A DNA stretch of 64,000 bases from Gammaproteobacteria bacterium (GTDB lineage: Bacteria; Pseudomonadota; Gammaproteobacteria; Pseudomonadales; Halieaceae). The position numbers and the translations under genes were made by a program. Positions 1-64,000 of the stretch are shown here, piece after piece. The number at the start of each line of letters is the position of its first letter. The first letter of the stretch is position 1. The DNA lies in contig JANSYN010000003.1 of NCBI GenBank assembly GCA_024742415.1, positions 124,001 through 188,000 on the forward strand, written 5' to 3'. The notes under the pieces are model-generated. The model was given only the letters and a program-made list of their open reading frames with translations. It was not told the DNA's origin and made no database searches.

Positions 1-1665
1 CAGGTGCGCCTGAATTTGTGAGCAGACAAACGCCAACTCTGCTGCCGTAGCGCAATCCCCGTAAAAAGCGCGCAGCGTGGTACCTGCCTGCGCCATCGCG
101 CCATTAACCGGCTGTGCTGCCCGGTACTGAATCAGGCCCTTGTACATGTCGTCCTGCGCTGGAAATGCATCGACGAAAGTGGCGTTAACCCAGTCAACCA
201 GCTGTGGGTCAGAGCGGAAGTTACTGCGCAGTTGCAGGTTGTTGAGTGTTACGCCGTTAAAGCCCTCCAGCCCTGCCTTGATAAACAGCCCCACGTTGGC
301 ATCACGAAAGCCGTAGATCGACTGCATGGCATCACCCACAATCAACAGCGTACGCGGCGCCTGTGGGTTGCTCTGGTTGTGCTCACCCCAACCGCGCGTC
401 AGCCGCTGCAGCAAGATGTACTGGTTGATCGCCGTATCCTGAAATTCATCCACCAGGAGGTGATCAATGCTGTAGTCCATTCGCAAGGCGAGCTCAGTGG
501 GTTGGTCATCCTCGCCCAGTGCCAACAGCGCGGATTCTGCCACCTGACTGTGATCCACCGAACCACGCCGTTCAAACACCAGCAGAAGTTGCGCACCCAG
601 AATTGGCAGCAGGCGCGATAAATGCAACACAAGCTGCCAGCTCTCCTGGCCGGGCGCGATATCGGGTAGCGTATCGATGCGCTGTAGCTGGTTGGCAAGT
701 TCGCTGTCTGTCCTGAGCGAGTCGATAAGTTCCTTAAGCTCTGCCTTACGCGCGCTCGCCTCGCCCTTGCCGGCGGGAAAGCCGTTGTTTTTATTGATGG
801 CCTTCAGCCATTGGCCATCCTGCGTCAATAGCATCCGGCGCAGTAAACGCCAGTGTGGCAGGGCCGAGGCTTCTGCCGGCGGAAAGCCGGCGGGCGTTTC
901 CAGCTGCAGATTGCTCGCAGCATACTGCAGCAGTGGCGCCAGCGCGCGCGTGTGCGCTGTCAACAGCGCGGTAATATCCTGCAATTGCTCTGCAACAACG
1001 CCTTCGACCGCTTGCACCAGGTAAGCCTCGGACTCATGCGGTGAGTGATGCACACCGATATAGTCACGCCACTGGTCACGGCGCGCAAGCATGGTCATCA
1101 GCAGTGTCTGCAGTTTTCCCCAGTTGTTGTCAAAGTGAAGTAACAGCGGGCGCAGATCATCTGCTATCGCGGATTGTTGCTCCAGCAGTGCAAACAGTGA
1201 TTGCACTGCTTCTTCATAAAGCTCGGTGGCATCGTCTGTTGGTGAGGCCTGGCCACCAAACGTGCTCATGACAGGCATCTGATTAACCAGTCCGCGACAA
1301 AAACCATCGATCGTTTTGATGTTCAGCCTGGAAAAGTTCGTGCGTAATTGCCAGTCGCCGGCGCGTTCGGCGGCCAGTGCCGCGAGTGCAAGATCGCGCG
1401 TCACCTGCTCATGCGGGCTCGTCACCGGCAAGTTGTCATCTGCTGCCGCCAGGGCCTGGATAACACGCTCGCGCATCTCCGCTGCCGCCTTGCGCGTGAA
1501 GGTGATGGCCAGTACCTGCTCGGGGCGTGCAACGCGCGCCAGCAGACCCAGGTAGCGTTGTATGAGCAGTTCAGTCTTGCCGGATCCGGCAGGCGCACTG
1601 ACGCAAAAGCTCTGCAGCGGATCGATTGCCCGGGCACGCTCGGCGGCGTCCACGATGACGGTCAT
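1..1665 (-). CDS. AddA-like UvrD/REP-family DNA helicase (partial, C-terminus outside window)
   Basis: The first 555 residues of a superfamily 1 helicase; the gene runs off the left edge. The Walker A loop APAGSGKT lies near residue 24, followed by motif Ia (ITFTRKAAAEM) near residue 50. Motif II (DEFQDT) is near residue 403 and motif III (QSIYGFR) near residue 447. The ATG overlaps the stop of the upstream nuclease gene by 4 bases (ATGA), so the two are translationally coupled. The pairing with an AddB-like nuclease implies the AddAB type of double-strand-break end resection. The missing C-terminus would normally carry a second PD-(D/E)XK nuclease domain, which cannot be checked here. Confidence 0.9.
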   Translation of the reverse strand, partial: MTVIVDAAERARAIDPLQSFCVSAPAGSGKTELLIQRYLGLLARVARPEQVLAITFTRKAAAEMRERVIQALAAADDNLPVTSPHEQVTRDLALAALAAERAGDWQLRTNFSRLNIKTIDGFCRGLVNQMPVMSTFGGQASPTDDATELYEEAVQSLFALLEQQSAIADDLRPLLLHFDNNWGKLQTLLMTMLARRDQWRDYIGVHHSPHESEAYLVQAVEGVVAEQLQDITALLTAHTRALAPLLQYAASNLQLETPAGFPPAEASALPHWRLLRRMLLTQDGQWLKAINKNNGFPAGKGEASARKAELKELIDSLRTDSELANQLQRIDTLPDIAPGQESWQLVLHLSRLLPILGAQLLLVFERRGSVDHSQVAESALLALGEDDQPTELALRMDYSIDHLLVDEFQDTAINQYILLQRLTRGWGEHNQSNPQAPRTLLIVGDAMQSIYGFRDANVGLFIKAGLEGFNGVTLNNLQLRSNFRSDPQLVDWVNATFVDAFPAQDDMYKGLIQYRAAQPVNGAMAQAGTTLRAFYGDCATAAELAFVCSQIQAHL

Positions 1666-4466
1666 GACGACACTTCCCCGTCATCGTGTGCGATCAACCG
1701 CGCGCGCTCGTCACTGGCAGGGTGATCCGCGTCATGGTCGACTGCACCCTGGGCACTGGTTTCTGGGCTGCTGTCAATGGCGCGATCGATGCGACAAAGG
1801 GGCTGTAAGCCACACCAGAGGCAACTCTGCGGCGCAAGCGGGTCGACCATTGCCTTGCCCTGCACGTAATCGTTGGCCAGGCGCCGCAAACGCTCGCGCC
1901 AGCGCCTATTGAGAGCTTCCCAGGTCGCGGAGGCTTCACCGGCTCGACGCAGTACGGGCTCGATGTCACTGCTAACGCCAGGAATGCCTGCTACCGACCC
2001 AATGCCGACGAAGCGGGAATCACCGCTGCGCACCTGGGCGAACGCCAGTGCTCCTGCACATTCCGGGACCGCCAATCCATAGAGAAGTAGCTGTGGCTTT
2101 GCCGGACGCTCACCCAGCCAGTCAGAAGTGCGGCTCTTTCCCGTCTTGTAATCGATAATCACCACCGCGCCGTCTTCCAGCTCATCAATTCGGTCGATAC
2201 GCAGGCGCAACTGTAAGTTGCCTACTTGCAACTGAAAATCCTGTTCCAGGCTTTGTACGATAAACGGTGCGCGAGCGCGTTCCACTGCAAGCCACTCCTG
2301 CAGGGCCGTGTATGTTCGTTCAGCCTCCAGATCCCAGTAAACAGCGCTTAGTGCACAATGCCGACGTTTTTTGGCAAGGTTGATAGCCTCCGCGACAGCG
2401 GCTTGCAGGGCGCTGTTGATGCCCTCCTGGCTTGCTGCCATCAGCGCAGTATGACTGCGCAGTGAATACCACAGGATTTGCAGTGCATCATGCAACAGCG
2501 AACCGCGAGCAGCTGGCGACAAGCCGACGACGGAATCCGGCAAGGGCTGCACACGCAGCCGCCAACGGGCAAACGCGCGGAATGCACATTGCGACTGATC
2601 TTCCAAGAGGCGGCTGCCGCCTTGCGCAGTGCCCGAATCCTGTGGAGGTGCTTGAAAGTCATCCAGCAGCGCCAACGCTGCGCCGCTGTTCTCAGTTTGC
2701 CACGCGGCGGGAAAACTCTGCTGGACTGCCACCTGAACCGGAGTAAACCCGGACAACAGTGCACTGGGCAGCTCAGGAGCGCCGTCAATTTGCTTGCAGT
2801 AGCTGGCGGTCAACTCGACGGCGCTGTGACAGAAACGCTCCAGCAAGTTCTGTGCGAAACGTCGCTCACTGTCTGGTGTCGCCCGGGGCATGGCGTAGTG
2901 CGACTGCACGCTGTGCGGAATCAGTGGATTGGGCCGTGCGGCGCCAGGCCAGTTTGAGGCCTCCATACCTGTGATCCACAGGTGATCAAACTGTAAGCCG
3001 GCAGCCTCCAGAGGGCCGAGTACCTGAACGTTACTGTCCTGCGTAAGCGGCTGAGATACGGTTTCTTCGCACAGCAAACGCAGCAGCTCGAGGGCGCGCG
3101 GCAGCTCCACTGCGCCTTCTATTACATCCATCTGACGCAGGGTATCAACCACCTCGTACCAGGCCTGGAGCTGCTGGAACTCCAGGCTATCGAGCCCCGT
3201 GCTGCCAGGCCAGCCCCAGTTATCGAGGATTGCATGAAACTGCAAAGCCCAGTCACAGGGCAGCTTGCTACCCTTCAGCGCCGGGTTCGAAGCCAGGGCC
3301 GCCAGGCACTCATGCAAGTAGAAGTCGTATTCAGGCGCAGCCTTATTGCGTGCGTGCCGGTCAGCGAAATAGCGCAGGTCAGATACGGACCATGCCGCTG
3401 CCCCCTCGTCATACAAACGCCTGATAAAGCGCTGCGTTGCGCCAGCGTGTACATTGCCCGTTTGCAGGAAACGTGAATGCAGGGTGGCGACCACGTCGAC
3501 CGTCGCGACGGATTGCCGGGTGTACGCCAACGCGAGCAGCGCATCACGGACAAGTGGCACTTGAGACAGCGGTAAACCGGAAGAAAAGTTAACAGGCAGT
3601 GCGTTGTAGTTCTCTCCCAGGCAGTCAAACTCACGACGCAGCAACTGCTCCAACGCGTGCCGGTTCTGGGGGGCACCGTCCAGTACGATCCCAATGGTAG
3701 ATTGCGGTTGCTTGCGATGTATGTCTGCCGCCCAGATGGCGATTGTTTTCAGCTCCTGGTACTTGTCGTTGAAGGCCGCCATCCGGCGCTGCGCAGTGCG
3801 CGGCAGTTCAGGTGCATGGGCGACATCCTGACACAGATTAGCCAGAGCAGCGTTGGCCACAGCAGCGATGTCCTCGAAACTGACCAGCGCCGCGCTGTGG
3901 TTTTTGTCATGGCCTTGCATCTGGCTCAGTGCCGCGCGGCAATCGGCTGCGGTACATAGTCCAGCGCTGGACAACTGCGCTTCAAACAGGGTGTTCCAGC
4001 GCAGGAAGGCGGCACAGTCGCTGTCCTGCTCAAAGTGCCGGCGCGTCGCTCCGTGCTCGAGGGATACTTGCGCATCGATCAGCGCATTGCGCGCTTTGCA
4101 GGCAAGTTCAGCGGTGCCTGCCAGATTGATAATGGGGCGAGATGCCGCGTCCTGTTGGCACTGTCCAATCACCTTGCGCCATAGCTGCAATTCCTGAGCC
4201 CTGGACAGACGTTGGCGTGATTCGAGCAGGCCGCAGGCAACTGCTGAGCGCCATTGCTCGGTGAGCCAGCTCTCCAGCGCAGCAACGGGCAATGTCGCCC
4301 AGACCTTCTTGCCAAGGCGCGACTGATACCAGTTCCATTCCTCCTTCAGGCGCAACGCCAGGCGATTGTTGGGCGTCAACAGCGTCCTGCCCTCTTCGAT
4401 CAGCGGCACCAATGGCGCGATGTCATAGAATGGATGCCGATCCGGGTGCTTGCTTTCTTGCGACAC
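1662..4466 (-). CDS. AddB-like PD-(D/E)XK nuclease with Fe-S cluster cysteines, DNA repair protein
   Basis: 934 residues. The C-terminal part is a RecB-type nuclease domain, with motif IIDYKTGKS near residue 772 followed by QLLLYGLA. A cysteine near residue 625 (SQCAFRAF) and the triplet CLWCGLQPLC near residue 880 match the four-cysteine 4Fe-4S staple of AddB-type nucleases. The N-terminal two thirds resemble a degenerate helicase with no good Walker A loop, as is usual for AddB. It is the family often annotated as 'probable DNA repair protein' in gammaproteobacteria. It is the first gene of a two-gene operon with the helicase downstream, and is transcribed divergently from the DAHP synthase gene. 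The role in recombinational repair is inferred from family. Confidence 0.87.
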   Translation of the reverse strand: MSQESKHPDRHPFYDIAPLVPLIEEGRTLLTPNNRLALRLKEEWNWYQSRLGKKVWATLPVAALESWLTEQWRSAVACGLLESRQRLSRAQELQLWRKVIGQCQQDAASRPIINLAGTAELACKARNALIDAQVSLEHGATRRHFEQDSDCAAFLRWNTLFEAQLSSAGLCTAADCRAALSQMQGHDKNHSAALVSFEDIAAVANAALANLCQDVAHAPELPRTAQRRMAAFNDKYQELKTIAIWAADIHRKQPQSTIGIVLDGAPQNRHALEQLLRREFDCLGENYNALPVNFSSGLPLSQVPLVRDALLALAYTRQSVATVDVVATLHSRFLQTGNVHAGATQRFIRRLYDEGAAAWSVSDLRYFADRHARNKAAPEYDFYLHECLAALASNPALKGSKLPCDWALQFHAILDNWGWPGSTGLDSLEFQQLQAWYEVVDTLRQMDVIEGAVELPRALELLRLLCEETVSQPLTQDSNVQVLGPLEAAGLQFDHLWITGMEASNWPGAARPNPLIPHSVQSHYAMPRATPDSERRFAQNLLERFCHSAVELTASYCKQIDGAPELPSALLSGFTPVQVAVQQSFPAAWQTENSGAALALLDDFQAPPQDSGTAQGGSRLLEDQSQCAFRAFARWRLRVQPLPDSVVGLSPAARGSLLHDALQILWYSLRSHTALMAASQEGINSALQAAVAEAINLAKKRRHCALSAVYWDLEAERTYTALQEWLAVERARAPFIVQSLEQDFQLQVGNLQLRLRIDRIDELEDGAVVIIDYKTGKSRTSDWLGERPAKPQLLLYGLAVPECAGALAFAQVRSGDSRFVGIGSVAGIPGVSSDIEPVLRRAGEASATWEALNRRWRERLRRLANDYVQGKAMVDPLAPQSCLWCGLQPLCRIDRAIDSSPETSAQGAVDHDADHPASDERARLIAHDDGEVSS

Positions 4467-4589
4467 GGTTGTGTCTACTCCCTGTAAAAGCGGTGCTGTC
4501 TGCTATAGAATGCCGCGCCTACGCTCAGGCACGAGGAACGATCTTGGCCGGGTTGTAAATGACAGATTCACTTTATCAGGTAACGTCCG

Positions 4590-5663
4590 ATGAGCAACAT
4601 CGAAGTACATAACGTCAACGTAGATTCCCAGAATGTCCTGATTACGCCGGACGAGCTGAAAAGCGCCTTGCCCATGTCAGAGTCGATCCACAATATGCTG
4701 GTGGACAGCCGCGAGGTCATTGAGGACATTCTGGAGCGCAAGGATCCCAGGATTTTTGTTGTGGTGGGGCCCTGCTCAATACATGACCCGGCTGCCGCGA
4801 TGGATTATGCGCGGCGCCTGCAAGCGCTGGCTGAAGAGGTCTCGGATACCCTTTATATCGTGATGCGAGTGTATTTTGAGAAGCCGCGCACCACCGTGGG
4901 ATGGAAGGGCCTGGTCAATGATCCCCACCTGGACGACTCCTTCAAGATCGAGGAAGGCCTGCATATAGCGCGCAAGCTGTTGCTCGACATTCTCGATCTG
5001 GGCCTGCCCACGTCCACGGAGGCGCTGGATCCTATTTCTCCCCAGTATTTGCAGGATCTCATTAGCTGGACGGCCATAGGGGCACGCACCACCGAGTCGC
5101 AAACACATCGCGAAATGGCCAGTGGGCTGTCTTCAGCTGTCGGTTTCAAGAATGGGACGGATGGCGGCCTGACCGTCGCTATCAATGCCCTGCAGTCTGC
5201 TGCCAAGCCGCACCGCTTCCTGGGCATTAATGGCCAGGGGCAAGTCTCTGTCTTCACTACCCGCGGTAATCCCTATGCACACATCGTGCTGCGCGGTGGC
5301 AGCAATGGGCCAAACTATGATTCCGTGCACATCAAACTGGCAGAAGACGCGCTTGAAAAAGCGGGCGTTTCGAAAAACATCATGGTTGATTGCAGTCATG
5401 CCAACTCCAATAAACAACCCGAGTTGCAGCCACTGGTGGCAGAAAATCTGTGCAACCAGATTATTGAGGGCAATCAGTCCATTGTCGGCCTTATGATCGA
5501 GAGCAACATAGAAGCGGGTAACCAGTCCATCCCGGATGACCTGAGTGCACTTCGGTATGGCGTCTCTGTGACAGATGGTTGTATCGATTGGCCCACGACT
5601 GAGCGCTGTATTCTTGATATGCGTGACAAGCTGCGAGGGGTGCTACCTGACAGAATTGACTAG
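4590..5663 (+). CDS. 3-deoxy-7-phosphoheptulonate (DAHP) synthase, class I
   Basis: 357 residues, the size of E. coli AroF/AroG/AroH. It condenses phosphoenolpyruvate and erythrose 4-phosphate, the first step of the shikimate pathway. Seen: the GPCSIHD motif near residue 62 (metal-ligand Cys), KPRTTVGWKG near 100 (PEP binding), KNGTDG near 190 and DCSHANS near 270 (metal-ligand His). The start ATG follows a weak AGG six bases or more upstream. It is a single-gene unit divergent from the AddB-like gene. Which aromatic amino acid inhibits it cannot be told from sequence, so no isoform symbol is given. Confidence 0.95.
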   Translation: MSNIEVHNVNVDSQNVLITPDELKSALPMSESIHNMLVDSREVIEDILERKDPRIFVVVGPCSIHDPAAAMDYARRLQALAEEVSDTLYIVMRVYFEKPRTTVGWKGLVNDPHLDDSFKIEEGLHIARKLLLDILDLGLPTSTEALDPISPQYLQDLISWTAIGARTTESQTHREMASGLSSAVGFKNGTDGGLTVAINALQSAAKPHRFLGINGQGQVSVFTTRGNPYAHIVLRGGSNGPNYDSVHIKLAEDALEKAGVSKNIMVDCSHANSNKQPELQPLVAENLCNQIIEGNQSIVGLMIESNIEAGNQSIPDDLSALRYGVSVTDGCIDWPTTERCILDMRDKLRGVLPDRID

Positions 5664-5893
5664 CTGCTGCCCGCCCAGGCTTTCGCGCCACCATTGATGC
5701 CTTGGGCCGTCACACACCAGGCTTTCGCGTAGCGTGTAAAGCTGCGCCTGCACTGCCATACTGCAGGCACGCGCCGCGTAAGCGTAACCAGCGTGCGCAT
5801 CACTTCCTGGCGGTTGGCGCTGGCGCCTGACCCTTGCACGCCAGGCGACACATTGAACGGCAGCCGGACCTCTATCTGAATGACAGGCAGCAC
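5660..5893 (-). CDS. Small ORF downstream of nfuA, unrecognised
   Basis: A possible 77-residue product from a GTG start, lying just after nfuA on the same strand and filling the gap to the convergent DAHP synthase gene. The same frame is open back into the end of nfuA. I recognise no family, there is no convincing ribosome-binding site, and the composition (many Arg, Ala and Trp) could be that of a chance reading frame. It is listed only because nothing else explains this stretch. Confidence 0.18.
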   Translation of the reverse strand: MLPVIQIEVRLPFNVSPGVQGSGASANRQEVMRTLVTLTRRVPAVWQCRRSFTRYAKAWCVTAQGINGGAKAWAGSS

Positions 5894-5921
5894 CTGCGGA
5901 GGTCGACTGAAAATACGCGGT

Positions 5922-6497
5922 TCAGTAGTACGCCTGTGAGGTATCCGTGTGATCGGTGATGTCCCGTACCCCCGTCAACTGCGGAACTTGCTCCATCAAC
6001 GTTTTTTCGACCCCGTCCTTGAGGGTCATGTCGACTGCGCTACAGCCCTGGCAACCACCACCAAATTGCAGCACGGCGACCATCTCGTCAGTGATCTCCA
6101 TCAGGCTGACTTCGCCGCCATGGGCCGCCAGTGCGGGATTCACTTCGTTGTAGAGTACGTAGTTGATGCGATCCTCAATGGGACTGTCGTCATTCACCCG
6201 GGGCATCTTGGCGTTGGGAGCCTTGATGGTGAGCTGACCGCCCATCCTGTCCTTGGAGTAATCGACCAGCGCGTCTTCCAGAAACGGCAGGCTGCGAACA
6301 TCGTACCAGACCCTGAACTTCTCCAGCGCGTGCTCCTGGTCATTTTCCTGCACGTCGCCCTCTCGACAGTAAGCGATGCAGGTCTCGGCGCGCGGCGTGC
6401 CGGGCTGGTTAATGAACACGCGAACACCCAGTGCATCGTCCTGTTTTGCCAGTAATTCCGCCAGATAGTCCTGGGCAGATTCGGTAATCGTGATCAT
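5922..6497 (-). CDS. nfuA: Fe/S biogenesis protein NfuA
   Basis: 191 residues, the full family length. The N-terminal A-type carrier-like domain has lost the usual cysteines. The C-terminal Nfu domain carries GGGCQGC, with cysteines at 149 and 152, the same positions as in E. coli NfuA; a pair from each subunit holds a 4Fe-4S cluster. The ending [10 protein letters not shown]...YY is diagnostic. It is a cytoplasmic Fe-S carrier, important under oxidative stress or iron limitation. The gene is divergent from metH across a 164-bp spacer. Confidence 0.97.
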
Positions 6498-6545
6498 GGC
6501 TTTCTCTTTCCGAGTAAATTACTCGGGTATTCTAGCAAAGTTATC

Positions 6546-6565
6546 GCGAAAGTGTGAGCTTTCGC
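6546..6565 (+). other. Short perfect hairpin in the nfuA-metH spacer
   Basis: GCGAAAG, a 6-base loop, then CTTTCGC: a 7-bp perfect stem about 100 bases before the metH start. No cobalamin, SAM or SAH riboswitch consensus is recognisable in this spacer. It may be a leader hairpin or an operator, or it may have no function. Confidence 0.3.
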
Positions 6566-6661
6566 CGCCAATCGACCTCAAAGTCCGCCTACAATCTGCT
6601 AATATGGCACGCTTTTTCGGGGCATCGGCCCCCCAACTACCGGGTAAAACGGGGCGAAACA

Positions 6662-9600
6662 ATGGGCAGCGAAAACACAGCCATCAGCCAGCTTGAACAG
6701 GCGCTGCAACAGCGCATTCTGGTGATCGATGGCGCTATGGGCACCATGATCCAGGCGGAGAAGCTCGAAGAGGCCGATTACCGCGGCGAGCGCTTTGCCG
6801 ATCACCCCTCAGACCTCAAAGGCAACAACGAGCTGCTGAGCCTGACGCGTCCGGACATCATCGCCAAGATACACCGCGCCTACCTGGAGGCAGGCGCTGA
6901 CATCATCGAAACCAATACTTTCGGTAGCACGACCATCGCCCAGGCTGACTACGCCCTGGAGCACCTGGCGGTGGAACAGAATCTGGCATCTGCGCGGTTG
7001 GCGCGCGAGGTTGCCGATGAAATTACCGCCCTGGACCCGGATCGGCCGCGGTTTGTTGCCGGTGTGCTGGGGCCAACCCCGAAAACGGCGTCGATCTCCC
7101 CTGATGTGAACAATCCGGGGGCTCGCAGTATCACCTTTGACCAGCTTAGCCAGGCCTATGCCGAGGCTACCCGTGCGCTTATAGAAGGCGGCGCTGATCT
7201 CATCATGATCGAAACCATTTTCGACACCCTGAACGCAAAAGCAGCGATCTTCGCGGTCAGGCAGGTGTTTGATGAGATCGGCAAAGAGCTGCCGATTATG
7301 ATTTCGGTGACCTTTCCAGACATCAGCGGGCGCGTGTTGTCCGGGCAGAATCCCGAGGCATTCTGGAATGCGATCGCGCACGCGCGCCCCCTCATCGTTG
7401 GTAGCAACTGTGGTCGCCGGTACAAGGAAATCCGCCCCTTCGTCGAAGAGCTGTCCAACGTGACCAGCGCCTACTTCAGCGCGCACCTGAACGCCGGATT
7501 GCCCAATGCCTTTGGTGACTTTGACGAAACCCCGGACATCATGCATGACGATTACGCCGAGTTTTCCAGCCGCGGTTTTTTGAACCTGGCGGGCGGCTGC
7601 TGCGGTACTACGCCTGCGCACATCGCGGCTATCGCCGCTGCCGTCGCCGAGGCGAGTCCGCGGCCATTACCTGCCCACCCCGGGGCCTGTCGCCTCAGCG
7701 GACTTGAGCCGTTCAACATTACCCACGACAGCCTGTTTATCAATGTCGGAGAGCGCTGTAATGTCACAGGTTCCGCCAAGTTCAAGCGCCTGATCCTGGA
7801 AGGCAGTTTTGAGGAGGCGCTGGATGTTGCAAGGGCGCAGGTTGAAGACGGCGCACAGATTATCGACGTCAACATGGACGAAGGCATGCTCGATGCCAAG
7901 GAAGCCATGGTGACCTTCCTCAATCTTATTGCATCGGAGCCTGATATTTCCCGCGTCCCGATTATGGTGGATTCCTCGAAATGGGACGTCATTGAAGCCG
8001 GCTTGAAGTGCATCCAGGGCAAGGCAATCGTCAACTCCATCAGCCTCAAATCTGGCGAGGAAGAGTTTCTCGCGCAGGCTAAACTGTGCCAGCGTTATGG
8101 CGCGGCCGTCGTTGTTATGGCATTTGATGAAGAGGGTCAGGCAGACTCTGTCGAGCGGCGCAAACAGATCTGCAAGCGCAGTTATGATCTGTTATTGCAG
8201 AAACTGGACTTCAATCCCCACGATATTATTTTCGACCCGAATATTTTTGCCGTTGCCACCGGTATAGAGGAACACAACAACTACGCGGTTGATTTCATCG
8301 AGGCCACCCGCTACATCAAGGCTGAGCTGCCCGGCGCGCTGGTGTCGGGTGGCGTGTCCAACGTATCTTTCTCGTTTCGCGGTAACGATGCAGTGCGCGA
8401 GGCCATCCACTCCGTTTTCCTTTACCACGCGATCAAGGCGGGAATGGATATGGGTATTGTCAATGCCGGTCAATTGGCGGTCTATGATGAGCTGCCCGAA
8501 GACCTGCGTGATGCGGTAGAGGATGTCATCCTCAATCGCCGGGACGATTCCACTGAAAGGCTGCTGGATGTTGCCGATCGTTATCGGGATACCGGCAGCG
8601 GCGAGGGCCGCGTAGAAGATCTCGCCTGGCGCGAGGCTGATGTCGCAAAGCGGCTCGAGCATGCGCTGGTAAAGGGTATTAACACTTACATCATCGAGGA
8701 TGCCGAAGAGGCAAGGCTGCAGTTTAACCGGCCCATCGAGGTGATCGAGGGGCCACTCATGGATGGCATGAACGTCGTTGGTGACCTTTTCGGCGATGGC
8801 AAGATGTTCTTGCCGCAAGTGGTCAAGAGCGCGCGCGTAATGAAGCAGGCGGTCGCCCACTTACAACCGTATATCGAGCTGGAAAAAGACGAAGGTAGCT
8901 CAACCAATGGCAAGATCCTGATGGCCACGGTCAAGGGTGACGTGCACGATATTGGCAAGAACATCGTGGGTGTTGTACTGCAATGCAACAACTTTGAGGT
9001 GATCGACCTGGGTGTCATGGTGCCCTGCGAAACCATCCTTGAGACTGCGCGTCGCGAGAAGGTCGACATTATTGGCTTGAGTGGCCTGATTACTCCGTCG
9101 CTCGATGAAATGGTGCATGTTGCGAGCGAAATGCAGCGTCTGGATTTTAACGTGCCGTTGATGATCGGCGGCGCCACGACGTCCAAGGCACATACAGCGG
9201 TTAAGATTGAACCGCAGTACGACCGCGATGTTATTGTCTACGTTCCGGATGCCTCGCGCAGCGTCTCGGTAGCCACGCAGCTAATGAGCGATACCAAGGG
9301 CGCCTATGTCGATGCGCTCAAAGAGGATTACGCGATCGTTCGTGAACGTGTCAAGAACAGGAAGCCAGGCGCCCCCGCCCTGCCCTATGAGGACGCCGTA
9401 GCCAATGGCATTCAGCTGGATTTCAGTGATTACACGCCTCCGGTGCCGTCATTTCTGGGAACCCGTATCTATGACAACTATCCCCTGGAGAACCTCATAG
9501 ACACCATCGACTGGACCCCTTTCTTTATTACCTGGGAGCTTTCCGGTAAGTACCCTGCGATTTTGCAAGATCCAGTAGTTGGCGAACAGGCCACAGAGCT

Positions 9601-10354
9601 GTTCAGCGATGCCCGCAAGATGCTGCAACGCATTGTCGATGAGAAACTTTTGACGGCCCGCGCCGTCGTGGGCTTTTGGCCGGCGGCACGCACTGCCAGT
9701 GACGATATTACCGTGTATAGCGACGAGTCGCGCAGTGAGGTGTTGGCAACCCTGCATCACCTGCGCCAGCAAACGGCGCGCCCTGAGGGGCAGCCCAATG
9801 CCAGCCTTGCAGACTTTATTGCCCCGGCAAGCAGCGGTGTCGCCGACTACATCGGTGGTTTCTGCGTCACCACTGGCCATGGCGTTGACGAACTGGCTGC
9901 CCAGTATGAGGCCGACCAGGACGACTACAACAGCATCCTGCTCAAGGCGCTCGCTGACCGCCTTGCAGAGTCATTCGCGGAGTGCCTGCACAGGGAGGTC
10001 AGGCGTGAGTTGTGGGGTTATGCGCAAGACGAAGCACTGGATAACGACAGCCTGATCAAGGAAAAGTATCGAGGCATCAGGCCCGCGCCGGGCTACCCGG
10101 CCTGCCCTGACCACACGGAGAAGGCGACGCTGTTCCAGTTACTGGACGCAACTGCCGCCACCGGCGTGAGCTTGTCCGAGAGTTTCGCCATGTCGCCCGC
10201 CTCTTCTGTGAGTGGTTTTTACTACTCGCACCCCAAGTCGCGCTACCTGAACGTCGGCAAGATTAACCGGGATCAGATAGTCAGCCTGGCAAAACGCAAA
10301 GGCGAGCCCATCGACGTTGTTGAACGCTGGTTGCGTCCCAACCTGGCTTATTAG
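6662..10354 (+). CDS. metH: Cobalamin-dependent methionine synthase MetH
   Basis: 1230 residues from the ATG at 6662 (E. coli MetH has 1227). A longer frame opens at 6554, but its extra 36 residues match nothing in the family, and a GGGG lies just before 6662. Domain order: homocysteine-binding barrel with zinc cysteines in SNCG and [10 protein letters not shown]; pterin (methyl-tetrahydrofolate) barrel beginning near [13 protein letters not shown]; cobalamin cap; B12-binding domain with DVHDIGKNI (the axial His ligand); and C-terminal reactivation domain binding S-adenosylmethionine. It methylates homocysteine to methionine in the cytoplasm. The DUF2970 gene follows closely. Confidence 0.98.
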
Positions 10355-10367
10355 GAGCTCACTGATT

Positions 10368-10619
10368 ATGCAAGCACCGTCGAACAACCCTGCGGAACCG
10401 CCGGATAAGTCTGGTGACGAGGAAAAAATCGGGTTAATGGCACTCATCAGCACGGTGTTTGCCGCGGGGCTGGGTGTGCAATCCAGCAAGAATCGTGCGC
10501 GTGACTTCCAACAGGGACGCGCGGGGGTGTTCATTGCGGCGGGCATTATTGCCACACTGCTTTTCATTGGTTCGATATTCCTGATTGTGCAACTTGTACT
10601 CAAGGGCACCGGCAATTAA
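10368..10619 (+). CDS. DUF2970 small membrane protein
   Basis: 83 residues from the ATG at 10368, preceded by TTAGGAG at a workable distance. The N-terminus is acidic and polar. The segment ALISTVFAAGLGVQSSKNRARDFQ followed by one strong transmembrane helix (residues about 52-76) matches the DUF2970 family, whose function is unknown. It begins 13 bases after metH and is probably co-transcribed with it. No enzymatic motif is visible. Confidence 0.8.
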   Translation: MQAPSNNPAEPPDKSGDEEKIGLMALISTVFAAGLGVQSSKNRARDFQQGRAGVFIAAGIIATLLFIGSIFLIVQLVLKGTGN

Positions 10620-10698
10620 AACAGCTGCGCGGATAACTGCTTGGCAGGGGGTATAGGTTCTGTCGGGAGACAGCGTTTGCTAAAGGCCTATCTACCGC

Positions 10699-10731
10699 CG
10701 CCCGTGCGTCCCCACTGGTGACGCACGGGCG
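10699..10731. terminator. 12-bp perfect hairpin after the metH-DUF2970 unit
   Basis: CGCCCGTGCGTC and GACGCACGGGCG flank a 9-base loop (10711-10719), giving a perfect GC-rich 12-bp stem. There is no T-run on either side, so it is not a textbook intrinsic terminator. It sits between two convergent units (DUF2970 on plus, the 40-residue gene on minus) and could act as an RNA 3'-end stabiliser or a bidirectional stop. Confidence 0.5.
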
Positions 10732-10830
10732 AAGGGTGCTTTACAGGTGTTTTAGATGGATAACAGGGGATTGACGAGTAAGCCTCAGTAGCGCGCTATC
10801 GGCCACTGGTGAAGTTTGCGTGCGCCCTGC

Positions 10831-10953
10831 CTAGGAAGGCATACCAGAGAGCCACAAGTACAAACCGTAAATGATAATGCTGATGACCAATGTGGCGGCA
10901 ATAGCGTCAGCACGCCCGTCGTCATCCTTGTTAGTATTTGACTCATCTGACAT
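10831..10953 (-). CDS. Small single-span membrane protein, 40 residues, unrecognised
   Basis: ATG at 10953, TAG at 10831. GGAG lies 9 bases before the start, a good ribosome-binding site. The product begins with a polar, Asp-rich stretch (MSDESNTNKDDDGRADA) and has one hydrophobic helix (about residues 18-36) ending WLSGMPS. The clean ribosome-binding site, charge asymmetry and helix favour a real gene. The function is unknown; small proteins of this shape often attach to membrane complexes. It lies between metH-DUF2970 and the sulfite reductase gene. Confidence 0.55.
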   Translation of the reverse strand: MSDESNTNKDDDGRADAIAATLVISIIIYGLYLWLSGMPS

Positions 10954-11029
10954 CAGGTAAAACTCCGAGTTGGCGGTGATGTCATAAGTATAACAGCACC
11001 AGCGGTGATACCTGCAACACTGTTGACGC

Positions 11030-11065
11030 CATAATCATATAGAGCATAACTATATGAATATTATG
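11030..11065. promoter_or_regulatory. Imperfect AT-rich palindrome upstream of cysI
   Basis: CATAATCATATAG and CTATATGAATATTATG form an interrupted inverted repeat about 90 bases before the sulfite reductase start, in an AT-rich patch of an otherwise GC-rich region. The dyad with ATA/TAT arms is what a LysR-type operator can look like, and CysB-like control of sulfite reductase would fit. This is inference, as no regulator is encoded nearby. Confidence 0.35.
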
Positions 11066-11153
11066 ACTATTTAAAGGCGGGACTTTTCTGGTAATGTAGC
11101 GCCTCGTCGCCGGGGACAAACCCGGAACCAGGCTCTACTTGAGACATCACTCT

Positions 11154-12818
11154 ATGTACGTTTACGACCAATACGACCAACAAATCGTCGATGAGCGCGT
11201 TGCACAGTATCGCGACCAGACACAGCGCTACCTGCAGGGTTCGCTCAGTGATGCTGAGTTCCTGCCCCTGCGCCTGCAAAATGGCCTTTATGTCCAGCGG
11301 CTTGCCCCCATGCTGCGCATTGCGGTGCCCTACGGCCTGCTCAATACCGGCCAGGTACGCAAGCTGGCAAGCATCTCACGCGATTATGACAAGGGCTATG
11401 TGCATGTGAGCACACGCCAGAACATCCAGTTAAACTGGCCGGAGCTGGCCGAGGTGCCAGATATTCTTGCCGAACTGGCCAGCGTCCAAATGCATGCGAT
11501 CCAGACCAGCGGCAACTGCATACGAAACACCACGACGGACCAGTTCGCCGGCGTGGCGCCCGATGAACTGGCGGACCCGCGACCTTACTGCGAAATTATC
11601 CGCCAATGGTCCACCCTCCACCCGGAGTTCGCTTTCCTGCCGCGCAAGTTCAAGATTGCCGTGTGTGGATCGGCCGAAGACAGGGCCGCAATTCACAACC
11701 ATGATATTGGCATAGAACTGGTTGCCAACGAACACGGGGAGATCGGTCTGAAGGTGCTGGCCGGTGGTGGACTGGGCAGGACGCCTGTTATTGGTGCGGT
11801 AGTATGCGACTGGCTGGACAAGAAACACATGCTCAGTTACCTCGAGGCAATACTGCGCGTTTACAACCAACATGGTCGTCGTGACAACAAGTATAAGGCG
11901 CGCATCAAAATACTCGTCAAGGCAATGGGCGTCGATGCGTTTCGTGCGGCAGTGGAGCGCGAGTGGCAGGCTCTCAAGGATGGTCCAACGACCCTGACCG
12001 ATGAGGAATTTGATCGCGCTTCAAGCTATTTTACAGAACCGCAATACGAATCCTTCGAGCCAGCGGCAGCGAGCGCCGCGCTGGAGGCGGCCTGCGTAGC
12101 CAACCCGATTTTTGGCAACTGGGTGACCCGGAATACGCGAGCGCACCGCAAAGACGGGTATCGCAGCGTGACGATCTCGCTGAAGGCAACCGGTTTTGCG
12201 CCCGGCGACGTCACTGCCGAACAGCTTGAACTGATCGCCGGCATGGCAGATGCCTACTCGTTTGGTGAACTGCGCACGACTCACCAGCAAAACATTGTGC
12301 TGGCGGATGTTCCTGCCAACAGGCTCGAGCAACTGTGGCAAGAGCTGCAGGCTGCGGGGCTGGCAACACCGAATATTGGCTATCTTACCGATATGATCTG
12401 CTGCCCTGGCGGTGATTATTGCTCGCTGGCCAACGCCAAATCGATACCGGTAGCCGAGGCTATCCAGGCGCGCTTTGAGGATCTTGACTACCTGTACGAC
12501 CTCGGTCCCATAGAGCTCAACATCAGTGGTTGCATGAACGCGTGTGGGCATCATCACATTGGCCATATCGGCATTTTGGGTGTCGATAAGAAAGGCCAGG
12601 AGTTCTACCAAATCTGCCTCGGCGGCAGTCAGTCGAAACAAGCGTCCATCGGCAAGATACTCGGCCCTTCTTTCAAACAAGAAGACGTGCCTGATGTTAT
12701 CGAGAACATCCTGCAAACCTATGTCAGCCTGCGTACCGAGGAAGAGAGCTTCCTTGAAACTTATCGTCGAGTGGGTATCGATCCCTTCAAGGAAAAAGTC
12801 TATGCCGAATCTCATTAA
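11154..12818 (+). CDS. cysI: Sulfite reductase hemoprotein (Pseudomonas CysI type)
   Basis: 554 residues from MYVYDQYDQ. It closely resembles the single-subunit assimilatory sulfite reductase of Pseudomonas, including STRQN near 87, TSGNC near 120 and RRDNKYKARIK near 247. The siroheme/4Fe-4S cysteines are in CCPGGDYC (about 415) and GCMNACGHHH (about 458). It reduces sulfite to sulfide with six electrons. No NADPH flavoprotein subunit (CysJ) is nearby, so the electron donor may be ferredoxin or an unlinked reductase. The stop overlaps the next gene by 17 bases. Confidence 0.95.
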   Translation: MYVYDQYDQQIVDERVAQYRDQTQRYLQGSLSDAEFLPLRLQNGLYVQRLAPMLRIAVPYGLLNTGQVRKLASISRDYDKGYVHVSTRQNIQLNWPELAEVPDILAELASVQMHAIQTSGNCIRNTTTDQFAGVAPDELADPRPYCEIIRQWSTLHPEFAFLPRKFKIAVCGSAEDRAAIHNHDIGIELVANEHGEIGLKVLAGGGLGRTPVIGAVVCDWLDKKHMLSYLEAILRVYNQHGRRDNKYKARIKILVKAMGVDAFRAAVEREWQALKDGPTTLTDEEFDRASSYFTEPQYESFEPAAASAALEAACVANPIFGNWVTRNTRAHRKDGYRSVTISLKATGFAPGDVTAEQLELIAGMADAYSFGELRTTHQQNIVLADVPANRLEQLWQELQAAGLATPNIGYLTDMICCPGGDYCSLANAKSIPVAEAIQARFEDLDYLYDLGPIELNISGCMNACGHHHIGHIGILGVDKKGQEFYQICLGGSQSKQASIGKILGPSFKQEDVPDVIENILQTYVSLRTEEESFLETYRRVGIDPFKEKVYAESH

Positions 12819-13269
12819 GAATGGCGCTTTACAGGAAGACGCCTGGCAGCGCGTCGAACCTGATTCCACCCGTGTGATACCGAACGGCATTTATGCGCTG
12901 GCAGCCTGGCAACAGCTGGCCGACAAACAGCAGTCCGGCGTGCAACTGGAGCCGGGTGACGGTATTGAAAGCCTGGTAGACCACCTCGACAGCATCGCTG
13001 TCGTCGCGATCAACTTTCCTGTATTCACTGATGGACGCGGATTTTCTTACGCGCGGGAGCTCAGGGAAAAAGGCTATCAGGGTGAATTGCGCGCCGTTGG
13101 GCATTTTATACGCGATCAACTGACCTACTTGAGCCGCGTTGGTTTTGACGCTTTCCAACTCGAAGATGAAACGCAGCTGGAAATGGCTCTGCATAGCCTG
13201 CACGATTTCAGCGAAAGCTACCAGGCTTGCATCGACCAACCGCTACCTTTATTCCGCCGCAGGCAGTAA
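12802..13269 (+). CDS. DUF934 protein, sulfite-reduction associated
   Basis: 155 residues from the ATG at 12802, inside the end of cysI. The segment INFPVFTDGRGFSYARELRE and then GYQGELRAVGHFIRDQLTYLSRVGFDAF is the DUF934 signature. This family is almost always encoded directly after sulfite reductase in pseudomonads and relatives and is often called a sulfite-reduction oxidoreductase, though no cofactor motif is visible. It is tightly coupled to cysI, so a helper role in sulfite reduction is likely but not proven. Confidence 0.88.
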   Translation: MPNLIKNGALQEDAWQRVEPDSTRVIPNGIYALAAWQQLADKQQSGVQLEPGDGIESLVDHLDSIAVVAINFPVFTDGRGFSYARELREKGYQGELRAVGHFIRDQLTYLSRVGFDAFQLEDETQLEMALHSLHDFSESYQACIDQPLPLFRRRQ

Positions 13270-13333
13270 TTCAGTTCCTGTTCTGCGCGCACTGCATTAA
13301 CATCGAGGTTTACCGCAGGTAACCGAGGCCATC

Positions 13334-14509
13334 ATGGAAGCCGGTTCCATCATCTTCCAGTTTTTTCTTATCTTCAGTGGCGCAGCAGTATTTGCTTCGA
13401 TAGCGCTCTACACGCGGCAACCGCTGATCATAGCTTACGTAGGCATTGGCGCGGTGCTTGGGCCGTATGGCTTGAGCATGGTAAAAGATCTGGGTTTGCT
13501 CTCCCAGATAGGCCAGATTGGCATAATCTTCCTGTTGTTCCTGCTGGGCCTGGACATGCAGCCGCGAGCGCTCTGGTCGACACTACGCAAGTCGACGATC
13601 GTAGCAATATTCAGTTCGCTCATTTTCCTGCTTATCGGTTTTCTGGTGCCTTACCTGTTCGGTTTTAACGCGATGGACAGCCTCGTTGTTGGCGCGGCGA
13701 TGATGTTTTCGTCCACCATAATTGGCATCAAGCTCCTGCCTACGACCGTGTTGCATCATCGCCATATTGGCGAGCTTATGATTGGCATGCTGCTGTTGCA
13801 GGATTTGTTAGCCATTCTGGTACTCATGGTGCTGTATAGCGCGCCGGGTTCAGGCTCGGAGGGTATCGGCACTCATCTGGGGCTTTCGCTGCTCAGTCTG
13901 CCTTTGCTGGTGGGCGCGGCGCTGCTCATGGTTCGTTTCGTATTGCTGCCGCTAATCACACGCTTCGACCGTTTCCATGAATACATTTTTCTGCTGGCGA
14001 TTGGATGGTGCCTCGGTCTTGCAGAAACCGCCAGCGCGTTGGGTCTGTCAGAAGAAATTGGTGCCTTTATTGCGGGCATCACCATCGCTACCAGTCCGAT
14101 TTCGCAGTATATCGCAGTGAACCTGAAGCCACTGCGCGATTTCTTTTTGATCCTGTTCTTTTTTGCGGTAGGCGCTCAGTTCAATACTGGCGCACTGGGC
14201 AGTGTCATCATCCCTTCAATCGTATTGGCAGCGCTGGTACTCGTCATGAAACCTGTCGTATATCGCTATTTGCTCAAAGGCGTCAGCGAAAAACGCAGCC
14301 TCGCCTGGGATCTGGGATTCCGGCTTGGTCAAGCCAGTGAGTTTTCATTATTGATTGCCTATGTTGCAGCCGGCAGTGCTCTTATTACGGAAGAGGCTTC
14401 GCTGTTGATCCAGGCCACCACGATTATCACGCTACTTGTGTCCTCTTACATCGTGGTAATGAAGTACCCCAATCCCATTGCAATCTCAGACAAACTGCGC
14501 CGGGACTAG
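13334..14509 (+). CDS. CPA2-family cation:proton antiporter, membrane domain only
   Basis: 391 residues, mostly hydrophobic, with about 11-12 membrane segments. YVGIGAVLGPYGL near residue 36, FLLFLLGLDM near 64 and the repeated charged/polar turns are typical of the KefB/KefC/NapA-like CPA2 antiporter core. Unlike KefB/KefC (about 600 residues) it has no C-terminal RCK/TrkA-N nucleotide-binding domain. The start is well placed, with GAGG 5 bases before the ATG. Likely function is K+ or Na+ exchange for protons in the inner membrane; the ion cannot be assigned. Confidence 0.88.
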   Translation: MEAGSIIFQFFLIFSGAAVFASIALYTRQPLIIAYVGIGAVLGPYGLSMVKDLGLLSQIGQIGIIFLLFLLGLDMQPRALWSTLRKSTIVAIFSSLIFLLIGFLVPYLFGFNAMDSLVVGAAMMFSSTIIGIKLLPTTVLHHRHIGELMIGMLLLQDLLAILVLMVLYSAPGSGSEGIGTHLGLSLLSLPLLVGAALLMVRFVLLPLITRFDRFHEYIFLLAIGWCLGLAETASALGLSEEIGAFIAGITIATSPISQYIAVNLKPLRDFFLILFFFAVGAQFNTGALGSVIIPSIVLAALVLVMKPVVYRYLLKGVSEKRSLAWDLGFRLGQASEFSLLIAYVAAGSALITEEASLLIQATTIITLLVSSYIVVMKYPNPIAISDKLRRD

Positions 14510-14542
14510 CCGCCCCACAGAGTAATGAGCAAAATCACGGCC

Positions 14543-14570
14543 AAAAAAAAACCGGCCATAAGGCCGGTTT
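14543..14570. terminator. Intrinsic terminator between the antiporter and etfA
   Basis: AACCGGCC, loop ATAA, GGCCGGTT, with a run of eight A on the left side. Read on the minus strand this is a GC-rich hairpin followed by eight T, a classical terminator for the etfBA operon. It may also stop the convergent antiporter transcript. Confidence 0.88.
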
Positions 14571-14589
14571 GTGTGTGCAGGCGTCGCAA

Positions 14590-15519
14590 CTATAGTTTCG
14601 CTTCCAGCTCGGGCAACGCATCGAACAAGTCCGCTACCAAACCGTAATCTGCCACCTGGAAAATGGGGGCGTCTTCATCCTTGTTGATGGCAACAATGAC
14701 TTTGGAGTCTTTCATGCCCGCCAGGTGTTGAATCGCTCCCGAAATACCGACGGCAATGTACAGGTCCGGCGCAACAATTTTACCCGTTTGCCCAACCTGC
14801 ATGTCATTGGGCACAAAACCCGCATCAACGGCTGCACGTGAAGCGCCGATAGCGGCGCCCAGCTTGTCGGCAATGCCATCGAGTAGTTTGAAGTTCTCGC
14901 CGTTCTGCATACCGCGACCGCCTGAAACAACCACTGACGCAGAGGTCAGCTCTGGACGATCGGAAACGGCGACCTCTTCACCGACAAATGCAGAGATACC
15001 AGCATCGTGGACGGCGCCTATTGCTTCGACTGACGCACTGCCGCCTTCGGCGGGCACTGCATCGTAGGCGGTTGTGCGAACGGTGATGACTTTCTTCGCA
15101 TCGGCGCTTTGCACAGTTGCAATCACATTGCCGGCATAGATAGGCCGCTGAAAGGTATCTGCAGATTCTACTGACGTAATCTCGGAAATCTGCGCAACGT
15201 CCAACAGAGCAGCGACGCGTGGCATAAAGTTTTTGCAGTTTGCGGTGGCAGGCGCAATGATGTTGTCGTAATGTGCCCCCACTTCAGCGATCAGCAGGCT
15301 GACGTTTTCCGCCAACTGGTGCTCGTAGGCGGCGTTATCGGCGACCAGCACTTTGCCGATGCCGGGAATGGCGGCGGCGGCATCACCCACGGCCGCGCAA
15401 TCGGCGCCGGCGACAAGAATGTCCACGTCGGCACCCATGGCCTGTGCCGCTGCCACGGTGTTCAGCGTGGCGCCCTTGAGAGCGCTGTTGTCGTGTTCTG
15501 CGATTACCAAAGTACTCAT
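14590..15519 (-). CDS. etfA: Electron transfer flavoprotein alpha subunit
   Basis: 309 residues. The C-terminal FAD-binding domain contains VVSGGRGM near 200, [21 protein letters not shown] near 250 and [22 protein letters not shown] at the end, all diagnostic. Together with EtfB it accepts electrons from acyl-CoA and other flavin dehydrogenases. Its ATG overlaps the etfB stop by 4 bases, and ETF-quinone oxidoreductase is encoded divergently just beyond etfB, so the whole electron path to quinone is local. Confidence 0.97.
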
Positions 15520-16268
15520 GATATCACCTTCGCCTCGTTCTTCAGTTGATCAACTAGTAGATCAACATCCTCAACCTTGATGCCTGCCTGGCGTTCGGCA
15601 GGCGGCTCGACTTTGACTTGCGAAATGTGGGATGTCACGGTAACGCCCAGGTCTTCTGGCGAGTAAACGTCCAGCGGCTTCTTTTTGGCTTTCATGATGT
15701 TGGGAAGTGACGCGTAGCGAGGCTCATTCAGGCGCAGGTCTGTTGTCACCACGGCTGGCAGATTGAGACGCACGGTCTGCAAACCGCCGTCGATCTCGCG
15801 GGTTACGTTGACTTTGTCGCCATCAATTACGACCTCGGAGGCAAAGGTGCCCTGCCCCATGTTGGCTAGCGCGCCCAGCATTTGACCGGTCTGATTGTTA
15901 TCGCCGTCTATCGACTGCTTACCCAGGATAACGAGCTGCGGCTGTTCCTTGTCACACACGCCCTTGAGCAGCTTGGCAACCACCAGGGGCTCCACGTTGC
16001 CATCCGTTTCGACCTGAATGCCACGATCTGCACCCAGGGCCAGTGCTGTCCTGATCTGCTCCTGGCAGCTCTTGTCGCCAACAGACACGGCAATCACTTC
16101 GGTGGCCGTGCCGGCCTCCTTAAGGCGCACCGCTTCTTCTACTGCGATCTCACAAAATGGGTTTATCGACATTTTGACGTTGTTTAAATCAACATCGCTG
16201 CCATCGGCTTTGGCCCGCACCTTGACGTTGTAGTCAACCACGCGCTTAACGGCTACAAGCACCTTCAT
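15516..16268 (-). CDS. etfB: Electron transfer flavoprotein beta subunit
   Basis: 250 residues from [22 protein letters not shown] sits 5 bases before this ATG, so a start five codons further upstream is less likely. The N-terminal motif and [13 protein letters not shown] near 40 are characteristic; EtfB binds AMP and contains the recognition loop for partner dehydrogenases. It is the first gene of etfBA and is divergent from the ETF-QO gene. Confidence 0.97.
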
Positions 16269-16431
16269 GGATTCTCCATACATTTCATTGATTAGACGAG
16301 TTTAGACGGTTGCAGCGATGCAATAACTGCCGCACCCTGTTCAATCTGGCGCGCTATGTTGCCCACTAATGGAGTTGGGGTCAATAGCTGCCCCCTCGCC
16401 GCGCACACCGGGAATCACTGCCCGCAGATTT

Positions 16432-16460
16432 TTGTTATTCACCAGACTTATAGTTTTTAT
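16432..16460 (+). promoter_or_regulatory. Weak promoter candidate for ETF-QO
   Basis: TTGTTA (16432-16437) and TTTTAT (16455-16460) are separated by 17 bases in an AT-rich stretch about 85 bases before the ETF-QO start. Each box matches consensus at four positions. The 275-bp spacer between etfB and ETF-QO must contain promoters for both directions; I see no other clear element in it. Confidence 0.3.
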
Positions 16461-16543
16461 TCCATAGAAATTATATACTTATGCGCCGCTTTAACGAAGA
16501 ACCTACCCTTTGATCACGCAACCAGACTCGAGAGGATATCGCA

Positions 16544-18190
16544 GTGGAACGTGAAGCTATGGAATACGATGTAGTCGTTGTCGGCGCAGGGCCTGCCGGC
16601 CTGGCCACTGCCTGCCAGCTCATGCAACTGGCGCAAAAGAACGAGAAAGAAATCGCCGTTTGCGTTGTCGAAAAGGGCTCCGAGGTTGGTGCCCACATCC
16701 TGTCGGGCGCAGTCATGGATCCGCGCGCGTTGTTCGAGTTGTTTCCAAACTGCAAGGAAGACGGCGCGCCATTGAATGTACCCGTCAGCGAAGACCAGGT
16801 CATGTTTATGACCAGCGAATCCAAGGCAGTTAACATTCCCCTGATGCTGGCACCGGGCTTCCACAACGACGGCAATTATGTGATCAGCCTGGCCAATGTG
16901 TGCCGCTGGATGGCTGAGCAGGCAGAAGGTATGGGCGTTGAGATATACCCCGGGTTTGCCGCCGCCGAGGTGCTCTACCACGACGATGGCAGCGTCAAGG
17001 GCATTGCAACGGGTGACATGGGGATTGGCGCAGATGGAAGCCACAAAGACTCCTACATGCCAGGCATGGAACTGCATGCGAAGTACACAGTGTTCGCTGA
17101 AGGCTGTCGTGGCCATCTTGGCAAACAGCTGATCAGGAAATTCAATCTGGACGCCGGTTGTGACCCTCAACATTACGGTATCGGCTTCAAGGAAATCTGG
17201 GATATCGACCCGGCCAAGCACAAGCCCGGGCTGGTGATTCACACAACGGGCTGGCCGGCGGCCAGGAATACGGCCTCAGGCAGTTATCTCTACCATGCGA
17301 ATAACAACCAGATCGCTATTGGGTATGTCGTTCCACTGAGCTACGACAACCCGCACCTGTCACCCTTTGATGAGTTCCAGCAGTGGAAGCACCATGAGAA
17401 AATCAAGTATTACCTCGAGGGCGGCAGTCGGGTAGCGTATGGTGCGCGCGCACTTATCAAAGGTGGGCCAACGTCGCGGCCCAAAATGAGTTTTCCTGGT
17501 GGCCTGCTGGTTGGAGACGATGCCGGTACCCTGAACTTCGCGCGCATCAAGGGTAGCCATACGGCGCTCAAGTCAGGCACCCTGGCGGGAGAGACGCTCT
17601 TCGAGGCACTCGCAGGTGGCGCAGAGGGCAAAACCGACCTCACTGATTATGCCCAGCGTTTTAACCGATCCTGGCTGCATGAAGAATTGCACAAGTGGCG
17701 TAACTTTGGGGCCTATCTGCACAAATTCGGCACGTTTATCGGGCCCGCCCTTGCCTTCATCGACCAAGGTATTTTCAAGGGCAAACTACCGATTAACCTG
17801 CGTGACCCCAAACCCGATTACGCCTGCCTGAAACCCGCTGCCGAGATGCCGAAAATCGAGTATCCGAAGCCGGATGGCACGATCAGTTTTGATAAACTGT
17901 CGTCGGTATTCTTATCCAACACCAATCACGAGGAAGATCAACCTTGTCACCTGACATTGATCGATCCCGACATCCCGATGGCGGCCAACTATCCAAAGTA
18001 TGACGAGCCCGCGCAGCGCTACTGCCCCGCTGGGGTCTATGAAATTGTGGAAGACGATACCGGCAAGCACTTTCAGATCAACGCCCAGAACTGCGTGCAC
18101 TGCAAGACTTGCGACATCAAGGACCCTGCACAAAACATTGTGTGGGTAACGCCGGAGGGCTTTGGTGGCCCCAACTACCCCAACATGTAA
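16544..18190 (+). CDS. Electron transfer flavoprotein-ubiquinone oxidoreductase
   Basis: 548 residues from a GTG codon. The start MEREAMEYDVVVVGAGPAGL mirrors pseudomonad orthologues, and GAGAGG lies upstream. An FAD dinucleotide-binding motif is at the N-terminus and EKGSEVGAHILSGAV follows. The C-terminal ferredoxin-like part has YCPAGVYE and NCVHCKTCDIKDP, providing the 4Fe-4S ligands. The enzyme sits on the inner membrane and passes electrons from EtfAB to ubiquinone. It ends 18 bases from a convergent gene. Confidence 0.97.
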   Translation: MEREAMEYDVVVVGAGPAGLATACQLMQLAQKNEKEIAVCVVEKGSEVGAHILSGAVMDPRALFELFPNCKEDGAPLNVPVSEDQVMFMTSESKAVNIPLMLAPGFHNDGNYVISLANVCRWMAEQAEGMGVEIYPGFAAAEVLYHDDGSVKGIATGDMGIGADGSHKDSYMPGMELHAKYTVFAEGCRGHLGKQLIRKFNLDAGCDPQHYGIGFKEIWDIDPAKHKPGLVIHTTGWPAARNTASGSYLYHANNNQIAIGYVVPLSYDNPHLSPFDEFQQWKHHEKIKYYLEGGSRVAYGARALIKGGPTSRPKMSFPGGLLVGDDAGTLNFARIKGSHTALKSGTLAGETLFEALAGGAEGKTDLTDYAQRFNRSWLHEELHKWRNFGAYLHKFGTFIGPALAFIDQGIFKGKLPINLRDPKPDYACLKPAAEMPKIEYPKPDGTISFDKLSSVFLSNTNHEEDQPCHLTLIDPDIPMAANYPKYDEPAQRYCPAGVYEIVEDDTGKHFQINAQNCVHCKTCDIKDPAQNIVWVTPEGFGGPNYPNM

Positions 18191-18208
18191 GCGCTCAAGT
18201 CAGGCTCA

Positions 18209-18760
18209 CTAATGCGGGCCCGGTAGGTCCCCCAGGACGTATTCAGTACCTGCCGAGCGCACTACCAGGCGGTCTTCTAGCGTCGCGGCCATATCCACCA
18301 ACCGGTACCAGGCGGCTCGGGTGAACAACGCGGTCAAACCGTGGGGCAGTGCGACCGTAGCGATCATGTCGGCGCCAGGATCCAGTACCAGCGGATGCGC
18401 GTCGCCTACGTCGACAGTCTTACCCGTGTTGAGGGTCAAGCGCAGCACCGTCTCACCGTGGTAATCGATGGCGTCAACATCAACAACCATCAGGGGATGC
18501 AACGCTACCTCTATACGCCATTTTTCGACGGGGGTAACCAGATAGTATTCGCCGTCTTCTTCCCTGCGCAGTATGCTCGCAAAAAGATTAACCAGTGCGG
18601 GCCGCTTGATCTTGCCCCCGTCGTGGAACCATTCTCCACTGGCAGTGATACTGATCGGTATGTCGCCAGACAGTGCAGGCTGCCACAGGTGCAGCGGCGG
18701 TGTGTCAAAGTCACGTTTACCTGCTAATTGCTGTTCAATGCTGTGCAAGTCATCTTCCAC
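18209..18760 (-). CDS. DUF1285 family protein
   Basis: 183 residues. PPLHLWQPALSGDIPISI near residue 20, GEWFHDGGKIKRPALVNLFASIL near 45 and YYLVTPVEKWRIEV near 75 are the hallmarks of DUF1285, a soluble proteobacterial family with known structures but no agreed function. There is no signal peptide. It is divergent from the hydrolase gene at 18830 and convergent with ETF-QO. Confidence 0.85.
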   Translation of the reverse strand: MEDDLHSIEQQLAGKRDFDTPPLHLWQPALSGDIPISITASGEWFHDGGKIKRPALVNLFASILRREEDGEYYLVTPVEKWRIEVALHPLMVVDVDAIDYHGETVLRLTLNTGKTVDVGDAHPLVLDPGADMIATVALPHGLTALFTRAAWYRLVDMAATLEDRLVVRSAGTEYVLGDLPGPH

Positions 18761-18829
18761 AATGATACCTCTGGCGTATCCCGGTCTGCTGCGCTATAAA
18801 TCTAGGCTCACGGGGGCATGATCTAGCAT

Positions 18830-19681
18830 ATGATTAAGTGGATACGCAACGCAGTTGTCAATGGACTTACCAGAAAACGTCCACTGCCCAACACCCCCTT
18901 GAGTGATTTCCAGCGCATCCGGCATGAACTCAAGCCTTGCGACGTACTGCTCGTTGAGGGCAGGTCACGCGTTAGCGATGTAATCAAGATCATTACCCAG
19001 AGCAGTTGGTCCCACGCCGCCCTGTACATCGGCCGCCTGCATGATATTGAAGACCCTGCAATGCGCGAGTTGTTGGCACAACACTATCACGGCAGCCCGG
19101 AGCGCCAGCTCATCATCGAAAGCGAATTGGGCCTGGGGACTGTGGTACGCCCTATCACCGTCTATGAAGGTGAACACCTGCGAATATGTCGACCCAGGGG
19201 GCTGGGATACAAAGATGGGCAGCGTGCGATGGGCTATGCGATTGGTCGCATAGGTACCGCCTATGATGTGCGACAGATCTTTGACCTGGCGCGGTTTTTG
19301 TTCCCATGGTCTATCATGCCACGTCGCTGGCGCTCGTCACTGTTCAGCACCAGGCCGGGGAAAAGCACCCACACAGTTTGCAGCACGATGATCGCAGAAG
19401 CCTTCGGATATATACACTTTCCGATACTACCTCTGGTTAAACGTGGAGAAGGCGACCAGGTGCAGCTTTTTATGCGTAACCCCAAACTGTGCACGCCGAG
19501 CGATTTTGACTACTCGCCCTACTTCGACATCATTAAATACCCATTTTTGGACTTTCAGCACCATGTCGAGCCGCGACTGCTGCCATGGCGCGGTGCTGCC
19601 ACGCTCACTGAGGAAGAGCGGGGGCTCTACCTGACACAAGTCGACACCCAGGACGAGTCACTCTATGACGATACCCAATAA
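18830..19681 (+). CDS. YiiX/YebB-like permuted NlpC/P60 cysteine hydrolase
   Basis: 283 residues. The conserved His is in SSWSHAALYIG near residue 65 and the conserved Cys in THTVCSTMIAEAFGY near 188. This His-before-Cys order is that of the circularly permuted NlpC/P60 (YiiX/poxvirus G6-like) branch. There is no signal peptide; the N-terminus has several basic residues. Members are predicted amidases or acyltransferases acting on lipids or peptides, and the substrate here is unknown. It is convergent with serA, 17 bases apart. Confidence 0.8.
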   Translation: MIKWIRNAVVNGLTRKRPLPNTPLSDFQRIRHELKPCDVLLVEGRSRVSDVIKIITQSSWSHAALYIGRLHDIEDPAMRELLAQHYHGSPERQLIIESELGLGTVVRPITVYEGEHLRICRPRGLGYKDGQRAMGYAIGRIGTAYDVRQIFDLARFLFPWSIMPRRWRSSLFSTRPGKSTHTVCSTMIAEAFGYIHFPILPLVKRGEGDQVQLFMRNPKLCTPSDFDYSPYFDIIKYPFLDFQHHVEPRLLPWRGAATLTEEERGLYLTQVDTQDESLYDDTQ

Positions 19682-19698
19682 CTACGTGTAACGCCGTG

Positions 19699-20886
19699 CT
19701 AGGCGCCACAGTCTCCAATCAGTCGAACATTGATAACGCCATCGAGTGAACGCATGCGGTCAAGCACATCAGTGCCTACGGGGCCACTGACGTCGATGAG
19801 GTTATAGGCAATTTCATCACGGCTCTTGTTCAGCATATCGATCACGTTGATATTCTCATCAGCCAGTATCGCCAGCACGCTGCCCAGAATCTTGGGTACA
19901 TTTTCGTTGGTGACTGACAGCCTGCAGCCGCTCTCGCGCTCGAGCTGTAACGTAGGAAAGTTGACTGCGTTCTTAATGTTGCCGTTCTCGAGGAAGTCGC
20001 GCAGTTGTTCGGCGGCCATGATGGCGCAGTTGTCCTCGGCTTCATCAGTGCTGGCGCCAATATGCGGCATCAGAATCACATCTTTGCGGCCAATCAGGGC
20101 GTGGGTAGGAAAGTCAGCGATGTACTGGCGCAAGATACCGTCGTCAAGCGCCTGGATGAGCGACGCTTCGTCAACAATCTCCTTGCGGGCGAAATTCAGC
20201 AGGCAAGTCCCGGGCCGCACAACCTTGAGCAGCTCAGTGTTGATCAGGCCCCTGGTGGAATCCAGCACAGGCAGGTGGAGTGAGATGTAGTCACAGCGCG
20301 AGAACAGCGCGGCCAGGCTATCTGCCTTGCGTACCTGGCTGGACAATCGCCAGGCAGCCTCTACCGACAGTGCAGGGTCGTAGCCGATAACTTCCATACC
20401 CAGCGTCAGGGCCATCTCAGCCACCATCGAGCCAATCGCTCCCAGACCAACCACACCCAGTGTTTTGCCAACCAGCTCGCTGCCCTTGAAGTGTTTCTTG
20501 TTCGCTTCCAGGGTTTTATTCAACTCAGCATCGTCCTCTATTGACGCCAATGTCTGGACGTAGGATATGCCGTCAACGACACCTCTTGACCCCAGCAGGA
20601 GACCGGTAGCGACCAGTTCTTTCACCGCGTTGGCATTGGCACCGGGGGTATTGAATACGGGGATTCCGCGCGCCGTGCAGTGCTCTACAGGAATATTATT
20701 CACGCCGGCACCGGCCCGTGCTATCGCGTAAACGGACTCTGGAATCTCCTGCGTGCTGAGCTTGTGGCTGCGCAACAGTATTGCTTCAGGACTGCTGAAC
20801 TCGCTGGCAATCTCGTAACTGTCGCGGGGCAGGCGTTCGAGCCCCTTAACGGAGATTTGGTTTAACGTCAGTATTTGCCTTGTCAT
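19699..20886 (-). CDS. serA: D-3-phosphoglycerate dehydrogenase with ACT domain
   Basis: 395 residues. The NAD-binding Rossmann motif is GLGAIGSMVAEMA near 145, and the catalytic His lies in MPHIGASTDEAEDN near 275. A C-terminal ACT domain starts near NENVPKILGSVLAIL (about 325), suggesting allosteric control by serine. It oxidises 3-phosphoglycerate in the first step of serine synthesis. GAGG is 5 bases before the ATG. A pentanucleotide repeat lies immediately upstream, shared with the end of ppiD, which may co-transcribe it. Confidence 0.95.
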   Translation of the reverse strand: MTRQILTLNQISVKGLERLPRDSYEIASEFSSPEAILLRSHKLSTQEIPESVYAIARAGAGVNNIPVEHCTARGIPVFNTPGANANAVKELVATGLLLGSRGVVDGISYVQTLASIEDDAELNKTLEANKKHFKGSELVGKTLGVVGLGAIGSMVAEMALTLGMEVIGYDPALSVEAAWRLSSQVRKADSLAALFSRCDYISLHLPVLDSTRGLINTELLKVVRPGTCLLNFARKEIVDEASLIQALDDGILRQYIADFPTHALIGRKDVILMPHIGASTDEAEDNCAIMAAEQLRDFLENGNIKNAVNFPTLQLERESGCRLSVTNENVPKILGSVLAILADENINVIDMLNKSRDEIAYNLIDVSGPVGTDVLDRMRSLDGVINVRLIGDCGA

Positions 20887-20897
20887 AAAATCCTCAG

Positions 20898-20927
20898 ATC
20901 ACATCACATCACATCACATTACATTAC
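20898..20927. repeat. Pentanucleotide tandem repeat (ATCAC/ATTAC, six units)
   Basis: Four ATCAC units followed by two ATTAC units, ending 11 bases before the serA start and overlapping the stop codon and last codons of ppiD. Changes in copy number would alter the serA leader length and the final residues of PpiD. Confidence 0.9.
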
Positions 20928-22772
20928 AACAACGTCGGCCGACTGACGCAGGCCCTGTTGGTATTCATTATTAACCAGCGCTCCAGACTCCTGGGCCGTC
21001 TGGCGTTGAATCTGCTGTTGCTCCGCTACTGGCATGTCGTCGACGGAGCCCTCTTGCACCTGTATCAGCTCGATGACGATGGCATTGCCCGCTTCGTCAA
21101 CTAAAAAATCCCTTACCGGCAGACCCTCTCGGGGCAGTTCAAAGGCGCGGCGCAGCGTTGCCAACGGCGCCGAGAACGCCTGGCGACTAGCCGCAAGTTC
21201 TACCTGCCATGTATAGCCCTTCTCAGCGGCCAGTTTGTCCATGGGTGTGCCCTGGGCAAGCTGCTCAATAATGGCCTGCGCTTCGGCCGCCACGGCGGCA
21301 GTCGCCAGGCGCTCGGACACTAAGGCTTCGATCTCGTCCCGCACCTCGGCCAGTGCCCTGACCCGGGGCTCGTGGTGCTTATCCACATGCAGCACCACAA
21401 ACTGGTTGCCAGCCAGTTCCAGAACTTCACTGTTGTGTCCGGCTTTGAGCACTTCTTCAGAGAATGCTGCTGTGCGCAGTGCGGCATTGCTGAATAAACC
21501 ATCACCACTGGAACGGGTTACGCCTTCAACGCTGCGGATCTGCAGGTCAAGTTCTTTGGCCGGGCCAGACAGATCTTCCGAGTTAAACGCGATGTCTCGC
21601 AGTTCTTCGACGGTGCGCACAAGCTCTACCTGGGCCTCCTCGCGCATGATAGCTGCGCTCAACTGCGCTCGCATGTCCTCCAGCGAGGGTGGCGTCATGG
21701 CACGCCGCTCAGTGACCAGCAGCAGGTGGGTACCGGCCTCCGTTTCCACCGGGGGTGAGACCGTACCGGGCTCGAGCATCGCTATGGCGTTCTCGATTTC
21801 GGGTGGAAATGCATTCCCGTTGGAGTATCCCAGGTCGCCACCGCGCTGGGACGAACCAACATCGATTGAATACCGCGTAGCCAGTTCGGCAAAATCAACG
21901 CCAGCGGCAATCTCAGCCTGTACCGTGGCCAAAGCCTCGGCATTATCGGTATCAAGCAATATGTGCGATAGCCGATTCTCATCGCCAGCAATAAAACTCT
22001 GCACGGCGATTTCATAGGCTTCGATGACGTCAGCCTCGGCGACTGGCGTTTCAAAATCTGCTTCTGACAGCGCGATATAGCTGACGTCTACCGCTTCCTC
22101 GGTCAGGAACTGGCCCTGGTTACTGTCATAATAGGCCGTGATCTGCTCTTCACTGACGGTCTGTTCCTGGCGGAATTGCTCTCCGGGGACAGTGACATAG
22201 CGAAAGTCCCGCTGCTCTGCCAGCACTGCAGCGCTGACCATCAGTTCTGTCGGCGTTGTGAAATCACTGTCTGCCAGGCCCGCACGCAATTGGATCAGGG
22301 CCATGTCACTCCTGAGGTTTTGCTTGAAAGATGACGGTGTATAGCCATTTTCAGACAGTGCCTGCTTGTAAAGTGCAGGCTCAAAGGCACCATCGATCTG
22401 GAACTGCTCCATGCTGCCGATCAGCGCGCCGATCTCCGCTTCCGTTACCGTCAAGCCCATGTCCTGCACAGCCTGCATCAGGATCTTCCGCCCAATGAGC
22501 GAGTCCAACGCCTGCGAGCGAATGACATCCTCATCCAGGAGTTGCGGGTCATAATTCTCTCCCAGCATGGATATCAGGCGCCGGGCATGCAGGTTGGTGG
22601 CCTGATTGAGCTCCATTGCGCTGATTTCTTCGCCGTTGACCTCGGCGACGCCGGGACTGCCTCCCCCAACGAGGATCGACTGTATACCGAATCCCGCAAA
22701 AGAGATGACAATCAGGCCAATGATGACTTTGGCAGCTAACCCCTGGGTACTTTTTCGGATGTCTTGCAGCAT
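20919..22772 (-). CDS. ppiD: Periplasmic folding chaperone/peptidyl-prolyl isomerase PpiD
   Basis: 617 residues from MLQDIRKSTQGLAAK, the family-typical start; AGG lies 7 bases upstream, and an 11-codon-longer start is unlikely. A single N-terminal membrane anchor (residues about 14-38) is followed by a SurA-N-like chaperone region. A parvulin domain begins around RLSHILLDT near 250 and includes GGDLGYSNGNAFPPE and GTHLLLV. It is anchored in the inner membrane facing the periplasm and helps outer-membrane and secreted proteins emerging from SecYEG. It is downstream of hupB with a terminator between. Confidence 0.93.
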   Translation of the reverse strand: MLQDIRKSTQGLAAKVIIGLIVISFAGFGIQSILVGGGSPGVAEVNGEEISAMELNQATNLHARRLISMLGENYDPQLLDEDVIRSQALDSLIGRKILMQAVQDMGLTVTEAEIGALIGSMEQFQIDGAFEPALYKQALSENGYTPSSFKQNLRSDMALIQLRAGLADSDFTTPTELMVSAAVLAEQRDFRYVTVPGEQFRQEQTVSEEQITAYYDSNQGQFLTEEAVDVSYIALSEADFETPVAEADVIEAYEIAVQSFIAGDENRLSHILLDTDNAEALATVQAEIAAGVDFAELATRYSIDVGSSQRGGDLGYSNGNAFPPEIENAIAMLEPGTVSPPVETEAGTHLLLVTERRAMTPPSLEDMRAQLSAAIMREEAQVELVRTVEELRDIAFNSEDLSGPAKELDLQIRSVEGVTRSSGDGLFSNAALRTAAFSEEVLKAGHNSEVLELAGNQFVVLHVDKHHEPRVRALAEVRDEIEALVSERLATAAVAAEAQAIIEQLAQGTPMDKLAAEKGYTWQVELAASRQAFSAPLATLRRAFELPREGLPVRDFLVDEAGNAIVIELIQVQEGSVDDMPVAEQQQIQRQTAQESGALVNNEYQQGLRQSADVVVM

Positions 22773-22790
22773 GTCAGCACCTGTATAACT

Positions 22791-22822
22791 AAAAAAAAAG
22801 CGCACGAAGGTGTGCGCCTTTT
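22791..22822 (-). terminator. Intrinsic terminator after hupB
   Basis: On the minus strand: AAAAG, GCGCAC, 6-base loop, GTGCGC, then nine T. It ends hupB transcription just before the ppiD start; some read-through into ppiD would still be possible. Confidence 0.88.
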
Positions 22823-22906
22823 GTTGGCGGGCAGGATTTTACCTCACGGCCGCGCTGATAGCGAGAAAAGTGGCCTGAGCTGCGCCGCTTTCCAAGTACC
22901 TGCTGC

Positions 22907-23182
22907 TCAGGAGTTAACGGAGTCCTTGAGTGCCTTACCTGCCTTGAAGCTGGGCACGTTGGAGGCCTTGATCTGGATTTCTGCGCCGGTCTGTGGGTTC
23001 CTGCCGGTGCGGGCAGCCCGGTGCTTGACCGAGAATGTACCGAAGCCAACCAGTGAGACCTGGTCGCCTTTCTTCAATGCATCGGTGACGCTGTCAACAA
23101 CGGCATCCAGGGCACGCGATGCGGAGGCTTTGGGTAGATCTGCTGCAGCGGCGATGGCATCAATGAGCTCTTGTTTGTTCAC
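22907..23182 (-). CDS. hupB: DNA-binding protein HU, beta type
   Basis: 91 residues, start [20 protein letters not shown], with the DNA-wrapping arm [15 protein letters not shown] at 62-76 (the RNPxTG motif). It is a nucleoid-associated, non-sequence-specific DNA-bending dimer. Its position directly downstream of lon is the conserved gammaproteobacterial arrangement. Confidence 0.98.
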
Positions 23183-23374
23183 ACTTTTCCCCTTTGAATG
23201 GTTTTGGCGGAGGTTTCATTAGGCTGCGGCGGACAGACTGACTGAGCAGGCCTTCCGCAGCCGGTTATTTTGTTTTCGAATGATTTGTGCCCAAGCTGGA
23301 CGGGCTCACCGTAGCCGGCAAACGCCCTGACTTTATAACAGAGCGGGAATGCCGGTCAATGATCCAGGCCCTGC

Positions 23375-25786
23375 TCAGTGCGTATTTATGCGGCTTTCTC
23401 CGTCCTTGTTGGAGTCATCCCCTGCGGCAACACTATCTGCCAGGAATTCTTCATCGGACAAGGGCTCTGGCATGGATTCCAGGGCGATGGACAAGACTTC
23501 ATCAATCCATTTGACGGGTCGGATCTGAAGGTCCTCCTTGATGTTGTCAGGAACCTCTTTCAAGTCACGTTCATTTTCCTTGGGGATGATGACCGTCTTG
23601 ATCCCACCGCGGCGCGCTGCGAGCAGTTTTTCCTTCAGTCCACCTATAGGCAACACTTCGCCCCGCAGTGTAATCTCACCAGTCATGGCGACGTCAGCTC
23701 GCACGGGTATGCCAGTTAACACCGAAACAAAAGCGGTGCACATTGCAATTCCCGCACTGGGGCCGTCTTTGGGCGTGGCGCCCTCTGGTACATGCACGTG
23801 CACGTCACGTTTTTCATGGTAAGCCGCAGGTATGCCCAGCATTTGTGACCGACTTCTAACCACGGTAGAGGCCGCCTGAATCGACTCCTGCATGACATCC
23901 CCGAGCGAACCTGTTTTAACGTGCCGGCCCTTACCGGGAACGGCAACGGCCTCAATAGTGAGCAGCTCACCCCCAACCGATGTCCATGCCAGCCCCGTGA
24001 CCTGGCCAATCTTGTTGTCTTCCTCAGCGATACCGTAGTTGAACTTCCTGACGCCGAGCAAGTCCGGGAGCATTTCGGCAGTGACGGTTGCGCCTGCTTC
24101 TGCTTCACCGAGGGTAAACGCCTTGACCATTTTGCGACAGACCTTTGCGATCTCTCGCTCCAGTGAGCGCACACCGGCTTCACGCGTGTAGTACCGAATA
24201 ATGTCGATAATGAGCTCCCTGGCCAGAACCAGCTCATCTTTCTTGAGCCCGTTCAGACGGATCTGTTTCGGCACGAGGTAGCGTTCTGCAATGTTGAGCT
24301 TTTCGTCCTCTGTATAGCCCGGGATGCGAATAACTTCCATACGATCCAGCAGTGGCCCGGGGATATTCATGGTGTTTGAGGTGCACACAAACATGACGTC
24401 AGAGAGGTCGTAGTCAACCTCCAGGTAATGGTCGTTAAAGGCGTGGTTCTGCTCAGGGTCCAACACCTCAAGCATCGCCGAGGCCGGATCACCACGGTGA
24501 TCCATGCCCATCTTGTCGATTTCATCGAGCAGAAACAGCGGATTCTTGACACCGGCCTTGGACATTTTCTGCAACAGCTTGCCTGGCATGGAGCCAATAT
24601 AAGTGCGGCGGTGACCGCGGATTTCAGCCTCGTCACGCACGCCGCCCAGCGCCATACGGACAAACTTGCGATTGGTCGCACGGGCGATAGATTCCCCCAG
24701 CGATGTTTTGCCGACGCCCGGTGGCCCAACCAGACACAGTACCGGGCCTTTCACCTTGCGCACGCGCTTCTGCACGGCCAGGTATTCAAGGATGCGGTCC
24801 TTCACTTCCTCCAGGCCATAATGGTCTTCATCCAGAATATTACTGGCCCGCTTGAGATCATGTTTGACTTTGCTACGCTTGGACCATGGCACGCTGACCA
24901 TCCAGTCGATATAACTACGCACCACCGATGCTTCAGCTGACATCGGCGACATCATCTTCAGCTTGGACAATTCGCTCTCGGCCTTGTCCCGCGCCTCGTC
25001 CGGCATCTTTGCCTCGTTGATTCGCGACTGCAATTCGTCCAGCTCATTCGGAGCCTCGTCCATATCGCCAAGCTCTTTCTGAATGGCCTTCATCTGCTCA
25101 TTCAGGTAGTACTCGCGCTGACTCTTCTCCATCTGCTTTTTGACGCGACCGCGAATTCGCTTCTCGACCTGGAACAGATCGATCTCGGCTTCCATTAAAC
25201 CCATGAGGTGCTCAAGACGCAGCCGGATGTCTGACATTTCGAGGATGCGCTGCTTTTCATCGATATCGACGCTCATGTGAGCGGCAATCGTATCGGCCAG
25301 GCGCCCCGGTTCATCGATGCCCGTAAGCGAAGTCAGGACTTCAGTGGGGACTTTTTTGCTGAGATTGACGTATTTTTCGAACTGCGCCACGGTAGAGCGC
25401 AGCAAAGCGTCCACTTCCTGTTCGGGAATGTCTTCACTGAAGATTTCCTCGACATTGGCGGTGGTAAAGCTGCCACTGTCATCCACGTCAACCAACGACG
25501 CGCGGTAGCCGCCCTCAACCAGTACCTTGATAGTGCCATCAGGGAGCTTGAGCAGCTGCAGAATGTTGGAGACCGTACCGACTTCGTAGATGTCGTCCAC
25601 AGCAGGATTGTCGTCCGCCGCGTTGCGCTGTGCGACCAGCAACACCTGCTTGTCATTTGCCATAGCGTGTTCCAGCGCCTCGATGGACTTTTCACGACCA
25701 ACGAATAGCGGCAGGACCATGTGCGGATACACCACAACATCACGCAACGGCAGAAGTGGCAGTTCTGTTACGGAAGAAGAGCCCAT
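23375..25786 (-). CDS. lon: ATP-dependent Lon protease
   Basis: 803 residues, full length. N-terminal substrate-binding LON domain (LPLLPLRDVVVYPHM), coiled central region, AAA+ module with Walker A GPPGVGKTSLGES near 355, and a C-terminal protease domain with catalytic Ser in DGPSAGIAM and Lys in IGGLKEKLLAA. GGAG is 6 bases before the ATG. It degrades misfolded and regulatory proteins in the cytoplasm and can bind DNA. It is encoded after clpX and before hupB. Confidence 0.98.
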   Translation of the reverse strand: MGSSSVTELPLLPLRDVVVYPHMVLPLFVGREKSIEALEHAMANDKQVLLVAQRNAADDNPAVDDIYEVGTVSNILQLLKLPDGTIKVLVEGGYRASLVDVDDSGSFTTANVEEIFSEDIPEQEVDALLRSTVAQFEKYVNLSKKVPTEVLTSLTGIDEPGRLADTIAAHMSVDIDEKQRILEMSDIRLRLEHLMGLMEAEIDLFQVEKRIRGRVKKQMEKSQREYYLNEQMKAIQKELGDMDEAPNELDELQSRINEAKMPDEARDKAESELSKLKMMSPMSAEASVVRSYIDWMVSVPWSKRSKVKHDLKRASNILDEDHYGLEEVKDRILEYLAVQKRVRKVKGPVLCLVGPPGVGKTSLGESIARATNRKFVRMALGGVRDEAEIRGHRRTYIGSMPGKLLQKMSKAGVKNPLFLLDEIDKMGMDHRGDPASAMLEVLDPEQNHAFNDHYLEVDYDLSDVMFVCTSNTMNIPGPLLDRMEVIRIPGYTEDEKLNIAERYLVPKQIRLNGLKKDELVLARELIIDIIRYYTREAGVRSLEREIAKVCRKMVKAFTLGEAEAGATVTAEMLPDLLGVRKFNYGIAEEDNKIGQVTGLAWTSVGGELLTIEAVAVPGKGRHVKTGSLGDVMQESIQAASTVVRSRSQMLGIPAAYHEKRDVHVHVPEGATPKDGPSAGIAMCTAFVSVLTGIPVRADVAMTGEITLRGEVLPIGGLKEKLLAARRGGIKTVIIPKENERDLKEVPDNIKEDLQIRPVKWIDEVLSIALESMPEPLSDEEFLADSVAAGDDSNKDGESRINTH

Positions 25787-25896
25787 ATTTTTCTCCGGAT
25801 CAAGCTGGATAATCAGGGGCAGATACTGTGTTGCATCCGGCTACCTGGTGTAAACACGGTGCCCCCCGAGGTTTACGTGCCAGGCAACAACAAGGG

Positions 25897-27186
25897 CTAC
25901 TCGTCGGTGGATGCCGCCTTGGGCGCTGGCTCGCTATTCTGATAGACCAACAGGGGCTCAGAGTCTCCGCGAATGACAGATTCGTCGATGACAACTTTGC
26001 TGACGTCATCGCGAGAGGGAATGTTGTACATGGAGTCAAGTAACACGCCCTCGAGGATTGATCGCAATCCGCGAGCACCCGTCTTGCGTTCCATGCCTTT
26101 TTCGGCGATGGCGCGCAGACCGTCTTCACGGAAATCCACTTCCACACCTTCCATTTCAAAGAGCTTGCTGTATTGCTTGGTCAATGAGTTCTTCGGCTCT
26201 GTAAGAATCTGCACAAGTGCGTCGATATCCAGTTCTTCGAGCGTAGCGATCACGGGAAGCCTGCCGACGAACTCGGGGATCAACCCATACTGTACAAGAT
26301 CTTCAGGCTCAAGCTGCGACAATACTTCCCCGACGTTGCCGCTCTCGTCCTTGCTCTTGACTTCCGCCGAGAAACCGATGCCGCCTTTCTCAGAGCGGTT
26401 GCGAATGACTTTCTCCAGGCCAGCAAAGGCACCGCCGCAGATGAACAATATGTTGGAGGTATCCACTTGCAGGAATTCCTGCTGTGGGTGCTTACGACCG
26501 CCCTGCGGGGGCACCGATGCCACGGTACCCTCGATAAGCTTCAACAATGCCTGCTGCACGCCCTCTCCAGAGACATCGCGTGTGATGGAGGGGTTATCCG
26601 ACTTGCGTGAGATCTTGTCGATCTCGTCGATGTAGACGATGCCGACCTGCGCTTTTTCAACATCATAATCGCATTTCTGCAGGAGCTTCTGGATGATGTT
26701 TTCGACGTCCTCACCGACGTAGCCCGCTTCGGTCAGGGTTGTAGCATCTGCGATGGTGAAGGGAACGTCCAGTAATCTTGCGAGCGTTTCCGCCAGCAAC
26801 GTCTTGCCGCTGCCCGTAGGACCGACAAGCAGGATGTTACTTTTACCCAGTTCGACCTCATCCCGAATGTGGTCGTGACGCAGGCGCTTGTAGTGATTGT
26901 AGACGGCAACCGAGAGTACTTTTTTGGCACGCTTTTGGCCAATGACGTACTCATCGAGAATGGCGTTGATTTCCTGTGGAACAGGCAGGCGATCCTGCTG
27001 AGCGCCGTTGGTGCTTTCCTGCACCTCTTCGCGAATGATGTCATTACAAAGATCAACACATTCGTCACAGATGAACACGGAAGGACCCGCGATGAGCTTG
27101 CGCACCTCGTGTTGGCTTTTCCCACAGAAGGAGCAGTAAAGCAGCTTGCCGCCGTCGTCACCAGATTTCGTGCTTTCGTCACTCAT
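25897..27186 (-). CDS. clpX: ATP-dependent Clp protease unfoldase subunit ClpX
   Basis: 429 residues. The N-terminal zinc-binding domain has CSFCGK and [11 protein letters not shown]+ features: Walker [13 protein letters not shown] near 120, the pore loop GYVG, Walker [10 protein letters not shown] and the C-terminal sensor region. The ClpP-docking loop (IGF type) appears as IGF in the segment GGIGFSAEV. It unfolds tagged substrates and feeds them to ClpP. It is encoded directly downstream of clpP. Confidence 0.98.
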
Positions 27187-27299
27187 GCAACCGCCCTACG
27201 CCCCATTTTTGTGCTATTTGCCATGCCAGATGACTCTAAGATGATGTTTTTCCGTGGCATTTTCAAGCCCCAAGAGGAACTAAATCACGATATTCCGAT

Positions 27300-27941
27300 T
27301 TATTCGGCAGGCTCACTGCGGCTCTGTACAACCTCGTCAATCAGACCGTATTCCTTACTCTGCTGGGCATCCATGAACCTATCTCGTTCGGTATCGCGCT
27401 CGATGACCTCCAGGGACTGGCCGGTATGCTTGGCCATCAGTTCGTTGAGCTTCTTGCGGATGATCAGGATCTCTCTTGCCTGGATATCAATATCGGTCGC
27501 CTGGCCCTGGGCACCGCCGCTAGGCTGGTGAATCATTGTGCGGGCATTAGGCAGGCAGAAACGTTTGCCCGGCGTACCTCCGCTGAGCAGGAACGCACCC
27601 ATGGATGCCGCCTGACCGACGCACATTGTGCTGACATCGGGCTTGATGAACTGCATGGTGTCATAGATCGACAGGCCCGCAGTCACCGAACCCCCAGGGG
27701 AATTGATGTACAGGTGAATGTCCTTGTCCGGGTTCTCTGACTCCAGAAAGAGTAACTGGGCAACGATCAGGTTGGCCATCTGGTCTTCGACAGGCCCTAC
27801 CATGAACACCACCCGCTCCTTCAACAGGCGAGAAAAGATATCGTAGGAGCGCTCGCCGCGTGCGGTCTGCTCCACCACCATGGGCACCAGGCCCAGGTTG
27901 TTAATGGTGTTTCTATTTTGACCGTCATATTGATTCGACAT
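27300..27941 (-). CDS. clpP: ATP-dependent Clp protease proteolytic subunit ClpP
   Basis: 213 residues. The catalytic triad is visible: Ser in [10 protein letters not shown] near 105, His in [12 protein letters not shown] near 130 and Asp in [10 protein letters not shown] near 180. It forms the double heptameric protease chamber that works with ClpX, encoded next door. The N-terminal propeptide ahead of [21 protein letters not shown] is short. tig lies upstream on the same strand. Confidence 0.98.
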
Positions 27942-27998
27942 TCGCCATTTCCCTGCGTTGCGTTGTGTTGAAAAACCGCGCTGAGCCGCGGTTCTGGG

Positions 27999-29324
27999 TT
28001 ATTCCTCGGCCTGCTGCTGGCTGATCGCTTCCTGGTAACTGCATGGCTTCTCATCAATCTTAGCGTTTGCCAGAAGTGTTTCCACTACCTGATCTTCCAG
28101 TACTTTGGATTCCACCGCAGCCAATTGCTCTCGATTGGAGTAGTAGTACTCGATGACCTCCTGCGGGTCCTGGTAGGTCGAGGCCATTTCCTCAATGGTG
28201 GCCCGCACTCGCTCACCATCCGCTTTCAACTCGTTTTTGGCAATAAACTCTGCCATCACGAGCCCGAGCTTCACACGCTTCTCTGCGTTTTCCTGGAACA
28301 TCTCACCGGGCAGTAAAGACTCCAAATCAAGGTTCTGCGCCCCGCCGGCCCCGCCAAACTGTTGGAACATCTGGTTGCGCAGCACTTTTATTTCCTGCTG
28401 TATCAGTGCCTTGGGCACCTCAAGCCCGGCATGCGCTGCGAGCAAGGCGTCCATGACCTGCTGCTTGACCTTGGCGTCGGTCGCGTTCTTCAGTTCACGC
28501 GCCATGTTCTGCGCCACCTCCTTGCGGAACTCTTGTTCACCGCCCTCTTCCACGCCGTACTTGGCGAACAGCTCTGCGTCGATCGCGGCAGGTACCATTT
28601 CCTGCACGCTGTTTAACGTAATCTTGAACTCAACGTTTGCGCCGGCCAGTTCCTCGCTGTGGTAATCCTCGGGGAAACTGAGTGAGAGGGTTTTTTCGTC
28701 GCCTGCGGACATACCCACGATGCCATCTTCAAACCCGGGGATCATACGGCCCGAGCCCAGCTCAAGATCACTGCCCTCTGCGCTGCCGCCGTCAAAGGCT
28801 TCACCGTCGCGTGTACCTGAGTAATCGATGTTGACCTTATCGCCTTCCTGCGCCGGACGGTCTGTGACCTCCCAGCTGCCCTGCTGCTTGCGGAACACTT
28901 CTATGATTTCGGTGACGTCATCATCAGTGACCTGCGCCACCAGCTTTTCAACCTCCAGGTCAGCAATTTCGCTAATTTCAACCTCGGGAAAGACTTCAAA
29001 CGTAGCCACGTATTCAAGGTCTTTTCCCGGGTCCATCGAGCGCGGCTCGATACTGGGCTGCCCAGCGGGCCTCAGATTCTCCTGTATGACCGCTTCCTGG
29101 AAGCTCTGGCTCAATACTTCACCGAGCACTTCCTGACGCACTCCGGGGCCAAAACGCTGGTGCATGACTTTCATGGGAACCTTGCCTGGCCGGAAACCCG
29201 GGATGCGTACGTTTCTGGCGGCTTTCTTCAGGCGGCTGTCAACTTCTACATCCACACGCTCGGCGGGAACACCCACGGTTAACCGCCGCTCGAGACCGGA
29301 GGTTGTCTCAATGGAAACTTGCAT
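27999..29324 (-). CDS. tig: Trigger factor
   Basis: 441 residues. The N-terminal ribosome-docking motif GFRPGKVPMKVMHQRFG is at about 44-60; a central FKBP-type isomerase domain follows (DYSGTRDGEAFDGG, GMIPGFE-like segment near 195); the C-terminal part is the helical chaperone body. It binds L23 at the exit tunnel and shields nascent chains. GAGG stands 7 bases before the ATG. A tRNA-Leu gene lies upstream on the same strand. Confidence 0.98.
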   Translation of the reverse strand: MQVSIETTSGLERRLTVGVPAERVDVEVDSRLKKAARNVRIPGFRPGKVPMKVMHQRFGPGVRQEVLGEVLSQSFQEAVIQENLRPAGQPSIEPRSMDPGKDLEYVATFEVFPEVEISEIADLEVEKLVAQVTDDDVTEIIEVFRKQQGSWEVTDRPAQEGDKVNIDYSGTRDGEAFDGGSAEGSDLELGSGRMIPGFEDGIVGMSAGDEKTLSLSFPEDYHSEELAGANVEFKITLNSVQEMVPAAIDAELFAKYGVEEGGEQEFRKEVAQNMARELKNATDAKVKQQVMDALLAAHAGLEVPKALIQQEIKVLRNQMFQQFGGAGGAQNLDLESLLPGEMFQENAEKRVKLGLVMAEFIAKNELKADGERVRATIEEMASTYQDPQEVIEYYYSNREQLAAVESKVLEDQVVETLLANAKIDEKPCSYQEAISQQQAEE

Positions 29325-29409
29325 CGTAAATCCTCGTATCAGGGGCTATGGCGCCCACCTGAATCAGTAAAGCGGGACCGCTCCCAGGCGATGCCACTGT
29401 TAGGTAATG

Positions 29410-29494
29410 TGGTGCGGAAGGAGAGACTCGAACTCTCACGCCTTTCGGCACTGGAACCTAAATCCAGCGCGTATACCAATTTCGCCACTTCCGC
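29410..29494 (-). tRNA. tRNA-Leu (anticodon UAG)
   Basis: 85 bases including an encoded CCA. The acceptor stem is GCGGAAG/CTTCCGC. The anticodon arm CTGGA-TTTAGGT-TCCAG gives anticodon TAG. The T arm has the GTTCGAGTC loop, and the long variable arm is typical of tRNA-Leu. It stands upstream of tig, as in pseudomonads. The 258-bp stretch between it and the GH84 gene shows no convincing gene. Confidence 0.97.
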
Positions 29495-29752
29495 GTTAGA
29501 TCACGTTGCTCCACCACGCAAATTTCTGTTGTTGCCCAAGTGCTAAGCGTTTGATTCACTTGAACTTCGTGGGGCCTGAGATCTGTTTGATGGGGCCTTG
29601 TCACAAGGCGGGGCATTCTGCCATAAAGGTAGGTAGCGTTCAACAAATGTGACGCCTGACAACGTGCCGTATCACGCTGTGCCACCCGACACGCGCGCAG
29701 CGCGGCTATGACCCTGCAAAGCTGGCCTGAGGCACACTGTAGGGAACTCCAG

Positions 29753-30820
29753 CTAGTCTGTCAGACAAGCCGGGTCAAATGTGTAAACACCTTGCAGCCA
29801 GTCCGTCACCTCCCGCGCCGCGTCCCCTGGCAGGTTCGAATAAGTCGCAACCAGCGCTCGTCGCCGTGCAGGGCTGATTCCGTCCAGACCCTGCTCCTGG
29901 AACTCCTGTGCGTTTTGCTGCAACTGCCGCCAGCACGCCTCGCCAATCAGCGCCGCCAGCTCCGGCTGCCCGAAAGACGGATTGCCGTAGAGCGCAACCA
30001 GGCCCATGAGTCCCGACATCGACAAAATGGCCTGATTCATGGGGTTGCACAAATGTCCGCGCAGCGCAGCACTGCTGGCAAGGCTGCGTCCGGGCAAACT
30101 CTCGAGGTACAGGTGACGGCTGCGTACCGCGCCATCGTTGACCGGATAGTTATCCCACAATACAACCGCCCTGCCCAGTGCTTCGGCGGCGTGTCCGACG
30201 TCTGCTTGCGAGATCGCATCAGAACACACTTGATTGCCCGTCCAGAAGATATCGACTTCCACGGGCAACGCGGCGCCGAGGTCCGGCCAATAGTTGTCGG
30301 GTCGGCATCCAAAGTGCTTCTCCAGCACGGGGTCAAAGGAGTAGTAGGTAGGACACACCAAAAGCCTGATATCAGGGACCCAGTGAGTGACATCGTCGAT
30401 GATTTCTGCCTGGCGGCAAGCAAGCTGATCGACATCGCCCGGCATGTCGTCGAACAGGATCGCCAGGAGTGGCATTCCCAGGTCCGACAAGCGAATGACT
30501 TTCTCCCTCAATTGCGCCTTCTGAGGGGCAGCGTATTCACGATAAAGGGCGAAGGGCGACAATCCTACGCCCCATAACAGTCCGTGTTGTACGTAGGCAC
30601 TTCCAAGCTCTGCCAGCATGGTCCACTGCGAGGTTGGCCAGTCACAGTTCCATTGCTTGCGCAGGTAGTGATCAGATTTCGGACAGTACAGATAGGTGTT
30701 GAGACCTGCCTGCGCCAGGTATCTTGCGTAGATAAGCCGGGCGCTATGCGACCAGGCGTGCCCATAGAATCCCTCTATCACACCTGCCAAAAAACCGGCT
30801 TGCTCCGCAGTTTTTGGCAT
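29753..30820 (-). CDS. GH84-type beta-N-acetylglucosaminidase (O-GlcNAcase/NagJ-like)
   Basis: 355 residues. GVIEGFYGHAWSHSAR at about 13-28, GLNTYLYCPKSDHYLRKQW near 40-58 and the catalytic pair Asp-Asp in LLAILFDDMPGD near 118 match family GH84, which uses two adjacent aspartates in substrate-assisted cleavage of N-acetylglucosamine. Asn/Trp/Asp residues in VDIFWTGNQV and VVLWDNYPVND fit the active-site pocket. There is no signal peptide, so the enzyme is probably cytoplasmic. It is a lone gene; the natural substrate is unknown. Confidence 0.82.
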   Translation of the reverse strand: MPKTAEQAGFLAGVIEGFYGHAWSHSARLIYARYLAQAGLNTYLYCPKSDHYLRKQWNCDWPTSQWTMLAELGSAYVQHGLLWGVGLSPFALYREYAAPQKAQLREKVIRLSDLGMPLLAILFDDMPGDVDQLACRQAEIIDDVTHWVPDIRLLVCPTYYSFDPVLEKHFGCRPDNYWPDLGAALPVEVDIFWTGNQVCSDAISQADVGHAAEALGRAVVLWDNYPVNDGAVRSRHLYLESLPGRSLASSAALRGHLCNPMNQAILSMSGLMGLVALYGNPSFGQPELAALIGEACWRQLQQNAQEFQEQGLDGISPARRRALVATYSNLPGDAAREVTDWLQGVYTFDPACLTD

Positions 30821-30879
30821 CGTTATTCCTTTTTATAATTAAAAAATACTATTATATAGCCAAATACTTTAAAAACTGG

Positions 30880-31050
30880 GCAAGTTGGTGTGGAAAATTA
30901 CCAATATTGAGCGATACTTAGGGCGTGGCTACCCATCCCCTAGTTTAATCGGGTAGTCATCGGAGCACACCCATGCTCCTAACGGAAGCAATTCCTTTAT
31001 GTTTCACTCCTAATGGTCTTGGTGGGTCCCTTTCGGGACCCATTTTTTTT
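30880..31050 (+). ncRNA. Candidate small RNA locus ending at a strong terminator
   Basis: A gene-free 380-bp region opens with an AT-rich promoter-like patch (30830-30880, with TATTAT at 30850) and closes with an intrinsic terminator on the plus strand. Between them are a stem 30927-30934/30951-30958 and a stem GGAGCA/TGCTCC at 30962-30979. Neither neighbour can use this terminator, since both are on the minus strand and point away or into it from the wrong side. A 44-codon frame from 30973 with GGAG seven bases before it reads through the terminator and is unlikely. The transcript start is approximate. Confidence 0.5.
31023..31050 (+). terminator. Strong intrinsic terminator
   Basis: TGGGTCCC, loop TTTC, GGGACCCA, then eight T. 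It is a textbook rho-independent terminator on the plus strand, with no annotated protein gene ahead of it. Confidence 0.92.
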
Positions 31051-31201
31051 ACCCTTGGGCCCCTCCTGTTATCCCTGACACCCTGCTGTTCACATTGCCA
31101 CCGTTGAGAACTGTTGTGCTAACCCCAGTGATGACTGAAGCGTCTCTGCTCATCAGATAAGGCGTGCAGCGCTGCCCTGGCCCGGGCTGGTGAGGCTGCG
31201 G

Positions 31202-31555
31202 CTACATTGTGTGGGTAGGTCTGTCAGAGTTAAGAGAGCCCGCGAGATGGTTTTCGATCTTGGCATTGGCCGCGGCATCCTGCTCGTTAAACTGAACACC
31301 GATGCCTGCCGTGCGGTTTCCCTGTGCTCCCCGAGGCGTGACCCATATGACACGACCAGAAATGGGGATCTTCTCAGCTTCGTCCATCAGCGTCAGGAGC
31401 ATAAAGACCTCATCCCCGATGTCGTAGGTCTTGTTGGTGGGAACAAACAGCCCGCCGTTGTGCAAAAACGGCATATAGGCGGAGTAAAGCACCGCCTTAT
31501 CCTTGATCGTAAGTGAGAGAATACCGTTGCGGCTTCCCTGTCTGGATTCGCTCAT
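31202..31555 (-). CDS. pilZ: Type IV pilus assembly protein PilZ
   Basis: 117 residues, like the 118-residue pseudomonad PilZ. VLYSAYMPFLHNGGLFVPTNKTYDIGDEVFMLLTL near 22-56 and GRVIWVTPRGAQGNRTAGIGVQF near 67-90 give the PilZ fold. As in the founding PilZ protein, the RxxxR c-di-GMP motif is not evident at the N-terminus. It is required for type IV pilus assembly in Pseudomonas. Its ATG overlaps the holB stop by 4 bases; this neighbourhood is conserved. Confidence 0.93.
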   Translation of the reverse strand: MSESRQGSRNGILSLTIKDKAVLYSAYMPFLHNGGLFVPTNKTYDIGDEVFMLLTLMDEAEKIPISGRVIWVTPRGAQGNRTAGIGVQFNEQDAAANAKIENHLAGSLNSDRPTHTM

Positions 31556-32577
31556 ACGTTACTGCCCCCCGTATGTACTGGGCTGATCTTACCACCGTGT
31601 TGTGAAGCGCCCAATACTCTGTGACTTTTTGACAGGAATAAATCCAGGACCAACTGACGCCCTGGATTGGCGCCTGCCTGCAACGCCCTTTGCATCGATT
31701 GGGCCGTATCAAGCAACTCAAAGAGTTTACGGCCCTGCTCGCTGACAAGCTGCGATGCCGTCAAAGTTCGCACTGCGCGCTGCAGTTCCCCCAGATACAG
31801 CATCACAAAAGCCTCGGGTTCCTGTTCGGACAGAGTCTGGCTGATCTCCAGTAACGGAGCTTCGCCGGTAAACAAGCGTCGCAGCGCAAGTTTTTGCCGG
31901 CCGAAGTCTTCGAGGCGATTTTCCAGATAGAGCGACTGTGCCAGCACTGGCCGGCTATCGGTAAGCGCCAATGCCTGCCTTGCAATAGCCTCGTCTCCAG
32001 TGCAGCCCGCTAGCCAGTGCGTGGCCGCTTCAAGATCGGGCGAGCGCAAATGCAGCTGGTGGCAGCGTGAGCGAATCGTCGCGGGAATACCCTGTAGCGA
32101 GTCACAAACAAGCAACAAGTAGGTGCCGGCAGAGGGCTCTTCAAGTGATTTGAGAAGTGCATTGTAGGCGTTGACGTTCATGGCATTAGCTGGAGCAAAG
32201 ACCAGAACCTTGTTGTCGCCGAAGCTGGCCGTGCCATGGGTAAATGTGACCGCCTGGCGCACCTGCTCAATCTTGACAACTTTGCTCTTCTCATGGGGTT
32301 CCACCCAGAGCAGGTCACCATGAGATCCAGCAGCACTAAGTTGGCAGGGATGGCATTCACCGCAATTGGCTGTGCCGGTTTGCGCCTCGCACAGTAAGTA
32401 GCGAGCCAGTGCCAGCGCGAAGGCGGACTTGCCAGTATGCGCTGCCCCCGATAAGAGTAGCGCATGGGGCAACCTCTGGGTTGCGATCAATGGCAAGAGG
32501 GCTTGCCAATCCGTATCGTGCCAAGGCAGCGGCACTGACACGGCTGGCAGGTTTTCTGCCTGCTCCTTTCCGGTCAT
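31552..32577 (-). CDS. holB: DNA polymerase III delta-prime subunit
   Basis: 341 residues. The AAA+ N-terminal domain has a P-loop SGAAHTGKSAFAL near 42, a zinc module CGECHPC near 76-82 with an earlier Cys, and LLKSLEEPSAGTYLLLVCDS near 140-158, all typical of delta-prime. It is part of the clamp loader that places the beta clamp on DNA. The operon order tmk-holB-pilZ has 4-base overlaps on both sides. Confidence 0.95.
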   Translation of the reverse strand: MTGKEQAENLPAVSVPLPWHDTDWQALLPLIATQRLPHALLLSGAAHTGKSAFALALARYLLCEAQTGTANCGECHPCQLSAAGSHGDLLWVEPHEKSKVVKIEQVRQAVTFTHGTASFGDNKVLVFAPANAMNVNAYNALLKSLEEPSAGTYLLLVCDSLQGIPATIRSRCHQLHLRSPDLEAATHWLAGCTGDEAIARQALALTDSRPVLAQSLYLENRLEDFGRQKLALRRLFTGEAPLLEISQTLSEQEPEAFVMLYLGELQRAVRTLTASQLVSEQGRKLFELLDTAQSMQRALQAGANPGRQLVLDLFLSKSHRVLGASQHGGKISPVHTGGSNV

Positions 32578-33212
32578 CCTGGGTCTCTTGCTCCGTCGAT
32601 CAATTCCTGCGCAATGTGCTGCAGGTGATTCTGGACCTGTTGCAGCGGCTGGCTGGCATCAATCCGTTTGAAGCGCGCCGGATAAGCCTGTGCGCGTTGC
32701 AGATAGCTTTCGCGCACGCGTTCAAAGAAGGCCAGGGTCTCCTGCTCAATTCTATCGAGTTCACCACGCCCCCTGGCTCGCCCCATACCGGTAGCGACAT
32801 CTGCATCAAGCAGTATCGTCACATCGGGGTAAATGGAGCCCTGGACAATACTCTCTAGGCTCTCGATCACCGCTGGCTCAATGCCCCTGCCCCCGCCTTG
32901 ATAAGCGAAGCTGGCGTCGGTAAAGCGATCACATAATACCCATTGGCCCTGCCCCAGCGCCGGCCGGATGACTTCCTGCAGATGCTGCGCGCGGGCGGAA
33001 AACATCAGGAGCAATTCCGTCATAGCGGCGACGGGTTCAGTGCGCGGCTGCAGGAGTATCTCCCGAATGGCCTCACCCAACTGCGTGCCGCCAGGCTCAC
33101 GCGTAACCACTACCTGCAGCTGCGCGGCGCGCAGCAATTCGGCGAAAAAGGAGATCGAAGTGGTTTTACCAACACCCTCGCCGCCTTCAAAAGTAATAAA
33201 TACTCCGGACAC
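32574..33212 (-). CDS. tmk: Thymidylate kinase
   Basis: 212 residues if started at the GTG at 33212, which has GGGAG five bases upstream; a TTG at 33224, right after the mltG stop, would add four residues. The P-loop is FEGGEGVGKTTS near residue 8. TREPGG follows near 37, the catalytic DR(F/Y) appears as CDRFTDASFAYQGGGRG near 97, and the LID region is RARGRGELDRIE. It phosphorylates dTMP to dTDP. Confidence 0.95.
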   Translation of the reverse strand: MSGVFITFEGGEGVGKTTSISFFAELLRAAQLQVVVTREPGGTQLGEAIREILLQPRTEPVAAMTELLLMFSARAQHLQEVIRPALGQGQWVLCDRFTDASFAYQGGGRGIEPAVIESLESIVQGSIYPDVTILLDADVATGMGRARGRGELDRIEQETLAFFERVRESYLQRAQAYPARFKRIDASQPLQQVQNHLQHIAQELIDGARDPG

Positions 33213-33224
33213 AAAGTCTCCCAA

Positions 33225-34268
33225 CTACTGCTTCTGCTGCACCGCGGGCGGCGGTGAAGAGCGATAATTTTGCTTGCGCCTGAGCTGGTAGTTACGCACA
33301 GCTGTCTGGTGCTCGGCAAGCGTCCTGCTAAAGACATGACCGCCATCGCCACGAGCGACGAAAAATAGCGTGTCACCAGGCGCCGGATGCAATGCAGCAT
33401 AGATCGCTGCTTTTCCGGGCAGCGCGATGGGTGTTGGCGGCAAACCATGATGGCGATAGGTATTGAATGTGTTGCGGTCATCTCGCAGGTGTGCCCGGGT
33501 GAGGTTGCCGTCGAATTCAGGCCCCAAACCATAGATGACCGTGGGATCGGTTTGCAGCCGCATACCCTTGTTCAAGCGGCGCACAAATACGCCAGCTATT
33601 TCTTCACGCTCCTGCGCAAGCCCGGTTTCCTTCTCGATGATCGAAGCCATGATCAGGGCGTCCTCGACAGAACCGTAAGGGAGGTTCTCCGAACGGGCAG
33701 ACCAAAGTGTGGCGAGCGTGCGCTCCATCTTGGCATGGGCACGCTCCAACAGCTGGTAATCGGTGGAGCCTTTCAGGTAGCGGTAACTGGCCGGAAAAAA
33801 CAACCCCTCTGTGTAGGCCGACGGCGCAACCAGTGCCAGTAGTCGAGGATCGTCAGGTCCTTTCAGAGTGGCGTGAATATGCTCCTGGCCCTGGATGATA
33901 TCCAGCGCCTGTGCCAACGTAATACCTTCAGGCAGAACCACCTCGTATTCGATCACCTGGCCCTGATGAAGCAATCGCAACAACGATTGGGCGGTCAAGT
34001 AATCGGGTAAGAGGTAATCCCCGGTTTTGATACCTACATCCCACCCCGCCCATCTGCCATAGAGCGTGAGGAGGCGGGGGTGGCGCAGCACGCCGTCCGC
34101 ATACAGCCTGTTGGCTACCGCTGTTAGCGTATCGCCCTCCTCAACCGTTAACTCATAGTTCTCGCCCGGGATGCGCAGCGGCTCTTCCCAAACACGTAGC
34201 AGTTCCAGCCCCGCAAACGTCGCACTGGCCACGATTACCAACAACACCAATAACAGGCGCTGTCTCAT
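33225..34268 (-). CDS. mltG: Endolytic murein transglycosylase MltG
   Basis: 347 residues. One N-terminal membrane helix (residues about 3-20) is followed by a LysM-like region (VEEGDTLTAVANRLYADGVLRHP). The YceG catalytic domain has the essential Glu in MASIIEKETG near 218 and the signature RLNKGMRLQTDPTVIYGLG. It cuts nascent glycan strands at the inner membrane. It sits between pabC and tmk, a long-conserved order. Confidence 0.95.
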   Translation of the reverse strand: MRQRLLLVLLVIVASATFAGLELLRVWEEPLRIPGENYELTVEEGDTLTAVANRLYADGVLRHPRLLTLYGRWAGWDVGIKTGDYLLPDYLTAQSLLRLLHQGQVIEYEVVLPEGITLAQALDIIQGQEHIHATLKGPDDPRLLALVAPSAYTEGLFFPASYRYLKGSTDYQLLERAHAKMERTLATLWSARSENLPYGSVEDALIMASIIEKETGLAQEREEIAGVFVRRLNKGMRLQTDPTVIYGLGPEFDGNLTRAHLRDDRNTFNTYRHHGLPPTPIALPGKAAIYAALHPAPGDTLFFVARGDGGHVFSRTLAEHQTAVRNYQLRRKQNYRSSPPPAVQQKQ

Positions 34269-35098
34269 GACCGATCCGCCCGATAGGCCTCAAACAAACG
34301 TTGTGCGACTGTACACCGTGGATACTTCTTGTCGGCGATCGCCGCGACGCTGCGCACACCGACCAGCGCGTTGGTGTAGAACACCTCGTCGGCACGCTCG
34401 AGGTCACGCAGGTTCATAGTTTTTTCAATCACCTCCAGGCCGATAGCGCGAGCCCAGCGACTGATCAAGATTGCGCGTCGGGTGCCGGCAACACCGCAAC
34501 GCAGAAGAGCGGGTGTTTCGATATGATTACCCTGCAACGCAAAGATGTTGCCAGACACCACCGAGACAATATTGTCATCGCCATCCAGCACAATGCCCTC
34601 TTCATAGCCAGCGCTGGCGACTTGGGCTGCAGCCAGGACCTGTTCCAGACGATTGAGGTGTTTCAGGCCTGCCAGCACAGGCTGGTTACCCAGGCGCAGT
34701 TCGGCTATGCCCAGGGCAACAGGGTTCGCTGGGGAATCGCCGTCGCGCTGCAGTTCCGAACTTTCAATAATTGCCTGACAGGTGCCCTGCTCCGGCGGTC
34801 GGTAGCCGCGAGGGCCAGCGCCACGCGTTAACGTTAACCGCAGCGCGCCCCAAGGGATATGCTGAACAGCCCGCGCAGCGTCGCGCAATTGCAGGGTGAG
34901 GTCATCAAGGTTGTGCGACAGCCCCAGTACCTGCATCCCGCGTTGCAGGCGCTCCAGGTGGTGCTCCAGATAAAAGATGTGGCCGGCATTTAGCAGCAAG
35001 GTCTCGAATAACCCATCACCATAATTCAGCCCACGATCAGGCAGTGCCAATGATGAATCACGCTTGCCATTAACCCAAATTGTGGACTGCGCAGCCAC
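34265..35098 (-). CDS. pabC: 4-amino-4-deoxychorismate lyase PabC
   Basis: 277 residues from a GTG codon. Fold type IV PLP enzyme with Lys in GLKHLNRLEQVLAA near 143, NYGDGLFETL at 25-34 and EGIVLDGDDNIVSVVSGNIFAL near 165. It releases pyruvate to give p-aminobenzoate for folate synthesis. It begins 9 bases after fabF and overlaps mltG by 4 bases. Confidence 0.95.
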   Translation of the reverse strand: MAAQSTIWVNGKRDSSLALPDRGLNYGDGLFETLLLNAGHIFYLEHHLERLQRGMQVLGLSHNLDDLTLQLRDAARAVQHIPWGALRLTLTRGAGPRGYRPPEQGTCQAIIESSELQRDGDSPANPVALGIAELRLGNQPVLAGLKHLNRLEQVLAAAQVASAGYEEGIVLDGDDNIVSVVSGNIFALQGNHIETPALLRCGVAGTRRAILISRWARAIGLEVIEKTMNLRDLERADEVFYTNALVGVRSVAAIADKKYPRCTVAQRLFEAYRADRS

Positions 35099-35107
35099 GC
35101 AGTCAAT

Positions 35108-36349
35108 TCAGCTGACGCTGCTAAATAGCAGTGAGCCGTTGGTCCCGCCGAAGCCGAACGAGTTGGTCAGAACGCAATCTATCTTGCGCTCCTGCGCGGT
35201 GTGGGGCACGTAGTTCAGGTTGCAGCCCTCGTCGACATTGTCCAGGTTAATCGTTGGCGGAGCGACCTGATCGCGTAACGCAAGCACGGAAAAAATCGCT
35301 TCGACCGCACCGGCTGCACCCAACAGGTGGCCGATCATCGATTTGGTACTGCTCACGGCCACATTGGCCGCAGCACTACCCAGTACCGATTCTACGGCAC
35401 GACTCTCGGCAACATCGCCGGCATTGGTCGATGTGCCATGTGCGTTGATATAGTGAATCCTGTCGACCGCGATACCCGCATCGCTAATCGCATTTAGCAT
35501 AGAAGCGGCCGCGCCACGACCATCCTCCGGAGGCAAGGTCATGTGATAGGCGTCGCCACTCATACCAAAGCCCAGTAGCTCCGCGTAGATTTTAGCACCG
35601 CGCGCTTTGGCAGATTCGTACTCTTCCAACAGCATTACGCCCGCACCATCGCCGAGCACAAAACCGTCGCGGTCTTTATCCCAGGGGCGACTGGCCGCAG
35701 CGGGATCATCATTGCGCGTGGAGAGCGCGCGCGCTGCGGCAAACCCTCCCAGGCCCACGGGCGTCGTGGCCATCTCGGCGCCACCGACGAGCATCGCGTC
35801 GCAGTCTCCCAGCGCGATAAGCCTGGCACCAATACCAATATTATGCGTACCGGAAGTGCAGGCGGTCACCATCGCCAGGTTAGGACCTTGCAGGTTGTAC
35901 TTAACGGAAAGGTTGCCCGCGATCATATTGATAATGGAGCCGGGAACAAAAAAAGGCGAGATCTTGCGAGGGCCAGAGGTGCGAATGATTTCCGCGTTCT
36001 TCTCGATTTGGCCGATTCCGCCGATACCTGAACCGATGGAACAACCGATTCTGGGGGCATTCTCCTCAGTCACCTCAAGACCTGAATCAGTCATTGCCTG
36101 TATGCCGGCGGCCATGCCGTACTGCACGAAAACGTCGAGCTTGCGAGACTCTTTGGGGGCCAGGTAAGGCGAAATGTCGAAATCCCGAACGCTCGCGCTG
36201 AATTGCGTACTAAAGGCAGAGACGTCAAAGCTGTTAATGGTGGCAGCGCCGCTCTTGCCTTGCAGTATGCTCTGCCAGCTCTCTTCAACGGTGTGGCCTA
36301 CCGGACTCACCATACCCAGACCTGTGACGACAACTCTTCTGCCAATCAA
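35108..36349 (-). CDS. fabF: Beta-ketoacyl-ACP synthase II
   Basis: 413 residues from a TTG codon with GGAG seven bases before it. The catalytic triad is Cys in [12 protein letters not shown] near 164, His in [12 protein letters not shown] near 304 and His in [13 protein letters not shown] near 340. It extends acyl-ACP chains in fatty-acid elongation. It is separated from acpP by a hairpin and a 14-bp tandem repeat, so its level may be set partly by attenuation. Confidence 0.97.
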
Positions 36350-36432
36350 CTGTTAACTCCTTTGCGGCACCGTTGGGTGTGTATCCGCACCTGTAAACCT
36401 GAACATCCAAACCTGCAACGCCAAACTTGAGA

Positions 36433-36468
36433 CTCTAAACCTGAAACTCTAAACCTGAAACTCTAAAC
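36433..36468. repeat. 14-bp tandem repeat between acpP and fabF
   Basis: CTCTAAACCTGAAA occurs twice in full and a third time in part, with degenerate copies (for example AACCTGAACATC, AACCTGCAACGC) stretching left to about 36389. It lies in the 5' leader of fabF after the acpP hairpin. Confidence 0.85.
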
Positions 36469-36469
36469 A

Positions 36470-36507
36470 AGAAAAGCCGCTCTATTGGCAATAGAAACGG
36501 CTTTTCT
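36470..36507 (-). terminator. Long hairpin after acpP (terminator or attenuator)
   Basis: On the minus strand AGAAAAGCCG and CGGCTTTTCT form a 10-bp stem, extended inside by TCTATT/AATAGA, followed by a T-rich stretch. It probably lowers read-through from the highly expressed acpP into fabF. Confidence 0.75.
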
Positions 36508-36524
36508 GGAATGGAGGGAAGGGA

Positions 36525-36761
36525 TCAGGCGAGATTGGTATTGATGTACTCGATCGCCAATTTCACAGTAGTGATCTTCTCTGCTTCCTCATCAGGAATT
36601 TCAGTCTCAAACTCTTCTTCCAGGGCCATTACCAGTTCTACGGTGTCCAGTGAGTCGGCACCAAGATCCTCGACAAATGACGCTTCGGTTTGGACTTCTT
36701 CTTCTTTAACGCCGAGTTGCTCTGCGACAATCTTTTTAACGCGTTCTTCAATGCTGCTCAT
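36525..36761 (-). CDS. acpP: Acyl carrier protein
   Basis: 78 residues from [17 protein letters not shown]; a longer start is in frame but its residues do not belong to the family, and AGGAG precedes the chosen ATG. It is strongly acidic, with the phosphopantetheine serine in [10 protein letters not shown] (residue about 37). It carries acyl intermediates for fatty-acid, lipid A and cofactor synthesis. It is encoded between fabG and fabF. Confidence 0.98.
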
Positions 36762-36904
36762 TGTGGTTTCTGCTCCTGAGTTTTTGTCCTGATTCGGTCC
36801 CAAATACAGGGTATGTGCGCGCAGTTTACTCTGTTTTCACAGAGAGTAATAATTTTTTTTGGTGGTCCGGCACCACGCCTGATTTGTTTTGATATATCAA
36901 CCGC

Positions 36905-37648
36905 TTATGCCATATGCATGCCGCCGTTAATATGGATCGTCTCGCCTGTGATATAGCCTGCGTGATCGCCACATAAAAAACGCACCAACGCCGCTATTTC
37001 TACAGCCTCGCCAAGCCTGCCAAGAGGTATCTGTTGCTGTAGCAATTCGCGCTGTTCTGCTGGTAGCTCGCGCGTCATGTCGGTATCGATAAACCCTGGT
37101 GCAACACAGTTTACGGTGATAGCGCGGGAGCCCAATTCACGCGCCAGCGCGCGGGAAAACCCCTCAGCCCCGGCCTTGCTCGCTGCGTAATTACTTTGAC
37201 CGGCGTTGCCCATCGAACCGACCACCGATGTGATATTGACAATTCTGCCCCAGCGCGCCTTGGTCATGCCTCTGAGGCAGGCCTTACTCACGCGATACAG
37301 CGCAGTGAGGTTGGTGTTCATCACATCATCCCATTCCTGCGGTTTCATTCGCATCAGGATATTGTCTCGCGTGATACCCGCGTTGTTTACCAGCACCAAG
37401 GGCGCTGTAAAGTTATCTAATATATGGCTGATAACATCGTTAACGCTGTCATCGTCCGCTACGTCCAGCACCAAACCGGTGCCTGCGTTATCGATGGCAG
37501 CCAGATACCCGGCAATACGCTGAGCACCGGCTTCTGTCGTTGCGGTACCGACAACGGTAAAACCATCACTAGATAATGCCTCGGCGATGGCTTTTCCGAT
37601 ACCCCGACTGGCGCCGGTAACCAATGCAACCTTGCCCTCGTGCTCCAT
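36905..37648 (-). CDS. fabG: 3-oxoacyl-ACP reductase FabG
   Basis: 247 residues. Short-chain dehydrogenase with NADPH loop TGASRGIGKAIAEAL near 11, NNAGITRDN near 87, catalytic Ser in NITSVVGSMGN and Tyr/Lys in YAASKAG near 152. It reduces 3-ketoacyl-ACP. GAGG lies 8 bases before the ATG. It is 41 bases after fabD on the same strand. Confidence 0.97.
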   Translation of the reverse strand: MEHEGKVALVTGASRGIGKAIAEALSSDGFTVVGTATTEAGAQRIAGYLAAIDNAGTGLVLDVADDDSVNDVISHILDNFTAPLVLVNNAGITRDNILMRMKPQEWDDVMNTNLTALYRVSKACLRGMTKARWGRIVNITSVVGSMGNAGQSNYAASKAGAEGFSRALARELGSRAITVNCVAPGFIDTDMTRELPAEQRELLQQQIPLGRLGEAVEIAALVRFLCGDHAGYITGETIHINGGMHMA

Positions 37649-37689
37649 GGTAATTGCCTCAAAGTTTTGATGTGTGCCAGTTTGACGAT

Positions 37690-38637
37690 TCAGGACAGTT
37701 CACTCACAGCTTCATGCAGTACATCAGGTTGTTCGATGGCATAACTGGCAAGGGTTTTATCGATTCTTTTGGCCAGTCCGCTCAGCACTTTACCCGGGCC
37801 ACATTCCACCAGTGTATGGCTGCCCTGTGCCACCATTGATTGCACACACGCTGTCCACAGCACAGGACTCGAGATTTGTTCTACGAGCAATGCCCTCACC
37901 ACCTGTGGGTCCGTCTCTGTCATGGCGTTCACATTGTGAACCACCGGGATGGAAGGCGCCTGAACGTCTATCACAGACAATACCTCGGCGAGTTTCTCTC
38001 CTGCCGGGTGCATCAGTGGTGTATGGAATGGGGCGCTAACGGGCAATGGCAGCACGCGTTTGGCACCTGCTTCTTTTAATGCGGCACTGGCCAAGTCAAC
38101 CGCCCCGCTATGCCCGGCGATCACGACCTGGCCTGGCGAGTTAAAATTGACCGCCACTACGAGTTGATCGTGACCACTGGAAATGTCAGCACACACCGTA
38201 TTGATCGTGGCGTCTGCAAGCCCTATCACCGCAGCCATGGCGCCATGACCGACTGGAACGGCGGTTTGCATGAATTCTCCCCGGCGGCGCACCAGGTCCA
38301 GGGCGTCACTGTATTGCAGTGACCCGGCGCAGACCAGCGCTGAAAACTCTCCCAGGCTATGACCTGCCATCACCGCAGGTGACGCACCGCCAGCGGCTTG
38401 CCACGCACGCCACAGTGCAACGCTCGACGCCAGTAGCACGGGCTGCGTATTTGCCGTGAGATTGAGCGATTCCTGCGGCCCTGCCTGAATGAGCGACCAC
38501 ATGTCATACCCAAGCACCTCGGAGGCTTCCTCGAAAGTCTGGCGCACCACTGCAAAGTGGTCGAATGCCGCAGCCATCATCCCTACCGCCTGTGAACCCT
38601 GCCCTGGGAAGACAAATGCGATACTGGAGTTAGTCAT
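37690..38637 (-). CDS. fabD: Malonyl-CoA:ACP transacylase FabD
   Basis: 315 residues from MTNSSIAFVFPGQGSQ (an in-frame GTG two codons earlier would be too close to GGA). The nucleophile Ser is in GHSLGEFSAL near 92, Gln in FPGQGSQ near 13, and the catalytic His in VSAPFHTPLM near 200. It loads malonate onto ACP. Upstream it meets rpmF after a 267-bp gap where plsX and/or fabH usually stand. Confidence 0.96.
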   Translation of the reverse strand: MTNSSIAFVFPGQGSQAVGMMAAAFDHFAVVRQTFEEASEVLGYDMWSLIQAGPQESLNLTANTQPVLLASSVALWRAWQAAGGASPAVMAGHSLGEFSALVCAGSLQYSDALDLVRRRGEFMQTAVPVGHGAMAAVIGLADATINTVCADISSGHDQLVVAVNFNSPGQVVIAGHSGAVDLASAALKEAGAKRVLPLPVSAPFHTPLMHPAGEKLAEVLSVIDVQAPSIPVVHNVNAMTETDPQVVRALLVEQISSPVLWTACVQSMVAQGSHTLVECGPGKVLSGLAKRIDKTLASYAIEQPDVLHEAVSELS

Positions 38638-38904
38638 AATCACAATCCATCGACGAGTAGAGCATCAGTGGCACCAGGCGCGAGCGACCGCAACCGCTGC
38701 GAAGTCGCAGGTTAACTGATTAGGAATGCCGGGGGAAATCGCAAGAAAAGAAAGTCTGGAAACGCAAAAAGCCAGACAGGAGGCAGTGTTGACACTGCTT
38801 ACTGACTGGCTCGAATCGCCATACTGCTGAGCGCAATAACCTGGGCTTGACTGGCAACGAGTGGCCAAAGCGTCGCAGGCTGCAACCGCTCAAGAGAACG
38901 CTGG
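38638..38904. other. Gene-free spacer where plsX/fabH would be expected
   Basis: No convincing reading frame. Two short stems are visible: GTCTGG/CCAGAC (about 38755-38778) and GCAGTG-TTGA-CACTGC (about 38783-38798). In most relatives plsX (and in enterics also fabH) lies between rpmF and fabD; neither is here and no fragment is recognisable. Confidence 0.6.
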
Positions 38905-39087
38905 CTAGTCTTCGCTGCCAGTTTCTACCACTTTCTGGCCACGATAAAAGCCGTCGGCAGACACATGATGACGACGGTGTGTCTCACCTGAGGTTGGGTC
39001 GATGGACAAGGTCGACGTGCCCAGCGCATCGTGGGAACGACGCATACCGCGACGTGAACGGGTCTTCTTGCTCTTTTGTACTGCCAT
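38905..39087 (-). CDS. rpmF: 50S ribosomal protein L32
   Basis: 60 residues, [22 protein letters not shown] at the N-terminus and [17 protein letters not shown] at the C-terminus: the zinc-free proteobacterial L32. It follows yceD by 5 bases, the conserved yceD-rpmF pair. Confidence 0.98.
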
Positions 39088-39092
39088 AGTCT

Positions 39093-39626
39093 TTACTCCT
39101 GATGTTCTTCATCGAGCTTGAGCCGACCCAAAACCTCAAATGGGTTGGTTCTAGCCTGTTCGGGCTCTTCAATCGGATCAGCGTACACCGCCAGCGATGT
39201 ACTGCACTCCGACTGTTTATGGTAGTTGAATGGAGGCAGTGCCAGTATCAGTTCTTCTTCCACCAACGCATGTAAATTACACATCTGGCCCTCTACCAAC
39301 AGAGGGTCCAGATGCCGTGGCAACGCCGCTGCCTGTTGATCTGTCATTACCACCGCCAGTCGCGTGTTGCCGCTAATATGCTGCAGCATGGGCCCCAGGC
39401 ATCGCTGGCAGGTGACAGCGACATCGGCTTCTACCTTCAACTGGACCACGTAGCGCCCCTGATCGTCTTTGGAAAACGCCAGATCCACGGCGATCGTGCC
39501 CTCTTCGCCTGCCAGCAAGGCCGCGAATTCCGGCACCTGTGCAGCGCGCAAACCCCCTTGAATATGCACCGCGCGAGTCGCTGCTTTGCGCGCATCAAGC
39601 AACATCGGAAGGGGCTCGGGTGACAT
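39093..39626 (-). CDS. yceD: YceD/DUF177 family protein (23S rRNA accumulation protein)
   Basis: 177 residues. [16 protein letters not shown] near 68-83 and a later [12 protein letters not shown] (about 121-132) are the DUF177 signature with its conserved CxxC. In plants and E. coli the family is linked to 23S rRNA accumulation. It is co-transcribed with rpmF. It is divergent from yceF, as in enterics. Confidence 0.92.
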
Positions 39627-39720
39627 AGGCGCGCATCATAGGTGCGCTTTATGTCTTTGTCAAAAATATCTTTACAATACAAGCAGTTCTCACGAAACCA
39701 CCTGCACTGGATCTGTTTGC

Positions 39721-40293
39721 ATGGACATCATTCTCGCCTCCACTTCCCCCTACCGCAAAAGGCTGCTTGAGCGCCTGCAACTACCGTTTGACTGCGTTGC
39801 ACCGCAGGTAGATGAAACGGCGCTGCCCCGGGAGACCCCCAAGGCACTTGCACAGCGCCTTGCCCTGGCCAAGGCAGACGCGGTGGCACACAGTTATCCA
39901 CAGGCCCTGGTGATCGGCTCAGATCAAACGGCCGACACTGCGGAGGCCCTGCTGACCAAGCCTGGCAACTTCGACAATGCCTTCGAACAACTGCGCCAAT
40001 GCTCCGGCAGGTCCATCACTTTCTACACCGGCCTGGCCATGGTGTGCCGCGATCGTCGGATTCAGAGTGTGGAGGTGGAACCTTTCGAAGTGCGCTTCAG
40101 AACGCTATCGGACCGGGAAATCAGCCACTACCTGCACGCTGAGTCGCCTTACGATTGTGCCGGAAGCTTTAAGGTAGAAGGGCTTGGGATAACCCTCTTC
40201 GAGGGATTGTATGGGCGTGATCCCACCAGTCTGGAGGGCCTGCCGCTAATTCGACTGGCCGCCACCCTGAGGCAGTATGGGTTAAAAATATAA
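39721..40293 (+). CDS. yceF: Maf/YceF-type nucleotide pyrophosphatase
   Basis: 190 residues from MDIILASTSPYRKRLLERL, the family start; upstream codons in the same frame do not match. GSDQTAD near 68 and the pair PQVDETALP near 34 mark the YceF subgroup, for which hydrolysis of 7-methyl-GTP has been reported. It is a likely house-cleaning enzyme. It sits between yceD (divergent) and rluC (convergent, 11 bases away), matching the enteric cluster. Confidence 0.92.
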   Translation: MDIILASTSPYRKRLLERLQLPFDCVAPQVDETALPRETPKALAQRLALAKADAVAHSYPQALVIGSDQTADTAEALLTKPGNFDNAFEQLRQCSGRSITFYTGLAMVCRDRRIQSVEVEPFEVRFRTLSDREISHYLHAESPYDCAGSFKVEGLGITLFEGLYGRDPTSLEGLPLIRLAATLRQYGLKI

Positions 40294-40304
40294 CTATTAA
40301 ACAG

Positions 40305-41261
40305 TTAGTTACGAATTCTTTCTAATAGATTTTCAAGATCACTGTCAAGCGGTGCATGAAATGACAGCGCCTCACCGTTTGCGCTTTGCAGGTGAAGCTC
40401 GCTGGCATGCAGGAAGAGGCGCTTGAGCCTCAACTGTGCTGTCAGGGCGCGGGAACTGTCACTGCTGTATTTGTTATCGCCAAGCAAGGGAAACCCCGCG
40501 TGCAAGGCATGTACGCGAATCTGGTGCGTGCGCCCAGTCACTGGGCTCGCTTCAACCAATGTTGTGTCTGCAAAATGCTCCAGCACCCGAAAGTGGGTGA
40601 CGCAGGACTGCCCTTCCTTTGCAACCCTCACCATGCGTTCCCCCGATTGCAGAACGTTCTTTTGCAGCGGCGCCTCGACAGTACGACATGAGCGTGGCCA
40701 GCGGCCTGCCGCAAGCGCCAGATAGCGCTTGTCGATGGTCTTGTCACGCAAGTTGCGATGCAGTTCGCGCAGTACCCGGGGGCGTTTCGCCACCATTATG
40801 AGGCCCGAAGTGTCCCGGTCCAAACGGTGCACCAACTCAAGATAGCGTTGTTCGGGTTTGAACTGCCGCAGGCTTTCTATCATCCCGAAGTTGAGACCAC
40901 TGCCGCCATGCACGGCGAGCCCAGAGGGCTTGTTCAGCACCAGTAGATCGTCACTTTCATAAATAATCCTGTTCTCCAGTTGCCGTTGCAGGTACTGCGG
41001 TGCCAGCGCCTGCTCCTCAGGGGTTCCCTGGCGTAGCGGCGGGATGCGCACGATATCGCCCGCGCACAGCCGATAGTCGGCTTTGATCCTGCCCTTATTG
41101 ACGCGCACTTCTCCCTTGCGCAAGGCTCGATACAAGCGGGTGCGCGGTACGCCTTTCACCTCCCGCAGCAGGAAATTGTCCAGCCGCTGACCGGCATCAT
41201 CTTCATGCACAGTCACCATGCGGACCAGGGAGCGAGTTTCTTGCTGTTCAGGCTTTATCAT
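40305..41261 (-). CDS. rluC: 23S rRNA pseudouridine synthase RluC
   Basis: 318 residues from MIKPEQQETRSLVRM, chosen because it gives the family length; no good ribosome-binding site is seen and longer starts exist up to 41369. N-terminal S4 domain (GQRLDNFLLREVKGVPRTRLYRALRKGEVRVNKGR, written here across about residues 24-58) and catalytic Asp in HRLDRDTSGL near 145. It modifies U955, U2504 and U2580-type sites of 23S rRNA in E. coli. Divergent from rne. Confidence 0.94.
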   Translation of the reverse strand: MIKPEQQETRSLVRMVTVHEDDAGQRLDNFLLREVKGVPRTRLYRALRKGEVRVNKGRIKADYRLCAGDIVRIPPLRQGTPEEQALAPQYLQRQLENRIIYESDDLLVLNKPSGLAVHGGSGLNFGMIESLRQFKPEQRYLELVHRLDRDTSGLIMVAKRPRVLRELHRNLRDKTIDKRYLALAAGRWPRSCRTVEAPLQKNVLQSGERMVRVAKEGQSCVTHFRVLEHFADTTLVEASPVTGRTHQIRVHALHAGFPLLGDNKYSSDSSRALTAQLRLKRLFLHASELHLQSANGEALSFHAPLDSDLENLLERIRN

Positions 41262-41921
41262 GGTGATTAATGGCCGTGTCTTTCTCATTAAATTGCGGTA
41301 GTATGCGCCGGTGGCGTGCCAGGGCGATCTGCGGGGAACTGCATTCAGGAACTGCTCCAGCGCCAGCAAAGTCAGCGATCAATAGGATCCGCCAACGAGA
41401 CGCAGGATCTCGCTGACTCTGCCACACGACTATATTGAAGATACGATTGAATACATGGAGATCAACCCGCCAAGCGGCTATTGACTATTATCTGTAGTAC
41501 TCGTTACCCGTTGTAATAGCTCTAGTTACTAACCGGCAGGCTCACCGAAACGTCGGTTGAACAGTGCTTGCCATTGCCAGAATACGTTCTGTCCAAGACC
41601 CGGGTTGGTCTGACTTTAACCGAGCAGTGCGCTGCCGGGACAGAGAAACAGTTACAAACATAAGACGTCGTCGTGCTCGACAAAGTGTTGGAACACTAGC
41701 AAAAACAGCAGTACAACACCACAGCGACCCAGGATGACGCGTTAGCGCTCCCAACGAGCGGCTAACAGTTGCACAGTTCCGAGGCTCTCAGACCCTGTAG
41801 GTCGCAGGCCCGGAGGCACCCCGTCGACAAGATCAGGGGTTGTCCGCCTGTCATTCGGCCCTGGCCGGATGTGTAACATGACTCCCTCCCCCAGCCTGCT
41901 GCCAACAGGGCAATAGGCACT
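41262..41921 (+). promoter_or_regulatory. Long rne leader region
   Basis: 660 bp without a convincing gene between rluC and rne. In E. coli the rne mRNA has a long structured 5' untranslated region through which RNase E controls its own level; the spacing here suggests the same. One clear element is GTCAGCGA (41371-41378) pairing with TCGCTGAC (41410-41417). TTGACT near 41484 could be a -35 box, but no good -10 follows. The exact transcript start cannot be set. Confidence 0.5.
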
Positions 41922-44894
41922 ATGAAAAAAATGCTAATCAATGCGACGCAGCCAGAAGAGATGCGCGTCGCCATGGTCGACGGGCAACGCCTGTATGATC
42001 TGGATATCGAAAACCGCACACGCCTGCAGAAAAAGGCAAACATCTATAAGGGCAAGATCACTCGCGTGGAGCCCAGTCTCGAGGCTGCTTTCGTAGACTT
42101 CGGCGCTGAGCGGCACGGCTTTCTCCCATTGAAGGAAATCGCCAGGGAGTACTTCCATCGTAAACCCGGCGACAGTGACGGGCGAATGAAGATCAAGGAG
42201 GTCGTCAAGGAAGGCACCGAGGTTATCGTCCAGGTAGATAAGGAGGAGCGCGGCAACAAGGGCGCCGCACTGACCACCTTCATCAGCCTTGCCGGTCGCT
42301 ATATGGTACTGATGCCGAACAACCCAAGAGCGGGTGGCATATCCCGGCGCATAGAAGGCGACGATCGCGACGAACTCAAAGATGCGCTGCGTCAACTTGA
42401 GATCCCCAACGGTATGGGCGTGATTATCCGCACCGCCGGCGTCGGCAGATCTGCAGAAGAGTTACAGTGGGACCTGAAATACCTGCTTCAATTGTGGGAG
42501 GCAATTTCCAAGGCCAATGACGAAGGCAAGCCCGGTGACCTGCTGTTTCGAGACAGCAACGTTATCATCCGCGCCATTCGCGACTACCTGCGAGACGATA
42601 TGGGCCAGGTGGTGATTGATGCGCCCAAGGCCTATCAGCAGGCGTGTGATTTCACCTCCCAGGTGATGCCGCAATACCTCAATCGTATCCAGTTGTATGA
42701 AGACACCATACCGCTGTTCAACCGCTACCAGATCGAAAGTCAGATAGAGACCGCCTTTGAGCGAGAAGTCCGACTGCCTTCAGGTGGCTCCATCGTGATC
42801 GACCCTACCGAGGCCCTGATATCCATTGATATTAACTCGGCTCGCGCCACCCGCGGCGGCGATATCGAAGAGACCGCGTTAAACACCAATCTTGAGGCTG
42901 CCGATGAAATCGCGCGGCAGTTGCGCCTGCGTGACATGGGCGGCCTCGTCGTGATCGACTTCATCGACATGCTGGCTTCACGCAATCAGCGCGCGGTCGA
43001 GAACCGTATGCGTGACGCTCTTGAGGTGGATCGTGCGCGCGTACAGGTGGGCCGCATATCGCGTTTTGGCCTGTTGGAAATGTCACGTCAGCGCCTGCGC
43101 CCCTCTCTGGGAGAAACCAGCGCTATTGTTTGTCCGCGCTGTACGGGCCAGGGCACCATTCGAGACACCAAATCACTGGCGCTTTCCATCCTTCGCCTGC
43201 TGGAGGAAGAAGCGATAAAGGATCGCAGCGCGGAAGTTCGCGCAATTGTTCCCGTTGATGTGGCGGCCTATCTGCTCAATGAAAAGCGGTCCGCCCTGAG
43301 CGATATCGAGCAGGAGACCAAGGTTCGTATGCTCGTTATCCCCAATCCGAACCTGGAAACGCCGCACTTTGAAGTGCAGCGACTGCGCGATGACGAAATC
43401 GAGGGTAATCACGAAGTCAGCTACAAAATTGACAATGCGGTACCCGACGCAGACGCCGTCAGTGACTCGCATTCTGCGGCAATTCCGATCCAGGAAGCGG
43501 CTGTACAGGGTATTCGGCCAACAGCCGCAAAACCGCCCGCTCCTGTAGCGCAAGCCGAAACGCCTCCAGCGCCGGCAGCTCCTGCCAAGAGCGCCCATGG
43601 CACCCGTATGAAGCGCAAACGCCAAAGCGCCAGCAATAAGTCGTTCCTGGGCAAAATAGTCGCTTTCCTGATGGGTACCGATACACAGGAAAACCTCAAG
43701 CGCCCTGCCAGCGCAAAGAAAGAAAGCGCGCAGGCGCGGCAGCCTGCGTCCAAGGCGGCATCGGGTTCAGGTTCGGGTCGCAGCCGCAGCAGGCGCCGCA
43801 GCGGGCCTGACAGGGCGCGCACAGACCAACAATCAGCCTCCGCTGCAACAGACGCAACTGCGCAGCAATCTGCTGCACAGGGCGCCGAGAAGCCAAAGCG
43901 CGGTGAACCGTCTGAGGGGCAACGCAGGAATTCGCGCAACAAGGGCAACGGCAACCAGCGCCGTCGGCCGCAAAAGTCAGCGGCCGCCGAGACTGCCCCG
44001 GATCGTGCAGACGATCAGACCGCCGAGGTCGACGGCAATGACAACCAGCCACGCAAGCGGCCCAACGAAATGAAACGCGGTGACGCTCCGCGTCGACGTC
44101 GGAACCGCGGCCGCAAGCCGCCACAGGCAACGTCTGCCAGTGACGACGGTAATGAGAGCTCGCAATCCTCCCAGAGCACAACGCCTGTCGAAACGGCGGT
44201 CGCGGCCAATAACGCTGGCGCTGGCGCAGCGCAAGCCAATGATTCGAACCAGACCAGGGCGAAAACTGCAGGGCAAGGTGATACAGCAGGTGCCGAGCCC
44301 GCAAGCACGTCCGCTGGTGTAGATATCGCGCAAACAACTCGGGACAGTAGCGCACGTGATGGCAAGCCCGATGCCGACGTCGGTTCGAACGTGGCGGAGA
44401 CCGTCGCAGACTCAAGCGCTGAATCATCGACGAGCCCCACCGTTAACCCCGAGCGCAGCGAAGGCAGCGCGAAGCCGTACACAGCCGATGCGCGCTCGCC
44501 CGAAAGCGCTGCGCTAGTCGAGCGCGCGGCGGAGGCAGACGAGCAGCCAACGCCAGCCCCGCAGGCTCAGGCAGCAGTGGCCGTGCCAGAGCAGTCAGCC
44601 ACACCGGCGCCGGTAAATGACCCATTCCGGAGCGCTCCAGTGGCAGAGCTGGAACAGACAGAGGATCTGCCCGCCTCCACCGAGGGCATCACACAGGACG
44701 GCAGGGCCGTCAATGATCCAAGGGTGCAGGCACGCCCCGTAGAGTCTCTGGAGATCATCACCGCGCAAAGGCAGTTGTTTTCAGACGACGTGGCGCCGCC
44801 GGTCAAAGCCAGCGATGCAGTGCGTCCGCGCGCGGTGAACGATCCCAGGGGGCCATTAACAGCGCCACAAACGGAGCAGGTAGCAACCTCGTGA
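41922..44894 (+). CDS. rne: Ribonuclease E
   Basis: 990 residues. N-terminal catalytic half: S1 RNA-binding domain (about 39-120, including [13 protein letters not shown]), DNase I-like domain with metal-binding Asp in [13 protein letters not shown] (about 303) and VVIDFIDM (about 346), and the zinc-link CPRCTGQG (about 404). An amphipathic segment [11 protein letters not shown] near 570 fits the membrane-targeting helix. The C-terminal 420 residues are low-complexity, rich in Arg, Ala, Pro and Glu, and hold three copies of a VNDP(R/F) motif. It organises the RNA degradosome and matures rRNA and tRNA. Confidence 0.97.
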
Positions 44895-44906
44895 TGGGCA
44901 TTATCT

Positions 44907-44933
44907 GGCACAGCACCCAGCGGGTGTTGTGTC
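44907..44933 (+). other. 12-bp hairpin at the rne 3' end
   Basis: GGCACAGCACCC, loop AGC, GGGTGTTGTGTC pair over 12 positions (two G-U). There is no T-run. It lies 13 bases after the rne stop and overlaps the -35 box of the tRNA-Ser promoter, so it may protect the rne 3' end. Confidence 0.5.
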
Positions 44934-44954
44934 CGATTAACATCACTGTATAAT
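44927..44954 (+). promoter_or_regulatory. Sigma-70 promoter for tRNA-Ser
   Basis: TTGTGT (44927-44932), 16-base spacer, perfect TATAAT (44949-44954), then a GC-rich CGCTCGCCCGGGG discriminator typical of stable-RNA promoters, about 40 bases before the tRNA. Confidence 0.75.
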
Positions 44955-44999
44955 CTCGCTCGCCCGGGGCCTTGGCTTCACGGGTTGTACATTGCATAA

Positions 45000-45089
45000 G
45001 GTGGGCTGGCTGAGTGGTCGAAAGCGGCGGTCTTGAAAACCGTTGGAGGTTTATCCCTCCCGTAGGTTCGAATCCTACGCCCACCGCCA
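45000..45089 (+). tRNA. tRNA-Ser (anticodon UGA)
   Basis: 90 bases with encoded CCA. Acceptor stem GGTGGGC/GCCCACC, discriminator G, anticodon loop CTTGAAA giving TGA, long variable arm (GGAGGTTTATCCCTCC) and T loop GTTCGAATC. It has its own promoter and terminator. Confidence 0.97.
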
Positions 45090-45105
45090 TACTGCAAATC
45101 AGAAG

Positions 45106-45127
45106 AAGCCCCTCGGGGCTTTTTTTG
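45106..45127 (+). terminator. Intrinsic terminator after tRNA-Ser
   Basis: AAGCCC, loop CTCG, GGGCTT, then a run of T (to 45127). The 330-bp stretch from here to the BI-1 gene holds no gene I can support. Confidence 0.88.
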
Positions 45128-45457
45128 TGCACGGCGACCGGTGCCATGCCGGGGTCGAACCGGCAGCGCTCATAACCGCTCGCCACCGGATGGGCCGACA
45201 CCCCGGAATAGAAAAACCCCATGCCAGTCAGGGGCATAGAGCGTGTTGCGGGTTGGATTTGAATTTGGGTATAGTTAGGAGGGTTGAGTGTCATCCAACG
45301 CGTCGCAAGTGCCACACATGTGCACTTCAAGCGCGCATAGATCGGCCGCTGGGGAACCTCACGACACTGGAGGCGTCTAAGCTTCCAGCGGTAACACTGG
45401 CATACGCAACTGATTGCCAGCCCTTATTTTCGACGACAGTTATCACCGGAGCTAGCC

Positions 45458-46132
45458 ATGCAGGACAAAACGGTTTACAGAGCAGATCAGGTCGCGATCG
45501 AATCGGTCATTGGCACTAACAAGGTCCTTAAAAACACGTACATGTTGTTAGGCCTGACCCTGGCGTTCAGCGCACTGTGCGCGGGAGTCTCGATGGCGGT
45601 GGGCTTCCCTGCCCTGCCCTGGTTTATGACACTCATTGGCATGTTCGGCCTGCTGTTTCTGGTGCACGCCACGGCCAATAGCGCCTGGGGGCTGGTGTCA
45701 GTGTTTTTGTTCACAGGCTTTATGGGGGCCACACTTGGGCCGATGCTCAACGTCTACCTGTCCCTGCCTAATGGGCCGGGCCTGGTCATGCAGGCACTGG
45801 GCGGTACCGCACTGGTGTTCTTTGCGCTGTCGGCCTACGCCCTGACCACCCGCAAGGATTTCTCCTACATGGGTGGATTTCTGATGGTCGGACTTATCGT
45901 GGTTATCGTGGCCATGATTGCCAACATCTTTCTTGCCATACCCGCCCTCTCCCTGACCATCTCAGCCGCCGTTGTGCTGATCATGTCCGGGTTGATCCTG
46001 TTCGACACAAGCCGCATCATCAATGGTGGAGAGACCAACTACATTCGCGCAACGGTAGGTCTGTATCTGAACATCTATAACCTGTTCATCCATCTGCTCA
46101 GCCTGCTCACCGCGTTCGGCGGCGATGACTAG
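45458..46132 (+). CDS. Bax inhibitor-1/YccA family membrane protein
   Basis: 224 residues with about seven membrane helices. NTYMLLGLTLAFSALCAG near 30, the conserved NVYLSLPNGPG loop near 99 and the ending FDTSRIINGGE...LNIYNLFIHLLSLL match bacterial BI-1/YccA proteins. E. coli YccA interacts with FtsH. A calcium-leak or stress role has been described for relatives. GGAG is 6 bases before the ATG. It is followed by a terminator; the Tus genes come next. Confidence 0.92.
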   Translation: MQDKTVYRADQVAIESVIGTNKVLKNTYMLLGLTLAFSALCAGVSMAVGFPALPWFMTLIGMFGLLFLVHATANSAWGLVSVFLFTGFMGATLGPMLNVYLSLPNGPGLVMQALGGTALVFFALSAYALTTRKDFSYMGGFLMVGLIVVIVAMIANIFLAIPALSLTISAAVVLIMSGLILFDTSRIINGGETNYIRATVGLYLNIYNLFIHLLSLLTAFGGDD

Positions 46133-46152
46133 CCAGGCCTCGAGGCACAGAC

Positions 46153-46178
46153 AACCCCGGCTACTGCCGGGGTTTTTT
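46153..46178 (+). terminator. Intrinsic terminator after the BI-1 gene
   Basis: AACCCCGGC, loop TACT, GCCGGGGTT, then T-run. Confidence 0.9.
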
Positions 46179-46241
46179 GTTTACGGCCTATTGGTGTGGT
46201 TTACGCTGCGCGACGCGATTGCGCGCCAGTGAGGCAGCCCA

Positions 46242-46634
46242 ATGAAATATTCCATTCTCGTCATGGCCTCGCCCACCGCGGGGCAAGGGTCGGCAACAGC
46301 AGTCAGCTTCGCGCGCTCGCTGCTGGCGCGAGGACACACCCTACACAATGTATTCTTTCAGGGTGATGCTGTGGGCAATGGCCTTGCGAATGCCATATTT
46401 CCGCAGGATGAACGCAACCTGGTCGGCGAATGGGCCGCTCTGGCCGAGCAACACAAGATCGAGTTGATTCTGTGTATTTCCTCGGCCTTGCGCCGTGGCG
46501 TGCTCGATAAGGTGGAAGCGCACCGCTACGAGCGCGCTGCCAGCACCCTGCATCCTGCTTTCACAATCGGTGGTCTGGGGCAACTGGTTGACGCCAGCGC
46601 AAACAGCGATCGCCTGATCACCTTCGGTCACTGA
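46242..46634 (+). CDS. tusD: Sulfur relay protein TusD
   Basis: 130 residues, DsrE fold. The sulfur-carrying Cys is in LILCISSALRRG near 79, the position of E. coli TusD Cys78. ILVMASPTAGQGSATAVSFARSLL at the N-terminus is typical. TusBCD receives persulfide from TusA and passes it to TusE for 2-thiouridine at tRNA position 34. GAGG lies 7 bases before the ATG; first gene of the tus operon. Confidence 0.94.
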   Translation: MKYSILVMASPTAGQGSATAVSFARSLLARGHTLHNVFFQGDAVGNGLANAIFPQDERNLVGEWAALAEQHKIELILCISSALRRGVLDKVEAHRYERAASTLHPAFTIGGLGQLVDASANSDRLITFGH

Positions 46635-46636
46635 TA

Positions 46637-46999
46637 ATGACGCCACAATCGGTATTGTTTGTGTTGCGCCATAGCCCGTATGGCAGCGATATGGCCAAAT
46701 CGGCTATCGATGCTGCGCTCGCGTTCGCGGCCTTCGAGCAACCTCTTAACCTGCTTTTTCTAGGCGACGGCGTGCTGCAGCTCATGCCGGGACAGGATGG
46801 TAAGGTGATTGGACGAAAAACCATCTACAAGCAACTGCTATCGCTGCCCATGTACGATGTAGAACGTATCTATGTGGACCGCTTGGCAGCTCAGAGGCAC
46901 CGTATTGACCTGGCTGCGTTTCCAGCGTCCGTTGAGCGGGTGTCAGAGGGTGAAGCACATGCCCTGATGTGCGATCACCGCCATGTTCTGGGGTTTTGA
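46637..46999 (+). CDS. tusC: Sulfur relay protein TusC
   Basis: 120 residues. SVLFVLRHSPYGSDMAKSAIDAALAFAAFEQPLNLLFLGDGV is the TusC/DsrF pattern (spanning about residues 5-47). It has no active cysteine of its own in the usual position and is structural in the TusBCD hexamer. It starts 2 bases after tusD. Confidence 0.93.
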   Translation: MTPQSVLFVLRHSPYGSDMAKSAIDAALAFAAFEQPLNLLFLGDGVLQLMPGQDGKVIGRKTIYKQLLSLPMYDVERIYVDRLAAQRHRIDLAAFPASVERVSEGEAHALMCDHRHVLGF

Positions 47000-47001
47000 C
47001 C

Positions 47002-47292
47002 GTGATACTGCACACCCTTGGTGCATTGCCCGATTCAGCCGCGTTTAATGATTGCATGCGTTTATGCCGGCAAAGCGATGCCCTGTTGCTGTTGGGCGAT
47101 GGTGTTTATGCGGCCTGCCCGAACACCCAGGCGCTATACCAGTTAAGCGCGCTGGGTATCGAACTGTATGCATTGACCGAGGATCTTGCCGCCGCCGGCA
47201 TCCATTGTGAAGGTACCACGGTGCAGCCCGTCGACATGGACGGTTTCGTTGAACTCACTGAGCGCTACAGCCGCCAGATGGCCTGGTACTAG
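47002..47292 (+). CDS. tusB: Sulfur relay protein TusB
   Basis: 96 residues from a GTG codon 2 bases after the tusC stop. ILHTLGALPDSAAFNDCMRLCRQSDALLLLGDGVYA (about residues 2-37) is the DsrH/TusB pattern. Third member of the TusBCD complex. Confidence 0.9.
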   Translation: MILHTLGALPDSAAFNDCMRLCRQSDALLLLGDGVYAACPNTQALYQLSALGIELYALTEDLAAAGIHCEGTTVQPVDMDGFVELTERYSRQMAWY

Positions 47293-47296
47293 TTCG

Positions 47297-47614
47297 GTGC
47301 CCGGTTTGGTGGAGTGCGACAAAGAGGGCTTTATCTGCGACCTCAGACAATGGACGCCGGAGGTTGCCGTTGAACTGGCGACAGCCGAAGGCATCGCGCT
47401 GACCGAGCAACACTGGGAGATCATCCACCTCTTACGGCAATACTACGCGCAATATGACAGCGCACCCGCCATGCGCGCCCTGGTCAAGTATTGTGGACGC
47501 GAGCTTGGCGCTGACAAAGGCCGCAGCATCTACCTGATGCGCCTTTTCCCGGGGTCGCCGGCAAAGATCGGCAGTAAGATTGCGGGACTTCCAAAACCAG
47601 AGAACTGCCTGTGA
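47297..47614 (+). CDS. tusE: TusE/DsrC-family sulfur carrier
   Basis: About 105 residues from GTG 47297, 4 bases after tusB; GTG 47309 is an alternative. QHWEIIHLLRQYYAQYDSAPAMRALVKYCGRELG and the end RLFPGSPAKIGSKIAGLPKPENCL (each listed across several residues) match TusE. The penultimate cysteine (NC at the end) is the essential persulfide site. It accepts sulfur from TusD and hands it to MnmA. It overlaps the next gene by 4 bases (GTGA). Confidence 0.92.
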   Translation: MPGLVECDKEGFICDLRQWTPEVAVELATAEGIALTEQHWEIIHLLRQYYAQYDSAPAMRALVKYCGRELGADKGRSIYLMRLFPGSPAKIGSKIAGLPKPENCL

Positions 47615-48624
47615 GCACACACCCACTACCCTCGTCAGAAGAACATCCTTTCGCACCCTATGTGCGTATCCTCGGCAAGGGCAAGAGCGGCACGCGCAGC
47701 CTGACCGAAGCTGAATCCTTCGACGCCTTCAGCATGATTTTGCAAGGCAATTATGAGGATGTGCAGTTAGGTGCGTTCCTCATGTTGCTGCGCGTAAAAG
47801 AGGAAACGCCTCAGGAGATTGCCGGCTTCGTGCGGGCTTGCAGGCAGTTTTCCATCGCGCCGCCACCCGAACTTGCTGCTGATCTTGACTGGTCCACCTA
47901 CGCCGGCAAGCGACATCAGCACCCCTGGTACCTGCTATCACTGTGGCTCCTGGCAGGCGCCGGATATCGCGTATTTGTGCACGGCAGTGCCGGTCATACC
48001 GCCGGCCGGCTATATACAGAATCGGCGATGCGGCAGCTGGGTCTGCCCATCGCCGCCAACTGGCAGGAGGTTGACGCACAATTGACGGCGCACAATCTCA
48101 GCTACCTGCCACTGCAGCGCTTTTGCGCACCACTGGACGACATCATCCAGTTGCGACCCCTGCTGGGGCTGCGCTCGCCCGTGAACACCCTGACCCGCCT
48201 GCTAAACCCCCTCAGCGCGCCATCGAGTATCCAGAGTATTTTCCATCCTGCCTATGCAGAGATCCACCAGCTGGCAGATCAGCGCCTTGAACAGCCCCGA
48301 GCGCTGGTTATCAAGGGAGAAAGCGGCGAGATCGAGGTCAAACCGCATGCCGACACCCGTATCGTGCGTCTGTTAAACGGGCAGCAGGATGAACTCAAAC
48401 TGGAGCGGGTGATAAACGCTCGCGTTGCCGCTGTGACTACGCCCGCAGTTGAACCGGTTCGAGGTGTATGGCGCGGCGATTCTCAAGATCGTTACGGCGA
48501 ATGCGCCGTTATCGGGACGACCGCGGTCGCCCTGCTTGTACTGCAACCGCAGCTGAGCGTCGCTCAAGCACGCGATAAGGCCACCGCGCTTTGGAACGAG
48601 CGCAACACAGGCAGCCTGGGTTAA
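47611..48624 (+). CDS. ybiB: YbiB/TrpD2-family protein (anthranilate phosphoribosyltransferase-like)
   Basis: 337 residues from a GTG overlapping the tusE stop. The N-terminal helical domain (LTEAESFDAFSMILQGNYEDVQLGAFLMLLRVKEET, about 31-66) and the later HGSAGHTAGRLYTESAMRQLG resemble nucleoside phosphorylase/TrpD folds. The tryptophan-pathway catalytic loops are altered. E. coli YbiB is a LexA-regulated nucleic-acid-binding protein rather than a TrpD enzyme. Its place at the end of a tRNA-thiolation operon, just before trmA, points to a nucleic-acid role. Confidence 0.85.
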   Translation: MSTHPLPSSEEHPFAPYVRILGKGKSGTRSLTEAESFDAFSMILQGNYEDVQLGAFLMLLRVKEETPQEIAGFVRACRQFSIAPPPELAADLDWSTYAGKRHQHPWYLLSLWLLAGAGYRVFVHGSAGHTAGRLYTESAMRQLGLPIAANWQEVDAQLTAHNLSYLPLQRFCAPLDDIIQLRPLLGLRSPVNTLTRLLNPLSAPSSIQSIFHPAYAEIHQLADQRLEQPRALVIKGESGEIEVKPHADTRIVRLLNGQQDELKLERVINARVAAVTTPAVEPVRGVWRGDSQDRYGECAVIGTTAVALLVLQPQLSVAQARDKATALWNERNTGSLG

Positions 48625-49790
48625 TGCCGCTGTCTGCTTTCCATCCCGAATCCTACGCGCACCTGTTAGCCGAGAAAGTGGCTCGCACTCGCGTCGTTCT
48701 GCAGGACTTTGATCCGCCAGAACCGCTGGTGTATCCCTCGCAGGCGGAAGGATTTCGCATGCGCGCGGAGTTTCGCCTGTGGCATGACGGTGACGATTTG
48801 AACTACGTCATGTTCAAGCGTGGCGATGCCAAAACGCCGTATCCGATAGAACACTTTCCGGTTGCCTGTGAGGCCATACAAGCGATCATGCCAACACTGC
48901 GCCTGTTGCTCAGGCCCAATCGGTCGCTACGTTTAAAACTTTTCCAGGTGGAGTTCCTGGCCAGCCTGAGTGGCGAGATGGTCATTACGCTGGCGTATCA
49001 CCGTAAACTGGATGACGAATGGCTATTCCAGGCGCAGGGCCTGCGCGACGCGCTGCAACGCGAAGTGAACGGCGCCGGCTCTCGTGCTCTGGGCAAGTTG
49101 TCGATCGTCGGGCGCAGCCGCAAGCAGAAACTGGTTGTAGGCGAGGATTACGTTGACGAAGCGCTGGAAATCAACAACCGCGTGTATCGCTACCGGCAGT
49201 TTGAACAGTCATTTACACAACCCAATGCACGGGTGAATGTCGCGATGCTGGAATGGGCGAGCAACCAGGCAGCGCAATCAGGTGGCGGTGACCTGTTGGA
49301 GCTGTACTGTGGAAACGGTAACTTCACCTTGCCGCTCGCGCAGTATTTTGACCAGGTGGTTGCTACTGAAGTAGCGAAGTCCTCTATCAAAGCTGCGCGA
49401 CACAATATCAGGCAGAACAACGCGGGTAATATCCATCTCATCCGTTTGTCTGCCGAAGAAGTGACCCAGGCCCTGGCCGGAGAACGCGAGTTTCGCCGCC
49501 TGCGGGAGTTGCCCGGCGCCCTCACAGCCTTCAATCTGGCCACTTTACTGGTAGATCCTCCACGAGCCGGGCTGGATGATCACACAACCCGGATGGCAGG
49601 TGCCTTCAACAACATCATTTACATCTCATGCAATCCGCAGAGCCTGGCCACGAATCTGGCGAACTTGTGCCAGAGTCATCGCATCGCGCATCTTGCCATG
49701 TTTGACCAATTCCCCTATACAGACCACATGGAATGTGGCGTGGTACTGCGCCGACGCGAAAGCCGCCTAGCGACGAATACCAAAAGCTAA
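48624..49790 (+). CDS. trmA: tRNA (uracil-5-)-methyltransferase TrmA
   Basis: 388 residues from the ATG at 48624, which shares one base with the ybiB stop (TAATG). SAM motif ELYCGNGNFTLPLA near 220, VDPPRAGLDD near 300 and the nucleophile Cys in YISCNPQSLATNL near 328, all canonical. It makes 5-methyluridine at tRNA position 54. The last 24 bases overlap the convergent gene on the other strand. Confidence 0.96.
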   Translation: MPLSAFHPESYAHLLAEKVARTRVVLQDFDPPEPLVYPSQAEGFRMRAEFRLWHDGDDLNYVMFKRGDAKTPYPIEHFPVACEAIQAIMPTLRLLLRPNRSLRLKLFQVEFLASLSGEMVITLAYHRKLDDEWLFQAQGLRDALQREVNGAGSRALGKLSIVGRSRKQKLVVGEDYVDEALEINNRVYRYRQFEQSFTQPNARVNVAMLEWASNQAAQSGGGDLLELYCGNGNFTLPLAQYFDQVVATEVAKSSIKAARHNIRQNNAGNIHLIRLSAEEVTQALAGEREFRRLRELPGALTAFNLATLLVDPPRAGLDDHTTRMAGAFNNIIYISCNPQSLATNLANLCQSHRIAHLAMFDQFPYTDHMECGVVLRRRESRLATNTKS

Positions 49791-50654
49791 CAAGCCCCGG
49801 CCGAGCACATCATCCAGACGGTCGGCATCTTCCTCATTGATCTCAATATGGCGTAACTGAAGTTCCCGATAGACTTTGCGCCTGGCCAACTTCGCTGCAA
49901 GCGCTGACGGTGAGGACTCCTGCTCCCAACAGTCGATATAAATACTGCCCTCGGGCAAGTAGAAATCCGCAAACAGCGCTTCTTCAACTGGCAGGGCGCG
50001 ACGGTGTGCATGTGCCAACTGGGAAAAATACAGCCAGTTGCAGACCTGCGCCTGCAGTGCCGAGCCCAACGTGTGGCCATCGACCCCCAGGGGTTCCTGG
50101 GCTTGAGTGGGCAGTCCGTCAAACAAATCCCGCTCTGCATCCCCCTCTGCCGGCGCCTGGAACCCCACACCAAGGCGACCAAGTTCTCGCTGCAGCACCG
50201 CATCGTCGATGATTTCATGCGGCCAGGTCACGTATAGCGCACCACTGTTGCTGCTTTCTTCCTGTAGGCCCCCAAGTTCCTTGCCCCGGCGTGTCAACTC
50301 CCAGCCAATGATGCTGTGGGTCTGCAGGCCAAGTTCCGCCAGCACGCGGTTGATCTGCCTGGCGTGAAGGTGCGGGAAGTAGCGACACAAGCCGGCTGCG
50401 GTGATGCGTTTATTGGATTCAATCGCTGCAATGAGGGCATGCTGGTCCAGGTGCTCCGGCCACACGATATAGGCGCCGTATTTTTGGCTCTTGTAGTAGC
50501 TACCGCCCTCAAACTCACCCTTGGGAGTGAGTGCCCAGCTGTCGTTGACGCGTCGAATCCAGCCATAGTCCCTGAGCGTGGCAAACAACTGCTGCACCGG
50601 CAGACCGAGCTTTTTCGCCAGCGCAGTGGTAGACAGCTTGCCCTCGCCAGACAT
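49767..50654 (-). CDS. Tandem winged-helix protein with PD-(D/E)XK-like C-terminal domain
   Basis: 295 residues. Two similar blocks stand at the N-terminus: LSTTALAKKLGLPVQQLFATLRDYG...W.LTPKG (about 7-45) and ITAAGLCRYFPHLHARQINRVLAELG...WELTRRGKELGG (about 84-128). Each is followed by a YIVWPE/YVTWPHE stretch, an internal duplication resembling KilA-C-like winged helices. The C-terminus FADFYLPEGSIYIDCWE...AAKLARRKVYRELQLRHIEI fits a Vsr/DUF559-like PD-(D/E)XK core. The function is unknown; a DNA-binding nuclease or repair role is inferred. It is 2 bases after the dUTPase gene, so probably co-transcribed with it. Confidence 0.7.
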   Translation of the reverse strand: MSGEGKLSTTALAKKLGLPVQQLFATLRDYGWIRRVNDSWALTPKGEFEGGSYYKSQKYGAYIVWPEHLDQHALIAAIESNKRITAAGLCRYFPHLHARQINRVLAELGLQTHSIIGWELTRRGKELGGLQEESSNSGALYVTWPHEIIDDAVLQRELGRLGVGFQAPAEGDAERDLFDGLPTQAQEPLGVDGHTLGSALQAQVCNWLYFSQLAHAHRRALPVEEALFADFYLPEGSIYIDCWEQESSPSALAAKLARRKVYRELQLRHIEINEEDADRLDDVLGRGLLAFGIRR

Positions 50655-50656
50655 GG

Positions 50657-51286
50657 CTAGGATTGAGCAACCAGTTGCGTATAGCGTTCGCTCAGCGCGC
50701 TATACACTTGGTCAGAAAAATCCGCTGCAGTGGTATCCAGTGTCGCTACGAGCTCCGCCAGATGTTCGTTGTCTTCGCGCCCTGCCCAGTTTTTTTCGTA
50801 ACTACCGTCTTTATAGCCATTGTCCTGGCGGAAGAAGTTCAACACATTTTTACCGACATAGGCGGTGTACAGCGTCTCGAAATCCAGGCCCGAGGCATGC
50901 ATCAATGTCCAGAATCGCGCAGGTGAGAAACTCTTTGTTTGCAGCGAGTGCTGGGCCAGCGCCTCAGTCGCTTCCAGTATGTTTGATGGTGAGTCGGGCG
51001 CAGCGTGGATATCGGCAAGGATGCTGTCGGCGATATCCTCTATGGTTTGTCCGTCGCCAAAGAGAGCAGACATGCCAAAATGCCAGATATCGATGACTTC
51101 CAACTGCACCTGATCAAGTTCGGGCGTTTGCCTCTTCCACCATTTGTAACCGTGATGATCCATCAACTCGCCACATTCAATCCATATCGCGCGGTACCAC
51201 TCGAAGTTCTGCGCTGCCCAATGTTCGTGCACGCGGGTATTCATGCGATCCTGCATCCGCAGCATGTTCATTAATGCCTGTTTCAC
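50657..51286 (-). CDS. Dimeric dUTP diphosphatase (all-alpha dUTPase)
   Basis: 209 residues from a GTG codon. ECGELMDHHGYKWWKRQ near 37-53, EVIDIWHFGMSALFGDG near 63-79 and FRQDNGYKDGSYEKNW near 152 form the metal-binding helices of the dimeric dUTPase/MazG superfamily. It hydrolyses dUTP to dUMP, keeping uracil out of DNA. This type is common in phages and some bacteria and is unrelated to the trimeric Dut. It is followed by the putative nuclease gene. Confidence 0.88.
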   Translation of the reverse strand: MKQALMNMLRMQDRMNTRVHEHWAAQNFEWYRAIWIECGELMDHHGYKWWKRQTPELDQVQLEVIDIWHFGMSALFGDGQTIEDIADSILADIHAAPDSPSNILEATEALAQHSLQTKSFSPARFWTLMHASGLDFETLYTAYVGKNVLNFFRQDNGYKDGSYEKNWAGREDNEHLAELVATLDTTAADFSDQVYSALSERYTQLVAQS

Positions 51287-51518
51287 TGAGGTCTCTCTCC
51301 AGGTTGAAGGTCAGGTCCAACGGAGTCTGCACTATACCAACACCGGCGCGACGACGCCCGCAGGAGCGGTGATTCTATGCCCAGCATCGGCGCTTCGCCA
51401 ATCAATTGCAGCGCGTTTCGTATCAGGCCCAGCCTGGTGATGTGCTTGCCAGTGGAGCTGTGTCTGCTATGGTGAATATACCAGCTTGTCTGCCAGCTCA
51501 TCTGGGGAGCAGCCGCTC

Positions 51519-52097
51519 ATGAAACAGCTAACCATAGCCAGCGTTGTATCGATATTATGCGGGATGTCACTCGCGGCGGTAAGCCAGCAGGAAGTGTCAC
51601 TGATCTGGTCCGGGACTACGGGCACCGGGACGCCAGGCTCTGGTACAATTTTTGTCAACGCAGGTGACGAGTTGACCCTGGATATCCTCGTCAAGGATAC
51701 CGGGTGTGAAGGCTTTCTGGGCGCCGCCGCAGGTGTAAGCTGGGATGATGTGGTTCTCACGGGTTTTAACGCCATGGAATGCCCCACCCCGGAAAACCCG
51801 CTCGGCCCAGGTTTGTGCAGCGATTCCAGTGAGAAGATTTTGACGTCGGTATTGCCCGGGGTGGACGAGACGCCAGGGCTCGCCGTCGGGTTTGAGGCTA
51901 TCAACATTGTCTCGACCGAGCCCGCATTTGTGTGCGAGACGATGTACCTGGGGCGGACCCAATTCATCGTTGAATCTGCCGCCAGCAGTGAACTGGCAGT
52001 GGCGCTGCGCGTGGGCGATGGTGTCATCCAACCCGATTTTTCCATTACGACGCCGGCAACGGTGTCTGCGTTTATCGAACCTGCGCCAGGTTGTTAG
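51519..52097 (+). CDS. Secreted protein with signal peptide, cohesin-like sandwich, unrecognised
   Basis: 192 residues from the ATG at 51519 (GGGAG upstream). A signal peptide (MKQLTIASVVSILCGMSLAAVS) is followed by a Thr/Gly-rich beta-pattern: SLIWSGTTGTGTPGSGTIFVNAGDELTLDILV (about 25-56) and five cysteines in the mature part. The alternation of polar and hydrophobic residues suggests a cohesin- or Ig-like beta-sandwich. There is no anchor at the C-terminus. It is the last host gene before the integrated element. Confidence 0.65.
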   Translation: MKQLTIASVVSILCGMSLAAVSQQEVSLIWSGTTGTGTPGSGTIFVNAGDELTLDILVKDTGCEGFLGAAAGVSWDDVVLTGFNAMECPTPENPLGPGLCSDSSEKILTSVLPGVDETPGLAVGFEAINIVSTEPAFVCETMYLGRTQFIVESAASSELAVALRVGDGVIQPDFSITTPATVSAFIEPAPGC

Positions 52098-52109
52098 GGT
52101 GCTGCGAAG

Positions 52110-52165
52110 TGGTGCGAGTGGCGGGACTTGAACCCGCATAGCCGTTAAGCCGTCAGATTTTAAGT
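52110..52165 (-). repeat. att site: displaced 3' fragment of tRNA-Leu(UAA)
   Basis: 56 bases identical to 61227-61282. They cover the anticodon loop through the 3' CCA of tRNA-Leu, but the 5' half is absent, replaced by unrelated sequence after 52165. This is the original host 3' end left at the far side of the insertion. Confidence 0.95.
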
Positions 52166-52279
52166 TAGTTTTTCAGGCATTCTGTAACATTCTGAAAAAT
52201 AACGCTTTTCCTAAACAATTCGCCCTAAACCTCTGTTTTATATGCAAATAATCTATTAACAACCGTTAAACAAGATTAA

Positions 52280-52308
52280 TTGACGTTCCCTGCTATTAGC
52301 CGCAAAAT
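52280..52308 (+). promoter_or_regulatory. Integrase promoter candidate
   Basis: TTGACG (52280-52285), 17-base spacer, CAAAAT (52303-52308). The -10 box touches the TGTGTCC repeats, so integrase bound there could repress its own gene. Confidence 0.45.
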
Positions 52309-52345
52309 GTGTCCAGAGTGTGTCCCAACGGTTTGGGACACATTT
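52306..52345. repeat. Arm-type integrase site candidate, left (TGTGTCC repeats)
   Basis: Two direct TGTGTCC copies, then an inverted copy forming the hairpin TGTGTCCCAA-CGGT-TTGGGACACA. The first 23 bases (52306-52328) recur with two mismatches at 61130-61152 near the other end of the element. Confidence 0.6.
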
Positions 52346-52416
52346 AAAATCGGCTTCGGGGGTGCACTAACACCACCCGAAACCTGACCGAAATTCACTA
52401 GATTGAGGTAGTGAAA

Positions 52417-53700
52417 ATGGCTGCACAGGATTCTACCACCGCCAAACGCAAACAGCAGGACAAGAAAACGCTACGCTTCAACAAAGATGCGCTGAACGCC
52501 CTGCCCGCCCCTGCGACCCGCGTCTACTTGTACGACGACAAAGTGCCGCAACTGGGCCTGATCCACCACCCGGCGACAAAAACCCACCCCGAAGGCAAGA
52601 AAGTCTTTTTTGCCCGCGTCACGTTTGATGGGCGCACGGAACGCTGGCGCATCGAGAACGGCGTATTTCCCGGTATGCCGATTGACCTAGCACGAGAACG
52701 GGCGCGAGAGCATGTGACCGCTGCCGCCCAGGGCACGCACCCGATCAAAGCGAAACGGGCGAAGAAAGCCGCCAAGGCGGTTTCGGGCCTGACTGTTGAG
52801 CAGGCACTAGACCTGTTTGCTGAAAACAAAGTACGCCGACTATCAACCGGCGAAAAACTGCCATTGAAACCGCGCACCATTGCGGCCTATCGGCATTCAA
52901 TCAGGAAGCTGCTAGGCGATGACCTTTACGCTGGGCCGCTGAACCAGATCACCGAAGCTGTTCTAACGAAACGAGTACAAACGCGGGAGAAAGTCGCCAA
53001 GACCGCCACCGCTGGGGCGCTACGATCACTGTCTGCCGTGTGGAACTGGCTGGGGCGACAGCGTGAGTACCGGGAGCAACTGCCCGATAACCCGGTTAGA
53101 GAATATTCCCGTTATAACGAGGGGCTGCATGTGCCCGCCCCGAAAAAGGGCCGCATAGAAAAGGATGAACTGCCCGCATGGTTTGACGCTGTGGAGGCGC
53201 TGCCGGCCATGTATGCCGAGTATTACCAATGGCTTTTATTCACCGGCACCCGTACCGGCGAAGCCAGGGGGCTAGATTGGCAAGATATAGACTTTAAGCG
53301 CAACGTCTACCACCTGCGCGACCCCAAGAATCGCCGCCCCGCTTCCCTGCCCCTACCGTCAGTCATTGGCGCGAAGCTAAAAAACCGAAAGCAGGACGCG
53401 GGTAAGGTGTTCACCTTCGCGGATGACCCGAAGCGCCAGCGTAAAAAAGTAGTTGATGCGCTAGGGAAACATTGGACGAACCACGATCTGCGCCGAACAT
53501 TCGCGGGCGTGGCTCAGGCAGTGTGCAGTTATACCAGCGTCAAGCGATTGCTGAATCACACCTTCACGGATATTACGGAGCAATACATAGGCGAAGCCGC
53601 CGACCTGGGCGAAGAAATTGCGAAGGTTGAACGGGAGCTATTGCGGCTGGCTGGCCGACCGCTGAACAACGTGGTGGCGCTGCGAGAGGTGAAGGCATGA
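52417..53700 (+). CDS. Tyrosine recombinase/integrase of the satellite
   Basis: 427 residues; ATG 52417 has GAGG eight bases upstream, better than the GTG two codons earlier. An N-terminal DUF4102-like arm-binding part (DDKVPQLGLIHHP, FARVTFDGRTERWRIENGVFPGMPIDLARERA) is followed by a SAM-like core-binding domain. Catalytic residues: Arg in TGTRTGEARGL near 278, HDLRR near 356, His in LLNHT near 379 and Tyr in EQYIGEA near 389. It catalyses integration and excision at the tRNA-Leu att sites. It faces into the element and overlaps the next gene by 4 bases. Confidence 0.95.
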   Translation: MAAQDSTTAKRKQQDKKTLRFNKDALNALPAPATRVYLYDDKVPQLGLIHHPATKTHPEGKKVFFARVTFDGRTERWRIENGVFPGMPIDLARERAREHVTAAAQGTHPIKAKRAKKAAKAVSGLTVEQALDLFAENKVRRLSTGEKLPLKPRTIAAYRHSIRKLLGDDLYAGPLNQITEAVLTKRVQTREKVAKTATAGALRSLSAVWNWLGRQREYREQLPDNPVREYSRYNEGLHVPAPKKGRIEKDELPAWFDAVEALPAMYAEYYQWLLFTGTRTGEARGLDWQDIDFKRNVYHLRDPKNRRPASLPLPSVIGAKLKNRKQDAGKVFTFADDPKRQRKKVVDALGKHWTNHDLRRTFAGVAQAVCSYTSVKRLLNHTFTDITEQYIGEAADLGEEIAKVERELLRLAGRPLNNVVALREVKA

Positions 53701-54122
53701 GCAAACCCGACAAGCGCAAGCCTCCCATCAGCTACAAATTTTCAATTGATGATGGTACAGATGTGCAGCTTTCCCCGCATGAATACCGCCAAGAGCGAAT
53801 GAAAGAGGCTGTCAGAATGGCGCGCTCCGATGACGCACGCTACCGGCGCCATGGTGAGCTACTGCTGGCAAAGCTGACCGGGGCCAGCGATGAGGCACAT
53901 ACAGTTGATTTGAGGCGCAAACTAAACAGCATTGAAAAGCGAAAGAAGCAGCGCGACGAAATAGCGCTAGCTGTAAGAGAAAAATACTCTGAGCTAATAA
54001 CCGCCGGTAAGGCACCGCGTGAAACCACCACACTTATCGTCCAGCATTTAGAGAGCAAAAACACGCCTCGCGGGCGTGATTTTATATTGGAAGTTCTGAG
54101 AGAGGCCGGACTGCGAGATTGA
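53697..54122 (+). CDS. Satellite protein of unknown function, charged
   Basis: 141 residues; ATG overlaps the integrase stop (ATGA). It is very rich in Arg, Lys and Glu, with a predicted helical middle (LRRKLNSIEKRKKQRDEIALAVREKY, about 82-107) that could form a coiled coil, and LSPHEYRQERMKEAVRMAR earlier. I recognise no family. Its coupling to the integrase suggests a role in recombination or in regulating it. Confidence 0.7.
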   Translation: MSKPDKRKPPISYKFSIDDGTDVQLSPHEYRQERMKEAVRMARSDDARYRRHGELLLAKLTGASDEAHTVDLRRKLNSIEKRKKQRDEIALAVREKYSELITAGKAPRETTTLIVQHLESKNTPRGRDFILEVLREAGLRD

Positions 54123-54230
54123 AATACGGATTTGTCACAAGCCCGCATGTAATCCACCTAACTTGCTAGTAAACACAGATTAGGGGCATATAGTTCTAGA
54201 CCATCTTAGTTAATTACCGAGGTGGTTTAA

Positions 54231-54464
54231 ATGTCACACCAAGCCCTATCCCAGCACGGACTTTCCGACGAAGAATTTCTCGCTGATCTTTGCGACGATA
54301 ACGAACTTGCCCGCATTCTGCGAGTGCAGCGCCAAAGCATCCCGGTAATGCGATGCCGAGGGAAGCTGCCGATACCGACATATCGCCTAGGCCGCAAGAC
54401 GCTTTCAAGCCGCAGCGCAGCGATTGAGTTACTGCGACAGAGCCGAGTCAGATATGCGCAGTGA
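54231..54464 (+). CDS. AlpA-like helix-turn-helix regulator
   Basis: 77 residues. NELARILRVQRQSIPVMRCRGKLPIPTYRLGRKTLSSRSAAIELL (about 25-69) has the layout of the AlpA/excisionase (HTH_17) family: helix-turn-helix, then a short wing ending in a helix. In satellites such proteins activate or direct excision. AGG precedes the ATG after a 107-bp gap that probably holds its promoter. It overlaps the primase start by 11 bases. Confidence 0.75.
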   Translation: MSHQALSQHGLSDEEFLADLCDDNELARILRVQRQSIPVMRCRGKLPIPTYRLGRKTLSSRSAAIELLRQSRVRYAQ

Positions 54465-55221
54465 GGTTGCCGCCGCCGCACAGGGCCGCTGGCCGCAAAT
54501 CCATAGTGCTGCGGGAATCCCGCCGGGGTTTCTACGCAACCGGCACCAACCCTGCCCCATGTGCGGGGGGCGCGACCGTTACCGCTACGACGATAAAGAC
54601 GGGCGCGGCAGTTACTACTGCAACCAGTGCGGTGCAGGCGATGGCTTTGCCTTGCTGATGCAGTATCACGGATGGGACTTCGAGAAAGCCGCCGCCGAGG
54701 TATCCAGCATCTTGGGGCACAACCCAGCGCCCACCGTGACGCCGAAACCTGCACCGCGCAGCACTGCACAATACGCGGAGAAACTATGGCAGGCCGCGCT
54801 CGCTGATGATGCTGCTGTGGCCGCTCACCCGTATGCAATCCGCAAGCGCATCACACACGCCGCAGCCGCCGCCAGGGGCCGCGCCAGCGGTAAGCTAATA
54901 GGCAGGGATGCCGATTGCGTGATCGTCCCGCAACGAACGCTAGCGGGCGACTTAGTCGGTGTGGAGTGCATCGACTGCGAGGGCGTTAAACAGAGCTTCG
55001 GGCGCAAGGGCGTATTAATCCTAGGCAATGATCTGGACGCCAAGCTGCCGCAACTGATTGTAGAGGGCTGGGCAACCGCTGTCGCAATCCTGGGATTCTA
55101 TCACTGGAATGCGTGCGTATATGCGGCTTTCGGCAGGGGCAAGCTGGAGCCGCTGGCCTGCGAGTTAGCGGCAAAGTATCCAGATCGCACCGTCATTATT
55201 GGGGGGGAGCGCGATGCCTGA
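54454..55221 (+). CDS. Satellite primase with zinc finger and Toprim-like region
   Basis: 255 residues from MRSEVAAAAQGRW; a start ten codons earlier is possible. A zinc finger CPMCGGRDRYRY...YYCNQCGAGD is near 35-63; LIVEGWATAVAILGF near 205 is the Toprim glutamate motif. The product ends at GGERDA exactly where the Toprim DxD motif would be, in a run of seven G. This is the P4/T7-type DNA primase architecture used to start satellite replication. It overlaps the helicase gene by 8 bases. Confidence 0.85.
   Translation: MRSEVAAAAQGRWPQIHSAAGIPPGFLRNRHQPCPMCGGRDRYRYDDKDGRGSYYCNQCGAGDGFALLMQYHGWDFEKAAAEVSSILGHNPAPTVTPKPAPRSTAQYAEKLWQAALADDAAVAAHPYAIRKRITHAAAAARGRASGKLIGRDADCVIVPQRTLAGDLVGVECIDCEGVKQSFGRKGVLILGNDLDAKLPQLIVEGWATAVAILGFYHWNACVYAAFGRGKLEPLACELAAKYPDRTVIIGGERDA
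55201..55207 (+). other. Seven-G run at the primase-helicase junction
   Basis: ATT ATT followed by GGGGGGG 14 bases before the primase stop. A one-base slip here would join the primase frame to the helicase frame. Confidence 0.9.
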
Positions 55222-56446
55222 CCTACCGCCGAACGTGAAGCGAATCGAGCAACCCGCCACTGCCGCAGGTAATGACGCCGCCGACTGGCAGGACAACCCC
55301 GAGGCTGTCGCTGCATTTCGGGAGTTGGTGAGCGCCGCGATTGCACCCGCACCGCACCCGCTGAAAAGCAAAACCGTGACCTTGAGCCTGGACAACATAC
55401 AGCGGCGACCCATACCGCGTGAGCTTTTGTGTGGATATTGGCCTGCTGGCGCAACGTCTGCCGTTGTCGCTATGGGAGGTGTCGGTAAAACGACATTTTT
55501 AATGCAGACGGCCGCTAACTATGTGTCAGACAGTCTGCACTGCATGTTTGTCACCGCCGAGGACTCACCCGAGGACTACCACGCCAAGCTGCACAATTTG
55601 CTGTTTACCGATAAGGCTTCAACGCTAAATCCCGCAGCCGTGGCCGACAAGATCCATGTGCTGAATCTTCGGGGCGATGGCGTCAAGCTGATTGCCGAAG
55701 CTGGCGGGAGCTTCATGCCGTCAACCGCAGCCGATGATTTAGCAGTATTCATTACCGAGAACTACCCGAAGGTGCGAGTAGTGTTTTTTGAAACGGTGTC
55801 GCGCTTTGCTGGCGGTGAAGATAACGACCGCATGGAGGCCGTTGTAAGCGCCTGCGACCGTATCGGCGTGGCAATCAATGGCGCTTGTGTGCTTGTCCAC
55901 CACACCGGCAAGGGCCAAGCCAGGGACAAGGTTATCGACCTGTACGCGGGCCGTGGTGGCTCTGCATTGGGCGATAACACCCGCAGCATGATTGTCCTGA
56001 CTCGACTGGATAACGAATATCGCGGTGCGCAGCCAATAGTGGTTGACCGTGAAGATATTGATTCTGGCCGAGTGTTTGAAGTTACCCATGTGCGTAACAG
56101 CTATGGGCCAACCCGCGAGCCGCAATACTTCATAACCCGCCAGGGATACTGTCATGGGCCGATACTTGAATCAGTGCCGATTGCGAATGCTGCCGATGTG
56201 ATGCAGGCGAGGCTCGCCGCGATGGATGCCAAAGCAAATGCTGCCGCCAGCAAAATACGCGACATTATCGAATCCAAGCACAGTGTCCCGCGCAAGTTTT
56301 TTGACGCAGGGACTAAATCGCTTATCGGAATCACCCAGGCCGAGAGCCGCGCACTAATCGAAGAAATGCTAGAAACGGGAGCATTGGAGGTAGTCGAGGA
56401 ACCCGCAGGCAAAGCCACCCGCAAGATGCTGAGGTTAGCCAAATGA
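55214..56446 (+). CDS. RepA-like hexameric replicative helicase (RecA-fold ATPase)
   Basis: 410 residues from MPDLPPNVKRIEQ; ATG lies within the end of the primase gene. Walker A is AMGGVGKTTFL near 88-98, the Walker B region is VRVVFFETVSRFAGGEDNDRM near 190-210, and VLVHHTGKGQ near 228 follows, the pattern of the RSF1010 RepA/AAA_25 family. The usual Walker B Asp is Glu here. It should unwind DNA at the satellite origin together with the primase. Its stop overlaps the next small gene (ATGA). Confidence 0.9.
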   Translation: MPDLPPNVKRIEQPATAAGNDAADWQDNPEAVAAFRELVSAAIAPAPHPLKSKTVTLSLDNIQRRPIPRELLCGYWPAGATSAVVAMGGVGKTTFLMQTAANYVSDSLHCMFVTAEDSPEDYHAKLHNLLFTDKASTLNPAAVADKIHVLNLRGDGVKLIAEAGGSFMPSTAADDLAVFITENYPKVRVVFFETVSRFAGGEDNDRMEAVVSACDRIGVAINGACVLVHHTGKGQARDKVIDLYAGRGGSALGDNTRSMIVLTRLDNEYRGAQPIVVDREDIDSGRVFEVTHVRNSYGPTREPQYFITRQGYCHGPILESVPIANAADVMQARLAAMDAKANAAASKIRDIIESKHSVPRKFFDAGTKSLIGITQAESRALIEEMLETGALEVVEEPAGKATRKMLRLAK

Positions 56447-56712
56447 CGCCGCGTGGTTTTAGGCCACACACCGTCACGCGCCGTGTGGGTGGTGGCTTCA
56501 GGAAAGCAGGAAAAAGTAACCCAGCACACACCGCCCTAACGGTGTGTGTGGGTTTATTTTCCTATAGGGCCACACACCGTAAACGGGCCATTTCGCCGGG
56601 CACTCGAAAGCAGGGACAACCGTACCCCCTGGGAAGCCACCCCCCGTCACACGCCGTTAAGTTTTTCGTTCTGATTGTTGCGGCTGTGCTATTTGCGGAG
56701 GCCGCTTTATGA
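56443..56712 (+). CDS. Small ORF spanning the repeat cluster, uncertain
   Basis: 89 codons. Its ATG overlaps the helicase stop and its stop overlaps the next ATG (both ATGA), as real genes in this operon do. The coding stretch coincides with the CACACACCG repeats, the composition is basic and odd, and only a C-terminal hydrophobic helix (AVKFFVLIVAAVLFAEAAL) stands out. It is either a small basic membrane protein or a reading frame kept open only for translational coupling. Confidence 0.4.
   Translation: MTPRGFRPHTVTRRVGGGFRKAGKSNPAHTALTVCVGLFSYRATHRKRAISPGTRKQGQPYPLGSHPPSHAVKFFVLIVAAVLFAEAAL
56462..56580. repeat. CACACACCG repeat cluster, candidate replication origin
   Basis: CACACACCG occurs three times directly (56465, 56525, 56572) and once inverted (56540), with the outer direct copies inside a 13-bp GGCCACACACCGT. 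A degenerate inverted copy (GCCGTGTGG) lies near 56480 and a CACACGCCGT near 56648. Such iterons next to a helicase gene are where satellite or plasmid origins usually lie. Confidence 0.5.
56525..56560 (+). terminator. Hairpin with T-rich tail inside the repeat cluster
   Basis: CACACACCG (56525-56533), loop CCCTAA, CGGTGTGTG (56540-56548), then GGGTTTATTTT. It has the form of an intrinsic terminator for the early replication genes, though it may equally be an origin element. Confidence 0.45.
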
Positions 56713-56942
56713 GGTGGGTTTATAGACTGACATTCACCAATGGCCGCAGAGTCACCTTTCCGAGCGCAGAGCGCATAGATGATTGCCTGGCGCATTTCCA
56801 GGCAAGGTTTGGCGCGGATGCCGTGGCGGGCGTTACAGAGCGTTTTGGCGATGGCGAGCCGGTAGAGCATTACCCGCATGATGACCGCAAGGCCAGAATT
56901 ATGTCGGCAATAGACACTTTTCACAGGAGCGTGAGGCGATGA
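56709..56942 (+). CDS. Small satellite protein, unrecognised
   Basis: 77 residues; GGAGG lies 7 bases before the ATG, and both ends overlap neighbours by 4 bases. The start MRWVYRLTFTNGRRVTFPSAERID looks like a small beta-sheet, followed by helical stretches and a basic end. I recognise no family. Confidence 0.65.
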   Translation: MRWVYRLTFTNGRRVTFPSAERIDDCLAHFQARFGADAVAGVTERFGDGEPVEHYPHDDRKARIMSAIDTFHRSVRR

Positions 56943-57790
56943 CCCGAGCGAGGATGACCAAAGCCGATGTGGCGCAACTTGAGGGGCAGATATACGAAGT
57001 TCTGCGCGAGGATAACCCGCAGTCAGTACGCCATGTGTTCTATCGTATGACCGATCCGCGCTTACCTGTCGCGATACCCAAGACCGAGGCAGGCTATGTG
57101 CAAGTGCAGAACCGCATGGTGAAGATGCGCCGGGCCGGCACTCTGCCGTATGGTTGGGTGACGGATGCGACAAGGCGCGGCTACTTTGTGAACACCTATC
57201 ACAATCAAGCCGATTTCCTGCGCAGCGTGGCAGGATTTTACCGCCGGGATGTTTGGGCCGAGCATGATACGCATGTTGAGGTGTGGTGCGAGTCGCGGTC
57301 AATCGCTGGTGTGATTCAGGAAACCTGCGAAAAATACGCTGTCTCTCTCTACCCGGCTGGTGGCTTTTCCTCTCTCTCGCTCGCTCACCAGTCTGCAAGC
57401 TATATCCAGGGCAGTATCGACTATGGCGACAAGAGCAAGGCGCTAATCCTCTATGTGAGCTATGACCCGGCTGGCGTACTGATTGACCGCAGCATCGAGA
57501 GCGAGCTTGCAGGGCACCTGGAAGGCGTACCGTTGGAGTTTAAGCGCATTGCTATAAATGAGAATCAGATAGCCTATTACGACCTCCCCACTAAACCGAG
57601 GAAGCCAGGCGACCGTCGCGCACAACACGTTATAGCAACGGTGGAGGCCGAAGCCATGCCTGCGCACATTCTGCGCGGCCTGCTAGAAGCCGAACTCGAT
57701 GCACTTATACCGTATCACTATCTCCGGTCATTGCAGGCGGCTGAAGAATCAGAGCGACAAGCGATCAACCTACTGGCGAGCACAATTTAA
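56939..57790 (+). CDS. Spo11/topoisomerase VI A-like protein (Mini-A-like), stand-alone
   Basis: 283 residues. SVRHVFYRM at 29-37 aligns with the Spo11/TopoVI-A catalytic R-x-x-x-Y motif (Tyr35). A winged-helix-like stretch follows (VQNRMVKMRRAGTLPYGWVTD, about 55-76). A Toprim domain then appears: VEVWCESRS with Glu118, YPAGGFSSLS near 138, and the DPxG motif as SYDPAGVLID with Asp176. No B (ATPase) subunit is present. This matches the Mini-A proteins described from mobile elements, whose function is unknown; DNA cleavage during replication or transfer is a reasonable guess. Confidence 0.7.
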   Translation: MTRARMTKADVAQLEGQIYEVLREDNPQSVRHVFYRMTDPRLPVAIPKTEAGYVQVQNRMVKMRRAGTLPYGWVTDATRRGYFVNTYHNQADFLRSVAGFYRRDVWAEHDTHVEVWCESRSIAGVIQETCEKYAVSLYPAGGFSSLSLAHQSASYIQGSIDYGDKSKALILYVSYDPAGVLIDRSIESELAGHLEGVPLEFKRIAINENQIAYYDLPTKPRKPGDRRAQHVIATVEAEAMPAHILRGLLEAELDALIPYHYLRSLQAAEESERQAINLLASTI

Positions 57791-58110
57791 TGGGCGGGCC
57801 TGATAAAGCAATCTGCCCCACCTGTGGCCAACGCTGGAGCGGACAACTCGACAGAGCAAAAGCCGTGCGGGCCGACATCGTGCGGTGGGCAACAAAAAAT
57901 GATGTGAGGATATCGGCTGGTGAGCGCCTGCGAATATCAGACGCTGCACGCTACGCAGACCTCGCGCCGAAAACTTTGCGAAACTGGGCCTGCGCTGACC
58001 CGCCGTTGCCAACACACAAATCCGCTGGGCGCAGCTACGTTACTCTCGCTGAATTTGCTGAATATCTAGTCCGTGTCAAAAATTTTTATTCCCGCGATTT
58101 CCCGCAATAG
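57790..58110 (+). CDS. Zinc-knuckle/HTH DNA-binding protein
   Basis: 106 residues, ATG sharing one base with the previous stop (TAATG). N-terminal CPTCGQRW (half zinc finger), then ISDAARYADLAPKTLRNWACADPPLPTHKSAGRSYVTLAEFAEYL (about 54-98), a helix-turn-helix of the excisionase/MerR-like kind. It stands directly before the capsid operon and next to phased CCCGC repeats, so it may be the regulator of the late genes. Confidence 0.7.
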   Translation: MGGPDKAICPTCGQRWSGQLDRAKAVRADIVRWATKNDVRISAGERLRISDAARYADLAPKTLRNWACADPPLPTHKSAGRSYVTLAEFAEYLVRVKNFYSRDFPQ

Positions 58111-58126
58111 CCCGCGAATGTCCCGC
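58091..58126. promoter_or_regulatory. Four CCCGC boxes at helical spacing upstream of the capsid gene
   Basis: CCCGC begins at 58091, 58101, 58111 and 58122, spaced 10, 10 and 11 bases, so all face the same side of the helix. They overlap the last codons of the HTH gene and lie about 85 bases before the capsid gene. This is an operator-like array. Confidence 0.5.
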
Positions 58127-58207
58127 TGAATCTTGTCTATCAAAAATATTTGAGAAAATCACTGCATAGCGCACCTAGGCGCGATAAACACATATGGAAT
58201 TTAATTT

Positions 58208-59209
58208 ATGACACAAGGCATCCTCTCCAACGAATCGCGTGCTGAGCGGCACATGCTCGCCAAGGCGCTATCCGACACACCCGAGGGCGTCGAAGGCGTA
58301 ATAGCCCGACGATTCCCTTGGGACGAACTTTACACAAAGGCAGCGGCACCCGCGATTTCGGCTGATGGCGTCAACGCGGCTAGTTCCACTTCCGCAGAAT
58401 TCACGCGCCACTTAACGCGCAACTCGGTAGTCGCGGCAATCCTCGACAGAACAATGAAGGTATCCTTTCAAAGCGTATTCAACTCGCCATTCGCGGCACA
58501 GGCTGAATTTGTCCCAGAAGGACACGCAATCCCGGCATTCTCGGATGCGCTCACGCCCTACCTTCTCGATTCCAAAAAAGTCGGCGCTGTGGCTGTGATG
58601 ACCGCTGAAGCACTTCAGCAGGAAAATGCAGAGCGCGCCCTGGCTATGGCGATGTCCGAAACGTGCGGCAACGCGCTGGATGAATATTTTCTTGATGCAG
58701 CCGCACACAAGTCAGACGCACCAACACCGATAACGGTGGGCGCTACCACTATGGCGGCGACGAATGACCCAGCCGCTTCGCTACGCGCACTCATGCGGAA
58801 CCTTTCAAGCTGGTCTAGTCCAGTATTGATTATGAATCCTGAACTGGGCGTGCAACTGAACCTATCGACAGCGGGCGGCGCTTCCCCGTTCGTTGATGTA
58901 GGCGCTTTGGGTGGCACCCTTGCAGGCGTCCAAGTCCTTACGAGTCAATCCGCACCGTTTGATTCATCGGGCGGCGACATCATCTTGATTGACTGCTCCA
59001 GACTAGCGGTGGCGCTGGGTGGCGTTAACATCACTCGCACCACAGAGGCGACTTTGATTCTGCAAGATACCATCGACTCAAACGGAACCGGCGCAGATTT
59101 GGTTTCGCTGTTCCAGGCAGAGGCTGTCGCAATCAAAGCGCTGATGTTTGCTAACTGGGCAAAGCTGGATGATGACGCTGTGCGCGTCTTATCCGGCTGT
59201 GACTGGTGA
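58208..59209 (+). CDS. HK97-fold major capsid protein of the satellite
   Basis: 333 residues. AEFVPEGHAIPAFSDALTPYLLDSKKVGAVAVMTAEAL (about 97-134), a central variable part with VLIMNPELGVQLN, and the end TGADLVSLFQAEAVAIKALMFANWAKLDD (about 296-324) follow the HK97-type capsid pattern (E-loop, P-domain, C-terminal beta strand). The N-terminus is short, with no separate delta/scaffold domain and no protease gene beside it. It would form or alter the capsid shell. The ribosome-binding site is weak. First gene of a second operon. Confidence 0.85.
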   Translation: MTQGILSNESRAERHMLAKALSDTPEGVEGVIARRFPWDELYTKAAAPAISADGVNAASSTSAEFTRHLTRNSVVAAILDRTMKVSFQSVFNSPFAAQAEFVPEGHAIPAFSDALTPYLLDSKKVGAVAVMTAEALQQENAERALAMAMSETCGNALDEYFLDAAAHKSDAPTPITVGATTMAATNDPAASLRALMRNLSSWSSPVLIMNPELGVQLNLSTAGGASPFVDVGALGGTLAGVQVLTSQSAPFDSSGGDIILIDCSRLAVALGGVNITRTTEATLILQDTIDSNGTGADLVSLFQAEAVAIKALMFANWAKLDDDAVRVLSGCDW

Positions 59210-59213
59210 CGTC

Positions 59214-59510
59214 ATGGGGATACATCAACTCAAACAATTAATCGGCGGCATGGGCGAAGTCGTGCGTGACGTCAATTCGGATCTAGAGTCGCGTCTTGAT
59301 GCGAAGCTCGCAGCTCTTGAGGAGCGAATGACAACCGGGATCAACCTTGCCGATTGCTATCAGGGCGCCCACCATCTTGGCAAAGGCTACCGGCGCGGCA
59401 ATCTAGTCACGCATCAAGGCAGTCTTTGGCTTTGCATGGCTGACAGCGACGAACGCCCCGGCCAGTCAAGCGCATGGCGGCTGATTGTTAAAAGAGGCAA
59501 GGACGCATGA
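59214..59510 (+). CDS. Small coiled-coil protein with CBM-like C-terminal module
   Basis: 98 residues from the ATG at 59214, 4 bases after the capsid stop. The N-terminal half (VVRDVNSDLESRLDAKLAALEERM, about 14-37) is a predicted coiled coil. The C-terminal half YRRGNLVTHQGSLWLCMADSDERPGQSSAWRLIVKRGKDA (about 59-98) resembles a chitin-binding-like fold common in phage virion and tail-fibre proteins. It may be a head decoration or a scaffold-like factor; assignment by similarity of pattern only. Confidence 0.65.
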   Translation: MGIHQLKQLIGGMGEVVRDVNSDLESRLDAKLAALEERMTTGINLADCYQGAHHLGKGYRRGNLVTHQGSLWLCMADSDERPGQSSAWRLIVKRGKDA

Positions 59511-59797
59511 CACGAGGTATCGACACGCTCATTAATAGCTACATCACCGCTTTTTATGGAGAGCACGAACCATTGACGAAACTCAAATTGAAGCCCAGCG
59601 AGACACGCCAGTTTTTCATCCTTCGCGGAAAGGCGAAGAAGTTTGGATTGCGCCTCCAACTGGCAAAGAGCGCAGCACAGGCACAGAACGCCGGCGGCAT
59701 GTGTTGGTTGACACTGCCGGGAAGCACTGACCCGCTAGAATCCTTCGCGGAATTTGATGATGCTGCCAAGTTACTAGAAACCATTGCAGCGAATTGA
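59507..59797 (+). CDS. Small satellite protein, unrecognised
   Basis: 96 residues; ATG overlaps the previous stop (ATGA). It is soluble, with KLKLKPSETRQFFILRGKAKKFGLRLQL in the middle (about 24-51) and an acidic C-terminus. Its place between a capsid-associated gene and TerS suggests a virion or packaging role. A nine-G run (59800-59808) follows its stop, ahead of the terS gene. Confidence 0.65.
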   Translation: MTRGIDTLINSYITAFYGEHEPLTKLKLKPSETRQFFILRGKAKKFGLRLQLAKSAAQAQNAGGMCWLTLPGSTDPLESFAEFDDAAKLLETIAAN

Positions 59798-59894
59798 CCG
59801 GGGGGGGGTACGCGAAAGAAACAGAGCAAACCGACAGGACACCGCGCCCTAAGTCTAATTTTCTTTTCTGCAATTTAAATGTTTTGAGGTAACC

Positions 59895-60278
59895 ATGCCA
59901 CGCCACAAGAAACCGCATCATTTAGCATTATTAGACGGTTCAGCAAAGACGAACCCGGCTCGATACGCTAAGCAGGATAGGCAACACCCTGAACCGCTTG
60001 CAGAGCCGCCTAGCTACCTCTCAGAGGCCGAGAGAACGATTTACCGAGAGATTGAGGCCACAGCATTGCCCGGACTTTTGCAGCGCTCAGACAGCGTGTG
60101 TGTTGAGCTTGCGGCAGGTCTGCTGTGCCAGTATCGAGATGACCCGACAGGCTTCCCGGCCAGCAAGTTAACCCTGTTACGCGGCTTCTTTCGCGACCTG
60201 GGATTGACTCCCGACGGGCGGCAGCGCTTTGGTATCGCGCCAGAATCCAAGCACGAGAATGAGTTTGATGTTTTCTGA
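59895..60278 (+). CDS. P27-family small terminase subunit (TerS)
   Basis: 127 residues. HHLALLDGSAKTNPARYAKQ near the start, LSEAERTIYREIEATALPGLLQRSD near 42-66 and LLRGFFRDLGLTPDGRQRFGIAP near 97-119 are the P27/TerS pattern. TerS selects DNA for packaging. The matching large subunit is absent from the element, so it would have to work with a helper phage motor and redirect it to satellite DNA. It comes after the capsid gene, the reverse of normal phage order. GAGG precedes the ATG. Confidence 0.82.
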   Translation: MPRHKKPHHLALLDGSAKTNPARYAKQDRQHPEPLAEPPSYLSEAERTIYREIEATALPGLLQRSDSVCVELAAGLLCQYRDDPTGFPASKLTLLRGFFRDLGLTPDGRQRFGIAPESKHENEFDVF

Positions 60279-60342
60279 CCTTGTGCCCCTTACCACATCC
60301 GCTCTGTGCCAATAGCAGGCTCTTAGTCCCGGCTAACCAGTT

Positions 60343-60813
60343 CTAGATCTGCATACAGGATTCGACCGCATTCCTAATAGCGCTGCTTTGTGGCGGTATA
60401 GAGAACTCGTGCATCGTCATGTTTACTGCGCTCAATCCCTGCCGCCGAACATAAAACTGTCCTCCAGCAAGCAAATGACGGATAGATTGTTCTGCGATTG
60501 GCCCGGTCAATCCAGCCATATAAATTCCATCCCAGCCTTTAACTTGCAGTATAACCGGCTGATTGGATCCTATTTTGAATCTAATAGACTCTGTATCCTC
60601 TTCGGTAGTCATGGAAAGATAGGCTTCCTTCGGGCCACAACCGACCGAGATAGATAGATACACGATCTGGCCATAAGGTGCCGTGCTGCGATCGTACAAC
60701 TCAGCGGATTTCATAACCCCACTAAGGTCAGTATTCATCTGTTCCTGATATCTCCACGGGTCTGTAGTACACGCACATAGAAACACAGTAATTAGAGGCG
60801 CTATCCATCGCAT
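60343..60813 (-). CDS. Predicted lipoprotein, possible cargo of the satellite
   Basis: 156 residues from the ATG at 60813, with AGGAG 10 bases upstream. Signal peptide MRWIAPLITVFLCAC with lipobox LCAC, so a lipoprotein; the mature part begins CTTDPWRYQEQMNTDLSG. It has a mixed beta-rich pattern (VYLSISVGCG, SIRFKIGSNQPVILQVKG). I recognise no family. It is on the strand opposite to the satellite core and just before the right att site, the usual cargo position. A superinfection-exclusion or lysogenic-conversion role is a guess. Confidence 0.72.
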   Translation of the reverse strand: MRWIAPLITVFLCACTTDPWRYQEQMNTDLSGVMKSAELYDRSTAPYGQIVYLSISVGCGPKEAYLSMTTEEDTESIRFKIGSNQPVILQVKGWDGIYMAGLTGPIAEQSIRHLLAGGQFYVRRQGLSAVNMTMHEFSIPPQSSAIRNAVESCMQI

Positions 60814-60875
60814 TTTACGAAATCTCCTATAGGAAGCCGATAAGGCGCCTTTTAACAAAAAAGCGGCCCCCTGCA

Positions 60876-61049
60876 TCAAGTCTCTACACCCTCACTAAAC
60901 GGAATCACCACCGTGGTAGGACTGCCCATCTGATAGCCCACTAAACAACCAGCAATGAACCCCAACACTAGTCCGATTGCAGCACCGACCACGTAAGACC
61001 GCGTGGCGACCTGGCGCATGTGCTTGGCGATGATCTCTTGATTTTCCAT
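60876..61049 (-). CDS. Small membrane protein, 57 residues, possible cargo
   Basis: ATG 61049 to TGA 60876. MENQEIIAKHMRQVATRS is followed by a single helix with small-residue spacing (GAAIGLVLGFIAGCLVGYQMG, split here at about residues 22-42) that could self-associate. It lies 62 bases before the lipoprotein gene on the same strand and is probably co-transcribed. No good ribosome-binding site is seen, which lowers confidence. It could be holin-like or an exclusion partner. Confidence 0.5.
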   Translation of the reverse strand: MENQEIIAKHMRQVATRSYVVGAAIGLVLGFIAGCLVGYQMGSPTTVVIPFSEGVET

Positions 61050-61129
61050 GGTTGAAGGATAGCAAGGTGCGGATTGGTTGGTTACTAGAAGTCATCCCGA
61101 ATACGTAGAACGAAAGCGCGCCTATAAGG

Positions 61130-61152
61130 AATGTGTCCAGAATGTGCCCCAA
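61130..61152. repeat. Arm-type integrase site candidate, right
   Basis: AATGTGTCCAGAATGTGCCCCAA, written as 23 bases at this position, matches 52306-52328 with two mismatches. It stands 75 bases inside the right att repeat. A direct AGCTATTCT pair (near 61161 and 61190) lies between it and the tRNA. Confidence 0.6.
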
Positions 61153-61226
61153 GAGGATCTAGCTATTCTTTCTGTGCTCAGAAAAACCAGCTATTCTCAA
61201 AAACACCTGTATTTATAGAGTTAAAA

Positions 61227-61282
61227 TGGTGCGAGTGGCGGGACTTGAACCCGCATAGCCGTTAAGCCGTCAGATTTTAAGT
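61227..61282 (-). repeat. att site: 3' half of tRNA-Leu(UAA) restored by the element
   Basis: Second copy of the 56-bp direct repeat. It completes the tRNA gene, so integration leaves a functional tRNA. Strand exchange is likely within the anticodon-loop end of the repeat. Confidence 0.95.
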
Positions 61283-61313
61283 CTGATGTGTATACCGATT
61301 CCACCACACTCGC
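61227..61313 (-). tRNA. tRNA-Leu (anticodon UAA), integration target
   Basis: 87 bases with encoded CCA. Acceptor stem GCGAGTG/CACTCGC, anticodon arm TCAGA-CTTAAAA-TCTGA giving TAA, long variable arm, T loop GTTCAAGTC. The 277 bp between it and the transporter gene contain no gene I can support. Confidence 0.97.
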
Positions 61314-61590
61314 AGTTTACCTTCCAAACCTGCACAAGTGGCGTTGTGCAGGGTCCTTCATTGAAGCCTGGCAGACAGCCCATCACTAAAGCCCTCATCA
61401 CAAATCCCTAATCAAGGCTCATGATCACAGTACCGGCCTGCAGCCCTTGTCGCCAAGCCGGTCGACCAGGGCTGTCTGATGTATCGCCAACGGCGCGGAA
61501 TCATAGCATACTCGATTCTACGCGGCAGCCCGTGCAGGCTGCGCATGTTACACTGCATTCCAGAATAAAAAACCAGGATCAAACCCTACA

Positions 61591-62943
61591 ATGGCAGCAA
61601 CGCGCGGTGAATTCAGCTCACGCTTTGGTTTTGTCATGGCAGCCGCCGGCAGTGCCGTGGGGCTGGGCAATATTTGGGGTTTCCCCACACAGGCTGCCAG
61701 TAACGGTGGTGCTGCCTTCCTGCTGGTTTACCTCGCACTGGCTTTTACGCTCGCCTATCCCGTGCTCATGGTGGAACTGGTCATTGGTCGATACGCCCAC
61801 GCCAATGCGGTAAACGCATTGCGCAGAATTTCCCCGAGCGCTGCCATTGGCCGCATCGGTGCCGGCGTGGGCATCGCCGGTGTTGTTGTGGCAAGTCTCA
61901 TTCTGAGTTTTTATGCGATCGTCGCAGGCTGGATGATTGCGTTTGGCCTGGCCTCTGTAATGGCACTCATGGGCCAGCATGGCGCCGCGGCATGGCTTAC
62001 CTCTTTCAGCTTTTCCAGCAACGTACTTTTCATGCTGCTTTTCATGTCATTGACCATTGGCATCATCTCGGCAGGGGTGAGCAACGGTATCGAACGCTGG
62101 TCGGCGCGCCTGATGCCCGTATTGATCGCAACGCTTGTTGCCCTTGTGGTTTATGTAATGACGCTGGATGGCGCGATGGATGGGCTCAAGGTCTATTTAT
62201 TGCCTGATTTCGAACGAGCGCTCTCTCCCAAGCTGATTGTGGCCGCGCTGGGGGCCGCATTCTTCTCGCTGTCACTGGGTGTGGGCACAATGCTCATTTA
62301 CGGCTCGTACATCAACGACAACGAAAACCTGCCAGTGGTTGGTGGCCTCGTGACCCTGGTTGATATCATGATTGCGGTTACCGCTGGCTTTCTCGTGTTA
62401 CCTGCCATGTATGTTGCACTGCACAATGGCGTGGAAATTTTTACTGCAACCGGGCAACTCATATCGGAAGACACGCTAATTTTCACCGTTTTGCCTGAGC
62501 TATTTGCAACGATGGGCATCGCGGGCATTGTCGTCTCTATCACTTTTTTTGCATTGATGAGCATCGCTGCACTAACGTCATCTATCTCGATGCTGGAGGT
62601 TCCAGTGGCCTATGCCATCGAAGAGCACAACCTGCCACGGAAAAAAGCGGTACTGGTAATCGGGGGCTTGATTGCACTGGCCAGCTTGACCATTCTCCTG
62701 AATTTTGAAGCCCTGTTCGGTTTTGTGATTACCTTTACCACGCGCTACAGCCAGCCACTACTAGGGCTGGCTTTGTGTATATTTACCGGCTGGCTGTGGC
62801 ATCGCAATACGGTATTGAAAGAGCTGCAAAAAGGCGCACCCGATGTTGCAGCGGGCTGGTTCTGGAAAATCTGGCCCTGGTACATCAAGTTTTTCTGCCC
62901 GGTGATTATCCTGGCAATCTTTGCGCAGAGTATCTGGGGCTAG
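61591..62943 (+). CDS. Sodium-dependent transporter, SNF/NSS family
   Basis: 450 residues with about 11 membrane helices. GFVMAAAGSAVGLGNIWGFPTQAASNGGAAFLLVYL (about 11-47) is the first-helix signature of neurotransmitter:sodium symporters, including the unwound GNIWGFP sodium site. SLSLGVGTMLIYGSYI near 224 and LTSSISMLEVPVAYAIEE near 330 also match. It is an inner-membrane Na+-coupled uptake system, probably for amino acids; the substrate is not predictable. It converges with the lipoprotein gene. Confidence 0.93.
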   Translation: MAATRGEFSSRFGFVMAAAGSAVGLGNIWGFPTQAASNGGAAFLLVYLALAFTLAYPVLMVELVIGRYAHANAVNALRRISPSAAIGRIGAGVGIAGVVVASLILSFYAIVAGWMIAFGLASVMALMGQHGAAAWLTSFSFSSNVLFMLLFMSLTIGIISAGVSNGIERWSARLMPVLIATLVALVVYVMTLDGAMDGLKVYLLPDFERALSPKLIVAALGAAFFSLSLGVGTMLIYGSYINDNENLPVVGGLVTLVDIMIAVTAGFLVLPAMYVALHNGVEIFTATGQLISEDTLIFTVLPELFATMGIAGIVVSITFFALMSIAALTSSISMLEVPVAYAIEEHNLPRKKAVLVIGGLIALASLTILLNFEALFGFVITFTTRYSQPLLGLALCIFTGWLWHRNTVLKELQKGAPDVAAGWFWKIWPWYIKFFCPVIILAIFAQSIWG

Positions 62944-62960
62944 GCCGCAACGCCCGCCGC

Positions 62961-63419
62961 TCAGGGTTGCAAGTTAATAACACCGGTGTCCTCGACACGC
63001 TGGGTCGGTAGCAGCCCCTTGAAGTCGATCTTTGCTGAAAACCTGTACTGCAGTGGCTCATCGGCTGCGGCTCCCAGTGTGGTGAACAGCCGCAGTAGCT
63101 CGAATAGCTGTATTCCCGCTTCCAACGTGACAACTTCCTCGCTATAGCCCTCGATCAGGGGGACGTCATTGGTCACACCGGTAATCAGCTCCCTATCGAG
63201 CAAGGCGATGCTGTAGCTGACTCCCGCAATATCCAGCGCCGTTGTGTTGGGATTGATGACCCTGAGTTTGATTTCGAAACGTGGCGCGGCGCCATCGCTC
63301 GGCAGGGCGCGAAAGCTGTCCACCGAGACCTTCGGTGGATCCATATCCTGGTAAACATTTGCACAGCTGACCAGGGTCAGCAGCGTAAACAGCGATACTA
63401 TCGACTTGATAACTGACAT
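62961..63419 (-). CDS. LEA14-like (LEA type 2) lipoprotein
   Basis: 152 residues from the ATG at 63419. Signal peptide MSVIKSIVSLFTLLTLVSC with lipobox LVSC. The mature part has FEIKLRVINPNTTALDIAGVSYSIALLDRELITG (about 47-80), the LEA type 2/WHy domain pattern, linked to desiccation or stress proteins. A longer frame to 63593 lacks family-like sequence. It is probably anchored in the outer membrane. It follows the outer-membrane barrel gene on the same strand. Confidence 0.85.
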   Translation of the reverse strand: MSVIKSIVSLFTLLTLVSCANVYQDMDPPKVSVDSFRALPSDGAAPRFEIKLRVINPNTTALDIAGVSYSIALLDRELITGVTNDVPLIEGYSEEVVTLEAGIQLFELLRLFTTLGAAADEPLQYRFSAKIDFKGLLPTQRVEDTGVINLQP

Positions 63420-63501
63420 CGGAGCCCTGCTATTGAAAAATGCCCTGGCAAACCGGCGCGGTGAAAGCCCTAAAACCGTCTTCGCGCAAGCGCATCGCCC
63501 G

Positions 63502-64000
63502 CTAGAAACTGTATGAAACAAAGGCGGTTGGACCATAGAACTGCACATCAAAAACGACCTCACGCGATGACGGTGCATACGTAAGATCGACATCTACGAC
63601 TTCGTAGCCCACACCCACTGCAAATCTGTCGGTGATGCGATAGTCGGTTTTTACGCTACCGAAAAGATACCGCCCATCGTAGTCGCCGGCGTTGGCGCTC
63701 AACAGGCCGACACCGCCATAGATGGCCCATTTGGGCGTGAGGGCATACACACCGTGCAGCCGAATATTCGGCAACGGTGCCAGCAAATCGTCGGCGGCAG
63801 CCGTCCGAGAGGTTGCCAGGTCGCCGGCAAACACCGCTGCATCAAAGCTCACGGAAAAATCGAACGCGTGCAAGCCGATCCCAAGCTGCAGCTCGGCCTG
63901 ATCACTGCGGTAGACGCTATAAAATACGTCTATCAGCAGTGCATCTACCGAGAACTCGCTGTCCAGCGAGGCCCCTGCCTCAAACGCTGTACCGTCAAAT
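63502..64000 (-). CDS. Outer-membrane beta-barrel protein (partial, N-terminus outside window)
   Basis: The last 165 residues of a protein whose frame is open to the window edge. Alternating beta strands (NIRLHGVYALTPKWAIYGGVGLL, YLFGSVKTDYRITDRFAVGVGYEVVDVDLTY, each listed across the barrel) and the final strand GPTAFVSYSF with terminal Phe, the recognition signal for BAM-mediated insertion. The function is unknown. Confidence 0.8.
   Translation of the reverse strand, partial: FDGTAFEAGASLDSEFSVDALLIDVFYSVYRSDQAELQLGIGLHAFDFSVSFDAAVFAGDLATSRTAAADDLLAPLPNIRLHGVYALTPKWAIYGGVGLLSANAGDYDGRYLFGSVKTDYRITDRFAVGVGYEVVDVDLTYAPSSREVVFDVQFYGPTAFVSYSF

Follow-up and report, generated by a model that had tools for sequence, protein, structure and literature searches.

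Capsid-bearing integrative elements lacking detectable portal and large terminase genes in Halieaceae and related bacteria: a probable lineage of phage satellites with hybrid virions

Introduction

To our knowledge, phage satellites either remodel the capsid of their helper or, as the cf-PICIs do, bring a whole head with portal and motor, and the joint between shell and portal is either left wholly to the helper or supplied whole by the satellite. VEIMEs and tycheposons are marine integrative satellites, some of which are said to carry capsid genes.

The cf-PICIs encode their own capsid, protease, portal, connectors, TerL, TerS and HNH, and depend on the helper for tails alone (PMC10690885). 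The PLE of Vibrio cholerae is described as supplying tape measures that enter PLE virions (PMC12987554) and as remodelling the ICP1 capsid (PMC10945586). PICMI is a small satellite of marine gammaproteobacteria with integrase, AlpA and primase, which inserts at fis and is described as having no identifiable packaging genes (PMC10803314).

The locus considered here lies in a window (the whole stretch of DNA that was analysed) of 64,000 nucleotides from a bacterium of the Halieaceae. Like a cf-PICI, it is an integrated element of about 10 kb with its own HK97 capsid, TerS and primase. Unlike the cf-PICIs, its capsid belongs to another group in the capsid tree, no head maturation protease was found in it, no portal was found beyond a small domain resembling a connector or portal C-terminus (59358–59504), and TerS occurs with neither TerL nor HNH found. 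It resembles PLE in the replacement of single virion parts, and departs from it in having its own capsid gene and TerS and no tape measure; the first-pass annotation, which held that the layout matched neither PLE nor cf-PICI, was right on this point. With PICMI it shares the small size, the integrase, AlpA and primase genes and a marine gammaproteobacterial host, whereas its site is a tRNA-Leu gene, capsid and TerS are present, and the primase zinc ribbon is accompanied by AAA_25 rather than DUF3987/DUF5906. The nearest phage capsid in the tree is that of Pseudomonas phage PAJU2 (Detrevirus), which, unlike the window element, is a full phage, with a capsid-protease fusion beside TerS, TerL, portal and neck genes. 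No description of the lineage was recognised in the literature among the matches listed; Extended Data Fig. 10 of PMC12987554 presents cf-PICIs with tape measures and might include it.

The Integrated Element and Its Target Site

The window element, at 52110–61282, is a 9117-bp unit between perfect 56-bp direct repeats. The two copies of this core (52110–52165 and 61227–61282, both taken on the minus strand, 9117 bp apart) extend to 59 nt with one mismatch (52107–52165 versus 61224–61282). The core is identical to the 3´ 56 of the 87 nt of a tRNA-Leu(TAA) gene on the minus strand (61227–61313; anticodon UAA), the insertion target, so that the right repeat lies within the intact tRNA and the left one is a copy of its 3´ part. 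The repeat search and the tRNA call thus agree with the duplication originally noted at the ends. An empty site, which the first-pass annotation had recommended seeking in relatives, is present in a congener (G125), where tRNA-Leu(TAA) stands 28 bp from dut without the element. Two TGTGTCC repeats 11 bp apart (52308–52325, plus strand) may serve as integrase arm sites, and another copy of the motif lies at 61132.

The named core genes are open, the reading frames having been confirmed. On the plus strand, the element begins with a tyrosine integrase of 429 aa (52411–53700; PF00589 7.2e-13, Arm-DNA-bind_3 1.7e-7, phrog_1 1.7e-37), followed by a gene of no assigned family between int and alpA (53697–54122; 38% in the related locus L007) and a small AlpA-like HTH gene (54231–54464; HTH_17 0.0043, under Pfam's cut-off; 68% in L007). 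The replication genes comprise the N-terminal part of a primase with a zinc ribbon (54454–55221; PF08273 6.5e-17, phrog_510 6.2e-41) and a RepA-like AAA_25 helicase (55214–56446; PF13481 2.5e-19). A candidate replication origin at 56465–56579 has CACACACCG three times and once more in inverted form. Farther along lie a small gene of no assigned family (56709–56942; 35% in L032), a TopoVI-A/Spo11-like protein (56939–57790; phrog_6247 1.2e-37) and an HTH protein immediately upstream of the capsid gene (57790–58110; 31% in L007, 37% in L064 and 38% in L101).

Beyond the capsid gene and its small neighbour, both discussed below, a small gene at 59507–59797 gave no convincing family in profile searches. 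It is followed by a P27-type small terminase, TerS (59895–60278; phrog_83 2.8e-13), whose Pfam match is only 0.066 and to a different terminase family. On the minus strand are a putative lipoprotein, named by eye and with no family in profile searches (60343–60879), and a small glycine-zipper membrane protein with weak profile matches (60876–61049). L007 and L008 have small genes close to the corresponding end that look similar, by eye only.

The gene set first proposed was confirmed by profile matches for integrase, primase, helicase, TopoVI-A-like protein, capsid and TerS, while the matches behind the two small HTH/AlpA-like assignments are weak (HTH_17 0.0043 and 0.00036). Its description as intact is sound for the open frames of the named genes and unproven for the element as a whole, since the TopoVI-A-like protein has V-SYD in place of the conserved acidic motif GDxD present in the 22 other aligned rows.

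Search for Large Terminase, Portal and Tail Genes

Neither TerL nor portal was found in the window element by tblastn with eight TerL and six portal references (two of the former, L079 and L088, had been identified from layout alone), and no ORF of at least 200 aa follows the capsid gene on its strand. Relics of these two genes, which the first-pass annotation had named as contrary evidence, were thus absent from both the tblastn search and the ORF check, and its claim of an element without TerL, portal or tail is supported. The tail tube left no trace with the references used. Among the 14 loci described below, TerL and portal were each found in 0/14 within the available stretches, six of which stop at the end of a contig or record (L008, L009, L070, L089/L100, L101 and L114). 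At E 0.001, phrog_9 (TerL) and phrog_12 (portal) gave no match in the whole genomes G000, G043, G020 and G304. A resident helper was probed with phrog_2, which matched nothing in G000 and G304 and gave five weak matches (6.4e-8 to 9.9e-4) in G020 and G043.

The small protein adjoining the capsid gene (59214–59510, plus strand) has an N-terminal coiled coil, recognised by eye, and a CBM5/12-like C-terminal domain. Its last 50 or so residues resemble a portal C-terminus (phrog_1289 3.5e-12), and the same stretch (59358–59504) resembles the C-terminus of a gp6-like head-tail connector (37% across 51 aa). The domain is short, and at least six loci (window, L007, L008, L009, L070 and L089) have it in a small gene that follows the capsid gene, so the reading of this gene as a portal relic was rejected.

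The Capsid Protein

The capsid gene (58208–59209, plus strand) encodes an HK97-fold major capsid protein (phrog_617 1.8e-12), which is unmatched in Pfam, lacks a fused protease and begins with a short N-terminus. In a solved-structure search, the capsid profile matched Bxb1 (1.2e-10), the 6b0x capsid (1.4e-4) and 8ho3 (DT57C; 0.0058); the same search with the L070 protein gave no match. The predicted model is weak (mean pLDDT 52), and Foldseek was used on it for the fold only.

In the capsid tree, 14 capsid cores (the window and 13 loci) fall on one side of a branch with support of 100/99, and the protease-fused capsid of PAJU2 adjoins this group (95/93). On the opposite side (100/100), with long branches flagged, are the cf-PICI rows together with one fusion. 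The trees omit L096, L066/L072, L067, L069 and L074, and the row pro_L071 was removed from both because of a broken capsid frame. Of 21 viral contigs with a TopoVI-A-like gene, nine supplied cf-PICI tree rows, one (L089) is a member of the group and eleven are not in the trees.

All 12 complete capsid proteins of the group have a short N-terminus and no fused protease. Ten have 61–69 residues ahead of the capsid core; the other two, whose frames were opened at the earliest possible codon, have 82 and 90, and a later Met in each would give about 62. Nine cf-PICI-type rows, with frames likewise opened at the earliest codon, have 144–240. The short N-terminus looks as if the scaffold (delta) region had been lost. 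An HK97 protein without delta usually needs a scaffold in trans, which counts against a self-built shell; the scaffold here is a guess.

The window protein also appears to lack the portion that a protease would remove. It might be supposed that such trimming dispenses with a protease, but separate protease genes in L089 and L101, whose capsid proteins are equally short, argue against this. The capsid genes are under purifying selection: dN/dS is 0.09 in the G020 pair, 0.11 for L064/L101 (where dS, at 1.4, is near saturation) and 0.06–0.08 in three pairs among L115, L116 and L118, a range of 0.06–0.11 as estimated from the sequences.

Related Loci

The 13 related loci beside the window come from Halieaceae, Pseudomonas, another genus of the order and two viral contigs. 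A three-row capsid profile run on GTDB contigs returned L061–L064 (L061–L063 being the contigs of L007–L009), and a relative was found in this way in Pseudomonas sp. BMS12. In the other genus, related loci are present in 7/25 genomes. Confinement to marine bacteria, as first suggested, does not survive these last two findings. The three-row profile gave no match on viral contigs; the window capsid, used alone in pattern scans, had no match in IMG/VR or GTDB contigs, and neither the window integrase (in IMG/VR viral contigs) nor the L070 capsid (in viral contigs) recovered a relative.

Of the whole relatives, L007 is the nearest. It too is an element of about 9 kb, with int, g2, alpA, HTH, capsid, the CBM-like gene and TerS, and its site is tRNA-Leu(CAA), with a repeat of 36 bp; the full-length prophage that had been envisaged as a possible setting of the relatives was not what it revealed. 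Integration sites are of at least three kinds (tRNA-Leu TAA, tRNA-Leu CAA and a terminator-like repeat); L101 and L116–L119 gave no att repeat.

TerS is present in 5/14 loci and a tape-measure gene in 10/14. Both occur in L089, together with a tail-completion/neck protein, so they are not strict alternatives. A module switch is visible between the two G020 elements, which share 94.3% DNA identity over a 1395-bp capsid block and none in the 3 kb compared beyond it, where one has TerS and the other a tape measure.

Several candidates were set aside. L033–L039, with integrases below 35%, hold no other window gene on a homology reading, save for L039, where a primase is present, and L037, where a primase match is short and weak. 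L010 (G023) and L040 (G135) are capsid relatives at 28–29% in frames of 470 and 458 aa, putatively of prophage type by frame length, and the match in G422 (L071) lies within an apparent full prophage, its genes named by eye. Capsid matches occurred in five genomes of the order, including G422 and, with frames of 461–551 aa, G185 and G319, and in three of the class, including G621 and G727 (L096), the 378-aa frame of L096 being nearer to cf-PICI capsids.

Nature of the Elements

The best reading of these elements, to which a probability of roughly two in three is given, is that they are satellites whose virions would be hybrids, the shell being their own and the portal, motor and tail those of a helper. 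Against it weigh the separate protease genes of L089 and L101, which lowered the probability somewhat, the lack of IMG/VR relatives in the scans with the window capsid and integrase, the altered TopoVI-A-like motif, the six loci cut by contig or record ends and the loci that gave no att repeat. The window element belongs to the 14-member capsid group, has its short N-terminus and yielded neither TerL nor portal. Together, the related elements point away from a broken phage and towards a lineage of parasites with a partial capsid. Overall, the satellite reading of the first-pass annotation is supported by the lack of TerL and portal relics in the searches made and by L007, an element of similar size and gene content.

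Overlapping with this is the rather unlikely proposal that the capsid protein, instead of forming the element's own shell, acts as an interference factor, mixing into the helper shell so as to spoil or resize it. Resizing of helper capsids is known from other satellites, and an element without its own protease, delta part or portal would suit such a role. However, INPHARED phage capsids are at most 31% identical to that of the window, so co-assembly is not obvious on this comparison, and the adjoining TerS suggests packaging.

Descent from a cf-PICI through loss of protease, portal and TerL is improbable. It would account for the TopoVI-A-like gene of the window, which is 51–57% identical to genes in the 21 viral contigs. 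The two contigs checked by profile, L094 and L091, are cf-PICI-like: both have capsid, protease and portal, to which the profiles add TerL in L094 and TerS in L091, and tblastn found TerL in L091 as well. However, among the 12 loci whose sequence extends upstream of the capsid gene, that gene was found in two (window and L089), and the capsid cores lie beside PAJU2-type phages instead of nesting in the cf-PICI rows, long branches being flagged there.

A prophage deletion remnant, in which an integrase end and a few head genes were left by chance, is very unlikely. The proximity to PAJU2 capsid genes and the damaged TopoVI-A-like motif would fit it, but a similar reduced set recurs in 14 loci at at least three kinds of site, capsid dN/dS is low, the primase, helicase and AlpA-like genes are satellite-like, and neither remnants of a full prophage gene order nor traces of TerL, portal or tail tube were found with the references used. 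Finally, a domesticated, encapsulin-like compartment or defence element that is no longer mobile is scarcely credible: encapsulins are among the HK97-fold Foldseek matches of the weak model, but sequence profiles name phage head proteins, and the att sites, integrase and empty site fit mobility.

Proposed Cycle and Biological Meaning

Under the hybrid-virion reading, a helper phage would infect the host cell, the integrase and AlpA-like factor would excise a 9.1-kb circle, and the element's primase and helicase would replicate it. The capsid protein, starting about where a phage protease would normally trim, would build the satellite shell, perhaps helped by the small neighbouring protein. The satellite TerS would direct the helper's TerL to satellite DNA, and portal, motor, neck and tail would come from the helper. 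The tape-measure protein that takes the TerS position in sister elements would set the length of the hybrid tail.

A more specific proposal is evenly balanced between acceptance and doubt. It holds that the elements may form a separate lineage, with a capsid independent of the cf-PICIs that arose when a PAJU2-type protease-capsid fusion was split and trimmed, and with an exchangeable selector (TerS for the choice of DNA, a tape measure for the length of the tail, or both, as in L089). Helper portal and motor would do the rest, and virions would be hybrid at the shell-portal joint. Two members keep a protease gene, which lowers confidence in this trimmed-fusion and exchangeable-selector scheme.

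If the hybrid-virion reading is true, elements that bring a shell without portal or motor would show that a foreign portal and terminase can work with an exchanged HK97 shell. The exchange of TerS and tape measure would point to the parts that a parasite gains by owning, and the presence of related loci in 7/25 genomes of one genus makes the lineage frequent enough there for testing.

The element and its integration site

The 9117-bp element of the window is bounded by perfect 56-bp repeats (52110-52165 and 61227-61282) corresponding to the 3´-terminal 56 nt of the 87-nt tRNA-Leu(TAA). Its reading frames are open and several of them overlap or abut. Profile searches matched an integrase, a primase zinc-ribbon protein, an AAA_25 helicase, a TopoVI-A-like protein, an HK97 capsid and TerS, with weak matches for two small HTH genes. 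The capsid gene occurs once in the source genome (4.14 Mb, 27 contigs). TGTGTCC repeats lie close to both ends (52308-52325 and 61132-61150), and pairs of ATGCACAT were seen by eye at similar places in a related element, L007; these repeats are perhaps arm sites of integrases with differing specificity.

A homologue of the transporter flanking the element is present in 18 of 18 genomes of the genus. Sixteen loci, the window's own counted, have a close orthologue, and in 15 of these tRNA-Leu(TAA) adjoins it. In the congener G125 (locus L042), 28 bp separate the tRNA from dut, the gene flanking the window element, leaving the site empty. Absence of the element is not the only difference in G125, since a 203-aa gene (51486-52097) also separates dut from the element in the window. 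The genus locus L049 has about 0.75 kb between dut and the tRNA; in the other genus loci dut was not seen within a flank of at most 1.5 kb, where an empty site is neither shown nor excluded. The window stretch 51287-52109 had no DNA match in the 16 genus loci, with the same limit on each flank.

Related elements

The capsid query matched five of 140 family genomes, including the element's own: G043 and G020 carry near relatives, and the matches in G023 and G135 are distant. L007, in G043, is a whole element, in which a 36-bp part of tRNA-Leu(CAA) is repeated at 5572 and 14408. It follows the window's order (int, g2 between int and alpA, alpA, HTH, capsid, the small CBM-like gene, TerS), with a D5-type primase-helicase standing where the window has its replication genes. 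Profile searches recovered Pseudomonas sp. BMS12 (L064) and, among 390 genomes of the order, G304 besides the window's own; three further order-level matches were left out of the member count, and none was counted among 369 class genomes. The genus of G304 has members in 7 of 25 genomes, G304 included. The bounds of L064 are 34-bp copies of a terminator-like palindrome, not a tRNA, at 5035 and 15738. Two IMG/VR contigs were added: L089, reached via the TopoVI-A-like gene (whole record, L100), and L101, with 79% identity to L064. The set comprises 14 loci (window, L007, L008, L009, L064, L070, L089, L101 and L114-L119), six of which run into a contig or record end (L008, L009, L070, L089/L100, L101 and L114).

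Packaging genes

All 14 loci carry the capsid gene by definition of the set, and neither TerL (tblastn, eight references) nor portal (tblastn, six references) was found in any. Both genes were recovered by tblastn in the control contigs L094 and L091, mostly as self-matches; the TerL of L091 was matched via a non-self reference at 33%. Frames of at least 200 aa on the strand of the capsid gene and downstream of it are limited to tape measures, the protease and a 559-aa protein of L101, and frames of 202 aa (L064) and of 221 and 220 aa (L100). The 559-aa protein lies after the capsid and protease genes of the satellite-sized L101 (7257-8936) and has tail-spike-like profile matches, its best match being a family without known function.

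A tape measure is present in ten loci (L009, L064, L070, L089, L114-L119) and TerS in five (window, L007, L008, L089, L101); TerS was not found in the other nine by tblastn with six references, by which a divergent TerS may be missed. A separate protease gene is found in two (L089, L101), a neck/tail-completion protein (phrog_5) in L089 and HNH in nine (L064, L070, L089, L101, L115-L119). A small gene directly follows the capsid gene in 13 of 14 loci. That of L064 matches the L101 protease in its C-terminal tail, and those of L070 and L114-L119 likewise match this protease; identities are 31-67%, and no more than 31-41% in L064, L115, L116 and L118.

G020 (UBA5044) has two elements, L008 and L009, each cut inside the capsid gene at a contig end and known at one end only, the other ends and att repeats being outside the sequence compared. 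The copies share 94.3% identity across 1395 bp, a stretch spanning the end of the capsid gene, the CBM-like gene and a pair of small genes. Past this near-identical block the switch is abrupt: L008 has TerS and reaches tRNA-Leu(TAA), whereas L009 has a 731-aa tape measure near a tRNA cluster.

Capsid origin and selection

In a tree of 29 capsid cores, rooted by midpoint only, the 14 members form one side of a branch (100/99; 88/99 in an earlier tree with seven members). Nearest to them is the Pseudomonas phage PAJU2 (95/93), among phage proteins with a fused protease, and on the opposite side stand nine cf-PICI-type rows with the L031 fusion (100/100). Long branches were flagged, those of the window, L007 and L089 included, as was the odd composition of the row cf_L077. 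Seven of the cf-PICI rows were assigned by layout and capsid profile only; profiles identified capsid, protease, portal and TerL in L094, and capsid, protease, portal and TerS in L091, with TerL added by tblastn.

The L070 protein, from its residue 4, aligns with the portion of the RHph_X2_26 fusion that starts near residue 303, so that the counterpart of the protease and the protease-to-shell stretch are missing from it. Before the core, 10 of 12 complete members have 61-69 residues, and L114 and L119, with frames begun at the first possible codon, have 82 and 90; eight cf-PICI-type rows have 144-173 and one 240, and seven phage, prophage or fusion rows 157-374. These counts suggest that the missing N-terminal part is the delta (scaffold) domain. 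Foldseek groups a weak model of the window capsid with capsids of the HK97 fold, at a best E of 5e-9 and TM-scores near 0.4.

In the G020 pair, dN/dS is about 0.09 for the capsid gene and 0.02 for the CBM-like gene, but the two small genes that follow have 0.37 and 0.17. The ratio is 0.11 for the L064/L101 capsids (dS 1.4) and 0.06 to 0.08 for three capsid pairs within the genus of G304. A protease-free capsid-like frame of 378 aa in L096 (G727, 7962-9098) is closer to cf-PICI capsids, lies among uncharacterised genes and possibly represents another satellite type.

Shared modules

The window integrase type (41-45%, tblastn) is also found in L032 and L031. L032 (3908-16754) is an element of about 12.8 kb in the tRNA-Leu(TAA) gene of a different genome of the family; it has TerL and a 617-aa protein (phrog_5880), no capsid gene was found in it, and its gene content is thus the inverse of the window element's. 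L031 has a complete fusion of protease and capsid, and its TerS match is weak (phrog_57, 8e-6). The same integrase type with differing packaging genes indicates that the integration module travels with various packaging genes.

Genes with 51-57% identity to the TopoVI-A-like gene occur in 21 viral contigs, of which 16 measure 6-15 kb. L094 and L091, with the head genes named above, are among the 21 and link this gene to cf-PICI-like elements. The window protein (56939-57790) has V-SYDPAG in place of the GDxDP(A/S)G seen in the 22 other aligned rows; it may no longer bind metal, or its role may have changed.

Helper and proposed mechanism

In literature searches, no description of the lineage was recognised among the matches listed; the satellite papers drawn on are PMC10803314, PMC10187409, PMC10690885, PMC10872708, PMC12987554, PMC11364771, PMC12324425 and PMC12846349. 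The lineage may nevertheless be published, for instance in the founding VEIME, tycheposon or cf-PICI papers or in the large satellite survey.

In a search of four genomes that carry members, neither TerL (phrog_9) nor portal (phrog_12) was matched, although each of these two profiles matched in 4 of 14 control genomes; phrog_2, the one other TerL family sought, gave five weak matches. The helper is therefore probably not resident in the genome. According to PMC12987554, the tape measure of the Vibrio cholerae satellite PLE replaces the phage's own in PLE virions. By analogy, we propose hybrid virions, in which the shell would come from the satellite and the portal, motor and tail from the helper. 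The protease gene retained in two members whose capsid proteins are just as short speaks against one step of this model. In such hybrid virions, the TerS of the satellite would direct the motor to satellite DNA.
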